Source of the DNA: Oxalobacter paraformigenes
GTDB taxonomy: Bacteria; Pseudomonadota; Gammaproteobacteria; Burkholderiales; Burkholderiaceae_D
DNA length: 53,521 bases
Assembly: GCF_000158475.2 (NCBI RefSeq)
Contig: NZ_KI392030.1
Coordinates: 461,134-514,654, forward strand
Direction: 5' to 3'
Program-made: the position numbers and the translations under genes
Notes under the pieces: generated by a model
What the model was told of the DNA's origin: nothing
The model's input: only the letters and a program-made list of their open reading frames with translations
Database searches by the model: none
Shown: positions 1-53,521 of the stretch, in pieces
Position numbering within the stretch: position 1 is the first letter of the stretch
Layout of the letters: each line of letters begins with the position of its first letter

Positions 1-136
1 TTTCGACAGTGGTTTCCCCGTCGGAGAATTTGGAAACGAAAGCCTTGCCGAGAGGGATGCCGAGTTTGCTGGCTACCTTGGCGGCCAATGCCGGGTTGGC
101 ATTGCCAGTGAAAATCATTAAATTGCTGTCGGACAT
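1..136 (-). CDS. prs: Ribose-phosphate pyrophosphokinase, N-terminal part (cut by window edge)
   Basis: Only the first 45 codons are present; the gene continues beyond base 1. The translation starts MSDSNLMIFTGNANPAL and continues with a GIPLGKAFVSKFSDGE segment, the characteristic N-terminus of PRPP synthetase, which makes phosphoribosyl pyrophosphate from ribose 5-phosphate and ATP for nucleotide, histidine and tryptophan synthesis. The ATG is at 136–134. It lies directly downstream of tRNA-Gln and ispE on the same strand, the usual betaproteobacterial order. Catalytic and allosteric regions are outside the window, so completeness cannot be judged. Confidence 0.93.
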   Translation of the reverse strand, partial: MSDSNLMIFTGNANPALAAKVASKLGIPLGKAFVSKFSDGETTVE

Positions 137-259
137 GAATTTCCTGCGACGATCTCGTTACTGGGTTAAAAGTCACATAACGTCTAACGAATCCCGTTGT
201 GTCACTTGCCGACAATATTTCATTGTAAGCACGCCTGGCGGCGGGCGCTGCGAAGTGGA

Positions 260-336
260 TGGCAGGGGAAGAAGGATTCGAACCTTCGCATGCAGGAATC
301 AAAATCCTGTGCCTTAACCAGCTTGGCGATTCCCCT
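260..336 (-). tRNA. tRNA-Gln (anticodon TTG)
   Basis: A complete 77-base cloverleaf on the minus strand with a seven-base-pair acceptor stem (AGGGGAA/TTCCCCT), discriminator G and an encoded CCA. The anticodon loop is TTTTGAT, giving anticodon UUG, which reads CAA and, by wobble, CAG. The T arm contains the usual TTCGAAT. It sits between ispE and prs, and is probably co-transcribed with them. Confidence 0.97.
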
Positions 337-382
337 GCTGATTTCGTGCCGGTATTATAACCGAGCCTCGAAAAAAACCCTA

Positions 383-1273
383 TCATTCACCCATGTTATC
401 AAGCAGATATTTGAGCGGATGATTTTGCAATCCTTTAACAACTTGTGTATTCCATCTGCTGGAAAGTCGAGTTGCTACTTTCCTCGCTTCCGTTTCGCTT
501 GCAAAACGGCAGAATACGCATGCTCCCGATCCGGTCATTCGAGCGTTTCCAAATTGACTCAATTCGTTTACGGCTTTCCTGATTTCCGGAAAAAGTTTCA
601 TTGCAACAACCTGCAAATCATTTCTTCCAAAATGATTTATTTTTTTGCAAAAGTCGGGAAAGTTTGCCATTTTGATGGGTTCTGTATTTCTTGTCAATTC
701 ATTTGAACGAAATATGAGCGCGGTGGGAACGGCTACAGGTGGTTTAATGACAACAAACCAGCCATCGGGTGTGTTCACTGGCGTCAGTTTATCTCCGATT
801 CCTGTTCCAAAAGCGTTTTGTCCGACAAGAAAGAAAGGAACGTCGGCACCGAGCTGTACGCCCATTGAAATCAGGTCTTTCGTTTCAAATCCACCGTTCC
901 AGAGGTGATTCAGCGCCATTAAGGTCGTGGCGGCATCGGAAGAACCGCCTCCTAGACCTCCCCCCAGCGGGATGTTCTTTTCAATTTCAATATCCACTCC
1001 CCGAACCGGGATTCCTTTTTGCCGGAAAATCTCTTTTTGGAGGAGTTTGGCGGCACGGATTGCCAGATCGTCTTCTTCGGGGATCTGTTCGCTTGAAGTG
1101 ACGCGTTTGATCAGGTGATCGTTTCGGCAAGTGAAATGCAGATAGTCGCAGAAATCGATCAGTTGAAAAACGGTTTCAAGAAGATGATAGCCGTCCTGCC
1201 GTCGTCCGATGACATGGAGAAAGAGATTCAGTTTGGCTGGCGCCGGGCAATTGCGCAGGCATTCCGGGATCAT
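383..1273 (-). CDS. ispE: 4-diphosphocytidyl-2-C-methyl-D-erythritol kinase
   Basis: Phosphorylates CDP-methylerythritol with ATP in the MEP pathway of isoprenoid synthesis; cytoplasmic. The 296-aa product has the family N-terminus PAPAKLNLFLHV with catalytic Lys14, the GHMP-kinase ATP loop PLGGGLGGGSSDAA at about residues 102–115, and LGADVPFF with catalytic Asp144. I chose the ATG at 1273 over one seven codons upstream because AAGGA lies a few bases ahead of it and it falls 8 bases after the lolB stop. The upstream ATG would overlap lolB. lolB–ispE–tRNA-Gln–prs forms one leftward unit. Confidence 0.96.
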   Translation of the reverse strand: MIPECLRNCPAPAKLNLFLHVIGRRQDGYHLLETVFQLIDFCDYLHFTCRNDHLIKRVTSSEQIPEEDDLAIRAAKLLQKEIFRQKGIPVRGVDIEIEKNIPLGGGLGGGSSDAATTLMALNHLWNGGFETKDLISMGVQLGADVPFFLVGQNAFGTGIGDKLTPVNTPDGWFVVIKPPVAVPTALIFRSNELTRNTEPIKMANFPDFCKKINHFGRNDLQVVAMKLFPEIRKAVNELSQFGNARMTGSGACVFCRFASETEARKVATRLSSRWNTQVVKGLQNHPLKYLLDNMGE

Positions 1274-1281
1274 TACGTTCC

Positions 1282-1917
1282 TTAAAAATGCCATTCATCT
1301 ATAACCAGTTTGAGGTTGATGTCGACGTTTTGGGAATCCGGGCTGCCTTTTATCATATCGATACGTTTGGGAAGGGGCATGGAAGGGCCGTCAATCCAGG
1401 TCGCGTAGTTTATTTGCCAGCCATCTTTCGTAATGACCTGTCTGGATTCCGGTGTGGCGATGAAAGCTTGTCCCTGCATATCAACAGCACATCCCTGAAG
1501 CCAGTCTTTCAGCCCTGTCACAGGCAGGGTCCATCCCAGTTCGGATTTGATCAGTTCTTCCGAGTTGGCCGCGCTTCGGGGCGCGTTGCCCGGAGCGATA
1601 AACGTAGTCAACCGGGGAGTAACGTCGATTCTGGCCATGGACTGACCAAGCGGCGAGAGAAGGGTAATGACGGTATAATCCGGTGACTGTTTCCAGTCGA
1701 AGCCACCGTGCAAGGATTCATCACGGCCCTCCACCTTGTAACGGATTGAAAAGCGGCCTTTTACGCCTACTTTTTCAGCGCAGCTTCTGGGGGTGTCTTT
1801 TGAAAAGAAATTCAATTTCTCCATAGCCTGAAAGTTTGAACAGCCTGCAAGCGTAATGGAGGAAAGAAAAATGGCGACAATGCCGATTTTGGATGATCGG
1901 AAAAAGTGGTTTTTCAT
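1282..1917 (-). CDS. lolB: Outer-membrane lipoprotein receptor LolB
   Basis: Accepts lipoproteins from periplasmic LolA and inserts them into the outer membrane. The 211-aa product begins with a positively charged, hydrophobic signal ending in the lipobox LAGC, with lipidated Cys26. A LolB-like region follows, including GRFSIRY, GGFDW and a C-terminal DINLKLVIDEW segment. The in-frame upstream codons (to 1989) are unlikely to be translated because the signal peptide starts at 1917. It is 8 bases ahead of ispE and diverges from mutY. Sequence conservation in this family is low; the assignment rests on lipobox, length and neighbourhood together. Confidence 0.9.
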   Translation of the reverse strand: MKNHFFRSSKIGIVAIFLSSITLAGCSNFQAMEKLNFFSKDTPRSCAEKVGVKGRFSIRYKVEGRDESLHGGFDWKQSPDYTVITLLSPLGQSMARIDVTPRLTTFIAPGNAPRSAANSEELIKSELGWTLPVTGLKDWLQGCAVDMQGQAFIATPESRQVITKDGWQINYATWIDGPSMPLPKRIDMIKGSPDSQNVDINLKLVIDEWHF

Positions 1918-2098
1918 TTTTGTTCCCGAAGGCAGTTCAAGAGTTCTGCCGGCAGATTTTTGAGATCGCGAATAACTGTTCCGGGACATTCTATACTAAT
2001 GGATTGTCCTGATTGTTGAAAAAATGTAAGCAAGCCGGATTCCAGGGAATTGCTCTTGCAAAGGAGCAGAGCGATTTTTCCGGGTAAGGTGATGTAAA

Positions 2099-3220
2099 AT
2101 GAAATTACTATCCAACAATATATTGCCTCGTCCTGATGCCTCTTTTGCGTCCATACTGGTGGCATGGCAAAAAAAATATGGACGCCATTCCCTTCCCTGG
2201 CAAAACACACGGGATGCTTACCGGATATGGCTTTCGGAAATCATGTTGCAGCAGACACAGGTTTCAACGGTGATTCCCTATTATCTGCGTTTTCTGGAAT
2301 TTTTCCCGGATGTCTATAGCCTCGCCGCGGCGTCTAATGATGAAGTCATGAAATACTGGAGCGGGCTTGGATATTATTCCAGAGCACGGAATCTGCATAA
2401 ATGTGCCCGTATCGTCGTGAATGAATACGGGGGAATTTTTCCTTCCGATCCGGAAAGTCTCGAGAAATTGCCGGGAATCGGAAAATCGACAGCCGCTGCG
2501 ATTGCCGCTTTTTCAGCAGGTGCGAAAGCGGCCATACTTGATGGCAATGTCGTGAGAGTTTTTTCACGTGTTTTCGGGATAAGGGATTCGATTACTGAAA
2601 AGGCAGGCAAAAACAGGTTTTGGGAGCTGGCTTACGAATTGCTCCCCGAGACCGATATTGAAGCCTATACTCAGGGTCTGATGGATCTTGGCGCGACTAT
2701 TTGTGTCCGGAGCAAGCCTGATTGCGTGAAGTGTCCTTTTTCACATTGTTGTGTGGCCTTGTCGGAAAACAGGATAAGCGAATTGCCGGTTCGGAAGATC
2801 AAAAAAGCAAGCCCGTTGAAAAAAATCATCATGCTGGTTTTGGAATCCCGGGGACAGATACTGCTTGAAAAAAGACCCGAATCCGGAATATGGGGCGGCC
2901 TGTATTCACTCCCCGAATGGGAAACGGACGTGAATTTGAGGAAGCACAAGGATGAAATGGCAAGTTTGAAAACACACGTTTCTTCATTCGGCGAAGCTGT
3001 TTCCGTGACCTTTCTCGAACCATTCGTTCATGTGTTCTCGCATTTCCGCCTTCAGGTCACGCCCTGTGTCGTTACCTTGTCTCGACGGAATAGGGCGATT
3101 GCCCCAGATGCTTACGTCTGGTATGACATCATGTCCGTGAATGAAGCTCCATTGCCCGCGCCTGTTCGTAAATTGCTGAATGACTCTTTCCGCCAGAAAA
3201 GCCTGAAACTGGATGGTTGA
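2099..3220 (+). CDS. mutY: A/G-specific adenine glycosylase MutY
   Basis: Removes adenine mispaired with 8-oxoguanine or guanine in base excision repair. The 373-aa product has WLSEIMLQQTQV with catalytic Glu47, the helix-hairpin-helix LPGIGKSTA near residue 124, catalytic Asp148 in AILDGNVVRV, and a four-cysteine iron–sulfur cluster loop at Cys202, Cys209, Cys212 and Cys218 (spacing 6-2-5). A C-terminal MutT-like domain that recognises 8-oxoG follows from about residue 240. A good ribosome site (AAGGTGA) precedes the ATG. Its end is 6 bases from the end of convergent rapZ, with no clear terminator between them. Confidence 0.97.
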   Translation: MKLLSNNILPRPDASFASILVAWQKKYGRHSLPWQNTRDAYRIWLSEIMLQQTQVSTVIPYYLRFLEFFPDVYSLAAASNDEVMKYWSGLGYYSRARNLHKCARIVVNEYGGIFPSDPESLEKLPGIGKSTAAAIAAFSAGAKAAILDGNVVRVFSRVFGIRDSITEKAGKNRFWELAYELLPETDIEAYTQGLMDLGATICVRSKPDCVKCPFSHCCVALSENRISELPVRKIKKASPLKKIIMLVLESRGQILLEKRPESGIWGGLYSLPEWETDVNLRKHKDEMASLKTHVSSFGEAVSVTFLEPFVHVFSHFRLQVTPCVVTLSRRNRAIAPDAYVWYDIMSVNEAPLPAPVRKLLNDSFRQKSLKLDG

Positions 3221-3226
3221 GTCAAA

Positions 3227-4093
3227 TCAGGATTTCAATTCGCGGTGTCGCGTAACAACCTGTTCTGTTTCGCGAAAATGTTCAGCCAGCTTTTCGACCA
3301 GATAAACAGAACGATGCTGGCCGCCGGTACATCCCAGTGCAACGGTCAGGTAGCTTCGGTTGTCTTTGCGGAAAGAGGGCAGCCATTTTTCAATAAACCG
3401 GCAAATATCCCCGAACAATTCTGCAACTTCCGGCTGGGCTTGCATGAATTCCCTGACGGCTTCGTCTTTTCCCGTTAAGGGACGCAATTTTACGTCGTAA
3501 TACGGATTGGGCAGACAGCGCACATCGAAAAGGATATCGGCATCCAGGGGCACACCGAATTTGAAGCCGAAAGATTCGAAATGCAAGGTTAGTGGAGACT
3601 GATCGATTTCAACCAGTTCCTTGACACGGTTACGCAGTTCATTTGCGCTGGAATTGGAGGTATCGATGACCCGACCGATCATCTGTATGTCAGCCATCAA
3701 TTCCCGTTCTTCCCGGATCGCTTCAATCAGGGTACGGTTTTCATCGGGTGAAACGTTTTTGTGGTGCCGATGGGACAAGGGGTGACTGCGTCGCGTTTCG
3801 GAAAAGCGGGTTATCAGCGAGTGCGTATCCGCGGTCAGGAAAAGAACGTGAACTTCATGGCCGGTGTCTTTAAGAGACTGAATGCTTCTGGGCAAGTCGT
3901 CAAGAGAACCGGCACTCCTTGAATCGACAGCTACAGCGAGTTTGTCCGAATTTTCTTCCAGGCGGGTGGCCACAAGGCTGGGAAGCAAAACGGGAGGCAG
4001 ATTATCGACACAAAAATACCCTGCATCTTCAAGCGCATTCAAAGCGATTGATTTGCCTGATCCGGAAATACCAGTGATGAGTATGATTTGCAC
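3227..4093 (-). CDS. rapZ: RapZ/YvcJ nucleotide-binding RNase adapter
   Basis: Member of the RapZ family, P-loop proteins that in E. coli deliver the small RNA GlmZ to RNase E; elsewhere the function is less clear. The 288-aa product has Walker A GISGSGKS at residues 8–15, the conserved FCVDNLPP segment, and the C-terminal DVRCLPNPYY and GCTGGQHRS motifs. It is last in the ptsN–hprK–rapZ cluster, but separated from hprK by 109 bases, a gap in which I see no terminator or small gene. Whether it acts on a GlmZ-like RNA here cannot be seen. Confidence 0.95.
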   Translation of the reverse strand: MQIILITGISGSGKSIALNALEDAGYFCVDNLPPVLLPSLVATRLEENSDKLAVAVDSRSAGSLDDLPRSIQSLKDTGHEVHVLFLTADTHSLITRFSETRRSHPLSHRHHKNVSPDENRTLIEAIREERELMADIQMIGRVIDTSNSSANELRNRVKELVEIDQSPLTLHFESFGFKFGVPLDADILFDVRCLPNPYYDVKLRPLTGKDEAVREFMQAQPEVAELFGDICRFIEKWLPSFRKDNRSYLTVALGCTGGQHRSVYLVEKLAEHFRETEQVVTRHRELKS

Positions 4094-4202
4094 GAATAAG
4101 TATGTGTCAATGAAACACGGGTTTACAGTAGATTACCACAGCACTCGTGACGGTTGTATGACTTTGTCACTCTCTGTTTTAACAGGGTTGAACAAACGCA
4201 TG

Positions 4203-5144
4203 TTATTCGTCATTTGTCATGGCTTTGCGTTGCCGTTCCATGAATTCTTCCATGGTATTGAAACCGCGCAATTGCATGATAGTATTTCTGACAGCCGCTT
4301 CCAGCAGAACGGCTATGTTTCTGCCGGCAGCGACAGGAATGACGGTTTTCCGGATGGGTAATCCCAGTATTTCCTGTGTCGGAGAATGAATGGGCAGTCG
4401 CTCAATGATTTCTTCTCCCGTACGGCTTCGGGTCAGATGCACAATCAATTTGAGCTGCATTTTTCTCCGTACGGCTGTTTCCCCGAAAATGGCACGAATG
4501 TCCAGCAGTCCCAATCCCCTGACTTCCAGCAGATTTTGCAGAAGTTTGGGAGCGCGTCCCTCTATCACGTTCGGCGCAATTCTGGAAAATTCGACGGCAT
4601 CGTCGGCAACCAGACCATGATTGCGCGTGATCAGTTCCAATCCAAGTTCGCTTTTACCGAGACCCGAATCGCCGGTAATCAATACACCGACGCCCAGAAC
4701 ATCCATGAAAACGCCATGCATGATAATCCGGACGGCAAGCTGCTTGGACAGATAAACGCGCAAATAATCAATGACTTCCGCTGCGGTTAGCGGAGTGGTG
4801 AACAAGGGAATGTTATTCTCGTTGCAAATGGCATGAATGTCAGGTGGAGCATCCAGTCCTCTGGCAATAATCAATGCCGGCGGATTGCAGTCGGCGATCT
4901 CGTGTACGAGGTAGGCGCGCGATTCGGGAGACAGCCTTGCGTAATAGTCGATTTCCTGGCGACCGAACACCTGAATACGCATGGGATGGATCAGGTTCAA
5001 ATGTCCTACCTGATCGGCCGCTGAGCCGCTTCCGCTCGATACCTGTCGATGTCCACCATCCAGACCGGCGAACCACGTTAGTTTCAGGACCTCTCTGTTG
5101 CTGGCATATAAACGTTGTATGGTGAGTGTTTTGGTGTTCGACAT
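4203..5144 (-). CDS. hprK: HPr kinase/phosphorylase
   Basis: Phosphorylates and dephosphorylates a serine of HPr, linking metabolism to PTS signalling. The 313-aa product has an N-terminal domain of about 130 residues, conserved His143, the Walker A loop GDSGLGKS at residues 158–165, and the signature [18 protein letters not shown]. It is 23 bases after ptsN, on the same strand. In proteobacteria that lack sugar PTS permeases this enzyme works with the nitrogen PTS, which fits the EIIA-Ntr gene next to it. No HPr or EI gene is in the window. Confidence 0.96.
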
Positions 5145-5167
5145 GGTTTCAGCTGATAAGGAAGTAG

Positions 5168-5644
5168 TCAGGAGGGAAGTGGCTGGCCAGGTTTCCAGCA
5201 GGTGACGATGTTGTAAATGCGCTCCTTGTCGGTTTCATTTGTCAATGCATTGCGGCACTGGCTATCGGAAAACATGGCGGCAATTTCCGAGAGGATTTCA
5301 AGATGCTGTTGAGTCACGTTTTGCGGCATCAGCAGGAAAAAAAGAAGATTCACCGGTTTTTTGTCCGGCGATTCGAAGGGAACCGGCGTCGCCAGCCGGA
5401 CAAATGCCGCATGAGGTGTTTTCAAGCCTTCGATCCGCCCATGGGGAACCGCCACTCCATAACCGAGTCCGGTCGATCCCAGACTTTCACGCGCAAAAAG
5501 ATTGTCCGTAACAAGTGAGCGCGAAATGCCGCAATTGTTTTCGAAAATAAGACCAGCCTGTTCGAATACGCGCTTTTTGCTTGATACTTCAAGATCCAAA
5601 ACGATATTTTCGGGTAACAGGATGTGGGAAAGAGTGGTGGACAT
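5168..5644 (-). CDS. ptsN: Nitrogen-PTS EIIA component (PtsN)
   Basis: Phosphoryl acceptor at the end of the regulatory EI-Ntr–NPr–EIIA-Ntr chain, which controls potassium, nitrogen and stress functions by protein contacts rather than sugar transport. The 158-aa product is a single PTS EIIA type-2 domain; the phosphorylated residue is His68 in the motif GVAVPHGR. It begins the ptsN–hprK–rapZ cluster. The usual betaproteobacterial upstream genes (rpoN, hpf) are not here: a strong hairpin and queF lie upstream instead. Confidence 0.95.
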
Positions 5645-5687
5645 TTTTGTTTGTCAGGTGTTGAAATGGGTGCATTATAAAACGCTT

Positions 5688-5718
5688 CGCAATCGGCCGG
5701 CCATGCCGGCCGATTGCG
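5688..5718 (-). terminator. Perfect 14-bp hairpin after queF
   Basis: Arms 5688–5701 and 5705–5718 are exactly complementary, GC-rich, with a three-base loop. On the minus strand the hairpin follows the queF stop by about 8 bases and is followed by AAGCGTTTTAT, a modest T-run. It most likely ends the ilvA–queF transcript and separates it from ptsN. Confidence 0.75.
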
Positions 5719-5726
5719 GTGTACTT

Positions 5727-6566
5727 TTACTGACGGGCCGTGCGCATCAATTGGGGGCGATTGCCGGATGAAAAGTTGCTGCGCCATGGATTGATGTCGA
5801 TGCCGCCACGTCTTGTATAACGGGCGTATACCGTGAGGCTTTGTGGTTTGCACATTTTCAGTATATCGAGAAAAATCCGTTCGACGCATTGTTCATGAAA
5901 TTCCTGTGACGATCGCAGGCTGATAATGTATTTGAGCAAACCGGCCTGATCGATTTGGGGGCCGGCATAATGTATTTGCAGACTGGCCCAGTCTGGCTGG
6001 CCGGTTACGGGGCAATTCGTTTTCAGTAAATGGGAAACGAGTGTTTCCTCAACAGGATATTCTTCCTGATTGCTTTTTAAAAAAGAAGGATCGGGAGTGT
6101 ACTCGTCGGCAGCGATATCGAGACGATCCAGTAACAACCCTTCCAGTTCCTGTAATTTGATAGCTGGAAAATCGCCCGGCTGTTTCAGGGAAACCTGAAC
6201 CGGCGATCCAAATGCGTCACTCAAATCGTTGCGCAGAATATTGATTAGGTCGCCGGTTTCATCCATCCGCGTCTGCGTAAAGGAGTTGAGGTAAAGCTTT
6301 AACGATTTCGACTCGACGATGTTGGGCGAATCGGCGGAAACAGTGAAATTCATGATGGCTACCTGAGGTTTTCCTCGCAGGTTGAGCCAGGAAAGTTCAT
6401 AGGCATTCCAGAAGTCGAGACCGAAAAAAGGCAGCGAGCCGGTAATGCCCAGCTTTTCTCTCATGGGTTTTCGCTCGATCGGATACAACAGGGAGGGATC
6501 ATACCGGGTAGGATAATCTGTCGATCTACCCAGAGGAGATTCTTTCATGTCGTCAGATGATGTCAT
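5727..6566 (-). CDS. queF: NADPH-dependent 7-cyano-7-deazaguanine reductase QueF (long form)
   Basis: Reduces the nitrile preQ0 to preQ1 in queuosine tRNA modification. At 279 aa it is the two-domain type (as in E. coli), not the short type. Catalytic Cys185 lies in [14 protein letters not shown], and the [11 protein letters not shown] segment is the substrate-binding signature. I chose the ATG at 6566; an in-frame TTG at 6581 is the alternative. ilvA ends 27 bases upstream on the same strand, so the two are probably co-transcribed, although their pathways are unrelated. Confidence 0.94.
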
Positions 6567-6593
6567 AACGGATTGTCCCAAAAGTCACTGGAG

Positions 6594-8123
6594 TTAAAGA
6601 AACAGCTTGTAAACCGGATTACCGCTTTCGTTCCAGTGAGGATAACCGATTGTTGAAAGGAAGCGGTCGAAAGCCTGCATATCTTGCTGCGGAACCTGCA
6701 ATCCGACCAGCACCCGTCCATAATCGGCGCCGTGGTTGCGATAATGGAAAAGACTGATATTCCAGTCGGGCGCCATTGATGACAGGAAACGCATCAGTGC
6801 GCCGGGCCGTTCGGGAAACTCGAAACGGTACAACAATTCGTTTTTTGCAAACGGACTTTTGCCGCCGACCATGTAACGGATATGCAATTTGCCAAGTTCA
6901 TCGTCGCTCAGATCAATGGTGCGGTAACCATGATTTTCGAAGCTGCCGATAATATCCCTGGTTTCCTTGCGGTTCTTGACTTCAATGCCGACGAAAACAT
7001 GTGCGGCCTTGTCGTCACTGATGCGATAGTTGAATTCGGTGACATGTCTGGGGCCGATCAGTTCGCAGAAACGGCGGAAACTGCCACGTTCTTCCGGGAT
7101 GGTGACGGCCAGAACGGCTTCACGGTTCTCACCGACATCCGCGCGTTCGGCCACGAAACGCAAACGATCGAAATTCATGTTGGCGCCGGAAGTGACGGCG
7201 ACCATTGTCAGGTTTTCCAGAGGCTCGCCAGCTTCTTCATGTTGTTCGATATAAGTTTTTATGCCTGCTACAGCGAGAGCGCCTGCCGGTTCCAGAATGC
7301 TGCGGGTATCGAGAAAAACATCTTTGATGGCAGCGCAGACGTCGTCGGTATCGACAAGGACGATCTCGTCAACGTACTTTTTGGACAGGCGGAACGTTTC
7401 TTCTCCGACCAGCTTGACAGCCGTGCCGTCCGAAAAAAGACCGACATCGGACAAGTTGATCCGTTTGCCTGCTTCAAGACTTTGTTTCATGGCGCAGGAA
7501 TCAACGGTTTCGACCCCAACGATCCGGATTTCAGGGCGGATCTGCTTGACATACGCTGCAATGCCGGCAATGAGTCCCCCGCCACCGACCGGAACGAAAA
7601 TGGCATGAATGGGTTTGGAATGCTGGCGGAGTATTTCCATGCCGATTGTGCCTTGACCAGCAATGACGTCAGGATCATCAAAAGGATGAATAAAGGTCAG
7701 GTGATGTTTTTGTTCAAGCATCCGGGCATGTTCGCAAGTGTCCGAAAAGGAATCGCCGGACAAAACCACTTCCACGTTTTCCCCGCCGTGTGCCCTGACG
7801 GCCTCGATCTTGACGGGAGGCGTTGTCGTGGGCATGGCGATGACAGCTTTGCAGCCCAGACGTTTCGCTGCCAGCGCAACGCCCTGTGCATGATTGCCGG
7901 CAGAAGCGCATATTACCCCTTTATCCAACTGATCGGCGGAAAGATAGGCCATTTTGTTATAGGCTCCGCGGAGTTTGAAGCTGAATACGCTTTGCATGTC
8001 TTCCCGTTTCAGAAGAATGCGGTTTCCCGTTCGCCGGGAAAGGTTCGGTGCTGTTTCAAGCGGCGATTCGATAGCGACATCGTATACGCGCGCAGTAAGA
8101 GTTTTTTTCAAGTAATCAGTCAT
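6594..8123 (-). CDS. ilvA: Threonine ammonia-lyase (biosynthetic threonine deaminase)
   Basis: Converts threonine to 2-oxobutanoate, the first step to isoleucine. The 509-aa product has the PLP-binding lysine at about residue 50 in VFSFKLRGAY, the phosphate-binding GGGGLIAG near residue 180, and two C-terminal ACT-like regulatory domains (about 325–505). This is the long, isoleucine-inhibited biosynthetic type rather than the short catabolic enzyme. Start chosen at the ATG at 8123; an in-frame TTG at 8138 has no better ribosome site. It diverges from the membrane protein gene at 8278. Confidence 0.95.
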   Translation of the reverse strand: MTDYLKKTLTARVYDVAIESPLETAPNLSRRTGNRILLKREDMQSVFSFKLRGAYNKMAYLSADQLDKGVICASAGNHAQGVALAAKRLGCKAVIAMPTTTPPVKIEAVRAHGGENVEVVLSGDSFSDTCEHARMLEQKHHLTFIHPFDDPDVIAGQGTIGMEILRQHSKPIHAIFVPVGGGGLIAGIAAYVKQIRPEIRIVGVETVDSCAMKQSLEAGKRINLSDVGLFSDGTAVKLVGEETFRLSKKYVDEIVLVDTDDVCAAIKDVFLDTRSILEPAGALAVAGIKTYIEQHEEAGEPLENLTMVAVTSGANMNFDRLRFVAERADVGENREAVLAVTIPEERGSFRRFCELIGPRHVTEFNYRISDDKAAHVFVGIEVKNRKETRDIIGSFENHGYRTIDLSDDELGKLHIRYMVGGKSPFAKNELLYRFEFPERPGALMRFLSSMAPDWNISLFHYRNHGADYGRVLVGLQVPQQDMQAFDRFLSTIGYPHWNESGNPVYKLFL

Positions 8124-8277
8124 AATGATGCTGGACAACGCCTGTAATTTTTCGCAACATTATAATCCCCGTCTGGTATGCTTTGCCTTTTTTACGTGAC
8201 ACTTCCCTGTTTTATCCCGTTTTTCCCTGACGGCCGGATGCTTTAAGTGCCTGAAGAAAAGTTATATTGCCTTTAAA

Positions 8278-8769
8278 ATGATCGAGTCGGCTGTTCACTG
8301 GTTACTGAGTTATCTTGCGATTCCCGAAGTGGGGCTGACTTCCGTATTCCTTATCAGTTTTATCTCGGCAACCTTGCTTCCTCTGGGATCCGAGCCGGCT
8401 GTTTTCGCTGTCGTGGCTGCGGACAAGTCGCTTTTCTGGCAGGTTATGGCGGTAGCGGCAGCTGGCAATACACTGGGAGGTATACTGAACTACTGGATCG
8501 GCTTCGGGGCCAAAAAAGCGTTTGCCAAGGAAAGGGAAACCCGATGGTTCGGCTGGCTTGAAAAATATGGCGCCAAAACAATGCTGTTGGGATGGATGCC
8601 AGGAATCGGCGATCCGCTTTGCACGTTGGCGGGTTGGCTGAAATTGCCGTTCTGGCCGTGTGTCGCTTATATGGCTATCGGCAAGCTGGCGCGTTATGTG
8701 CTGATGACCTGGTTGCTTTTGCATATTCCCGACAGTTCATGGCGTGAGCTGGCGCGCTTTTTGGGGTAG
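8278..8769 (+). CDS. YqaA-type small membrane protein (DedA/VTT superfamily)
   Basis: A 163-aa integral membrane protein with about four hydrophobic segments (about residues 18–37, 50–72, 100–122 and 128–148). The segments LPLGSEP and GNTLGGILNYWIGFGA, followed by GWMPGIGDPLCTLAG, match the YqaA branch of the DedA/VTT family, related to lipid-flipping membrane proteins. No enzyme motif is visible and the specific role is unknown. The ATG at 8278 has no clear ribosome site. It starts a rightward run with the HIT gene (18-base gap) and ubiE. Confidence 0.8.
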   Translation: MIESAVHWLLSYLAIPEVGLTSVFLISFISATLLPLGSEPAVFAVVAADKSLFWQVMAVAAAGNTLGGILNYWIGFGAKKAFAKERETRWFGWLEKYGAKTMLLGWMPGIGDPLCTLAGWLKLPFWPCVAYMAIGKLARYVLMTWLLLHIPDSSWRELARFLG

Positions 8770-8787
8770 TTTTCGGATGAGTGGAAA

Positions 8788-9237
8788 ATGAAAGAATGTG
8801 TACTGTGTTCCAGGCACACTGATGAAGTGGTTCTGTATATTCATGACAACTGGCGTGTCCTGCTGGTGGAGGATGCCGATTATCCCGGTTTTTGCCGGGT
8901 TGTCTGGAGTGATCACGTCAGTGAAATGACCGATCTTTCTCCAACAGACCGCGCAGAATTGATGCAAGTCGTGTGGCTGGTGGAAGAAACGATCCGCAAG
9001 GTCATGCAACCGGACAAGATCAATCTGGCTTCACTGGGCAACATGGTTCCGCATTTACACTGGCATATCATTCCGCGTTATGCCAATGACAGGAATTTTC
9101 CCGATTCCGTCTGGTCTGCGGCAAAGCGCAAGCCCGACGAAAAAGACAGGCTAATCCGGAAAGACAGGATTTCGGAACTGAAAAAAACCTTGTCAGTCAT
9201 ATTGGAAAGGCAATACGGACTTTCGCGAAAGCCTTGA
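8788..9237 (+). CDS. HIT-family nucleotide hydrolase/transferase
   Basis: A 149-aa histidine-triad protein with the signature His89-Leu-His91-Trp-His93 in HLHWHIIPR. These proteins hydrolyse or transfer nucleotidyl groups on phosphoramidates and dinucleotides; the natural substrate cannot be told from sequence. An N-terminal pair Cys4/Cys7 may bind zinc, as in some HIT proteins. It is followed after 5 bases by ubiE, suggesting translational coupling. Confidence 0.9.
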
Positions 9238-9242
9238 TTACT

Positions 9243-9977
9243 ATGTCAAAACTTACTCATTTCGGTTTCCAGAAAATCGGCGAACACGAAAAAACAGAAA
9301 AGGTGGCCGAGGTTTTCGATCGTGTCGCTACCCGTTACGATCTGATGAACGATCTGATGTCTGGCGGTTTGCACAGGTTGTGGAAAGCGTTTGCCGTTTC
9401 ACAAGCTGGCGTCAGGAAAGGTTTCCGGGTTTTGGATGTGGCTGGTGGAACGGGCGATCTGACGCGTTCTTTTTCGAAACAGGTCGGTGCGGAAGGGGAA
9501 GTCTGGTTAACCGATATCAATGAAACCATGCTGCAACAGGGACGTGACAGGTTGTTGAACAAGGGAATTGTTGTTCCCGTCATGGTATGCGATGCGGAAG
9601 ATTTGCCTTTTCCGGACGATTATTTCGATCGTGTTATCGTATCGTTCGGTCTACGGAACATGACTCACAAGGAAAAAGCCTTGTCTGAAATGAACAGGGT
9701 CCTGAAGTCTGGAGGAAAGCTGCTGGTTCTCGAATTTTCGAAAGTTTGGAAACCGTTGCAGAATCTGTATGATATGTATTCGTTTTCCGTTTTGCCATGG
9801 TTGGGAAAACATGTGGCGAAAAGCGCGGACAGTTATCGTTATCTGGCGGAGTCCATACGGGTTCATCCTGATCAGGCAACTTTGCAGAAAATGATGGAAG
9901 AGGCCGGGTTTGTATGCGCCAGATTTTTCAATCTGACTGCAGGTGTGGTCGCTCTTCATACCGGTATGAAGTTATAA
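9243..9977 (+). CDS. ubiE: Ubiquinone/menaquinone C-methyltransferase UbiE
   Basis: Carries out the SAM-dependent C-methylation of the quinone ring in ubiquinone synthesis. The 244-aa product starts with the family segment [15 protein letters not shown], has SAM motif [12 protein letters not shown] at residues 63–73, and later [14 protein letters not shown] and [17 protein letters not shown] chose the ATG at 9243; a TTG at 9234 overlaps the HIT stop. It is followed by a Tim44-domain gene and ubiB, a known betaproteobacterial cluster. Confidence 0.96.
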
Positions 9978-9989
9978 AACAGGAGATTT

Positions 9990-10907
9990 ATGAAAAAGTT
10001 TTTGCTTGCATTTGTTTTGGTAGCAGGTTTGGCGTCAATGGTTATGACGGACGTACAGGCAAGAAGGCTGGGCGGCGGTTCGTTCGGGCGTCAGTCGTCT
10101 AATATCGGACGTATTGCACCGATGCAAAGAAACATGGCGCAGCCCAATCAGCAGGCGCAACAGGCCCAGCGAGCCGCCAATCAGTCACAAGCTGCAAATG
10201 CGGCCAGACCGGCAAGCCGCTGGGGAGGTATTCTGGGCGGTGCGCTGCTTGGTCTGGGGCTGGGCGCCCTGTTAAGCCATTTCGGTATTGGCGGAGACAT
10301 GGCTGGCATGATCAGTACGATTCTGATGCTTGTCATTATCGTGTATGTGGTTCGTTTTCTCTTGCGGCGCTTTTCAAAAAGGCGGCAAATGGAACAGGAT
10401 CCGACCGCTTATGCCAGCAATTACCGGAATACGGGTTACCAGCATTCGTCAACGCCGGAAATCGGTTCGGGGCTTCCACATCAGTTTCAGGGCAACCAGA
10501 GTGGCGCTGGAGCCGTGAGCGATACCTGGGGCATTCCTGCCGACTTTGATGTTCCGGCTTTCCTTAGGGCGGCGAAATCCTATTTCATCCGGATGCAAGC
10601 TGCCTGGGACAAGGGAGATATCAACGATATTCACGAGTTCACCACGCCTGAAATGTTTGCCGAGATCCGGCTGCAATTGCAGGAACGTGGGGATTCTCCG
10701 AATGTAACGGATGTCGTGTCGCTGGATGCGGAACTTCTCGGGATCGAAACGCTGAATGACGAGTACATGGCCAGTGTCAAGTTCAGCGGCAAAATTCGCG
10801 AAGCCGAGAGTGCTCCGGCCGAACCGTTTGAGGAAGTGTGGAATCTGACCAGACCGATTTCGAAAAAGGACGGGTGGGTTCTGGCCGGCATTCAGCAATT
10901 GTCCTGA
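9990..10907 (+). CDS. Exported or membrane-anchored Tim44-like domain protein
   Basis: The 305-aa product has an N-terminal signal-like helix (residues 1–25), a Gln/Ala-rich linker (about 45–75), a glycine-rich region and one or two transmembrane segments (about 78–120), then a C-terminal Tim44 domain (about 175–305). Tim44 domains bind membranes or proteins in mitochondrial import; the bacterial homologues have no settled function. AGGAG stands ahead of the ATG, 12 bases after ubiE. The position between ubiE and ubiB is common in betaproteobacteria and hints at an envelope or quinone-linked role, which is inference. Confidence 0.85.
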   Translation: MKKFLLAFVLVAGLASMVMTDVQARRLGGGSFGRQSSNIGRIAPMQRNMAQPNQQAQQAQRAANQSQAANAARPASRWGGILGGALLGLGLGALLSHFGIGGDMAGMISTILMLVIIVYVVRFLLRRFSKRRQMEQDPTAYASNYRNTGYQHSSTPEIGSGLPHQFQGNQSGAGAVSDTWGIPADFDVPAFLRAAKSYFIRMQAAWDKGDINDIHEFTTPEMFAEIRLQLQERGDSPNVTDVVSLDAELLGIETLNDEYMASVKFSGKIREAESAPAEPFEEVWNLTRPISKKDGWVLAGIQQLS

Positions 10908-10932
10908 TGTTGTCGAAAAAACAGGTTTTGAT

Positions 10933-10970
10933 AAAACCGTCCGCCTGCTGCAGCGGACGGTTTTATTTTT
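10933..10970 (+). terminator. Rho-independent terminator after the Tim44 gene
   Basis: A perfect 12-bp stem (10933–10944 with 10953–10964), eight-base loop, then ATTTTT. It lies 25 bases after the stop and separates ubiE–Tim44 from ubiB. Confidence 0.92.
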
Positions 10971-11092
10971 GTGTGTTTGTTACAGTCGGGTTTGTTTTTG
11001 CCGTTTTTCTGTAGTCAGGCCCTGGAAAATGGCATATTGTATTTCGAAAAGAGAAGAAGTGATTGGGCAACGCTGATGGGAGAGAATGGTTA

Positions 11093-12655
11093 ATGCGAAA
11101 GGTCTGGAGGCTGATCGTTATTTTTTATATCCTTTTCCGGTACGGTCTGGACGAACTGGCCGTTTCGTACTTTCCCAGCGGACGCATTGTCGTGTTTTAC
11201 CGATGTCTGTTTTTCTGGAGAAATTTGTCGGTCCTTCCCGGCGCCAGGCTGAGAAAAGCGCTGGAAGAATTGGGGCCGATTTTTATCAAGTTCGGCCAGA
11301 TGCTCTCGACGCGTCGCGATTTGCTGCCGGCCGATATTGCTGACGAACTGTCGAAATTGCAGGATCGTGTGCCGCCCTTTGACTCGAATCTTGCGGTCGA
11401 ACAGATAACGAAGTATCTCGGTGCGCCTCCTGAAGAATTGTTCGCTTCTTTCGACAGGATTCCGGTTGCCTCCGCTTCAGTAGCCCAGGTTCATTTTGCC
11501 AGGCTTCATAATGGGCGTGAGGTTGCCGTCAAGGTTTTGCGGCCGGAGATGCAAAAGCGGATTGGCCGCGATATCGAACTGATGTACGTTTTTGCCGCTT
11601 TGGGAGAACGGTTCTGGCGAGACGGAAAACGTCTCCGTCTGACAGCGGTTGTTCATGAGTTCGACAAGTCTCTTCACGACGAGCTCGACTTAATGCGCGA
11701 AGCGGCCAATTATAGCCAGTTACGCAGGAATTTTGCCGATTCGGACAAACTGATGGTCCCGGAGATTTTCTGGGATTATTGTTCCACCAACGTTATCGTC
11801 ATGGAAAAAATGGTCGGCATTCCCATTTCCCGGACGGACAGACTGCTTGAGGCTGGCCTGGATCTGAAGAAACTGGCCAGTAACGGAGTGGAAATTTTCC
11901 TGACGCAGGTATTCCGTGACGCTTTTTTTCATGCCGATATGCATCCGGGAAATATCCTTATTTCCGTGGAACCGGCCACCTTCGGAAGATATATTGCGCT
12001 GGACCTCGGCATTGTCGGCATGCTGGACGATTTTGACAAGGAATATCTTTCAAAAAACTTTGTCGCTTTCTTTCGCCGCGATTACCGGATGGTGGCCGAG
12101 GCCAATATCGAATCGGGGTGGGCGCCTCCCGACACCAGTGTGGTGGAACTCGAAGCTGCTGTCCGGACATGTTGCGAACCCATGTTCGATCGTCCTCTCC
12201 GGGATTTTTCGTTCGGTATGGTCCTGATGCGCCTGTTTCAGACTTCGCGACGGTTCAATATCGAAATTCAGCCGCAACTGGTGCTGTTGCAAAAGACCAT
12301 GCTGAACATTGAAGGGTTGGGGCGGCAACTCGATCCAGACCTCGATTTGTGGAAAACTGCAAAGCCTTTTCTTGAGGAATGGATGGACAGACAAATCGGT
12401 TTCCGGGGATTGCTGGACCGGTTCAAAGCCGAATCAGTCAATTACAGCCGGATTATCCCCCAACTGCCGCGCCTGGTTCAGGGAGCGCTGGAAAATGTTG
12501 CAAGGCCTGACAAAAAATCGGAATTGCTGGATCGGCTTGTTGTTGAACAGGCCAGAATCAACCGTCGGCTAAACCGTTTGGTGTATTTTGGAGGCGGTGT
12601 TCTGATCGGTATTTTATTGGTCAGAATTCTTTTAAACTGGCGCTATTTTTTCTGA
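11093..12655 (+). CDS. ubiB: Ubiquinone biosynthesis atypical kinase UbiB
   Basis: UbiB/ADCK-family ATPase needed for ubiquinone synthesis, thought to mobilise lipid intermediates. The 520-aa product has the family KxGQ motif (KFGQ, residues 66–69), the alanine-rich loop PVASASVAQVHFA (about 124–136), VAVKVLRP with Lys147, and HADMHPGNIL in place of a normal kinase catalytic loop. A C-terminal hydrophobic helix anchors it. Start chosen at the ATG at 11093, which follows GGGAGAGA; upstream TTG 11063 is less likely. The ubiJ gene often found just upstream is absent; a terminator occupies that place. Confidence 0.95.
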   Translation: MRKVWRLIVIFYILFRYGLDELAVSYFPSGRIVVFYRCLFFWRNLSVLPGARLRKALEELGPIFIKFGQMLSTRRDLLPADIADELSKLQDRVPPFDSNLAVEQITKYLGAPPEELFASFDRIPVASASVAQVHFARLHNGREVAVKVLRPEMQKRIGRDIELMYVFAALGERFWRDGKRLRLTAVVHEFDKSLHDELDLMREAANYSQLRRNFADSDKLMVPEIFWDYCSTNVIVMEKMVGIPISRTDRLLEAGLDLKKLASNGVEIFLTQVFRDAFFHADMHPGNILISVEPATFGRYIALDLGIVGMLDDFDKEYLSKNFVAFFRRDYRMVAEANIESGWAPPDTSVVELEAAVRTCCEPMFDRPLRDFSFGMVLMRLFQTSRRFNIEIQPQLVLLQKTMLNIEGLGRQLDPDLDLWKTAKPFLEEWMDRQIGFRGLLDRFKAESVNYSRIIPQLPRLVQGALENVARPDKKSELLDRLVVEQARINRRLNRLVYFGGGVLIGILLVRILLNWRYFF

Positions 12656-12755
12656 TTTTTCAATCTGTTTAAATAAAACAACAGCTCTCCTTTTTACTTT
12701 CCCAGACAAGGGAAATTAATACAAAATTTTTGGTATAGCCATCGGCAACTGCCAG

Positions 12756-12761
12756 TATAAT
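12756..12761 (+). promoter_or_regulatory. Possible -10 box ahead of the symporter gene
   Basis: A perfect TATAAT stands 40 bases before the symporter ATG in the 146-base gap after ubiB. No good -35 is seen at normal spacing (TTGGTA is 20 bases upstream), so this may be a weak or activator-dependent promoter. The gap also holds a short hairpin TTTCCC–GGGAAA near 12700. Confidence 0.35.
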
Positions 12762-12801
12762 CTGCACCGTTTTCAACGCGTCGTTCTTTACATGTGCTTT
12801 C

Positions 12802-14220
12802 ATGAATACACTTGTCTGGTTCGTTGTTCTGTACTGGATCATTTCCGTCGGTATAGGAATGTATGCGGCGCGTTATGTCAGGAATTCAAAGGATTTTGCC
12901 ATTGCCGGCCGGTCTTTGCCGATGTCGGTGGTAACGGCAACCGTTTTCGCCACATGGTTCGGTTCTGAAGCCGTTCTGGGGATTCCGGCCACCTTCGTCA
13001 AAGAAGGGTTTACCGGTGTGATTGCCGATCCGTTCGGTTCGGCCATGTGTCTGGTTCTGGTCGGCCTGCTTTTTGCCAAGCGGCTCTACAGAATGAATCT
13101 CATGACGATCAGCGATTATTATCGCAACCGTTATGGCAGAGCTGTCGAAATCATTGTTTCCCTCTGTATCGTCGTTTCCTATCTCGGCTGGGTAGCGGCC
13201 CAGATCAAGGCGCTGGGACTGGTCTTCAATGTCATATCCGGTGGCGTCATTTCCATGAATATGGGCATGATTATCGGTTCGGTCAGTGTATTGGTATATA
13301 CCCTGATGGGAGGAATGTGGTCTGTCGCGATTACCGATTTCCTGCAGATGATTATCATTGTCATTGGTATTGTCTATATCGGCTGGGAAGTATCCGGTAT
13401 GGTGGGAGGCGCCGATGTCGTGATCCGGCATGCCGCCGAGGCGGGAAAATTGCGGATTTATCCAAAACCCGAATTGAGGGACATTTTGTGGTTTTTCGGT
13501 GCCTGGGTGACGCTGATGTTCGGCTCCATTCCCCAGCAGGATGTTTTTCAGCGGGTCGCTTCTTCCAAAGATGAAAATGTCGCCAGAAATGCCTCGATTG
13601 TGGGAGGCATTTTTTATCTTTTGTTTGCCCTGATCCCGATGTTCCTGTGCTATTCGGCAATACTGATTGACCCGGCACTGGTTGAACGTTTTATAAACGG
13701 GGATTCCCAGATGATTTTGCCGGTTATGATTATGACTTATATGCCGGTTTTTGCGCAGGTCATGTTTTTCGGGGCGCTTCTTTCCGCCATCAAGAGCTGT
13801 GCGAGCGCCACTTTGCTGGCGCCATCCGTGACGTTTTCTGAAAACGTGATGAAGGAAATTCTCCCGAATCTTTCCGACAGGCAATCATTGTTCATGATGC
13901 GTATTGTCGTCCTTGTTTTTGCAGGAATTGTCACTATCTTTGCCATGAATACCGATTCAAGCATTTTCGAAATGGTGGAAGATGCCTATAAAGTGACACT
14001 CGTTGCAGCATTCGTTCCCCTGATTTGCGGCTTTTTCTGGAAATATGCCAATAATCGGGGCGCATTGACATCGATGATTATGGGATTGGCGAGCTGGATT
14101 TTCCTCGAAATCGTTTATCCGGATGGCGTGTTTCCACCACAGTTGATGGGACTGGTGATGAGTCTGATCGGTATGGTGGCCGGTTCTCTACTGTTCAGAA
14201 GGCCGGGAAAGACGGTATGA
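12802..14220 (+). CDS. Sodium:solute symporter family transporter
   Basis: A 472-aa inner-membrane protein with about a dozen transmembrane helices, starting in the first residues without a cleavable signal. The N-terminal segments ARYVRNSKDFAIAGRSLP and ATVFATWFGSEAVLGIPATF are typical of the SSS (PutP-like) family, which couples sodium entry to uptake of amino acids, carboxylates or similar solutes. The substrate cannot be told. It sits alone between ubiB and fmdB without a metabolic partner gene. Confidence 0.88.
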   Translation: MNTLVWFVVLYWIISVGIGMYAARYVRNSKDFAIAGRSLPMSVVTATVFATWFGSEAVLGIPATFVKEGFTGVIADPFGSAMCLVLVGLLFAKRLYRMNLMTISDYYRNRYGRAVEIIVSLCIVVSYLGWVAAQIKALGLVFNVISGGVISMNMGMIIGSVSVLVYTLMGGMWSVAITDFLQMIIIVIGIVYIGWEVSGMVGGADVVIRHAAEAGKLRIYPKPELRDILWFFGAWVTLMFGSIPQQDVFQRVASSKDENVARNASIVGGIFYLLFALIPMFLCYSAILIDPALVERFINGDSQMILPVMIMTYMPVFAQVMFFGALLSAIKSCASATLLAPSVTFSENVMKEILPNLSDRQSLFMMRIVVLVFAGIVTIFAMNTDSSIFEMVEDAYKVTLVAAFVPLICGFFWKYANNRGALTSMIMGLASWIFLEIVYPDGVFPPQLMGLVMSLIGMVAGSLLFRRPGKTV

Positions 14221-14293
14221 ACTGAAAGGGTCGGTGTATTTCTTTTTGAAAAGAACTATAATTCAGCGTTTACGGGAGTTTTCGGAGTTAAAA

Positions 14294-14557
14294 ATGCCAA
14301 TTTATGCTTATCGTTGTGAAGAATGCGGTTTTTCCAAGGATGTCCTGCAGAAATTGTCTGACAAGCCCCTGACGGTTTGTCCTTCTTGCGGTAAAGAACA
14401 CTTCAAAAAACAATTGACTGCAGCGGCTTTTCAATTGAAAGGGTCGGGGTGGTATGAAACCGATTTCAAAAATGGCCATGACGGGCATTCGGGTGCGGGT
14501 TCGTCGGCATGCAGTTGTTGCCCGATGAGCAATCCGGAAAGCGGTACCTGTGGCTGA
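14294..14557 (+). CDS. FmdB-family zinc-ribbon protein
   Basis: An 87-aa protein starting MPIYAYRCEECG, the standard start of FmdB-type regulatory zinc ribbons. Two CxxC pairs (CEEC and CPSC) form the metal site. The tail is rich in Gly, Ser and Cys (ACSCCPMSNPESGTCG) and may hold a second metal. CGGAG is well placed before the ATG; the 20 upstream in-frame codons are not needed. fmdB commonly precedes aspS in this group, often with a DUF502 membrane-protein gene between; that gene is missing here. Function unknown. Confidence 0.88.
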   Translation: MPIYAYRCEECGFSKDVLQKLSDKPLTVCPSCGKEHFKKQLTAAAFQLKGSGWYETDFKNGHDGHSGAGSSACSCCPMSNPESGTCG

Positions 14558-14675
14558 TTTGAAAAGGCCGGAACAGTTTGGCCTGCTTTGGGATATCCAC
14601 TCATCGGATCCGGATGCTGTCGTTGCAAGAACGGAAACGTTCGGCAAGTTACAAAACCTTATTGAGAAAAAGTAG
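14550..14675 (+). CDS. Possible 41-aa protein between fmdB and aspS
   Basis: An open frame starting at GTG 14550, overlapping the fmdB end by 8 bases, and stopping 6 bases before the aspS ATG. GGAAAG stands 8 bases ahead of the GTG, and the frame fills the whole gap. The product starts MADLKRPEQFGLLWDIHSSD and ends in a charged helix KLQNLIEKK. It has no membrane segment and no family I recognise. It could be a real small gene, a coupling peptide for aspS, or the remains of a lost gene. Confidence 0.4.
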   Translation: MADLKRPEQFGLLWDIHSSDPDAVVARTETFGKLQNLIEKK

Positions 14676-14681
14676 ATATTT

Positions 14682-16499
14682 ATGTCCATGCGAACGAATT
14701 ATTGTGGCCTTACTACCGAGGCGTTGCTCGGTCAGACTGTAACCTTGTGTGGCTGGGTACACCGGCGTCGGGATCACGGCGGGATCATATTTATCGATAT
14801 GAGGGATCGTGAAGGGCTGGTACAGATCGTCTGCGATCCGGACAGGCCTGATGTGTTCAAAATTGCCGAATCGATTCGTAACGAATACTGCCTTCGGGTA
14901 ACGGGTACAGTACGTGCCAGGCCAGAAGGTACGGTCAATGAGAATCTGACCTCAGGCCATATCGAAGTGTTCTGTGAAACGCTCGAGGTGTTGAATCCTT
15001 CCGTGACTCCTCCGTTCCAGCTGGACGACGAACACCTTTCCGAGACAACCCGCTTGACCCACAGGGTGCTGGATTTGCGGCGTCCGCAGATGCAAAATAA
15101 TTTGCGGTTGCGTTACAAGGTAGCCATGGAAGTGCGCAAATATCTGGATGCGAACGGTTTTATCGATATCGAAACGCCAATGCTGACCAAATCGACGCCG
15201 GAGGGGGCACGCGACTATCTCGTGCCGTCGCGTGTGAATCCGGGGGAGTTTTTCGCATTGCCGCAGTCTCCACAGCTTTTCAAGCAATTGCTGATGGTTG
15301 CCGGTTTCGACCGTTATTACCAGATTACAAAGTGTTTCCGTGATGAAGATTTGCGGGCGGATCGGCAACCTGAATTCACGCAGATCGACTGCGAAATGTC
15401 TTTTGTTGAAGAACAGGAAGTTCGCGATCTGTTCGAAAACATGATTCGTGAGATTTTCGCCAACACCATGAATACGGAATTGCCGAAACCGTTTCCGGTC
15501 ATGACGCATGAAATGGCTATGGCCAGGTATGGTTCCGACAAGCCTGATTTGCGCGTCAAGCTGGAATTTACCGAACTGACGGATGTCATGAAAAACGTTC
15601 CGTTCAAGGTATTCAGCAATGCCGCCAATATGCCGGGCGGTCGTGTCGCCGCTCTTCTTGTTCCCGGGGGCTCAGCTGAAGGTTCCGGCATGCCACGTTC
15701 CGAAATTGACGCTTATACCCAGTTTGTCGGAATTTACGGCGCAAAAGGGCTGGCTTACATTCGCGTTAACGATATCAGCAAGGGCGCAGCCGGTTTGCAG
15801 TCGCCTATCGTCAAGAATCTGACTGACGAGGCGATCAGGCAAATCCTGGAACGTACCGGAGCGAAGAATGGCGATCTGATATTCTTTGGCGCTGACAAGG
15901 CCCGGATTGTCAATGACGCGCTGGGAGCGTTGAGAAACAAGATCGGCTATTCCGATTTCGGGCATGCCCACGGATTGTTCGAGGAATCCTGGAAACCGTT
16001 ATGGGTGATCGATTTCCCCATGTTTGAATACGATGAGGGAGACAATCGCTGGGTTGCCTGCCATCATCCGTTCACATCGCCCAAAGACGGACATGAAGAT
16101 TATCTCGAAAGTGATCCGGGACGCTGCCGGGCGAAAGCCTATGACATGGTGCTGAATGGATGGGAACTGGGTGGCGGTTCTATCCGTATTCACAAGGAAG
16201 AAGTCCAGAGCAAGGTATTCAGGGCGTTGAAAATCGGCGATGGGGAAGCCAGGGAAAAATTCGGTTTCCTGCTGGATGCATTGCAATATGGCGCACCTCC
16301 GCATGGCGGTCTCGCTTTTGGACTGGACAGGCTAGTTACGCTGATGACGGGCTCGGATTCCATTCGTGATGTGATCGCTTTTCCGAAAACACAACGGGCC
16401 CAATGTCTCCTGACCCACGCCCCATCGACTGTCAGTGAAAAACAGTTGCAGGAACTGCACATTCGTCTGCGGAAAATAGAAACGGCTCAACCGGCTTGA
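14682..16499 (+). CDS. aspS: Aspartyl-tRNA synthetase (possibly non-discriminating)
   Basis: Class II synthetase of 605 aa charging tRNA-Asp. The anticodon-binding OB fold occupies about residues 1–105. Motif 2 is seen in [19 protein letters not shown] and motif 3 in [11 protein letters not shown]; the bacterial insertion domain lies between. The anticodon loop contains RRRDHGG with His32, where tRNA-Asp-specific enzymes such as that of E. coli have Leu; His is typical of enzymes that also charge tRNA-Asn, which then need GatCAB. No gatCAB gene is in the window. Confidence 0.97.
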
Positions 16500-16507
16500 A
16501 AAAAGGA

Positions 16508-16540
16508 AAGGGAGCGACGCGCTCCCTTGTTTCGTTTTGA
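16508..16540 (+). terminator. Terminator after aspS
   Basis: A perfect 9-bp stem AAGGGAGCG/CGCTCCCTT (16508–16516, 16520–16528), three-base loop, followed by GTTTCGTTTT. The T-run reaches almost to the nudB start codon. Confidence 0.85.
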
Positions 16541-16542
16541 AC

Positions 16543-17031
16543 GTGACCTATAAAATTCCCCAATCGGTTCTTGTCGTGATTTATACGAAAGAACTCGATG
16601 TTTTGCTGATCGAGCGTGCCGACCGTCCCGGTTTCTGGCAATCGGTAACAGGTTCTCGGGATTCGCTGTCCGAGCCGCTGGAAAAAACAGCGGTACGGGA
16701 AGTTTTTGAAGAAACAGGCATAAGGATTGTCGAGACGGTTCCAAATCCGGAACAACATGAAGTTTCCTTCAATTGCCTGGAAGACTGGAAGACTGAAAAC
16801 GTTTTCGAAATTTTTTCCGTCTGGCGGCATCGATTCGCACCTGGTGTAACCGAAAATACGGAACATGTTTTCGGATTGCTGGTACCGGAAAAATTTCCGG
16901 TCGTCCTTGCTCCCCGCGAACATCTGAATTCCATTTGGTTGCCTTATCGGGAAGCGGCGGAAAAATGCTTTTCTTATACTAACAAAAACGCCATTCTGCA
17001 ATTGCCTGAGCGTTTTCATCCATTGCTTTGA
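16543..17031 (+). CDS. nudB: Dihydroneopterin triphosphate diphosphatase (Nudix)
   Basis: Removes pyrophosphate from dihydroneopterin triphosphate in folate synthesis. The 162-aa product starts YKIPQSVLVVIYT and has ERADRPGFWQSVTGS, both typical of NudB, with a Nudix box ending REVFEETGI. Start is uncertain: GTG 16543 fits the family N-terminus better than TTG 16537; neither has a clear ribosome site. It directly follows the aspS terminator, so expression probably depends on read-through. The folate genes pabAB and pabC are elsewhere in the window. Confidence 0.9.
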   Translation: MTYKIPQSVLVVIYTKELDVLLIERADRPGFWQSVTGSRDSLSEPLEKTAVREVFEETGIRIVETVPNPEQHEVSFNCLEDWKTENVFEIFSVWRHRFAPGVTENTEHVFGLLVPEKFPVVLAPREHLNSIWLPYREAAEKCFSYTNKNAILQLPERFHPLL

Positions 17032-17062
17032 TCGCCTGCGGTAGAGGCAAGCATCCATAAAA

Positions 17063-17088
17063 AAACCAGCCCGGGAAAAGGCTGGTTT
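17063..17088 (-). terminator. Terminator between nudB and ppiC-type gene
   Basis: A 9-bp stem AAACCAGCC/GGCTGGTTT with an eight-base loop. On the minus strand it is followed by a run of T, so it ends the isomerase transcript; on the plus strand it may also stop nudB, more weakly. Confidence 0.88.
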
Positions 17089-17106
17089 CTTGAAAAGAAC
17101 GGGTTT

Positions 17107-17886
17107 TTATTCGATTTTGGCCTGTTTCATCAGATTCATTTCATATTCTTGCCATTTTCGTTCTTCCAGTGAGGTTTTGATCTTGGGTTTGACCTGATTC
17201 AACGATGGCAAAGTGGCTTTCCGGACATCAACCAGTTTGATGATGTGGTAACCGAACTGGGTTTTCACAGGCGTTTTGGTAATCTGGCCTTTTTTAAGCG
17301 CAATCATAGCGTCGGAGAAAGGCTTGATGTAATTGGAGGGGGACGCCCAGCTCAAATCACCGCCACGGGCTGCCGAGCCCTGATCGATCGATTTTTCCTT
17401 GGCGATTTTTTCGAAGTTCGCCCCTTTATTTAATTGATTGATGATGTTTTGTGCATCGGCTTCATTTTTTACCAGAATGTGTTTGACATGATATTGTTGT
17501 CCGTTCTGGAGGGAAGCGACACGATCATACTCAGCCTTGATTTCTTTATCGGAGACCGGATTCTTTTTAAGGTAATTCGTGCGAAGCGCATCGATCATAA
17601 TACTGCGCTTGGCGAATTCCAGCTGTTTTTTTACTTCGTCCGATGAGGCAACATTCTGTTTTTCTGCTTCCTGAACCAGGACTTCCCGCAGAACAAGCTT
17701 GTTTTTGATATCTTGTCTTAACTGGGGCGTATCTTTTTCGCCGTAACTGACCAGTTCTTTAACGAGAGCATCAGAATGGGATGCCGGGATCGGTTTTCCA
17801 TTGACGACAGCCAGATTCTCTGCGAATACGGTAGTGGAGATAAGGGAAAGCGATATGGCGCTTAAAACCAGAGCCTTTTTGATCAT
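17107..17886 (-). CDS. Periplasmic PpiC/parvulin-type peptidyl-prolyl isomerase
   Basis: A 259-aa exported folding factor. The signal peptide is MIKKALVLSAISLSLISTTV with cleavage near FA-EN (residue 22). A SurA-like helical N-domain follows (about 30–125), then a parvulin domain (about 130–225) with YHVKHILVK, ARGGDLSW and FGYHIIKLVD. The start at 17886 is supported by AGGAAATTTT just ahead and by the signal peptide; the longer upstream frame is not. It stands alone between a terminator and its promoter. Likely assists outer-membrane or secreted protein folding, by family. Confidence 0.9.
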   Translation of the reverse strand: MIKKALVLSAISLSLISTTVFAENLAVVNGKPIPASHSDALVKELVSYGEKDTPQLRQDIKNKLVLREVLVQEAEKQNVASSDEVKKQLEFAKRSIMIDALRTNYLKKNPVSDKEIKAEYDRVASLQNGQQYHVKHILVKNEADAQNIINQLNKGANFEKIAKEKSIDQGSAARGGDLSWASPSNYIKPFSDAMIALKKGQITKTPVKTQFGYHIIKLVDVRKATLPSLNQVKPKIKTSLEERKWQEYEMNLMKQAKIE

Positions 17887-17998
17887 AAAATTTCCTAGCA
17901 AATTGATGACGGCGAAAAATATAAAATGAAAATGCAGGGTAATTCCGTTTTGTTGCAAAAATTTACAAAAGTTTTATTCGAAGCCGCAACGTGTTTTT

Positions 17999-18026
17999 AC
18001 TATACCCTTCTTTTATACAAAGTAAA
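17999..18026 (-). promoter_or_regulatory. Putative promoter of the isomerase gene
   Basis: On the minus strand, -35 TTTACT (18026–18021), 16-base spacer, -10 TATAGT (18004–17999), leaving an AT-rich leader of about 105 bases. The rest of the 255-base gap to the peptide-binding protein gene holds no gene I can support. Confidence 0.45.
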
Positions 18027-18141
18027 AATGGCGTGCGACGGAGATTAATGACAGAATAATCTTTTTCCCTATTTAAGAAAACGTTTTTGAACGAATCCGG
18101 GGAAATACGAGTGATTTCCGCTTCGCAGGTTTAGTTGTCGA

Positions 18142-19929
18142 ATGCATTTTCTTGCCAAAATTTTTCATTCGCTCCTGGTCGTTTTGATGGTGCTGGGAAG
18201 TTCGGTTGCCCACGCGGCGGATCCGGACAAGGTTTTGCGTTATGTGTTCACCGCGGCTGAAACCGGTTTCGACCCCGCTGTGGCCCACGATCTGTATTCT
18301 TCGCAGGTTATCAGATCAGTTTATGAAACCCTGTACGCCTACGATTATCTTGCACGGCCAGCCAGACTCGTGCCGTCAACAGCTGAAGCGTTGCCCGTTA
18401 TCAGCAATAACGGAAAGACTTATACGATTACGTTGAAAAAAGGTATTTATTTTGCGGATGATCCTGCCTTCGGGAACAGGAAACGGGAACTGACGGCATC
18501 GGATTACATTTATTCACTCAAAAGATTGGTCGATCCCCGGGTAAGGTCGACATGGGGATGGTTGATTGAAGGCAAAGTCGCCGGTTTGGATGAGCTGGCC
18601 AAACAGGCCGCTAGGACGGGGCGGTTTGATTACAGGAAACCGGTTCGCGGTCTGGAATGGGTGAACCGTTACACTTTCAAAATTCATCTGAACAGACCCG
18701 ATCACAATCTGGCTCATATACTTGCGCATTATCCAACGAGTGCCGTAGCACAGGAAGTGGTCGAAAAATATGGGGACAGTAACGGGCAAATCATGGCGCA
18801 TCCTGTTGGAACAGGACCCTATTTACTGGCAGAATGGCAACGCGGCTCGAAAATGGTTCTGAAGGCCAATCCCGGCTACCGGGGGTTTATCTGGGATTTC
18901 AAGGAAGGCGACGATCCCGAGGACAGGCGAATTGTTGCGGAAATGAAGGGAAAAAGAATGCCCCGGATCGGGCGGGTGGAAATCCATGTCATTCCGGAGG
19001 ATCAGTCGCGCTGGCTTGCTTTTCAGAACCGTGAAATCGACCTGTTCAGCCTTGAGGGTCCTCTTGCTCCACGTGCCTTGGTTAATGGCCTTTTAAGACC
19101 CGAACTGGCGGAAAAGGGAATTCGTCTGTCACGAATCGTCGAGCCTGAACTGACCCAGTATTATTTCAATATGCAGGATCCGGTCGTCGGTGGCCTGTCG
19201 AAAGAAAAAATCGCTTTGCGGCGGGCGATTGCTATGGCTCATAATATTCAGGAAGAAATAGACGTGATCTGGAATGGAGAAGCGATTCCGCTGGAATTTC
19301 CTGTTCCGCCGGGTATTGCGGGATATGATGCTGCTTATGAAAGCAGCATACGGTATGAACCAGAGACAGCCAATGCCTTGCTTGACCGGTTCGGTTACAA
19401 AAGAGGGGCCGATGGCTGGAGACAGTTACCGGACGGGAAACCATTGGCGATCGTCTTTTCGGCACGAGCCGATTCGACAGGACAGCAACAGCTGGAAATG
19501 TGGAAAAAGACGTTCGATACGCTGGGTATCCGGATGAAAAGTGACAAACGGCTTTTTCCCGATTTGCTCAAAGCTGAAAAGCAATGCCGTCTGATGATGC
19601 GGACAAGCAACTGGATCGCTGATTACCCGGATGGCAGCAATTTTATGCAGCTGTTTTACGGGCCCCATACTGGACAAAGCAATAACGGTTGCGCGCGGAT
19701 ACCGCTTTATGACCGCTTGTATGAACAGTCCGTTTCGTTGCCGGAGGGTAGCCGGAGGGATATTTTGTACCACAAGATGGCCCGTGTACTGGAAGTTTAT
19801 GCGCCGGTCAGGATTGCTTACGCCCGTTATCGCAATATGCTTTTGCAACCTTATGTAATCGGTTACAAGAAGCATCCTGTCATGCATAATGAGTGGGTTT
19901 ATATCGATATCGACGATGAGAAAAGATGA
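18142..19929 (+). CDS. YejA-like peptide ABC transporter substrate-binding protein
   Basis: A periplasmic binding protein of 595 aa with a signal peptide ending VAHA (residue 25). It belongs to the SBP family 5 (oligopeptide/dipeptide/nickel): typical segments are RYVFTAAETGFDPA, GKTYTITLKKGIYFADDP and PVGTGPYLLAEWQRG. The large size and the two permeases plus fused double ATPase that follow point to the YejABEF type, which imports peptides (in E. coli also microcin C). It is first of a five-gene rightward operon. The exact ligand is unknown. Confidence 0.88.
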   Translation: MHFLAKIFHSLLVVLMVLGSSVAHAADPDKVLRYVFTAAETGFDPAVAHDLYSSQVIRSVYETLYAYDYLARPARLVPSTAEALPVISNNGKTYTITLKKGIYFADDPAFGNRKRELTASDYIYSLKRLVDPRVRSTWGWLIEGKVAGLDELAKQAARTGRFDYRKPVRGLEWVNRYTFKIHLNRPDHNLAHILAHYPTSAVAQEVVEKYGDSNGQIMAHPVGTGPYLLAEWQRGSKMVLKANPGYRGFIWDFKEGDDPEDRRIVAEMKGKRMPRIGRVEIHVIPEDQSRWLAFQNREIDLFSLEGPLAPRALVNGLLRPELAEKGIRLSRIVEPELTQYYFNMQDPVVGGLSKEKIALRRAIAMAHNIQEEIDVIWNGEAIPLEFPVPPGIAGYDAAYESSIRYEPETANALLDRFGYKRGADGWRQLPDGKPLAIVFSARADSTGQQQLEMWKKTFDTLGIRMKSDKRLFPDLLKAEKQCRLMMRTSNWIADYPDGSNFMQLFYGPHTGQSNNGCARIPLYDRLYEQSVSLPEGSRRDILYHKMARVLEVYAPVRIAYARYRNMLLQPYVIGYKKHPVMHNEWVYIDIDDEKR

Positions 19930-19991
19930 GTTTGCCGTCATAGCGGTCTATTATTCCTGTTTCGAACCAACGAAAAAGAGTCTTTGAATAT

Positions 19992-22010
19992 ATGAAGAAA
20001 CACGCACCCGTCCTGAAGTCCTTTATATGCGCAGCGTCAGTGGTACTGGCTTTTTCCGTTTCCGCATTTGCCGCTGCCGAACGTCCCGTTTTGCCGCTGC
20101 CTCCATCCGGCGAAATTGAAGCGCAATGCCGTGCAGGACTGGCCGAGCTGAATCAGAAAGTGACTGAATTGGAAAACGTTCCAGTTGAGACGCTGGAAGG
20201 AGCGGACGCTTTTCTGAAAGGCTGGAACCGTCTCCAGATCGGGGTGGAGAATCTGCAGGGGCCAATGGCGCTTTTGAGCCAGGTCTCGCCAGATGCGGAT
20301 GTACGCAAAAACGCAGATGCCTGTTCCATGGATGTCCAGCGTTTTATTACCGATATGTTCCAGAATGGAAAACTTTACCGGAATATGCGTGTTGTGCGTG
20401 TCAATGATGATGAAGAGCGGAAACTGAGACAGGATACCGTAAGCGCCTACGAGGACGCTGGCGTGTCACTGGTGCCCGATAAACGCAAGCGAGTGAAACA
20501 GATTCTTGCCAGACTGGCGGAAATCGACCAGGAATACAGCCGGAATATCCGGGAAAACAAAACAAGGCTGGTTTTTTCGCCCTATGAATTGCAGGGGTTG
20601 CCGAAAGAGTATCTTGACAGGCTGCAAAAAGACGGAAAAGGGAATTATCTGCTGGGTTTTTCTTACCCGGAATACATTCCGTTCATGCAATATGCGGAAA
20701 ATGACAAGGCTAGGGAAAAATACCGTTTTGCTTTTATCAACCGCGGAACGCCCGCCAATCTTCAGCTTTTACAGGAAGCGGTGAATCTCCGTCACGAGAT
20801 GGCCGTGTTGTCAGGATATCGCAGTTATGCCGATTTTGCGTTGCGCAGGAGGATGGCAAAAAAACCGGTTGTTGTGGACAAATTTCTGGAAGACGTTCAG
20901 AAAATTGTCGTGCCCGCGGAAAAAAGAGAACTTGACGAGTTGCGGGCTTTCAAGGCGGCTGTTCGTAAAATTCCTTTGTCGGAAGCGGAAATCAGGCGTT
21001 GGGATACCAATTACTGGCTGCAAAAGGTCAAACAGGTGCGTTACGATATTGACCAGAATGTACTGCGCCAGTATTTCCCGACACAGGCTTCGATGGACTG
21101 GGTAATGGGAACAGCCAGCCAGTTATACGGGATCGAATTCAAAAAGGCGGATGTGCCTGTCTGGCATCCTGACGTGCTTTATTACGATGTGTTCGACAAG
21201 ACGACAGATCAGCAGATTGGCGGCATTTACATCGATATTTATCCCCGTGAAGGCAAATACGGTCATGCAGCCGCTTTTCCGGTACGCGGATCCAGCACAC
21301 TGGAAGATCGTTTGCCCATTTCGGTTCTGGTCGCGAATTTCAACCGGTATGGCCTTGATCTCGATGAACTGGAAACCATGTTGCATGAATTCGGGCATGT
21401 TTTGCACGGCGTCATGTCCAAAACACGTTTTGTCGATCAGTCCGGGACCAGTGTAGAGCGGGATTTCGTCGAAGCGCCTTCGCAGATGTTCGAAGAATGG
21501 GCACATGATTACGAGGCCCTGTCCACTTTGCCCGTCTATTGCGGCAACAGTTGCCCCAGAGTCGATAAGGATATGTTGAAACGCCTGAACGAATCCCGCA
21601 AGTTCGGTCAGGGAATCTTCTATGCGCGGCAGGCTCTGTATGCGCAGTACGATATGGCGATATACAGCGACAAGCCGGGCAATGTCATGGATACATGGGT
21701 GAACATGGAAGGAAAAACGACGCAGGGATATGATCCGGGTACGCAGTTTCCGGGGCAGTTCGGTCATGTCGTCAGCGGTTATGCAGCTGGCTATTACGGC
21801 TATCTTTGGTCCAAAGTGCTTGCTCTGGATATGCTGACGCGTTTCGATGGCAAGCTGATGAATCCGCAAGTGGGCCAGTTTTACCGGAAGACGGTGCTGG
21901 AGCGTGGCAGCGAATTGCCAGCCGACCGAATGGTAAGGTATTTCCTGGGACGGTCTCCCGACAGTGCCGCTTTTTATGAAGATATCAGTGGTCTTGAAAT
22001 CAGGAAATAG
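19992..22010 (+). CDS. Exported M3-family oligopeptidase
   Basis: A 672-aa zinc metallopeptidase of the thimet/neurolysin/Dcp family. The zinc site is His465-Glu-Phe-Gly-His469 in METMLHEFGHVLHG, with Glu494 of DFVEAPSQ as probable third ligand. Unlike the cytoplasmic OpdA/PrlC and Dcp types, it begins with a clear signal peptide (charged MKKH, hydrophobic core, cleavage near AFA-AA at about residue 28), so it should act in the periplasm. It lies 62 bases after the binding protein and 84 bases before the first permease, all on one strand, so it is probably part of the peptide uptake system, trimming peptides before import. Confidence 0.92.
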   Translation: MKKHAPVLKSFICAASVVLAFSVSAFAAAERPVLPLPPSGEIEAQCRAGLAELNQKVTELENVPVETLEGADAFLKGWNRLQIGVENLQGPMALLSQVSPDADVRKNADACSMDVQRFITDMFQNGKLYRNMRVVRVNDDEERKLRQDTVSAYEDAGVSLVPDKRKRVKQILARLAEIDQEYSRNIRENKTRLVFSPYELQGLPKEYLDRLQKDGKGNYLLGFSYPEYIPFMQYAENDKAREKYRFAFINRGTPANLQLLQEAVNLRHEMAVLSGYRSYADFALRRRMAKKPVVVDKFLEDVQKIVVPAEKRELDELRAFKAAVRKIPLSEAEIRRWDTNYWLQKVKQVRYDIDQNVLRQYFPTQASMDWVMGTASQLYGIEFKKADVPVWHPDVLYYDVFDKTTDQQIGGIYIDIYPREGKYGHAAAFPVRGSSTLEDRLPISVLVANFNRYGLDLDELETMLHEFGHVLHGVMSKTRFVDQSGTSVERDFVEAPSQMFEEWAHDYEALSTLPVYCGNSCPRVDKDMLKRLNESRKFGQGIFYARQALYAQYDMAIYSDKPGNVMDTWVNMEGKTTQGYDPGTQFPGQFGHVVSGYAAGYYGYLWSKVLALDMLTRFDGKLMNPQVGQFYRKTVLERGSELPADRMVRYFLGRSPDSAAFYEDISGLEIRK

Positions 22011-22094
22011 TGGAAGGTACGCCGGTTTTGTGCCGTTTTGTCCGGCCTGTAAATGAAACGGTACTGATGCCCTATACAGGAATCGTCCAGAAAT

Positions 22095-23033
22095 ATGTGG
22101 TCTTATTTTATTCGCCGTCTCTGGCAAATGATTCCCACATTATTGGGAGTTTTGCTGCTGGTTTTTTTTCTTTTCAACTGGGTAGGCGGTGACCCGGCGT
22201 ACATACTGGCTGGAAAAATTTCGAATCCTGAACAGATTGCCAACATCCGGAGACAGCTGGGTATTGATGAGCCTGTATATGTGCAGCTCTGGATATTTCT
22301 GAAGCAGACAGTCTGTTTTGATTTCGGGAACAGCTGGAGCACGGGCGAAGCTGTTTCCGGCATTATTCTTTCCCGCCTCGGCCCTTCGTTAACCTTGCTG
22401 ATTCCACTGACAATTCTTGAAACAGGCTTGGCCATTGCGTTGGGGCTGGCTGTCGCCTATGTGCGGGGATCGCTGACAGACCGGATGATTATGATTGTCT
22501 GTACAATCGGCATGTCGATCAGCATTCTTGTTTATATTATTGTCTTTCAGTACTGGCTTGCCTATAAACTGGGATGGTTCCCGGTTCAGGGGTGGGGGGA
22601 CAACTGGATTCAGAACTTGTTCAAATACGCGTCGCTGCCCATTCTGATTCTGCTTGTCGTCAGCATTGCGCCCAACCTGAGGCTCTACAGGACATTCATG
22701 CTCGACGAAATGGGACAGGATTACGTCCGGACAGCCCGTGCGAAGGGACTGGCGGAAAAGAGAATTTTGTGGGTTCACGTTTTGCGCAATGCCGCTATTC
22801 CGATTATTACCTATGTCATGTCCAATTTGCCGTCTTTATTGATCGGCGCTTTTTTGGTTGAACGCTTTTTCTCGATACCTGGAATCGGACGGGAAATCAT
22901 CCTGGCTGTGGAACGTAGCGATTTCCCGGTTATCAAGGCCATTACCGTTTATGTCGCGATCGCGACGATGTTTTTCAATCTGCTGGCGGATCTGCTGTAT
23001 CAGAAAATCGATCCGCGGGTTCGTTTGCGGTGA
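22095..23033 (+). CDS. YejB-like peptide ABC transporter permease
   Basis: A 312-aa inner-membrane permease with about six helices. The N-terminus MWSYFIRRLWQMIPTLLGV and the segment GGDPA are typical of DppB/OppB/YejB proteins. The ATPase-contact loop is near DEMGQDYVRTARAKGL (about residues 209–224). The only clear partner genes are those around it in the operon. The next permease starts 5 bases after its stop. Confidence 0.9.
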   Translation: MWSYFIRRLWQMIPTLLGVLLLVFFLFNWVGGDPAYILAGKISNPEQIANIRRQLGIDEPVYVQLWIFLKQTVCFDFGNSWSTGEAVSGIILSRLGPSLTLLIPLTILETGLAIALGLAVAYVRGSLTDRMIMIVCTIGMSISILVYIIVFQYWLAYKLGWFPVQGWGDNWIQNLFKYASLPILILLVVSIAPNLRLYRTFMLDEMGQDYVRTARAKGLAEKRILWVHVLRNAAIPIITYVMSNLPSLLIGAFLVERFFSIPGIGREIILAVERSDFPVIKAITVYVAIATMFFNLLADLLYQKIDPRVRLR

Positions 23034-23038
23034 ACGAC

Positions 23039-24172
23039 ATGGAAAACCGTTGGGCGGCGTCTGAAGGATTGTGGAAGTTGACATGGAAGCGTTTGAAAGC
23101 GGACCGGCTTGCCATGTTTTCACTGGCGATAGTCCTTTTTTTTCTTGGCCTTCTGATATTATCCGCTGCCGGACTGGTCGCTTCAGACTGGTCGAAAGAA
23201 GTGGGTGTTCACTACGCACCGCCCGGTTTTGTTGGCGAACAGACCGGTTATACGGCTGACGCGGAGGTGGCTGTACAAAATTTTCCGGCGGACGGAGTTC
23301 CGCCGGAAAATCCCGTCGATCCGCTTAAGGACATTCTGCGCGATCTCAGGAAAGAAATGGAGACGGGCTATTCCGCCATAGATTATTATGGAATAGAAGA
23401 TCCCATAAAAAGCGAACTGGATGCCATACGCAGCCAGCCGGCGCCGGAAAGTGTCAAGGTTACCGGTGGAACAGGACGCCAGAAAACCCTGCCGTTCGGT
23501 GCCGACAAATGGGGACACGACATTATCAAAAAGACAATCAAGGGATCGGAAACGTCGATTCTTGTTGGTCTGGTTGCCGCGCTGGTTGCGACAGCGCTGG
23601 GTACTTTACTGGGCGCGTTCGCCGGTTATTTCGGAGGGTGGATAGACGATTTTCTGAACTGGTTTTATAACGTATTCACGTCTATTCCTTATCTTTTGCT
23701 CATTCTGGCTGTTGCGGCAGTGCTGCAAAAAAAGGGGGTGCTCACTATCATTCTGATTCTCGGTCTGACGGGATGGACAGGAGTGTTTCGTCTTGTCCGG
23801 GCGGAATATATCAAACACAAGGAAAGGGAATATGTTCTGGCTGCCAGTACAATCGGGGCCACGAACTGGAGAAGCATGTTCATTCACATATTTCCGAATG
23901 TAAGCCATATTTCGCTGGTGCAGATGTCGATTTTGACGGTCGGTTTTATCAAGTCTGAAGTGATCCTGAGTTTTCTCGGATTCGGTGTGCCAGTTGGGGT
24001 GGTTTCATGGGGCAGTATGTTGAATGAAGCGCAAAACGAGCTGATTCTCGGAAAATGGTGGCAGCTGGTGGCCGTGACGGTCGCTATGGCTGTTCTTGTG
24101 ACGGCATTGTCGCTGTTTACCGACGGTTTGCGCGATGCCCTCGATCCGAAATTGGGGCAGGAGGGTTCATGA
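23039..24172 (+). CDS. YejE-like peptide ABC transporter permease
   Basis: A 377-aa permease of the DppC/YejE type. After the first helix (about residues 22–45) there is a long periplasmic segment of about 100 residues, then the usual five-helix permease core. The ATPase-contact loop includes RAEYIKHKEREYVLAASTIGA. Start chosen at the ATG 23039, preceded by CGGTGA; a GTG at 23030 overlaps the yejB stop. Its stop overlaps the ATG of the ATPase gene (ATGA), a sign of coupled translation. Confidence 0.9.
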   Translation: MENRWAASEGLWKLTWKRLKADRLAMFSLAIVLFFLGLLILSAAGLVASDWSKEVGVHYAPPGFVGEQTGYTADAEVAVQNFPADGVPPENPVDPLKDILRDLRKEMETGYSAIDYYGIEDPIKSELDAIRSQPAPESVKVTGGTGRQKTLPFGADKWGHDIIKKTIKGSETSILVGLVAALVATALGTLLGAFAGYFGGWIDDFLNWFYNVFTSIPYLLLILAVAAVLQKKGVLTIILILGLTGWTGVFRLVRAEYIKHKEREYVLAASTIGATNWRSMFIHIFPNVSHISLVQMSILTVGFIKSEVILSFLGFGVPVGVVSWGSMLNEAQNELILGKWWQLVAVTVAMAVLVTALSLFTDGLRDALDPKLGQEGS

Positions 24173-25881
24173 ACGCAATCGAGTCCGAAATTCTGTTGCA
24201 GGTGGAAAATCTGCGCGTTTCATTCCGGACTGGAAAACAGTCTTTTTTCGAAGCGGTCAAGGGCGTTTCTTTCCACATCCCTGTCAACAAAACAGTTGCA
24301 CTGGTCGGCGAGTCGGGAAGCGGCAAATCTGTCAGTGCGCTGGCGTTGATGGGATTGTTGCCGCAAGGGAGTGCGCTTATTGACCCGGAATCCGTTATCC
24401 GGTTTGAGGGAAAAAGCCTGTTTGAAATGACAGAGAAAGAAAGAAGGGCATTATGCGGTTCGAAATTATCCATGGTGTTTCAGGAACCCATGTCTTCCCT
24501 GAATCCGGTTTTTACGGTAGGTTATCAGATCGGTGAAGTGCTGCGTTTTCACAAGGGAATGAGTTCGACGGAGGCGCGGGAGCGATCCATTGCATTGCTG
24601 GACGAAGTCGGTATTCCCGATCCGTCGCTGAAGGTGGACGCTTATCCCCATCAATTGTCTGGCGGCCAGCAGCAACGGGTGATGATTGCCATGGCGATTG
24701 CCGGGGAGCCCCGTTTGCTGATTGCTGACGAACCGACAACGGCTCTGGACGTGACTATTCAGCGCCAGATCATCGAACTGATTCAGGCATTGCAGCGCCG
24801 GCATCGTATGTCTGTCCTGTTTATTACGCACGATCTTCAACTGGTCTCGGAAATTGCCGATGACGTCATTGTCATGAGACATGGAGAAATCTGTGAAAAG
24901 GCGCCAGTACAGGATATCTTTGCCCATCCGTCTCATCCTTATACCAAGGCCTTGTTGCTGTGCCGTCCTCCGATGAATGAAAGACCGTTTCATCTGCCGG
25001 TTATCGAGGATGTTATGCAAGCCGGAGGAAAGCCGGTCAGTAAGGAGTCCGAACGGATCAGGGGCTATGACGCTGGCGATGAGCCGGTTCTGGAGGTACG
25101 CCACTTGAGCAAAAACTTCGAAATCAGGACCGGCTTGTTCAGAAAGCGGGTTTTCCCGGCAGTCAAAGATGTTTCATTTGTACTTCCAAGAAAGAAAACG
25201 CTCGGTATTGTCGGCGAATCGGGCTCGGGGAAAACGACTCTGGGGCTGACGCTGATGCGATTGCACAAGGCAAGCGGAGGAGAAGTCCTTTTTAATGGTC
25301 GTGATATTCTCTCCATGACGGAAAAGGAATTTTATCCTTGCAAACGCCGGATCCAGATTGTTTTCCAGAATCCCTACGCTTCTTTAAATCCCCGGTTTAC
25401 GGTGGGACAGATTCTGACTGAGCCGCTTTCCATTCACCGTATCGGATCGTCTGCCGCCGAACGGCGGGATATGGCGTTTGAATGGCTGAGGAAAGTCGGT
25501 TTGCCCGAGGCAGCGTTTTTCCGTTATCCTCACGAATTTTCAGGGGGCCAGCGCCAGCGTATTGCCATCGCGCGTTGTTTGACTATGCGGCCCGAGGTAC
25601 TGGTGTGCGATGAATCGGTTTCGGCGCTTGATGTGTCGGTACAGGCCCAGATTCTCAATTTGTTGCAGGATTTGCAGGATGAATTCGGTCTTTCCTATCT
25701 TTTCATTTCCCACGATTTGTCGGTAGTAAAATACATGGCGGACGAGGTGATGGTCATGCAGCATGGCCAGGTTGTCGAAATGGTCGGTTCAGACGAGATA
25801 TATGGTAATCCGCGTCATCCTTACACACAGACCTTGCTTGCTGCCGTTCCGAAAGACAAATACAGTTTAGGCATTGGCTGA
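24169..25881 (+). CDS. YejF-like fused double ATPase of peptide ABC transporter
   Basis: A 570-aa protein with two complete nucleotide-binding domains in one chain (about residues 10–265 and 300–560). Domain 1: Walker A GESGSGKS, signature LSGGQQQRV, Walker B LLIADEPT. Domain 2: [37 protein letters not shown] peptide-transporter C-terminal segment follows each ([16 protein letters not shown]). This corresponds to DppD plus DppF joined, as in YejF. The ATG overlaps the yejE stop by 4 bases. The 3' end overlaps the end of the convergent mscS-type gene by 15 bases. Confidence 0.94.
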
Positions 25882-26940
25882 GTCAGTCGCGTTTTCCGTT
25901 ACATACAGAGTCTGTGTAGGAAAGGCAAATTCTATTTTTTCCTTGGCAAAGCGTTCGATCAGGGACAAGTTGACTTCCTGCTGGGCATTCATGGCAATTA
26001 TGTAATCGGAGTTCGTGACGTAATACACAATCTCGAAATCCAGGCTGGATTGTCCGATATTGTTGAAATGGACGCGGTCCAGCCGGGTTGCAGAGATGCC
26101 GTTGAAAATTTCCTGAACGATCTGGTTGATTTTGCGCAGTTTTTCCGGCGGAGTATTGAAAGTTACGCCGATGGAAAAAACCATGCGTCTTTCCTGCATT
26201 TTCTTGAAGTTGTGAATCCGGCTTTTCAGCAGATCGGCATTGGAAATGATGAGTTCTTCTCCGGAGATACTGGTAAGCCGCGTGGTTTTCAATCCGACGT
26301 ATTTGACAGTACCGTTCAGGTCGTCGATCATAATCGAATCGCCGACTTCGAACGGTTTGTCGATGGCAATCGACAGTGAGGCAAACAGGTCGCCCAGGAT
26401 GTTTTGTACGGCCAGCGCGACAGCGACGCCGCCAATACCGAGGCTGGCGATCAATGCGGTGATGTTAATGCCCAGGTTATCGAGGATGAGGAGCAGGGCG
26501 ATCGACCATATAACGACTCGGGTCACAAAGCCGATGATATGCATGTTCATCACGCCGTGTTTGGTTCCATTGGCCATGTCCGGAGTGGTCTTGTAGGCAA
26601 GCCAGCTGGATGCAGCTTTGCTGAACCACAGGCCGCACTGGAACAGGAAGACAACGGCGGCCAGGTGTGCATTGACTGTATTGACTTCGTCGGGAAGATC
26701 GAGGAGATAGACACCGCAGAGCAGGGAAAAAACGATAAGCGAAATCGTGCTGGTGGAGGCAACGGTTTCGGCAAGAATATTGTCCCAGTAAGTAGGGGTT
26801 TGCCGGGCCTTTTTTGAAAGGCGTGCAGTCAGGAACTGTTTGGCGAACAGCAGGATCAGAAATACGATAAGGATGAGTATTCCGGCCGCCAGAAGATGTT
26901 CCCAGGAGTTGCTGAAATAAATGGTTTTCAGATGTTTCAT
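25867..26940 (-). CDS. MscS-family mechanosensitive channel
   Basis: A 357-aa inner-membrane protein with four or five N-terminal helices, a glycine/alanine-rich pore helix LGIGGVAVALAVQNILGDL (about residues 165–185), and the cytoplasmic beta domain marker KYVGLKTTRLTSISGEEL and ISNADLLKS. MscS-type channels release solutes on osmotic downshock. It is longer than E. coli MscS because of extra N-terminal helices. Start at the ATG 26940; an upstream start would be nine codons longer. Its end overlaps the end of the opposite yejF-like gene. Confidence 0.92.
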   Translation of the reverse strand: MKHLKTIYFSNSWEHLLAAGILILIVFLILLFAKQFLTARLSKKARQTPTYWDNILAETVASTSTISLIVFSLLCGVYLLDLPDEVNTVNAHLAAVVFLFQCGLWFSKAASSWLAYKTTPDMANGTKHGVMNMHIIGFVTRVVIWSIALLLILDNLGINITALIASLGIGGVAVALAVQNILGDLFASLSIAIDKPFEVGDSIMIDDLNGTVKYVGLKTTRLTSISGEELIISNADLLKSRIHNFKKMQERRMVFSIGVTFNTPPEKLRKINQIVQEIFNGISATRLDRVHFNNIGQSSLDFEIVYYVTNSDYIIAMNAQQEVNLSLIERFAKEKIEFAFPTQTLYVTENATDSANA

Positions 26941-27046
26941 GTGTATTTTGCCCCGGTTTTCATTCAATACAGGTAATAGACACTTTTTCCATTCCGTTCG
27001 ATCTGATATAAGTCGAGAATCTTCACGCTTTTATTTGTTTGCATTT

Positions 27047-27613
27047 ATGGCTCTTTCCGCTTCCATATTCAAAATTGCTCTTCAGGTGTCCGATCTGGAC
27101 AGGCAGCATTACGGGTCTTATTCCCTGACGGTGGCGCGGCATCCTTCCGAAACCGATGAACGGATGATGGTGCGACTGCTGGCATTCATGCAATACGCGG
27201 ACGAGCGTCTGGTTTTTTCAAAGGGCTTGTCCGAGACGGATGAACCGGATCTCTGGATCAGAAGTTTTTCGGGGCATCCCGAATTATGGATCGAGGTGGG
27301 AATGCCGACGGTTAAACGAATTGTCTCGGGTGGACGGAAGGCGGATAAAATCGCCGTGTTTGCCTATGGGCGAAGTGCGGAACAGTGGTGGAAGAAAAAC
27401 CGGGACGATCTGGAAAAGGTGCGAAATCTGGAACTGGTGGTTTTGCCTGTTTCCTTGACGGAGGCACTGGCAAAACGGGCAGAGCGTTCCATGCAGTGGC
27501 AATGCCTTGTTCAGGATAGGCAAATGAATCTCATCAACGATGGGGAAACATTTGAACTCGATCTGGAAAACTGTGTGCGTTTGCCACTGTCAGGACGCAA
27601 TCCCCTGTTTTGA
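27047..27613 (+). CDS. yaeQ: YaeQ family protein
   Basis: A 188-aa cytoplasmic protein with the family N-terminus MALSASIFKIALQVSDLDRQ and TVARHPSETDERMMVRLLAF. YaeQ has a PD-(D/E)xK nuclease-like fold and was linked in E. coli to RfaH suppression, but its activity is not established. Conserved segments GHPELWIEVGMP and KIAVFAYG are present. The ATG at 27047 has no clear ribosome site; 42 upstream in-frame codons are rejected because the family starts here. It ends tail-to-tail with the esterase gene. Confidence 0.9.
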   Translation: MALSASIFKIALQVSDLDRQHYGSYSLTVARHPSETDERMMVRLLAFMQYADERLVFSKGLSETDEPDLWIRSFSGHPELWIEVGMPTVKRIVSGGRKADKIAVFAYGRSAEQWWKKNRDDLEKVRNLELVVLPVSLTEALAKRAERSMQWQCLVQDRQMNLINDGETFELDLENCVRLPLSGRNPLF

Positions 27614-27640
27614 TCCAGAGGAATTGCGTTTTCGCAAAAT

Positions 27641-28315
27641 TCAGCCGAGCAACTGACGCAGCCAGGCGCTCAAATCGTTCACTTCAGGAAGCGACATGGT
27701 ATGGGGCATGTGGTAAGCGTTCCAGTCAACGTGGTAACCGAGGGAACGCAATAGTCTCATGGTATCTTCTCCTCGGGAAAACGGAACAACGTCGTCCTGT
27801 GTCCCGTGTGCGAGGAATATCGGCGTGTTTTGATTGACCGGATTGCGATCGTCGGGAAAAGAATAAATAAGCGGCATGTAACCGGAAAGGCCGATAATGC
27901 CGGCCAGTTTTTCCGGGTAACACAAGCCGGTATAAAGAGCCATCGCACAGCCTTGCGAGAAGCCGGCCAACAGGATTCGATCCGGTGTGACGCCCCGTTT
28001 TTTTTCCTGTTCAATCAGTCCGGTGATGAGTTTCTGCGATTCCAGAACGCCTTCGGAATCTTCCATGTCTGTGGAGTCGAAACCATCGTAGATATCGAAC
28101 CATGCCCGCATCGGATAACCGCCGTTGACGGTGATCGGACGCTCAGGCGCGTGCGGAAAAATAAACCGGATGGGAGGACAGCCGGTAAGATCGAATTCAC
28201 GAACCAGCGGAACGAAACTGGAACCGTGGTCTCCCAGACCATGCATCCAGATGACGGTGGTTTTCGGATCGGCTCCGGTATCGGCCTGACTATACTGCAG
28301 ATAGGATTTATTCAT
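27641..28315 (-). CDS. Carboxylesterase/phospholipase-type alpha/beta hydrolase
   Basis: A 224-aa cytoplasmic serine hydrolase of the Abhydrolase_2 (EstB-like) family. The oxyanion-hole segment is VIWMHGLGDHG, the nucleophile Ser120 lies in LLAGFSQGCAM, and the charge relay is completed by an aspartate in HGTQDDVVP (174–175) and His205 in PHTMSLPE. Natural substrate unknown; relatives cleave short-chain esters. It follows mogA by 43 bases on the same strand and is probably last in the darP–mogA operon. Confidence 0.91.
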   Translation of the reverse strand: MNKSYLQYSQADTGADPKTTVIWMHGLGDHGSSFVPLVREFDLTGCPPIRFIFPHAPERPITVNGGYPMRAWFDIYDGFDSTDMEDSEGVLESQKLITGLIEQEKKRGVTPDRILLAGFSQGCAMALYTGLCYPEKLAGIIGLSGYMPLIYSFPDDRNPVNQNTPIFLAHGTQDDVVPFSRGEDTMRLLRSLGYHVDWNAYHMPHTMSLPEVNDLSAWLRQLLG

Positions 28316-28358
28316 TGTTTTTTCTCGTCGGTTGATGAAACAGATAGGGAAAATATGT

Positions 28359-28958
28359 TCAGGATGTTTCTTTTTGCGGTCGCCATGCCTTGCAGACCGC
28401 TTCGTTCGTTTCAATATACGGGCCCCCGATCAGGTCGATACAATAGGGTATCGCAGTAAAAATGCCGGGTTCGATGATAGTTCCGTTTTTATCGCGCACA
28501 CCTTCCAGTGTTTGCCGGATTGCGGCTGGTCGTCCGGGCAGGTTCAGTATCAGTGCCGCATGATCGGGACGTTCGCAAATAACCGCAACCTGGCGGGACA
28601 GTATGGCAGTGGGAACGAAATGCAGACTGATCTGACGCATCCTTTCCGCAATGCCGGGCATTTCCCGGGTACCGACTGCCAGCGTGGCGTCCGGGGTCTG
28701 GTCGCGTCGTGCCGGGCCCGTTCCGCCCGTTGTCAGAATTAGGGAACAACGGTCTTCATCGACTAGTTCGTGCAGTGTTTTTTGGATTTGTTCCCGGTCG
28801 TCCGGTATCAGCCGGGTTTCGACCCAGTATGGCGAGGTGAGGGCTGACGCAAGCCAGTCCTTTAGTGCCGGAATCCCCAGATCGGGATACGATCCTTCAT
28901 AAGCGCGATCGGAAACGGAGACAAGTCCGATGGAAATATCGCTAGCGTTCTTCTTCAT
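28359..28958 (-). CDS. mogA: Molybdopterin adenylyltransferase MogA
   Basis: Adenylates molybdopterin before molybdenum insertion in molybdenum cofactor synthesis. The 199-aa product has IGLVSVSDRAYEG, the TTGGTGPARRDQTPDAT nucleotide/pterin motif, and NLPGRPAAI, all typical of the MogA/MoaB family; length fits MogA. GAGGAA stands just before the ATG at 28958 and decides the start. Its start overlaps the end of darP by 17 bases, so the two are co-translated. No other molybdenum cofactor gene is present. Confidence 0.93.
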   Translation of the reverse strand: MKKNASDISIGLVSVSDRAYEGSYPDLGIPALKDWLASALTSPYWVETRLIPDDREQIQKTLHELVDEDRCSLILTTGGTGPARRDQTPDATLAVGTREMPGIAERMRQISLHFVPTAILSRQVAVICERPDHAALILNLPGRPAAIRQTLEGVRDKNGTIIEPGIFTAIPYCIDLIGGPYIETNEAVCKAWRPQKETS

Positions 28959-29541
28959 CAGTTTCCTCACTTTCCTGGTTTTTTTCTTCAGAGGGGAGCG
29001 GTTGGCTCATGATTTGTTTCAGCAGCCTGTAAATTTCACGGTATGCTTTTGGCGGCTTGTTTTCAGCTCTTTCTTTTTTCGCGTTCCGGATGAGGGTTCG
29101 CAACTGTTGAACATTGGTTTGCGGATACTTGTGCAGGAATTCGGTAAGTGCCGTTTCCTGTGCCAACAGTTTTTCACGCTGGTTTTCCAGCGCATGCATT
29201 AAAACGGTATCCGCTTTTGACAGTCCTTCCCAGCTTTCGATAGTCTGGTTGATGATCGACAGTGTTTTTTCATCGAGCGAACGCATGATTTTGCCGATGA
29301 ATTGCAACTGCCGTCTTCTTCCTTCATGGTTTTTGATACGCTGGCATTCAAAAATGGCCTCTCTAAGGTTTTCGGGCATAGATACGCGTTTGATTCTGTC
29401 GGGGGATTCATTGACTAATTGTTCACCGACTTTCTGCAAGGCAATCATTTCCCGTTTTCGCTGGGATTTGGAAGGACGTTCATATTCTTCTTCGAATTCA
29501 CCCGACTGGAAACCGCAGGCACCCCGGTTTGGATTTGGCAT
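28942..29541 (-). CDS. darP: DarP/YjgA (DUF615) ribosome-associated protein
   Basis: A 199-aa, highly charged helical protein with the family segments RPSKSQRKREM, LREAIFECQRIKNHEGRRRQLQFIGK and PKAYREIYRLLKQI. The E. coli homologue YjgA joins late 50S assembly intermediates. The C-terminal tail is very acidic. Start at the ATG 29541. It diverges from pmbA; the pmbA/darP pair, with mogA behind, is a standard betaproteobacterial arrangement. Confidence 0.93.
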   Translation of the reverse strand: MPNPNRGACGFQSGEFEEEYERPSKSQRKREMIALQKVGEQLVNESPDRIKRVSMPENLREAIFECQRIKNHEGRRRQLQFIGKIMRSLDEKTLSIINQTIESWEGLSKADTVLMHALENQREKLLAQETALTEFLHKYPQTNVQQLRTLIRNAKKERAENKPPKAYREIYRLLKQIMSQPLPSEEKNQESEETDEEER

Positions 29542-29628
29542 AATCAGACTTCTGTGTAAGGTCATTAAATCGTTTATGATTGGCTGCTATCATAACAGCC
29601 TTGACAATACCTTCAAAAAGATAATCTC

Positions 29629-30987
29629 ATGGATGACTCCGATTTCATTTATACGCAGGATCAGTTTCAACAAATTGCAGAAGATGTTTTGCGATATGCA
29701 CGGCAGAAAGGCGCTTCCGGTGCCGCTGTCGGCATCAGCGAAGGAAACGGCCTTTCCGTTAGTGTGCGCAAAGGTGACATTGAGACTATTGAGAGAAATC
29801 AGGATAAGGGAATCGGCGTCACGGTTTTTATCGGGAAGAAAAGGGGCAATGCAACTACATCGGATTTTTCCGAACAGTCCCTCAAACAGACTGTGGATGC
29901 CGCCTATAACATCGCGTCTTTCACTTCGGAAGATGATGCAGCCGGCTTGCCTGACGCAGACATGCTTGAACGGCATCCGGAGGATCTGGCACTTTATTAC
30001 CGCTGGCCAATCAATACTGAAGAAGCGGTGGAACTGGCAAAATGTTGTGAAGCGGCGGCTTTTGAAACAGATAAGCGGATTTCCAACAGCGAAGGTTCGA
30101 GTGTCAATGTCCAGCATTCGCATTTTATCTCGGCAAACAGTGACGGGTTCAGGGGGGGATATCCCTATTCCAGTCATTCTCTTTCTGTGGCGCCGATCGC
30201 CGGGAAGGGCGGGAACATGCAACGGGATTACTGGTATACCGCTTCCAGAAATCCGCTTGAGCTTAAAACGCCCGAAGAGGTTGGGACATACGCGGCAAGA
30301 CGGGCACTTGCGCGGCTTGACGCGCGCCAGATTGGAACCCGGAAATGTCCGGTTCTTTTTGAGGCCCCAGTTGCTATCGGTTTATTGAATTCATTTGTTT
30401 ATGCCGTTTCAGGTGGCGCGCTTTACCGGAAGTCCAGTTTCCTGCTCGGTTCTCTGGATAAGCAGGTTTTTCCCAAACATATCGGTCTGCTCGAGGATCC
30501 GCATCTCAGGGGAGCGATGGGATCCGCTCCTTTCGATGATGAAGGCGTCAGGACAAGCCGACGCGAGATTGTTCAGGATGGAATAGTTCGTGGCTATTTT
30601 CTTTCATCTTATTCGGCCCGCAAGCTGGGCATGAAAACGACTGGCAATGCGGGTGGCTCCCATAATCTGGTGTTGCATTCGAACGTGACAGACGAAAACG
30701 ACGATTTTGCGGCCATGTTACAGAAGATGGGGAAGGGGCTTGTGGTGACCGAACTGATGGGACAAGGGATCAATTATGTGACCGGTGATTATTCACGCGG
30801 TGCGTCAGGTTTCTGGGTGGAGAACGGCATTATCCAGTATCCTGTACAGGAAATCACGATTGCAGGCAATCTGAAAGACATGTTCGGAAATATAGTGGCT
30901 GTCGGTAACGATACGCTGGTTCGCGGAGCCAAAGAATCGGGGTCGATCCTTGTCGAACAGATGACTGTCGCGGGATCAGGCAACTGA
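29629..30987 (+). CDS. pmbA: PmbA/TldE metallopeptidase subunit
   Basis: A 452-aa protein of the TldD/PmbA family. TldE acts with TldD as a metallopeptidase that degrades unfolded peptides and matures microcin B17 and CcdA in E. coli. Seen here: ERNQDKGIGVTVFIGKKRG near residue 55, FDDEGVRTSRREIV, and the C-terminal segments VTELMGQGINYVTGDYSRGASGFWVENG and IAGNLKDMFGNI. TldE lacks the zinc-binding HExxxH of TldD, and no such motif is seen here. Any tldD gene is outside the window. It ends tail-to-tail with pabC. Confidence 0.94.
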   Translation: MDDSDFIYTQDQFQQIAEDVLRYARQKGASGAAVGISEGNGLSVSVRKGDIETIERNQDKGIGVTVFIGKKRGNATTSDFSEQSLKQTVDAAYNIASFTSEDDAAGLPDADMLERHPEDLALYYRWPINTEEAVELAKCCEAAAFETDKRISNSEGSSVNVQHSHFISANSDGFRGGYPYSSHSLSVAPIAGKGGNMQRDYWYTASRNPLELKTPEEVGTYAARRALARLDARQIGTRKCPVLFEAPVAIGLLNSFVYAVSGGALYRKSSFLLGSLDKQVFPKHIGLLEDPHLRGAMGSAPFDDEGVRTSRREIVQDGIVRGYFLSSYSARKLGMKTTGNAGGSHNLVLHSNVTDENDDFAAMLQKMGKGLVVTELMGQGINYVTGDYSRGASGFWVENGIIQYPVQEITIAGNLKDMFGNIVAVGNDTLVRGAKESGSILVEQMTVAGSGN

Positions 30988-31013
30988 CAAGGCGAACTGC
31001 TGTTTTGACGGCT

Positions 31014-31796
31014 TCAGATTTTTTCCAGAAAACAGTCGAGTGCTTTTCGCCAGTGTCCGATGTCGGTATGGAAAGAGGTTTTAAATGGCGCGTGTTTCCA
31101 GTTGATCGCTTGCCGGATGCCGTGAAGTGCATTGACAGCCCATACTTCACAGCCGTTCAGGTCTTGCGGCTTTCGCAGTCGGCAGGCCACCCGGATGTGC
31201 TCTTTTTCTGCCAGTGACTGAATCAGTTGGGCTGTGACGCCCGGCAAAACGCGGTGCGAAGGGGAAACGGTACAAAGTGTTTTACCCTCCCACCATATGA
31301 GGGTAGTGGTCAGGCCTTCAAGCAGAAAGCCCTTTGGAGTCGTCAGTATTCCTTCGTCGGCGCCCGTTTCTCTTATCTTTTTGCGTATTTCCAGCATTTT
31401 TGTCAGATCCGGCCCCTTATGCCTGGGTGTCTTTCGAAAATCGGCTATCTTGCAATCGGACAGACGGATAGTCTCGTGGATAGGCGGCGCTTTCCGGAGG
31501 CGAAGCTGGAATGCCGGCTGCCTGAGAGAACCGGCCATTTCAATGCGCGGAAACCAGCATCCCGTTTGAGGAATCCGTTCAAGGACCGCTTCCCAAAACG
31601 GCGCGATTTCCTTTTCCTGGAATCCGGCCAGTTGGCTACAGCTCGACAGAAAGCGCTTCCGGTGAAGTTTTAAAGCGCGAACACGGCCTTGTTTTACGAG
31701 CCATGAATCTGCAACCAGAAGATTCGTTTCCGCCATGTCGGTAGGAACAAGCGTTTTTCCGGTAAGGTATTGAAAAACGGACTCTGTTTTTTGCAC
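31014..31796 (-). CDS. pabC: Class IV aminotransferase, probable aminodeoxychorismate lyase
   Basis: A PLP enzyme of about 260 aa that should release pyruvate from aminodeoxychorismate to give p-aminobenzoate for folate. Family marks: HKGPDLTKMLEIRKKIRETGADEGIL (with the lysine region), EGLTTTLIWWEGKTLCTVS and LPGVTAQLIQSLAE. The N-terminus, ADSWLVKQGRVRALKLHRKRF, resembles lyases that accompany PabB genes. The start is uncertain: GTG 31796, five bases after the pabAB stop, fits translational coupling but lacks a ribosome site. Sequence alone does not exclude another class IV aminotransferase, but the position next to pabAB is strong support. Confidence 0.85.
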   Translation of the reverse strand: MQKTESVFQYLTGKTLVPTDMAETNLLVADSWLVKQGRVRALKLHRKRFLSSCSQLAGFQEKEIAPFWEAVLERIPQTGCWFPRIEMAGSLRQPAFQLRLRKAPPIHETIRLSDCKIADFRKTPRHKGPDLTKMLEIRKKIRETGADEGILTTPKGFLLEGLTTTLIWWEGKTLCTVSPSHRVLPGVTAQLIQSLAEKEHIRVACRLRKPQDLNGCEVWAVNALHGIRQAINWKHAPFKTSFHTDIGHWRKALDCFLEKI

Positions 31797-31800
31797 GGTG

Positions 31801-33912
31801 TTAAGGTCGGGAGGAATTGTCGGGAAAATTCGTATTGAACAAATCGAGAAAGGCCTTGGCTTTGGTGCGGATTTCGTCGAATTCTTCTTCCGGGTCGGAA
31901 AGTGATGTGATCGCGCCGCCGACACCGAAAGTAACTGTTCCGTGCGACATCACAAGGGTGCGGATCACGATGCTCAGATCGACTGCTCCGCACAGGGAAA
32001 AATAGCCCAAAACGCCCGAATAAATGCCGCGTGCGCCTTCTTCGAGTTCGTCAAGTATTTGCATGGTGCGCAATTTGGGCGCTCCCGTCATCGAACCGCC
32101 CGGAAAGGCGTCCCGAATACATCGGAGCGGAGAAGCGTCGGCTCTGATCCTGGAGGTGATGGTGCTGACCATCTGGTGAACGGTCTGGTACGATTCAATG
32201 GCAAACAGTTTCGGTACGTTGACCGTGTTCAGTTCGGCGGTTCTGCCGAGGTCGTGACGGACCAGATCGACTATCATCAGATTTTCGGCATTTTCCTTTT
32301 CGCTGTTGGCCAGCTCTTCATAGAGTTCCCTGTCTTTTGCTGGATTATCCGAGCGGCTGCGAGTGCCTTTTATCGGTTTCGATTCAGCGACACGCTGTCG
32401 CGATATTTTCAGGAAGCATTCCGGGGAGCAACTCAACACACAGATATCTTTCAGCTGGAGGTAGGCCGCGTAAGGAGCCGGATTTGCACGACGCAGCATA
32501 CGGTATGCGATCCATGGATCGGCATCCGTATGGCTTGTGGCTGTATTGGTCAGGCATACTTCGTAGGTCTCACCCTGTTTGATACAGTTTTGGCTTTTCC
32601 TGATGAGTTCGATGTATTTCTGTTTGTCATGCCGGAGGCTGAAAGCGGTTTTCAGTTCCAGGTGATCGGGCAGATTTTCCGGAAAACCTGTAACGTCATT
32701 TTCATGAGATTGAATCCGGTTTTCCGTCTCTTCAAGCCATTTTTCGGCTTCTCCCGTTGAATTTTTTCCGGCCAGCGCCAGCAAATAAACCTGTTTTTCC
32801 TGATGATCGATGACGATACTGCGGTCGCAGAACAGAAGAATGGCATCCGGATATGATGAATGGTGAATATGAGGGGATTCACAATCCGCTTTCATCTCGT
32901 ATCCGATATAACCAACCCATCCCAGGGAAAATTCAAAGGGGGTTTCCAGTGAATGAATTTGGTATTTTTCCAGATCGTTTTCCAGCCAGTCGAAAAAATT
33001 CGAATGGACGACATGGATCCGGTCATTCGTTTCGATTCGGATAGAGTGGGTACTTACATCGGCAGTGGCGACCCGCCCGAGCGGTCCATCTGCCTTGCAA
33101 AGATAGGAAAAGCGTCCGGAGCCGTAATCCTGCCGGCTGCTGTCGAGCCAGATAGCATATTCATTTTTCCGGAAGAATAGATCGAACAGTTGCTCGCTGT
33201 TGAGAGAACACGACATTTGTCTGTGGAGGAGAACGGTATGTTCGGGAAAGGCTGTTTTCCCGGAAAACGGTTTTGCTTGCGTAAAAGAGAGCGGAAGTTC
33301 CCGGGCAATTCTTTTGTGCCGGTTTTGCCAGTGGCGCGTCAGCTTTTTGAAATTTTCCAGTATTTGTCGCCCGTATTCGGTACAGATGGATTCCGGATGG
33401 AATTGCACGCCCCATTGGGGTAACGTCCGGTGGCGGATGCCCATAATTGTTCCGTCTGCAGTTTTTGCAGTGACAAGCAGTGAGTCCGGTATATCGTAAG
33501 CGGCAAGCGAATGATACCGGACGACGGCAAAAGGAGACGGAACGTGTTCGAACAGGTCTGTGCCATTATGGGTAATGAATGACAGTCTGCCGTGTTGCGC
33601 TTCCGTTGCCGGGCCAATTTTCCCGCCATGGAAATGACAAATTCCCTGATGGCCCAGACAAATGCCGAGAACAGGAAGGTCGGTTTGCCGGATAATATCG
33701 CCGCAGATGCCGAAGTCTGCTGTCCGGTCCGGCCGTCCCGGACCCGGAGAAATAACAATATTGTCGAAATACCGGCTCATGTCCGGTTGCCAGCGGGGAT
33801 CGTCGTTTTTGATGACCACGGGAGCGCAGCCGTTAACGGCTGCGATCAGATGGTAGAGATTATAAGTGAAAGAATCGTAATTATCGATCAGCAACGTTCT
33901 AATCAATTTCAC
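31801..33912 (-). CDS. Fused PabA–PabB: aminodeoxychorismate synthase
   Basis: A 703-aa fusion making 4-amino-4-deoxychorismate from chorismate and glutamine. The N-terminal 195 residues are a class I glutamine amidotransferase: DNYDSFTYNL, nucleophile Cys85 in LGICLGHQG, and His172/Glu174 in FHPES. The chorismate-binding domain (about 240–700) has SKPIKGTRSR, DLVRHDLGR and FPGGSMTGAPK. The first, PIKGT, is typical of PabB rather than TrpE. Start is GTG 33912 with AGGAGA five bases ahead; longer starts run into the rlmL end. No separate pabA is needed for this enzyme. Confidence 0.94.
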   Translation of the reverse strand: MKLIRTLLIDNYDSFTYNLYHLIAAVNGCAPVVIKNDDPRWQPDMSRYFDNIVISPGPGRPDRTADFGICGDIIRQTDLPVLGICLGHQGICHFHGGKIGPATEAQHGRLSFITHNGTDLFEHVPSPFAVVRYHSLAAYDIPDSLLVTAKTADGTIMGIRHRTLPQWGVQFHPESICTEYGRQILENFKKLTRHWQNRHKRIARELPLSFTQAKPFSGKTAFPEHTVLLHRQMSCSLNSEQLFDLFFRKNEYAIWLDSSRQDYGSGRFSYLCKADGPLGRVATADVSTHSIRIETNDRIHVVHSNFFDWLENDLEKYQIHSLETPFEFSLGWVGYIGYEMKADCESPHIHHSSYPDAILLFCDRSIVIDHQEKQVYLLALAGKNSTGEAEKWLEETENRIQSHENDVTGFPENLPDHLELKTAFSLRHDKQKYIELIRKSQNCIKQGETYEVCLTNTATSHTDADPWIAYRMLRRANPAPYAAYLQLKDICVLSCSPECFLKISRQRVAESKPIKGTRSRSDNPAKDRELYEELANSEKENAENLMIVDLVRHDLGRTAELNTVNVPKLFAIESYQTVHQMVSTITSRIRADASPLRCIRDAFPGGSMTGAPKLRTMQILDELEEGARGIYSGVLGYFSLCGAVDLSIVIRTLVMSHGTVTFGVGGAITSLSDPEEEFDEIRTKAKAFLDLFNTNFPDNSSRP

Positions 33913-33928
33913 GTTTCTCCTGCCGGAA

Positions 33929-35149
33929 TTATTGTTGGCGATTCTGGAAGGTGCGGGGCTGGCGTGTGCGGTTCGAACCCGCAACCATATCGAACCGGAA
34001 AAGCCGGCATTCGATTGGCCCGTTATAAAAAGGCGTTTTGCGCGATTCTTTCAGGCGAAGCAGTTTCGGAACGGCAAGGTCGGCTGTGAACACGAAAACA
34101 GACCATTCCGGAAAGCGCCGTTTCAGGGTGGCGCCCAGTGCCTGATAAAATTGTGAAGCCAGCTCGTCGGTCTGGAGGTGACGATTGCCGCGCACGCCGA
34201 TCCGTTCTCCATAAGGCGGATTGGTCAGAATGATGCCGGGCCGATCGACGGGCGGTTTGATTTCCTGTGCCTCGATCTGGTGAAGCGGTATACTGAAAGT
34301 TACGCCGGCTTTTTCAAGATTGTGGCGAGTCATGTTCAGCATGTCCCCCGAGATATCGCTGCCGAAAATCAGCGGTTCTGCGGGTGGCGGAGTGATATGG
34401 ACGGCGTCTTTCAGGGCTTGCCACTCGGCCTGATCGAAATGGCGGAATTTTTCAAACGAAAAAGTCCGTTTGAAACCGGGCGGAATTCCCTGCACCATCT
34501 GCGCAGCCTCGATCAGGATGGTCCCCGATCCGCACATGGGATCGAGAAGTGGCATCCCCGGTTTCCAGCCGCTTGTTCTCAACAGGCCAGCCGCCAGATT
34601 TTCGCGCAAGGGGGCATCACCTGTTTCATGACGCCAGCCCCGTTTGAACAGCGCTTCTCCGGAAGTGTCGAGGTATAGCGTGACGTTGTGGGCATCCAGA
34701 AAACCGGCGATACGGATATCCGGCGCATGCGTGTTGATGGAAGGACGGGAACCGGTTTCGCTGCGGAAACGGTCAACCACGCCGTCCTTGATACGAAGCG
34801 TTGTGAAGTTCAGGCTTTTCAGGGGCGATTTGATGGTCGTTAGGTCAATACGCAAGGTATTTTCGACGCCAAACCATTTTTCCCAAGCCTGTTTTACCGC
34901 CAGACGGTAGATGTCTTCTTCATGACGATAGCTGGATTGGGCGATTCTGAGCAATACCCGTGAAGCGATACGCGAATGAAGGTTGAGCAGCCATCCGTCC
35001 TGCAGTTTGCCGGAACAATGGACGCCCCCCGGAACGGATTGATGCACCTTCAGGGTTTGGCTGTTTTCTGCGATTTCTCTCAATTCATCGGCCAAAACGG
35101 TTTCCATGCCTCGCGGACATGGGCAAAAATAGGAATGGTTTGCTGACAT
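33929..35149 (-). CDS. THUMP-domain class I rRNA methyltransferase (RlmL-type N-terminal half)
   Basis: A 406-aa RNA methyltransferase. The THUMP RNA-binding domain spans about residues 45–155; the SAM domain follows with DPMCGSGTILIEAA and the catalytic TNPPYGERIG, typical of N2-guanine methylation. It matches the RlmL part of E. coli RlmKL, which makes m2G2445 in 23S rRNA; the RlmK half is absent, and the C-terminus ends in a short basic tail. It is 16 bases before pabAB and 31 after proA on the same strand. Confidence 0.9.
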   Translation of the reverse strand: MSANHSYFCPCPRGMETVLADELREIAENSQTLKVHQSVPGGVHCSGKLQDGWLLNLHSRIASRVLLRIAQSSYRHEEDIYRLAVKQAWEKWFGVENTLRIDLTTIKSPLKSLNFTTLRIKDGVVDRFRSETGSRPSINTHAPDIRIAGFLDAHNVTLYLDTSGEALFKRGWRHETGDAPLRENLAAGLLRTSGWKPGMPLLDPMCGSGTILIEAAQMVQGIPPGFKRTFSFEKFRHFDQAEWQALKDAVHITPPPAEPLIFGSDISGDMLNMTRHNLEKAGVTFSIPLHQIEAQEIKPPVDRPGIILTNPPYGERIGVRGNRHLQTDELASQFYQALGATLKRRFPEWSVFVFTADLAVPKLLRLKESRKTPFYNGPIECRLFRFDMVAGSNRTRQPRTFQNRQQ

Positions 35150-35180
35150 AGGAAGTTATTTTTGACCGTGATTGATTGGT

Positions 35181-36452
35181 TTATTTCCGGATTTCACCGT
35201 GTCCCAGGACGACGTATTTCAGAGAAGTCAGTCCCTCAAGTCCCACAGGACCCCTTGCATGGAGCTTGTCGTTTGAAATGCCGATTTCCGCTCCCAGGCC
35301 ATATTCGAAACCATCGGCGAAACGGGTTGACGCATTGACCATGACGGAAGATGAATCCACTTCCCGAAGAAAACGAAGAGCATGGCTGTAATTTTCGGTG
35401 ATGATGGCATCGGTATGTTTGGAGGAATAGCGATTGATATGAGTGATGGCTTCGTCCAGATTGTTGACAACGCGGACAGCCAGAATCGGCGCAAGGTACT
35501 CCGTTTCCCAGTCTGCTTCGGTCGCCCGGGCCAGATAGGGATATTCGAAAAGGATCTGATACGCTTTTTCATCGCATCTTAGTTCGACTTCTTCGTCATG
35601 GTAACGTCTGGCCAGCAGGGAAAGGGCTTCCAGGGCGACGTTTTTGGAAACCAGAAGGGTTTCCATGGTGTTGCAGGTGCCGTAACGCTGGCATTTTGCA
35701 TTGAAGGCGATTTCAACTGCTTTCTCCAGATCGGCGCAATCATCTATGTAAACGTGGCATATGCCGTCCAGATGTTTGATCATCGGGATTGTCGATTCGC
35801 GCATCAATCTTTCAATCAGTCCCTTGCCGCCACGAGGAACAATGACATCGACATATTCGGACATGGTGATGAGCTCACCTACCGCGGCACGGTCTGTTGT
35901 CTCGACGACTTGTACCGCCTGTTCGGGAAGCCCCGCTTTTTTCAGCCCTTCTTTTACGAGACTGGCCAGGACCTGATTGCAGTTGATCGCTTCCGAACCG
36001 CCACGCAATATGGTGGCATTGCCGCTTTTGATACACAATCCAGCCGCATCGACCGTTACGTTGGGGCGTGCTTCGTAAATAATCCCGATAACACCAAGCG
36101 GGACACGCATCTGGCCGACCTGAATGCCGGACGGACGTAATCTGAGGTTCGTAATCTCGCCGATCGGATCGGAGAGAGAAGCGATTTGTTCGAGACCGGT
36201 TGCCATCGTCTCAATGGCCTTGTCCGACAGTGTCAAGCGGTCCAGAAGGGACGGTTCCAGGCCGTTGTCTTGGGCTATGTCGAGATCTTTCCGGTTTGCC
36301 GTACGCAACAAGGCGACGTCGCGGCGGATGGCTTCGGCGATGAACATGAGCGCCCTGTTTTTGGTAGCGGTATCGGCTTTTGCCATCCGGGCGGAAGCTT
36401 CGCGCGCCTGTTGCCCGATCCGGGCCATGTAGCTTTTGATTTCCATCGGCAT
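35181..36452 (-). CDS. proA: Gamma-glutamyl phosphate reductase
   Basis: Second step of proline synthesis, reducing gamma-glutamyl phosphate to the semialdehyde with NADPH. The 423-aa product has the aldehyde dehydrogenase fold, [21 protein letters not shown] early on, and the catalytic cysteine in [14 protein letters not shown]. The C-terminal [15 protein letters not shown] is typical. Start at ATG 36452 or two codons later. It lies in the leuS–lptE–holA–proA operon; no proB is in the window. Confidence 0.96.
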
Positions 36453-36504
36453 GTCTCAGTCGTTAGCGGGAAAAAATTAACGTTACCATTCCATTGATAT
36501 TCGT

Positions 36505-37521
36505 TCAAGTACGGGCAATGAACAGGCCAAGCTGCATCAGGGCGTCCCAGGCGTCATCCATCCACGAATCGGATCGCAGCCCCTTGATGATTTTATCGAT
36601 TTGGGCTGTTTGTTGCAGGGCGATTTGCAAATCTTTTTTTTCAAGCCTGTTCACCGCCATCTGGATGAGTTTTTCCCGCTGTCCTCTTAAACGAAGAGTT
36701 TTTGCCGTGGCCGGGAAAGTCTGCCCGCTTTCAAGAGCGGTCTTGCATTTCAGAAGAGTCCGGATTTCTTCGGTAAATGTCCAGAGAATGAGCGGAAGCG
36801 GTTCGCCTTCTCCTTTCAGTCCCTCCATCATCCGGATAAAACGGGCGCGGTTTCCTCCCAGCATGGCTTCGTTAAGTTTGAATATGTCGTAGCGGGCCAC
36901 GTTCAGGACGGAGTTGCAGATTTGTTCGAAACCGAGTTCGCCTTCGGGATAAAGCAAGCCGAGTTTCTGAATTTCCTGATGGGCAGCCAGCAGGTTGCCT
37001 TCGACGCGTTCCACCAGAAAATCGATGCCTTGTTTGTTGGCCGTCTGGTTCTGTTTTTTCAGCCGTTCCGATATCCAGTTACCCAGCCTGGACAATTCGA
37101 TGGAGGGAATTTCAATGTAAATGCCGTTCTTTTGCAACGCGCTGACCCAGGCCGTTTTCTGCGATGCCCAATCCAGTTTGGGAAGCGTGATCAGCGTGAC
37201 ATTGTCCGGATTCAGTTCGGCTGCGTATTCCTGCAAAGTCTGGCTGCCTTCTTTTCCGGGTTTGCCTCCCGGTATGCGCAGTTCAATGAGTTTTCGGCCT
37301 CCGAAAAGGGACATGGCATTGTTGGCAGCATGAAGCTGGCCCCATTTGAAACCCCGTTCGACAGTGAGGATTTCCCGCTCGCCGAAGTGCCTGTCACGGG
37401 CTGCCTTGCGGATCATGTCTGCCGCTTCCAGCAACAGAAGATGCTCGTCACCCGTCAGGACGTATAAAGAGGCAAGCTCTTTGTTCAGGTGAGATTCCAG
37501 TGTTTCATATTTGAGAAACAT
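36505..37521 (-). CDS. holA: DNA polymerase III delta subunit
   Basis: Clamp-loader subunit that opens the beta clamp. The 338-aa product has the family N-terminus LYVLTGDEHLLLLEAAD (about residues 20–37), a central AAA+-like domain and the C-terminal collar helices. The neighbourhood leuS–lptE–holA is a fixed proteobacterial order, which strengthens the call since the family is weakly conserved. It begins 26 bases after lptE. Confidence 0.93.
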   Translation of the reverse strand: MFLKYETLESHLNKELASLYVLTGDEHLLLLEAADMIRKAARDRHFGEREILTVERGFKWGQLHAANNAMSLFGGRKLIELRIPGGKPGKEGSQTLQEYAAELNPDNVTLITLPKLDWASQKTAWVSALQKNGIYIEIPSIELSRLGNWISERLKKQNQTANKQGIDFLVERVEGNLLAAHQEIQKLGLLYPEGELGFEQICNSVLNVARYDIFKLNEAMLGGNRARFIRMMEGLKGEGEPLPLILWTFTEEIRTLLKCKTALESGQTFPATAKTLRLRGQREKLIQMAVNRLEKKDLQIALQQTAQIDKIIKGLRSDSWMDDAWDALMQLGLFIART

Positions 37522-37547
37522 ACAATCGGGGCGCGGATTCAGATGTC

Positions 37548-38114
37548 TTATGGAGTGGATGGGATGGCCGGTTCTGTCTCGGCTGCTGGAGCTGAAGCGG
37601 CATGTTTGTCTTCTTCCGTCAATTTTATGAAAGCCAGCCGCCGCAGTATTTGCTGTGCCATGTCAGATTGCATATCTTTGTAAAGCATGATTTCTTCGTT
37701 TTCCTTGGAAAGCGCTTGCGAATCGTCGTATGTCATCGTCCTGCGAAGGGAAATTTTTGTCGGTTCTATCAAGATTTTTCCCTGTGCTGTTCTGGCCGTG
37801 AATTCAAGATTGTAATAGAGGGAATATTCACGGGCACGACCTTGGGAGTTATAGGAAAGGACCTCTTTCTGGGTAGATTCGGAGATGGCAGACAGAATGA
37901 CCTCGGCCTCCTTGGGATTGTTGACGATTTTTGTCAGATCCATACCCCTGATCAATCGTTTGAGAAGACGGGCAGTATGCGAGTTTTGGGGAAAATCAAT
38001 GTACAGTGTAGAAAATGTAAAATCATAGTTGCCGCGTAAATGGAAACCACATGAAGCCAGTAAGGCAGCTATTATAAAAACAGCCGCCCAGTGATATAAA
38101 CGATTCGATTTCAT
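37548..38114 (-). CDS. lptE: LPS-assembly lipoprotein LptE
   Basis: Outer-membrane lipoprotein that plugs LptD and places lipopolysaccharide on the cell surface. The 188-aa product has a hydrophobic signal ending in the lipobox LLASC, followed at once by GFHLRGNYDF, the LptE hallmark. Start at ATG 38114 is preferred because GGAAA lies ahead; the ATG four codons upstream has no ribosome site. It stands between leuS and holA. The C-terminus is Ala/Pro/Thr-rich. Confidence 0.94.
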   Translation of the reverse strand: MKSNRLYHWAAVFIIAALLASCGFHLRGNYDFTFSTLYIDFPQNSHTARLLKRLIRGMDLTKIVNNPKEAEVILSAISESTQKEVLSYNSQGRAREYSLYYNLEFTARTAQGKILIEPTKISLRRTMTYDDSQALSKENEEIMLYKDMQSDMAQQILRRLAFIKLTEEDKHAASAPAAETEPAIPSTP

Positions 38115-38146
38115 TTTAATTTCCATTAACAGTTTTCGATACGGTA

Positions 38147-40792
<2,646 letters not shown>

Positions 40793-40873
40793 CTACAGTA
40801 AATAAGGGTTGTTCGGTTCCGGATGGAAACCATTATGATAATACGAGGATCGGATGTGCTGCGCATTTGAGGT

Positions 40874-40916
40874 TGCCGGGCAGGACAAAACTGTTTCTGC
40901 CCGGCAGCATTTTTTC
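40874..40916 (+). terminator. Terminator-like hairpin pointing rightward, between leuS and dapB
   Basis: A perfect 10-bp stem TGCCGGGCAG/CTGCCCGGCA (40874–40883, 40897–40906), then AGCATTTTTTC on the plus strand. On the minus strand, the direction of dapB and leuS, no T-run follows. No rightward gene precedes it, so it either stops antisense transcription into dapB or acts on the minus strand as an RNA-end-stabilising hairpin. Confidence 0.55.
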
Positions 40917-40919
40917 TGT

Positions 40920-41726
40920 TTATTTCAAGTGGAGAACGTCTTGCATATCGAAGAGGCCGCTCGTTTTGTCAGTGAGAAAACGGGCTGCACGCAGGCTGCC
41001 TTGTGCATAAGTGGCGCGGCTGGCCGATTTGTGGGTTATTTCGATACGTTCGCCGGTTCCGGCAAAAAGAACCGTGTGATCGCCTACGATATCGCCGCCC
41101 CTTATTGTCGAAAAACCGATTGTTGATGGATCGCGTTCTCCAGTAATGCCTTCCCGGGCATAAATGGCGCATTCCCCGAGGTCGCGACCGATAGCTTTGG
41201 CAATCACTTCGCCCATTTTCAGTGCGGTTCCCGAAGGGGCATCCACTTTATGCCTGTGATGCGCTTCTATCACTTCAATGTCGTATCCTTCGGCAAAATT
41301 CTTTGCCGCGATTTCCAGTAATTTCATGGTGACGTTCACACCTACGCTCATGTTCGGGGCGAATACGACAGGAATTGATGTCGAGGCTGCTGCGATGGCT
41401 TTTTTCCCGTTTTCATCGAAACCGGTTGTGCCAATGATCATTTTGATTTGATGGGCAGCACAATAAGCGAGATGTTCGAGTGTACCGGCAGGGCGGGTGA
41501 AATCGATAACATATTCGGCGTCCCTGAATGCTTTATTCATGTCGGATACGATCGGCACGCCTGTTTTCTCGCCCAGAAACATGCCGGCATCATTGCCGAG
41601 GCCAGGAGAATTCGATGCGTCGAGCGCACCGGTCAGTATGGCATCTTCCGCTTTCAGAACGGCTTCGATCAACATGTGGCCCATGCGGCCATTTGCCCCT
41701 GCAATGGCGATTTTCATTTTATTCAT
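40920..41726 (-). CDS. dapB: 4-hydroxy-tetrahydrodipicolinate reductase
   Basis: Reduces the DapA product in lysine and diaminopimelate synthesis. The 268-aa protein has the nucleotide-binding GANGRMG (residues 10–16), [10 protein letters not shown], and the signature [15 protein letters not shown] with the catalytic His pair and Lys. Its ATG overlaps the bamE stop by 4 bases (ATGA), so translation is coupled. bamE–dapB divergent from fur is a known betaproteobacterial order. Confidence 0.97.
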
Positions 41727-42973
41727 TGGATATTTCCGATCAATTGGTCATTCGGCGATGGCGGCAGCATCCTGCCTATCCGGCTCGGCGTGCTGATAGG
41801 TTCGAAAGTTCCGATATTTTCCGAGGAGTCATTACCGGTTTCTTCCGTATCGTTTTGTCTCGACTCCTGAGTCGAACTTCTGCTAACAGGGCGTTTTATC
41901 CGGTTTGGCCGCCCGGAAACCGTATTCGTCACAGAAGCGCTGACGGGTTCAGGAACGCTGACGGGTTCGGGAGCGCTGACGGGTTCAGGAGCGCTGATGG
42001 GTTCGGGAGCGCTGACCGGTTCGGGGGCGCTGACCGGTTCGGGAGCGCTGACCGGTTCGGGAGCGCTGACCGGTTCAGGAGCGCTGACCGGTTCGGGGGC
42101 GCTGACGGGTTCAGGAGCGCTGACGGGTTCAGGAGCGCTGACCGGTTCGGGGGCGCTGACCGGTTCGGGGGCGCTGACCGGTTCAGGAGCGCTGACGGGT
42201 TCAGGAGCGCTGACGGGTTCAGGAGCGCTGACCGGCTTGGAAACAGGAGATGATTCCGGTACATTGACAGGCGCTATATTGCTGTTTGACCCTGTCGTTT
42301 CCGAAGATGTTTTTACTTCCTGTCCGTTTTTTTCGATCCTGGCTTCCTTTTTGTCGTTTTCTGAGGGTTCATCGTCGGAGGTGATATGGGACAGATAGGC
42401 CGCTTCATCCGGCAAATGGTCGCTTGTCATGCGTTCAACGAGATTGTCGGTAAAGAAAATCACTAACCTGTTAGTCGTTATGGCTCCGTTGGGTTTTTGA
42501 AGGCGGAACAGGTAATCCCAGCGATTGGCGTGAAACATATCGGTTAAAAGAGGGGTTCCCAACACAAAACGGACCTGTTCCTTGGTCATGCCTGGCTGCA
42601 CTTTGGCCAGCATTTCGGCGGAAATGAAATTTCCCTGCTGGACATTGACTTTGTAGGGCGTCAGCATGCTCAGCCATTTTTTCATGCCTGTCGGTTTTGT
42701 ATTCAGTTCATTTTCAGCTTCAGTTGTTACCTTTTCAGGTTGTTTACTGACAACTGATTCTGATATTTCATTTTCTGAGGGGCTTCGTTGGCCGGGGATG
42801 TTCGCAACCGGCTTTTTTTCTGTCTCGACAGAGACAGGCTTGGTGTTTTCGATAGGATCACTTTCGTCAATCAAAGGATTTTTGGAGGCGCAACCGATTA
42901 CCAGAACAGTTGCCGATGTTAGCAGTACCGGTGCGCGAAGATATCGCCACAAGCTGGCCATTTTTTTATGCAT
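41723..42973 (-). CDS. bamE: BamE/OmlA outer-membrane lipoprotein with repeat-expanded tail
   Basis: Lipoprotein of the BAM complex that inserts outer-membrane proteins. The core (about residues 97–190) is standard: [32 protein letters not shown] and [10 protein letters not shown]. The lipobox is VIGC with Cys28. The rest is unusual: a charged linker of about 70 residues before the core, and after it a long tail containing about 16 copies of the hexapeptide PVSAPE (about 250–346) plus a further 70 residues. At 416 aa it is several times longer than E. coli BamE (113 aa). Start is uncertain between 42973 and 42961; a longer form to 43018 is unlikely. The stop overlaps dapB. Confidence 0.92.
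41937..42242. repeat. Tandem array of 18-bp units inside bamE (16 full plus one degenerate)
   Basis: Sixteen contiguous 18-base units from 41937 to 42224 with plus-strand consensus GCGCTGACSGGTTCRGGR, then a degenerate unit to 42242. The array keeps a perfect 18-base period without indels. Unit differences fall almost only at third codon positions of bamE (Ala GCT/GCC, Pro CCT/CCC and CCG/CCC). Only two units change the peptide: one Val to Ile and one Ala to Val. Neighbouring identical units (10/11, 12/13, 15/16) suggest recent duplications. Confidence 0.97.
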
Positions 42974-43001
42974 CACGAAGTTGAATCCCAAGAGCAATTT
43001 A

Positions 43002-43030
43002 TTGAGCAGATTTAACAAACACTATATGAT
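43002..43030 (+). promoter_or_regulatory. Putative fur promoter
   Basis: -35 TTGAGC (43002–43007), 17-base spacer, -10 TATGAT (43025–43030), 55 bases ahead of the fur ATG, in the 111-base gap between fur and bamE. I see no good Fur box here, so autoregulation is not evident. Confidence 0.5.
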
Positions 43031-43084
43031 AAAGCAGATACTAGAATAGTACAGAACCAATTTTGAATTTATAAACTTCTCAAA

Positions 43085-43507
43085 ATGATGAGTAATAATC
43101 CTGCCGACTTGAAAGCAACGGGTCTTAAAGCCACACTTCCCCGATTGAAAATTCTCAACATTTTTCAAAAGAATGCCGAGCGTCATTTAAGTGCCGAAGA
43201 CGTTTACCGGCTGCTTTTGTCCGACAATCTGGAAATCGGACTGGCGACAGTTTATCGCGTATTGACGCAGTTCGAACAGGCCGGGATATTATCACGGAAT
43301 TATTTCGAAACCGGCAAGGCGGTTTTCGAACTGAATGAAGGTACCCACCACGACCATATTGTTTGTGTCGATTGTGGAAGGGTTGAGGAATTTCACGATG
43401 ACGAAATCGAAAAAAGGCAACATGACATTGCGGCCGAAAAGGGTTTTGACATTGTCGATCATACTCTGGCGATTTATGGACGCTGCATTAAATGCCGACA
43501 AAAATAG
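43085..43507 (+). CDS. fur: Ferric uptake regulator Fur
   Basis: Iron-responsive DNA-binding repressor, 140 aa. The winged-helix domain (about 1–85) includes [15 protein letters not shown] and [16 protein letters not shown]; the dimer/metal domain has [11 protein letters not shown] with His88, His89, His91, Cys94 and Cys97, and a second pair, Cys134/Cys137, at the C-terminus. Two ATGs stand in tandem at 43085 and 43088. It diverges from bamE–dapB. A Fur box lies in front of feoA about 7 kb away. Confidence 0.96.
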
Positions 43508-43525
43508 GGCAGGAGGATGGACATG

Positions 43526-43556
43526 AAAAAGCCGTGAGTTTCACGGCTTTTTATTA
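43526..43556 (+). terminator. Bidirectional terminator between fur and clcA-type gene
   Basis: A perfect 12-bp stem AAAAAGCCGTGA/TCACGGCTTTTT with a three-base loop (43526–43552), followed by ATTATTT on the plus strand. The A-run on the left side gives T on the minus strand, so both convergent genes can end here. Confidence 0.93.
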
Positions 43557-43568
43557 TTTCTGGGCGTT

Positions 43569-44918
43569 TCAGGATGCCTTGGCCGGTACTTCTTTTGCTT
43601 CAGGAACATATTCGAACTTCTTGGCCAGGGCGTGGTAAAGCGGTTCCGGGCTGACATATTTCGAAACCAGGCTGGCCAGGAGGGAAACGGCCATCAGAGA
43701 CAGCAGCATCTGGTGGCTTCCTGTCATCTCCATCGTAATAATGAAAGAAGTCAACGGTGATCGGGTTACGCCGGAAAGATAGGCGGCCATGACAAGAATA
43801 ATGATGGCGCCGTGGGGCGCAAGGCCGGGGAAAAGGGCATATACGTTGTCGCCGATGCCGGCGCCGACCGACAAAGTCGGCGCAAACAGGCCGCCGGGAA
43901 TGCCGCTTAAGGTTGAAACGAGAGTGGCGATGAATTTGGCAGCGCCGTAATACCAGACCAGAAAAGTGGTGTCGCTCTCCAAGGTCAGCCGGGTCGGTTG
44001 ATAGCCAGTGCCATAAACTGTTCCGTCAGTCAGCAATCCTAAAATGGCAACAATCAGACCGCAGGCTGCGGCGAAAGCAAGAGGATGTTCCTGAATGACT
44101 TTTTTGATTCTTTGCGGTGGTGTGACTGAAATTTTCTGGACGATCAGGCTGAACAGTCCACCGATAACGCCACCGGCAATTCCGCAAACGAGAATGGCGG
44201 GAATGTTTGTCAGCAAAGCGAGGGATTCGTTGGTATAGCCGAAATAAGTATAATTTCCGACAAGGGCTATGGAAATAAGTCCGGACAGGATGACGGTCAG
44301 CAGAGTAGGGCTGTGTGCATTGAAGATATATTTTTTGGTCAATTCTTCCATGGCGAACATGATGCCGGCCATCGGTGTATTGAAAGCGGCAGCGATCCCG
44401 GCAGCCCCGCCCGACAGTGCCAGCATTCGTCTCTGTTCCGCTGTCTTGAGTGTTCCGTAGCCATAGAAGGCATGCATGATGGAAGCGCCGACCTGAACGG
44501 TTGGCCCTTCTCGCCCGATTGAGGCACCGAGCGTCAATCCACCCAAAAGCATGGCGATTTTTCCAAACAGGATTTTCAGGGAAAGCAGGTCGCTTTTTTT
44601 CTTGTGGTCCGGGTCATCTATGACGGCGATGGTTTGGGGGATTCCGCTGCCCTGGGTACCCGGAAAAAAGCGTCTGGCGATATAGACGATAAGGGCGAAG
44701 CCAACCGGCATGTAGATAATCGAAGCCCAGGGAACATGCGTAACAATCCAGGTATTGAGTTCAAAGGCATAATCGCTGGCTTCCGCCATGCCGACACCGG
44801 CCAGACCAATCAGAATAGGAGCCAGAATCCACGCACAGGTACGTCTCCAGTATCGTGCCGTTTTTTGTACGATGACACGTTTGGTCAGATGAGGCGGGTC
44901 GAAATGAGGAAATAACAT
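43569..44918 (-). CDS. ClC-family chloride channel/antiporter
   Basis: A 449-aa membrane protein with the three anion-site motifs: GSGIPQ (90–95), GREGPTVQ (135–142) and GIPGGLFAPTL. The gating glutamate corresponds to Glu137, and an internal glutamate (191/192, in FAMEEL) could serve the proton path, so chloride/proton exchange as in E. coli ClcA is more likely than a simple channel. Start chosen at ATG 44918, which sits about 22 bases after the predicted transcription start; ATGs at 44948 and further up would lie in the promoter. No C-terminal CBS domains. It diverges from a MarR gene. Confidence 0.91.
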   Translation of the reverse strand: MLFPHFDPPHLTKRVIVQKTARYWRRTCAWILAPILIGLAGVGMAEASDYAFELNTWIVTHVPWASIIYMPVGFALIVYIARRFFPGTQGSGIPQTIAVIDDPDHKKKSDLLSLKILFGKIAMLLGGLTLGASIGREGPTVQVGASIMHAFYGYGTLKTAEQRRMLALSGGAAGIAAAFNTPMAGIMFAMEELTKKYIFNAHSPTLLTVILSGLISIALVGNYTYFGYTNESLALLTNIPAILVCGIAGGVIGGLFSLIVQKISVTPPQRIKKVIQEHPLAFAAACGLIVAILGLLTDGTVYGTGYQPTRLTLESDTTFLVWYYGAAKFIATLVSTLSGIPGGLFAPTLSVGAGIGDNVYALFPGLAPHGAIIILVMAAYLSGVTRSPLTSFIITMEMTGSHQMLLSLMAVSLLASLVSKYVSPEPLYHALAKKFEYVPEAKEVPAKAS

Positions 44919-44946
44919 GATTTGTTCTATTTCGCAGGTTCTTAGC

Positions 44947-44975
44947 ATTATTATATTCGAGCAAATATATTTCAA
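44947..44975 (-). promoter_or_regulatory. Putative clcA promoter with a palindrome
   Basis: Minus strand: -35 TTGAAA (44975–44970), 17-base spacer, -10 AATAAT (44952–44947). The palindrome AAATATATTT (44963–44972) overlaps the -35 and spacer and could be a binding site for the neighbouring MarR protein. Confidence 0.4.
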
Positions 44976-45005
44976 GTTCTTATTACTCTTCGGGAGAACA
45001 ATCCG

Positions 45006-45506
45006 ATGAAAGACAGGTTGTCTTCAATCGCTGTTGCAGGTGGGACGCAGTATCTGGACATTCTTCAGAAGTTCAGAGTCATCGTTCGTTCGGCACAGAA
45101 ATATTCCCAAAAAGTCGAAAAAATACTGGGAGTTTCAGGCGCGCAATTGTGGATTATGAAAGAAATTGATAGAAAGCCGGGATTGCGGGTAGGAGAAATT
45201 GCCCGGTTGCTGGCTATCCACCAAACGACGGCCAGTAATTTGCTGGATGTACTGGAGAAAAAAAATATGGTCTGTAAAACACGTTGGCCGACGGACCAGC
45301 GAATTGTAAATCTGTCCCTGACGCAACAGGGGGAGGCTTTGTTATTGAAAGCACCAGAACTGACGAGAGGTTTGTTGCCGGAAGCCCTGTCTCAAATGGA
45401 GCCTGAAGATTTGAGGCGGCTGGGTGAAACGCTGGACGTTCTGCTCGAAAGTATTTCACAGGTGGATGAAGAGTTTGCGTTGCAGCCTTTGCCGTTTACG
45501 ATGTAA
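45006..45506 (+). CDS. MarR-family transcriptional regulator
   Basis: A 166-aa winged-helix regulator. The DNA-binding domain (about residues 45–110) contains LRVGEIARLLAIHQTTASNLLDVLEKKNMV and the wing RWPTDQRIVNLSLTQQG; flanking helices form the dimer interface. The ligand is unknown. GGGAGA stands ahead of the ATG. It is divergently placed 87 bases from the chloride channel gene, which it may control. Confidence 0.9.
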   Translation: MKDRLSSIAVAGGTQYLDILQKFRVIVRSAQKYSQKVEKILGVSGAQLWIMKEIDRKPGLRVGEIARLLAIHQTTASNLLDVLEKKNMVCKTRWPTDQRIVNLSLTQQGEALLLKAPELTRGLLPEALSQMEPEDLRRLGETLDVLLESISQVDEEFALQPLPFTM

Positions 45507-45540
45507 AAAGCCTGCAAGCGTGATACTTGCAGGCTTTTGA
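45506..45540 (+). terminator. Bidirectional terminator between marR-type gene and groL
   Basis: A perfect 13-bp stem AAAAGCCTGCAAG/CTTGCAGGCTTTT with a seven-base loop; it begins at the last base of the MarR stop and lies 30 bases beyond the groL stop. The A- and T-runs allow it to serve both genes. Confidence 0.94.
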
Positions 45541-45569
45541 ATGGAACAAGGGTTTCTGGAAAGAGGGAA

Positions 45570-47225
<1,656 letters not shown>

Positions 47226-47275
47226 CTAATATAAATTTGTACGCTTTACCAAGTCCTTAAAGACTGTGTATGCAA

Positions 47276-47566
47276 TCATTGCTGGATGATCGCCATTACA
47301 TCGGATTCGTGCATGACGAGCAGCTCTTCACCGTCGACTTTGACGGTCTGTCCGGAATATTTTCCGAAAAGAACCATGTCGCCGACTTTTACGTCAAGCG
47401 GCAAAACTTTGCCATCTTCCAGAACCTTGCCATTGCCAACGGCGATGACTTCGCCTTGGTCCGGTTTTTCCGCTGCTGCGTCAGGAATGACGATACCGGA
47501 TGCGGTAGTTTTTTCCTGATCGACACGTTTGACGATAATGCGGTCTTGCAAAGGACGAAGTTTCAT
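47276..47566 (-). CDS. groS: Co-chaperonin GroES (10 kDa)
   Basis: The 96-aa lid of the GroEL chamber. It starts [18 protein letters not shown], has the mobile-loop region [17 protein letters not shown] in equivalent form, and [26 protein letters not shown] lies ahead of the ATG. It has a leader of about 125 bases that holds the CIRCE element. Confidence 0.98.
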
Positions 47567-47674
47567 AACAATTCCTTATAAATCAATTTATTGTGTTTGT
47601 GAGATAAAAGCCTGAACCTGTATCAGGCCACCTTAAACCTTTGTCTCCCGAAATCCGGAATTCAAGTGAGTTTA

Positions 47675-47701
47675 TTAGCACTCTCTTGTAACGAGTGCTA
47701 A
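47675..47701 (-). promoter_or_regulatory. CIRCE operator (HrcA site)
   Basis: A perfect inverted repeat TTAGCACTC–9 bases–GAGTGCTAA, identical to the CIRCE consensus bound by the heat-shock repressor HrcA. It covers the expected start of the groES–groEL transcript. No hrcA gene is in the window. Confidence 0.97.
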
Positions 47702-47730
47702 GTATAGGGGCGGCCTTTGAAGATTTCAAG
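47701..47730 (-). promoter_or_regulatory. Overlapping sigma70 and sigma32 promoters of groES–groEL
   Basis: Sigma70 reading: -35 TTGAAA (47729–47724), 17-base spacer, -10 TATACT (47706–47701). Sigma32 reading: CTTGAAA (47730–47724), 13-base spacer, CCCCTATA (47710–47703), close to the heat-shock consensus. Both use the same bases and fire into the CIRCE operator. Confidence 0.8.
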
Positions 47731-47810
47731 ATAAAGGAAAGAATTTTTTTTACTTTGTGCGAAAACACAAATCCTGCAGATCGGGACAGAAAACCTCTGA
47801 AAGGAAAAAA

Positions 47811-48083
47811 TTAATCGCCCGATTCTTTTTTTCGGAAAATTCTGATGGGTCGGGTACTTGTTTTTTGCAGTGTGTGACAGTTGCGGCAGCCGTGGCAACT
47901 GTAGACCGATCCTTTCGGTTTGTCTCCCGGATGGATTTTTCCGGCCAGCGTGTCGGCATGCAGATAGGCGCTCAATCGGGACAAGCCGAGACGTATCCGG
48001 TATTTCCAAAGGCAGGGGAAGCTGTATTTGTACAGAATACAGCAGGAGAGTGTGACAATAAAAAGAACGATGAGTTCCTGCAT
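47811..48083 (-). CDS. Small single-span cysteine-containing protein after feoB
   Basis: A 90-aa protein: an N-terminal transmembrane helix (about residues 3–20), a basic helical middle, and a motif CHGCRNC with Cys63, Cys66 and Cys69 near the C-terminus, then a basic tail. Its ATG is one base after the feoB stop (TGAGATG), so it is co-translated with feoB. It resembles small membrane proteins encoded behind feoB in other betaproteobacteria; a role analogous to FeoC, perhaps sensing iron or redox through the cysteines, is inference. Confidence 0.75.
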   Translation of the reverse strand: MQELIVLFIVTLSCCILYKYSFPCLWKYRIRLGLSRLSAYLHADTLAGKIHPGDKPKGSVYSCHGCRNCHTLQKTSTRPIRIFRKKESGD

Positions 48084-48084
48084 C

Positions 48085-49980
48085 TCAACATCCCAATAAA
48101 AAACGGCTGATGTGATAAGTGGCCAAGGAAGCCAGATAGGCGAGTCCAAAAAGATACGCTGCTGCAAATGACATTGTCCACCAGGAATTGGTTTCACGCC
48201 GGATGACGCCCAGGGTGGCGAAACACTGTGGCGCGAAAACAAACCAGGCCAGAAGAGATAGGGCTGTCGGCAGACTCCAGCTTGACGAGATGAGCGAAGT
48301 CAGCGCAACAGAAAGGTCGTCGCCGCTTGCTGAAAGGGCATAAACGGTACCTAATGCACTGACGGCGATTTCTCTTGCGGCCATGCCAGGAATCAGGGAA
48401 ACTGCTATTTGCCAGTTGAAACCGATAGGCCGGACGATGTATTCCAGCCAGTGTCCCAGCTGTCCTGCGAAACTGTATTCAATGGCGGCACCGGCAGCTC
48501 CTTCAGGAGGTGTGGGATAAGTGGAAAGTACCCATAGCAGAACGGATGTGGCGAATATGACGGTACTGACACGTACAAGAAAAATGCGGGCTCTCTCCCA
48601 CAAACCGATAGCGATGTTGCGGATTCGGGGCAAATGATAAGACGGCAATTCCATCAGAAGAGGCTGGTAATCGTTTTTTCCCAGCAGACGGCTAAGTATC
48701 CAGGCGATTAGAACAGCGGCAAGGATGCCGCTGATGTACAACCCGAACAGTACCAGTCCTTGGAAGTTGAAAATGCCTACTGTCTTGTCGGGTATGAATG
48801 CGGCAATAATCAGTGAATAAACGGGCAGGCGTGCCGAACAGGTCATCAACGGCGCAATCAGAATAGTGATGATTTTGTCCTTGCGGTTTTTTATGGTTCG
48901 CGTTGCCATAATTCCGGGAACAGCGCAGGCAAAACTGGAAAGAAGCGGTATGAAAGCGTGACCGGACAGGCCGATTTTGCTCATCAGTTTATCCAGCATA
49001 AAAGCGGCGCGCGGCAGATATCCGGACTCTTCCAGGATGAGAATGAAAAAGAACAGAATCAGAATTTGCGGAAGAAAGACAATAATGCTGCCTACACCGG
49101 CAATAATCCCGTCGACAATCAGGCTGCGCAAAACGCCTTCCGGTAGCCACAAAGTGAACAGGGAACCGACTGTATCGATGCCCGTTTCGATCCATTCCAT
49201 CGGCATTTCCGCCCAACTGAAAACGGCCTGGAACATGAAAAACAAAATGGCGATCAGAATCGGAAAACCAAAAACGGGATGCAAAACGATGGAATCGATT
49301 TTTTGATTCAGGGGGTAAGTGTCGGCATTTCTTTTTATGACGGCTTCCAGAATTCTTCGGGATTCGAAAGAGGACGAACGATTTTCAAGCAGAGGTTTTT
49401 TCGTTCCTGGCGCTGGGGTTAGGTTAACAAAGACGTCACCTTTTTCTAAAAGGTCGATAAGCGCTTCGATCCCTCCTGGTTCAACGGCAACGGTTTCGAC
49501 AACAGGTATGCCGAGTTCGTCTTGCAATAATTCCAGATCGATGATTTGCCCTCTTTTTCGGGCAAGATCGATCATGTTCAACGCCAGAATCGTCGGATAA
49601 CCTAATGCAATGACGTCAAGAATCAGTTTCAGGCTTCTTTTCAGGTTGGTGGCATCGGCGACATAAACGATCAGGTCGATCGGTGTATCGTCCGTTTTTT
49701 CCAACAGTGCTTTCCGGGTGATTTCTTCATCCTGCGTCAGTGGAGTCAGGCTGTATATGCCGGGCAAGTCAATGATGTGGAATCGCTGGCCATTGTCCGT
49801 TTTCATATCGCCTTCTTTGCGTTCGACGGTGACGCCTGCGTAGTTGGCGACTTTTTGATGCGATCCTGTCAGACGGTTGAAAAGAGCGGTTTTGCCACTG
49901 TTTGGATTTCCAACCAGAGCAATTGAACGAAATGATGCGGATTTTTTTAGGAGGCCGATTTCGCGATCAGTCGGATTCAT
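48085..49980 (-). CDS. feoB: Ferrous iron transporter FeoB
   Basis: Main ferrous iron permease of the inner membrane, 631 aa. The N-terminal GTPase domain has G1 GNPNSGKT (24–31), DLPGIYSL as G3 and LNMIDLA as G4. A linker domain follows (about 175–265), then about ten helices with two Gate regions containing cysteines, including SFACAVPGIMATR and FVFAPQCFATLGVIRRE. It overlaps the feoA end by 14 bases. Confidence 0.97.
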   Translation of the reverse strand: MNPTDREIGLLKKSASFRSIALVGNPNSGKTALFNRLTGSHQKVANYAGVTVERKEGDMKTDNGQRFHIIDLPGIYSLTPLTQDEEITRKALLEKTDDTPIDLIVYVADATNLKRSLKLILDVIALGYPTILALNMIDLARKRGQIIDLELLQDELGIPVVETVAVEPGGIEALIDLLEKGDVFVNLTPAPGTKKPLLENRSSSFESRRILEAVIKRNADTYPLNQKIDSIVLHPVFGFPILIAILFFMFQAVFSWAEMPMEWIETGIDTVGSLFTLWLPEGVLRSLIVDGIIAGVGSIIVFLPQILILFFFILILEESGYLPRAAFMLDKLMSKIGLSGHAFIPLLSSFACAVPGIMATRTIKNRKDKIITILIAPLMTCSARLPVYSLIIAAFIPDKTVGIFNFQGLVLFGLYISGILAAVLIAWILSRLLGKNDYQPLLMELPSYHLPRIRNIAIGLWERARIFLVRVSTVIFATSVLLWVLSTYPTPPEGAAGAAIEYSFAGQLGHWLEYIVRPIGFNWQIAVSLIPGMAAREIAVSALGTVYALSASGDDLSVALTSLISSSWSLPTALSLLAWFVFAPQCFATLGVIRRETNSWWTMSFAAAYLFGLAYLASLATYHISRFLLGC

Positions 49981-50266
49981 TATCGTTTTGAGCGATGTAT
50001 ATTCTGGCTGCCTCTCGGCGACGAAGAGCGAAAATGGAATTTCCTACTCTGATTGCCATCGGGTCTTTGCAAGGAAAGGCTTCGGCATGAACATGAATGC
50101 GTTCTCCCGGTGTGAATCCGAGCTCTTGCAACCGGTTTTTCATGAAAGTGGCGGCTGATCCCTCATCATCTGCCAGACCGATGACTGTGGCCGAATCGCC
50201 TTTTCTCAATTGTGCCAGATTGCTGATGGCAGCCGTTTTCAAAAATGTTGAAGGTGGTTGGGACAT
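49967..50266 (-). CDS. feoA: FeoA SH3-like protein
   Basis: A 99-aa cytoplasmic protein with the FeoA core (about 20–95): LRKGDSATVIGL, RLQELGFTPGERIHV and MAIRVGNSIFALRRREAARIYI. Supports FeoB activity. It starts the feoA–feoB–small protein operon 36 bases after the predicted -10. Confidence 0.93.
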   Translation of the reverse strand: MSQPPSTFLKTAAISNLAQLRKGDSATVIGLADDEGSAATFMKNRLQELGFTPGERIHVHAEAFPCKDPMAIRVGNSIFALRRREAARIYIAQNDNESD

Positions 50267-50301
50267 TTAAACGAAACTTACCGATAAGAATGAGAAATAA
50301 A

Positions 50302-50333
50302 ATTATTCATGAATGATAATGATTCTCAATATA
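50302..50333 (-). promoter_or_regulatory. feoA promoter overlapped by a Fur box
   Basis: Bases 50315–50333 read GATAATGATTCTCAATATA, matching 15 of 19 positions of the Fur consensus. The minus-strand promoter has -35 TTGAGA (50329–50324), a 16-base spacer and -10 AATAAT (50307–50302), so the box covers the -35 and much of the spacer. Iron-loaded Fur should block transcription. Confidence 0.82.
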
Positions 50334-50515
50334 AACGTTTCTGCCAAAAAAAACAACTGTAGATCGCTCTGTTTTATATACCTATATCAAGTAAGCTCGT
50401 CTTTTGCTGGAAAATGAGAGAATATTCCGGACTTCGTAGCATATGGGTTGAACGGGAAATGAATGGCGGGACGGTCGGGGGAAAACATTGTTGGAATTCA
50501 TGGTTTGAGATTTTC

Positions 50516-51955
50516 ATGACAAAGAAAAGTGAACAAAATCTGAAAAAAATAAGGGCATTTTTTTGGGGAATTTTAGGCATTTTTTCTTTCGGAATGGCTG
50601 TTTGTGCCCAGGAACTGCCTGTAGAGATAGCGAGCGAATTTCAGCGGGCAGGTATTCCGGAAGAAGCCGTCGGGATCGTGATACAGCCGATTGGCTTGTC
50701 GGAGCCAAAAGTTTTGCATAATGCTGGAACGGTTTTTCATCCGGCGTCAACCATGAAAGTGCTAACCACTTACGCTGCGCTTGAATTACTTGGCCCTTCC
50801 TTCACTTGGCAGACCGGTGCTTACATTACCGGGGAGGTCAGGCATGGCATTCTGTATGGCGATTTGATTATCAGGGGAAGCGGCGATCCTTCGTTTTCAC
50901 AAAAAGATCTCTGGCTTTTCATCCGGAAAATTCAGGATTCCGGTATCCGGGAAATTCGCGGAAAGGTCGTGCTCGACAGAAGTGTATTCGGGAGAATAAA
51001 TTTCGATGCCTCCGTTTTTGACGACGCGCCTTTAAAACCTTATAACGCGGGGCCGGACGGACTGCTTCTGAATGAAAAAAGAATTGATGTGTATTTTGCG
51101 CCACATGGAGACAAGGATGAAGTTGAAGTAGTACTGGAGCCACGCATGGAGGGAATCACGATTGTTCCGCCTGTTGCGGCCAGTTCGGCTTGTGGTGACT
51201 GGAAAAATGGAATAACTGTCCATTTTGATGACAAAATCGCTTATTTTGAAGGGGAATATCCTTTGGCGTGCGGGATAAGAACCTGGGCAATACATCCTTA
51301 CCAGATGAGTGACAGACGTTATTTCGAAAGTGTTTTTGTGAAATTGTGGCGTGAGTCGGGAGGAGTGTTTAAGGGGCAAGTTGAAGAAGGATTGCTTCCG
51401 GCTGATGCCGTTCTGAAAGCCGAGTGGACGTCTCAAGAGCTCGGTCTGGTTGTTTCCGCGGTGAACAAATACAGTAACAACGTTATGGCACGCCAGTTAT
51501 TGCTGACGCTGGGGGAGAAATTTTATGGAACAGGCGCCACAATCGAACAAGGTATTGCAGTGATCGGGAACTGGCTGACCCAAAAAGGAATCAGCGCAAA
51601 TGGACTGGTTGTGGAAAACGGTTCGGGACTTTCGCGTGAAGAAAGAATAAGTCCCTTGACGATGGCTGAAATTCTCAATGCTGCATTCATGTCGCCGGTG
51701 ATGCCCGAACTGGTTTCGTCGCTCCCGATTGCCGGTCGTGACGGTACTATGTCGAAACGGTTAAGAGACGATCCGATTGCCGGAAAAGCCCACATCAAGA
51801 CAGGTGCGATAAACGATGTCAGGGCGATAGCGGGCTATGTGCTTGCAAAAAGCGGCCGCCGGTATCTGATCGTTTGCATGATCAATCATCCCAATGCCAA
51901 GGCGGGACGGCAAGTATTGAACCGGTTGTTAAGCTGGGCTTATGAGAATGGCTGA
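50516..51955 (+). CDS. dacB: D-alanyl-D-alanine carboxypeptidase/endopeptidase (PBP4 type)
   Basis: Periplasmic peptidase that trims and opens peptidoglycan cross-links. The 479-aa product has a signal peptide (about residues 1–31, ending VCAQ), the catalytic SxxK motif Ser78-Thr-Met-Lys81, the SxN-type motif in KYSNNVMARQ, and the KTG motif in KAHIKTGAIND. The insertion typical of class C PBP4 lies between the first two motifs. Start at ATG 50516, preceded by GAGA and fitting the signal peptide; 34 upstream in-frame codons are rejected. Confidence 0.94.
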   Translation: MTKKSEQNLKKIRAFFWGILGIFSFGMAVCAQELPVEIASEFQRAGIPEEAVGIVIQPIGLSEPKVLHNAGTVFHPASTMKVLTTYAALELLGPSFTWQTGAYITGEVRHGILYGDLIIRGSGDPSFSQKDLWLFIRKIQDSGIREIRGKVVLDRSVFGRINFDASVFDDAPLKPYNAGPDGLLLNEKRIDVYFAPHGDKDEVEVVLEPRMEGITIVPPVAASSACGDWKNGITVHFDDKIAYFEGEYPLACGIRTWAIHPYQMSDRRYFESVFVKLWRESGGVFKGQVEEGLLPADAVLKAEWTSQELGLVVSAVNKYSNNVMARQLLLTLGEKFYGTGATIEQGIAVIGNWLTQKGISANGLVVENGSGLSREERISPLTMAEILNAAFMSPVMPELVSSLPIAGRDGTMSKRLRDDPIAGKAHIKTGAINDVRAIAGYVLAKSGRRYLIVCMINHPNAKAGRQVLNRLLSWAYENG

Positions 51956-51970
51956 CATGCGCCGGCATCT

Positions 51971-52087
51971 TCAGAAAAGCCAGGCTTTGGTAAAGTAATA
52001 GACGGCCATGAGGAGAAAAAAGATCGCCAGTCCTCTTAAAAAGGTGGTCATCCAGCCGGTTTTTTTGGGTTTTTGTTCTTGCGCCAT
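51971..52087 (-). CDS. Possible 38-aa single-span membrane protein
   Basis: An open frame of 39 codons, ATG at 52087, TGA at 51973–51971. The product has a basic N-terminus (MAQEQKPKKTGW), one hydrophobic helix (about residues 16–33, LRGLAIFFLLMAVYYF) and a short KAWLF end. It is tail-to-tail with dacB, 15 bases apart. No strong ribosome site is seen; an internal ATG is 12 codons in. The charge pattern and uninterrupted helix argue for a real small membrane protein, but I know no function. Confidence 0.5.
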   Translation of the reverse strand: MAQEQKPKKTGWMTTFLRGLAIFFLLMAVYYFTKAWLF

Positions 52088-52308
52088 AGTTTTCAGTTTG
52101 GTAGGAAAAAGCCGAACGTACAACCTGCTATTATCCCTGTTCCGGTCATTTAACGGTAGCCTTTCCTGTTTTTTTGCGATTTGCCCCTTGTTACCGGAAT
52201 TGGCGAAATAAAATGTTACAACTCTTACAGTTTCAATCTAGGCCGCACGCACACATTCAGTTTTAATGTTTCTCATAAAATCGTCGATTGTCGAAAGAGG
52301 TGATTCAA

Positions 52309-52617
52309 ATGGGGAATACAAAGTGGTTTTTACGGTTGGGACCAGTTTTCATGGCGGCAGGCTTGTTTCTGGTGACTATGGCGGCTAACGCCGGAAATAC
52401 GTATTGGTCAGTCAATGTCGGCGTTCCTGTGGTAGCGGCTCCGCCGCCTGTCGTGGTTTATGCAAACCCGGCCATTCCGGTAACCGCTGTTGTGCATTCG
52501 GCGCCGGTCGTTGTTTATCCTCACGCAACGAAGGCAGTAGTAGTGCGGCATACCTCGCATTATTGGCATAAACCAAGGTACCGGGGAAACAGACACCCTT
52601 ATCGACGCCATCGTTGA
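52309..52617 (+). CDS. Small secreted His/Pro/Val-rich protein
   Basis: A 102-aa protein with a signal peptide ending AANA (about residue 28). The mature part has VPVVAAPPPVVVYANPAIPV with repeated Pro-Val pairs, then a basic, histidine-rich C-terminus (HTSHYWHKPRYRGNRHPYRRHR is its last part in pieces: six His, eight Arg). GAGGTGA six bases ahead fixes the ATG at 52309. It resembles small PXPV-type exported proteins of betaproteobacteria, of unknown role; metal or polyanion binding is possible. Confidence 0.75.
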   Translation: MGNTKWFLRLGPVFMAAGLFLVTMAANAGNTYWSVNVGVPVVAAPPPVVVYANPAIPVTAVVHSAPVVVYPHATKAVVVRHTSHYWHKPRYRGNRHPYRRHR

Positions 52618-52749
52618 AGTCCGGTTCCATGCAGAATAAACGAGGAATCGGAGACAGGGTGTAGCCGGAAGGGTGGCCGTAAAGCGTATTGAAGAGTTGT
52701 CGTTTTTTTGCCTATTGATGCGTTTGTTTGAGGTAACTGCTTCTGTTAA

Positions 52750-52779
52750 ATGACTTTTCAGGAATTTCTGGCGTATAAT
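52750..52779 (+). promoter_or_regulatory. Possible upstream promoter of the tRNA–tuf operon
   Basis: -35 ATGACT (52750–52755), 18-base spacer, perfect -10 TATAAT (52774–52779), about 90 bases before tRNA-Tyr. It may form a tandem with the promoter at 52828. Confidence 0.45.
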
Positions 52780-52827
52780 CACCGGTTAATTCAATGGCAT
52801 GCATGTTGTTTGTCAGGAATTTTTCCA

Positions 52828-52856
52828 TTGACTTGTCTGGATGTTTCTGACATAAT
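52828..52856 (+). promoter_or_regulatory. Promoter of tRNA-Tyr-Gly-Thr–tuf
   Basis: -35 TTGACT (52828–52833), 17-base spacer, -10 CATAAT (52851–52856), ending 13 bases before tRNA-Tyr. The other bases between 52618 and here hold no gene I can support. Confidence 0.75.
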
Positions 52857-52869
52857 TTGAAGTTTCTGC

Positions 52870-52955
52870 GGAGAGGTGGCCGAGTGGTTAATGGCAGCAG
52901 ACTGTAAATCTGCCCTCTTACGAGTACGCTGGTTCGAATCCAGCCCTCTCCACCA
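52870..52955 (+). tRNA. tRNA-Tyr (anticodon GTA)
   Basis: 86 bases with acceptor stem GGAGAGG/CCTCTCC, a long variable arm as expected of class II tRNA-Tyr, anticodon loop CTGTAAA and encoded CCA. Confidence 0.98.
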
Positions 52956-52984
52956 AGGTTATGCAAAATGAAGGTCAAGCGAGT

Positions 52985-53058
52985 GCGGGTGTAGCTCAAT
53001 GGTAGAGCCGAAGCCTTCCAAGCTTAAGACGAGGGTTCGATTCCCTTCGCCCGCTCCA
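52985..53058 (+). tRNA. tRNA-Gly (anticodon TCC)
   Basis: 74 bases, acceptor GCGGGTG/CGCCCGC with one T–G pair, anticodon loop CTTCCAA, T arm with TTCGATT, encoded CCA. The first pair of the anticodon stem appears to be a G–A mismatch. Confidence 0.97.
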
Positions 53059-53083
53059 TCTTCGGTTTGCTTAAGTTTTAGTT

Positions 53084-53158
<75 letters not shown>

Positions 53159-53240
53159 GAGATTGTGATTTTCGAAAAGTGGGTGTGCAGCGCATAAATG
53201 GCGTGGTCTTGGTATTCTCTTCATTGGTTAGGAGTTGAAA

Positions 53241-53521
53241 ATGGCAAAGAGCAAGTATGAGCGGACGAAGCCGCACGTAAACGTAGGAACAATTGGTCAC
53301 GTGGACCATGGCAAGACCACCCTGACGGCGGCGATAGCGACCGTATTGTCCAAGAAATTTGGTGGGGAAGCCAAAGGCTACGACCAGATTGACGCGGCGC
53401 CGGAAGAAAAAGCGCGTGGGATCACCATCAACACCGCGCACGTTGAATACGAAACCGCCAACCGGCACTACGCCCACGTAGACTGCCCGGGCCACGCCGA
53501 CTACATCAAAAACATGATCAC
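53241..53521 (+). CDS. tuf: Elongation factor Tu, N-terminal part (cut by window edge)
   Basis: The first 93 codons are present. The GTP-binding P-loop GHVDHGKTT, then the switch segment with [14 protein letters not shown] and the G3 element [13 protein letters not shown] are seen. EF-Tu brings aminoacyl-tRNA to the ribosome. TTAGGAG is well placed before the ATG. The tRNA-Tyr-Gly-Thr–tuf order is that of the classical tufB operon; secE, nusG and ribosomal genes would be expected next. Confidence 0.98.

Follow-up and report, generated by a model that had tools for sequence, protein, structure and literature searches.

The BamE lipoprotein of Oxalobacter paraformigenes carries a C-terminal tail of 226 residues, in which sixteen hexapeptide repeats are followed by a conserved peptide at the very end of the protein. 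Its gene lies in a stretch of DNA of 53,521 nucleotides that was analysed as a whole and is called the window here. As judged by comparison of sequences, conservation within the tail is strongest in its last 30 residues and not in the repeat; the original prediction did not mention this end. The PVSAPE array is an elaboration seen in one genome: it is the repeat that varies, and the terminal peptide that is conserved. The conservation of this end among related species suggests that the tail is a flexible tether and not random filler. We consider it fairly probable, by a modest degree, that the protein combines a lipid-anchored BamE with a disordered linker of adjustable length and a terminal peptide that docks on a putative partner.

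The bamE gene is on the minus strand (41723..42973) and encodes 416 amino acids plus stop, starting with MHKKMASL. The protein begins with a signal peptide and lipobox (residues 1–28; 42890..42973, minus strand; LVIGC, Cys28), followed by an N-terminal linker with mostly low predicted confidence (residues 29–111; 42641..42889, minus strand), the BamE domain PF04355 (residues 114–179; 42437..42634, minus strand) and the tail past LPDE (residues 191–416; 41726..42403, minus strand). The domain matched Pfam with 88.9 bits (E 1.9e-25, cut-off 23.2), and the reading frame is intact around the hexapeptide array. Cys28 is invariant in 41 aligned sequences, a set from which sequences without a pattern-recognised lipobox had been left out beforehand. 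Against the NCBIfam equivalog for E. coli-type BamE (NF008585), the protein scored 60.2 bits, under the cut-off of 93, presumably because this model fits the short enterobacterial BamE type. The last 220 residues contain about 20% proline and have a net charge of −20. Downstream lies dapB (40920..41726, minus strand), whose start codon overlaps the bamE stop codon (ATGA), and fur is divergent from bamE on the other side (43085..43507, plus strand). A promoter and terminator scan of 42900–43150 returned one promoter-like site, on the opposite strand and not above shuffles. Elsewhere in the window, short GGM repeats are found at the end of a groEL-like frame (45576–45624), which we take to be groEL with the ordinary GroEL tail. 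The genome, of 2.49 Mb, also contains two tandem short BamE-like frames (C2:1778767-1779490) that scored 26.8 and 22.6 bits, the latter just under the Pfam cut-off.

The array consists of 16 in-phase units of 18 bp (41948..42235, minus strand; 288 bp, residues 247–342), of which 14 encode PVSAPE, one PISAPE and one PVSVPE, and it is followed by a decayed partial 17th unit, PVSASV (41930..41947, minus strand). Tandem Repeats Finder reported an 18-bp unit with 16.9 copies, 91% matches and 0 indels (41932–42235), and the lag-6 residue identity of the tail reached 18.4 standard deviations over 1000 shuffles. The original prediction of a 16-copy array on BamE that keeps exact 18-bp phase across 288 bases is thus borne out. 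As the unit length is a multiple of three, changes in copy number cannot switch the frame; the array differs in this from phase-variable repeats, whose unit is not a multiple of three. Such a stop-free 18-bp repeat is open in several frames, which accounts for the shadow open frames of 111–241 amino acids that cover the array on both strands (41528–42398) and that we took as non-genes.

Base differences from the consensus numbered 20 synonymous and 5 non-synonymous over 17 units, and 19 and 2, respectively, in a hand count of the codons of the 16 full units. These 16 units contain three distinct synonymous changes (CCG/CCC, GCT/GCC and CCT/CCC) and two non-synonymous ones. With so few distinct changes, selection on the peptide within the window array is weakly shown. 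Ordered by codon type and with the partial unit included, the units read ABBCCABDAEECEFGHI, a pattern suggestive of blocks of units having been duplicated repeatedly. All units in which residues have changed lie near the 3' edge of the array, which would fit a middle part homogenised by re-duplication. The PVSAPE array was found in the window genome alone among 13 Oxalobacter genomes searched, where the other matches were weak (the best, at E 0.004, in the BamE tail of genome G010). Two Streptomyces plasmid matches to the array region (72–75% identity) were rejected as compositional. The same verdict was reached when the whole protein was searched against PDB sequences, where a LIM-domain protein containing an Ala/Glu/Thr-rich repeat ranked first; this search was run again with the array removed.

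Hexads of a related kind are present in other members of the genus. The BamE of HC-1 is 64% identical to the window protein across the 190 residues searched, and both HC-1 and G010 carry EPVxxx hexads in the same stretch of the tail as the window array (lag-6 periodicity, z 7.8 and 4.4). They have the EPV core and the stretch in common, while their DNA is different. In the group formed by G004, G005 and G011, two of the three proteins were tested; their lag-6 values were 3.3 (L035) and 1.0 (L036), and EPV hexads were absent from both, showing that the arm does not depend on the array. The tail of G009 holds a different in-frame array, with a 24-bp unit in 4.4 identical copies encoding AEPVKPAV (period 8, 10.6; L016:1902-2007), inside which its contig ends. 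The arrays thus differ between Oxalobacter species, one genome per species being compared.

HC-1 was the most informative about selection on the repeat. Across its nine contiguous hexads (residues 278–331), of which none was dropped since picking units by the EP motif would bias the count, glutamate and proline are kept in 9/9 and valine in 8/9. The codons of this E-P-V core have a piS of 0.75 and a piN of 0.03 (piN/piS 0.04), compared with 0.76 and 0.42 (piN/piS 0.56) for the other three codons, and synonymous divergence is nearly saturated. These figures are indicative, as the register was the best of six and therefore somewhat favourable, and as kinship of the units by duplication was ignored. 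The EPV core of the HC-1 hexads looks constrained. The idea that the peptide is kept while the DNA drifts therefore finds its backing in the core of the HC-1 hexads, whereas the window units, for which it had been put forward, speak for it weakly. The hexads of the window genome, HC-1 and G010 would trace to one old array. The simplest account would be that an EPV hexad array arose long ago in the O. formigenes-like lineage and was recently homogenised in the window species.

The long tail itself extends far beyond the array. The 12 other Oxalobacter genomes gave a BamE match in 11 (none in G012), ten of them complete proteins and one, that of G009, cut by the contig end. Counted from the LPxE that closes the domain, the tail measures 145–257 residues in 11/11 complete BamE proteins from the 13 genomes, and neither tailless close relatives nor frameshifts were found among them; the tail is real and genus-wide, in agreement with the original prediction. 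Elsewhere in the family, 17 BamE proteins, which are those with a locus returned from 23 genomes of other genera, have tails of 14–70 residues. In terms of predicted proteins, the long BamE tail is therefore a trait of the genus Oxalobacter. Within clade A, which comprises six genomes including that of the window, the tail is fairly constant (226–257 residues) and the N-terminal linker varies (82–201), whereas clade B shows the reverse, with tails of 145–204 residues and an N-terminal linker of 65 residues in 5/5. Constant tail length is thus no general rule, and we rejected it as proof of a ruler. BamC is present in 13/13 Oxalobacter genomes, so its loss is not behind the tail, and the idea that the tail replaces BamC was rejected as well.

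In the tail, conservation is concentrated at the end. The last 30 residues (41726..41815, minus strand) have 17/30 columns invariant in the six genomes of clade A, three of which are close relatives, leaving four independent lineages. The linker between the domain and this end barely aligns, with 3/73, 3/123 and 0/36 invariant columns in three segments. Between the window genome, HC-1 and G010, the terminal peptide shows a pN of 0.09–0.15 and a pS of 0.55–0.71, and between species the three linker segments have a pN of 0.35–0.61. A 27-residue motif from this end, searched at E up to 0.1, was found in 6/60 genomes, all of them Oxalobacter and all at the end of BamE. When a longer query was run against the 13 genomes with the limit relaxed to E 1, two weak hits turned up outside bamE (E 0.27 and 0.54); we took these as chance. 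A second Oxalobacter group of five genomes has a different shared end, of the EEDFRAAPNSTMQLHELMQPQ type and alike among its members; a relation between the EEDFRAAPNSTMQLHELMQPQ-type and the window-type end was not detectable with hhalign (probability 0.2%).

Across the order, PF04355 was found in 397/399 genomes. We fetched 60 BamE proteins from among the matches listed, best E-values first, and counted as tail whatever follows the Pfam match. Twenty of these had the longest open frames among the matches listed, as judged by eye: 11 have 195 or more residues past the domain, and in 6, with 70 or fewer residues or with 96, the long frame reflects upstream read-through. The other 40 came from the upper part of the matches listed, chosen regardless of tail after removal of the 20, and have a median tail of 45 residues, with 100 or more in 5 and 200 in none; as the longest had been removed first, this sample understates the share of long tails. 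Named Paraburkholderia loci have tails of about 168–189 residues. Among predicted proteins of the order, long BamE tails are thus widespread and not peculiar to Oxalobacter. BamE had been assumed to be normally a short, single-domain protein, and this did not hold within the order, given the 11/20 long-frame picks with at least 195 residues past the domain and three proteins with Cds6_C domains. Two of these, from one family, have long linkers, two Cds6_C (NTF2-like) domains and the end VLEQIGF (L201 and L202), and one from another family has a single Cds6_C (L144). Some Cds6 proteins carry an L,D-transpeptidase-like name at NCBI. The window protein gave no Pfam match to Cds6_C (PF24125) up to E 1.

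Many of these proteins also end in a short peptide of their own. A terminal peptide like GFFGRMLEKIGF or EKGFFGRMLEKIGF follows a variable linker in 35/76 named non-Oxalobacter loci and in 12/40 of the sampled proteins, and a EKGFFGRMLEKIGF-like end was found in 3/17 complete proteins among the 20 longest. These counts come from a loose pattern that a few of the 40 fit poorly and from an uneven sample, Rhodocyclales-type genomes being plentiful among the named loci. An AlphaFold2 model of one short GFFGRMLEKIGF-ended betaproteobacterial homologue had a helix at the terminal peptide (pLDDT 57–60). Like the window protein, the long-tailed BamE proteins of the order combine the domain with a variable Pro/Ala-rich linker and a conserved short end; unlike it, they have a different terminal sequence, no hexad array that we noticed and, in some, a folded Cds6_C. 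In the BamE/BAM and O. formigenes literature searched, which was partial text from papers outside subscription, no description of a long BamE tail was found, and the portions available of PMC13067283, PMC6604945, PMC2797634, PMC3359395, PMC10135246, PMC12419801 and PMC4764995 describe no BamE tail.

Structure prediction agrees with a folded domain on a flexible chain. AlphaFold2, run on a single chain with the 41-sequence alignment, gave a mean pLDDT of 60.5 and a pTM of 0.36 for the window protein. The BamE domain scored mostly 86–96, with one ten-residue block at 63, the array scored 51–69 without secondary structure, and the part past the array scored 42–59. Foldseek gave 23 matches at E ≤ 0.001, and every one was a BamE chain, those of E. 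coli, N. gonorrhoeae and P. aeruginosa included. The tail had been expected to be extended and flexible, and its predicted disorder and the lack of secondary structure in the array are in line with this. A fully extended chain measures about 0.3 nm per residue. The 96-residue array would then span roughly 30 nm when fully extended, whereas the average length of a disordered chain falls far below this. As a review (PMC13067283) places the inner membrane 14–16 nm below the peptidoglycan, a reach of the tail across the periplasm is possible.

The window protein shares lipobox, domain and fold with known BamE/SmpA/OmlA proteins (PF04355; E. coli, N. gonorrhoeae and P. aeruginosa), and differs from them by its 226-residue tail, 16-unit array and conserved end. 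In P. aeruginosa 7jrk, 154 residues in the sequence compare with 88 in the structure set, so a shorter tail seems to be missing from the structure there too. The position of fur beside bamE is as for P. aeruginosa omlA, according to a title cited in PMC10135246. The BamE-like region of TpgA (NF047726) matched residues 127–178 of the window protein with 23.4 bits, far under the family cut-off of 350. TpgA includes a part that resembles OmpA; the window protein gave no Pfam match to an OmpA-like domain up to E 1 and is in this unlike a TpgA-type fusion. TpgA is called peptidoglycan-binding in PMC6604945. The Glu-Pro-rich composition of the tail is like that of the proline-rich periplasmic arm of TonB (E 0.0032, 17.4 bits against a cut-off of 315), but the window protein has no Pfam TonB domain and has a lipid anchor instead, and the likeness is compositional only. 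The N-terminal lasso of BamC, as described in PMC3359395, is likewise a disordered segment of a BAM lipoprotein with a conserved short motif. It belongs to a different subunit and to the opposite end of the chain.

If the tail is a tether, its parts would act as follows. By homology, the lipid and the BamE domain would anchor the protein to the outer membrane and to the BAM complex, which BamE contacts via POTRA-5 of BamA and via BamD according to PMC13067283. The acidic proline-rich linker, predicted to be disordered, would serve as a long flexible arm with the terminal peptide at its tip, and the conservation of this peptide points to docking on a putative partner. The hexad array with its E-P-V core may be the length-adjustable part of the arm. 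It would grow and homogenise by in-frame tandem duplication, which changes the length and leaves the frame intact, and the copies in the window array were probably re-homogenised recently. The flexible arm put forward in the original prediction is in this respect a reasonable intuition. The location of the partner is a separate matter: one across the periplasm seems unlikely to us, and one within BAM is rather doubtful as well, if a little less so.

The array could also be neutral filler, produced by slippage in an unconstrained linker and in frame only because a conserved peptide lies downstream. This is a minority possibility that we take seriously, since the PVSAPE array occurs in 1/13 genomes of the genus, two proteins of the G004/G005/G011 group lack EPV hexads, G009 has built a different 8-residue array, the 16 window units contain just five distinct changes and the linker diverges so strongly between species. 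Neutral filler does not readily account for HC-1, where the E-P-V core is retained near synonymous saturation while the other positions vary, in a register chosen as the best of six. The conserved end could in turn reflect a constraint at the nucleotide level, imposed by the dapB start that overlaps bamE and by the ribosome-binding site of dapB. The ATGA overlap is found in the window genome, HC-1 and G010, and possibly as a single base in G004. In G005, however, dapB starts beyond the bamE stop and the terminal motif is kept, pS within the motif is 0.55–0.86 in four cross-lineage pairs, and 11 columns are invariant among the first 21 of the 30 terminal codons, upstream of the last nine. The motif is also kept in G011, where a gene for a tyrosine-type integrase directly follows bamE in the place that dapB has in relatives (L036:4326-5576). 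A mobile element seems to use the bamE end as its insertion site in G011. Such elements commonly integrate at the end of a gene and rebuild it, and the case of G011 is therefore given little weight. We rejected the dapB overlap as the cause for most of the motif; this explanation, highly improbable as a whole, is largely refuted for the upstream 21 residues, and the last nine could be affected.

Two further explanations accept a functional end and place it elsewhere. The terminal peptide may fold back on BAM (on BamE, BamD or the periplasmic domains of BamA) instead of crossing the periplasm, as the BamC lasso coils round BamD (PMC13067283). A flexible arm returns as easily as it reaches out, and we hold such a fold-back to be a tentative possibility on the less likely side. 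The terminal pLDDT of 43–59 in the window protein, and that of the betaproteobacterial homologue, speak against it, in what is a weak test on single chains without BamD or BamA, read from pLDDT and secondary structure only; nor does the tail take the place of BamC, which all 13 genomes retain. Alternatively, the tail might be threaded through to the surface of the cell, in the manner of RcsF-type lipoproteins or others that are surface-exposed. RcsF has a proline-rich disordered stretch. It takes a transmembrane orientation in outer membrane proteins that is prevented by loss of BamE, as reported in PMC4942254, and PMC10135246 describes gonococcal BamD at the surface, and BamE in strains without BamD. 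Surface threading is nevertheless very unlikely in our view, as the strong conservation of the terminal peptide is unlike that expected of variable exposed antigens.

A broader form of the tether reading would cover the betaproteobacterial BamE proteins as a whole. These may be two-ended tethers, with a lipid and domain in the outer membrane, a fast-evolving arm (hexad ruler, Pro/Ala linkers or Cds6) and a clade-specific peptide; by docking on a partner in the cell wall or inner membrane, this peptide would position or sense BAM relative to the rest of the envelope. We put this forward as a speculative proposal that is unlikely to hold in full. The tail bears on the question of how cells coordinate the assembly of the outer membrane with their cell wall and inner membrane. 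If a BAM subunit does have an arm with a docking peptide, its partner can be fished out, which would make the question testable outside E. coli. The E. coli BamE is described as a protein of ~12 kDa in PMC13067283; in Betaproteobacteria, BamE can be much larger and more varied than this form.
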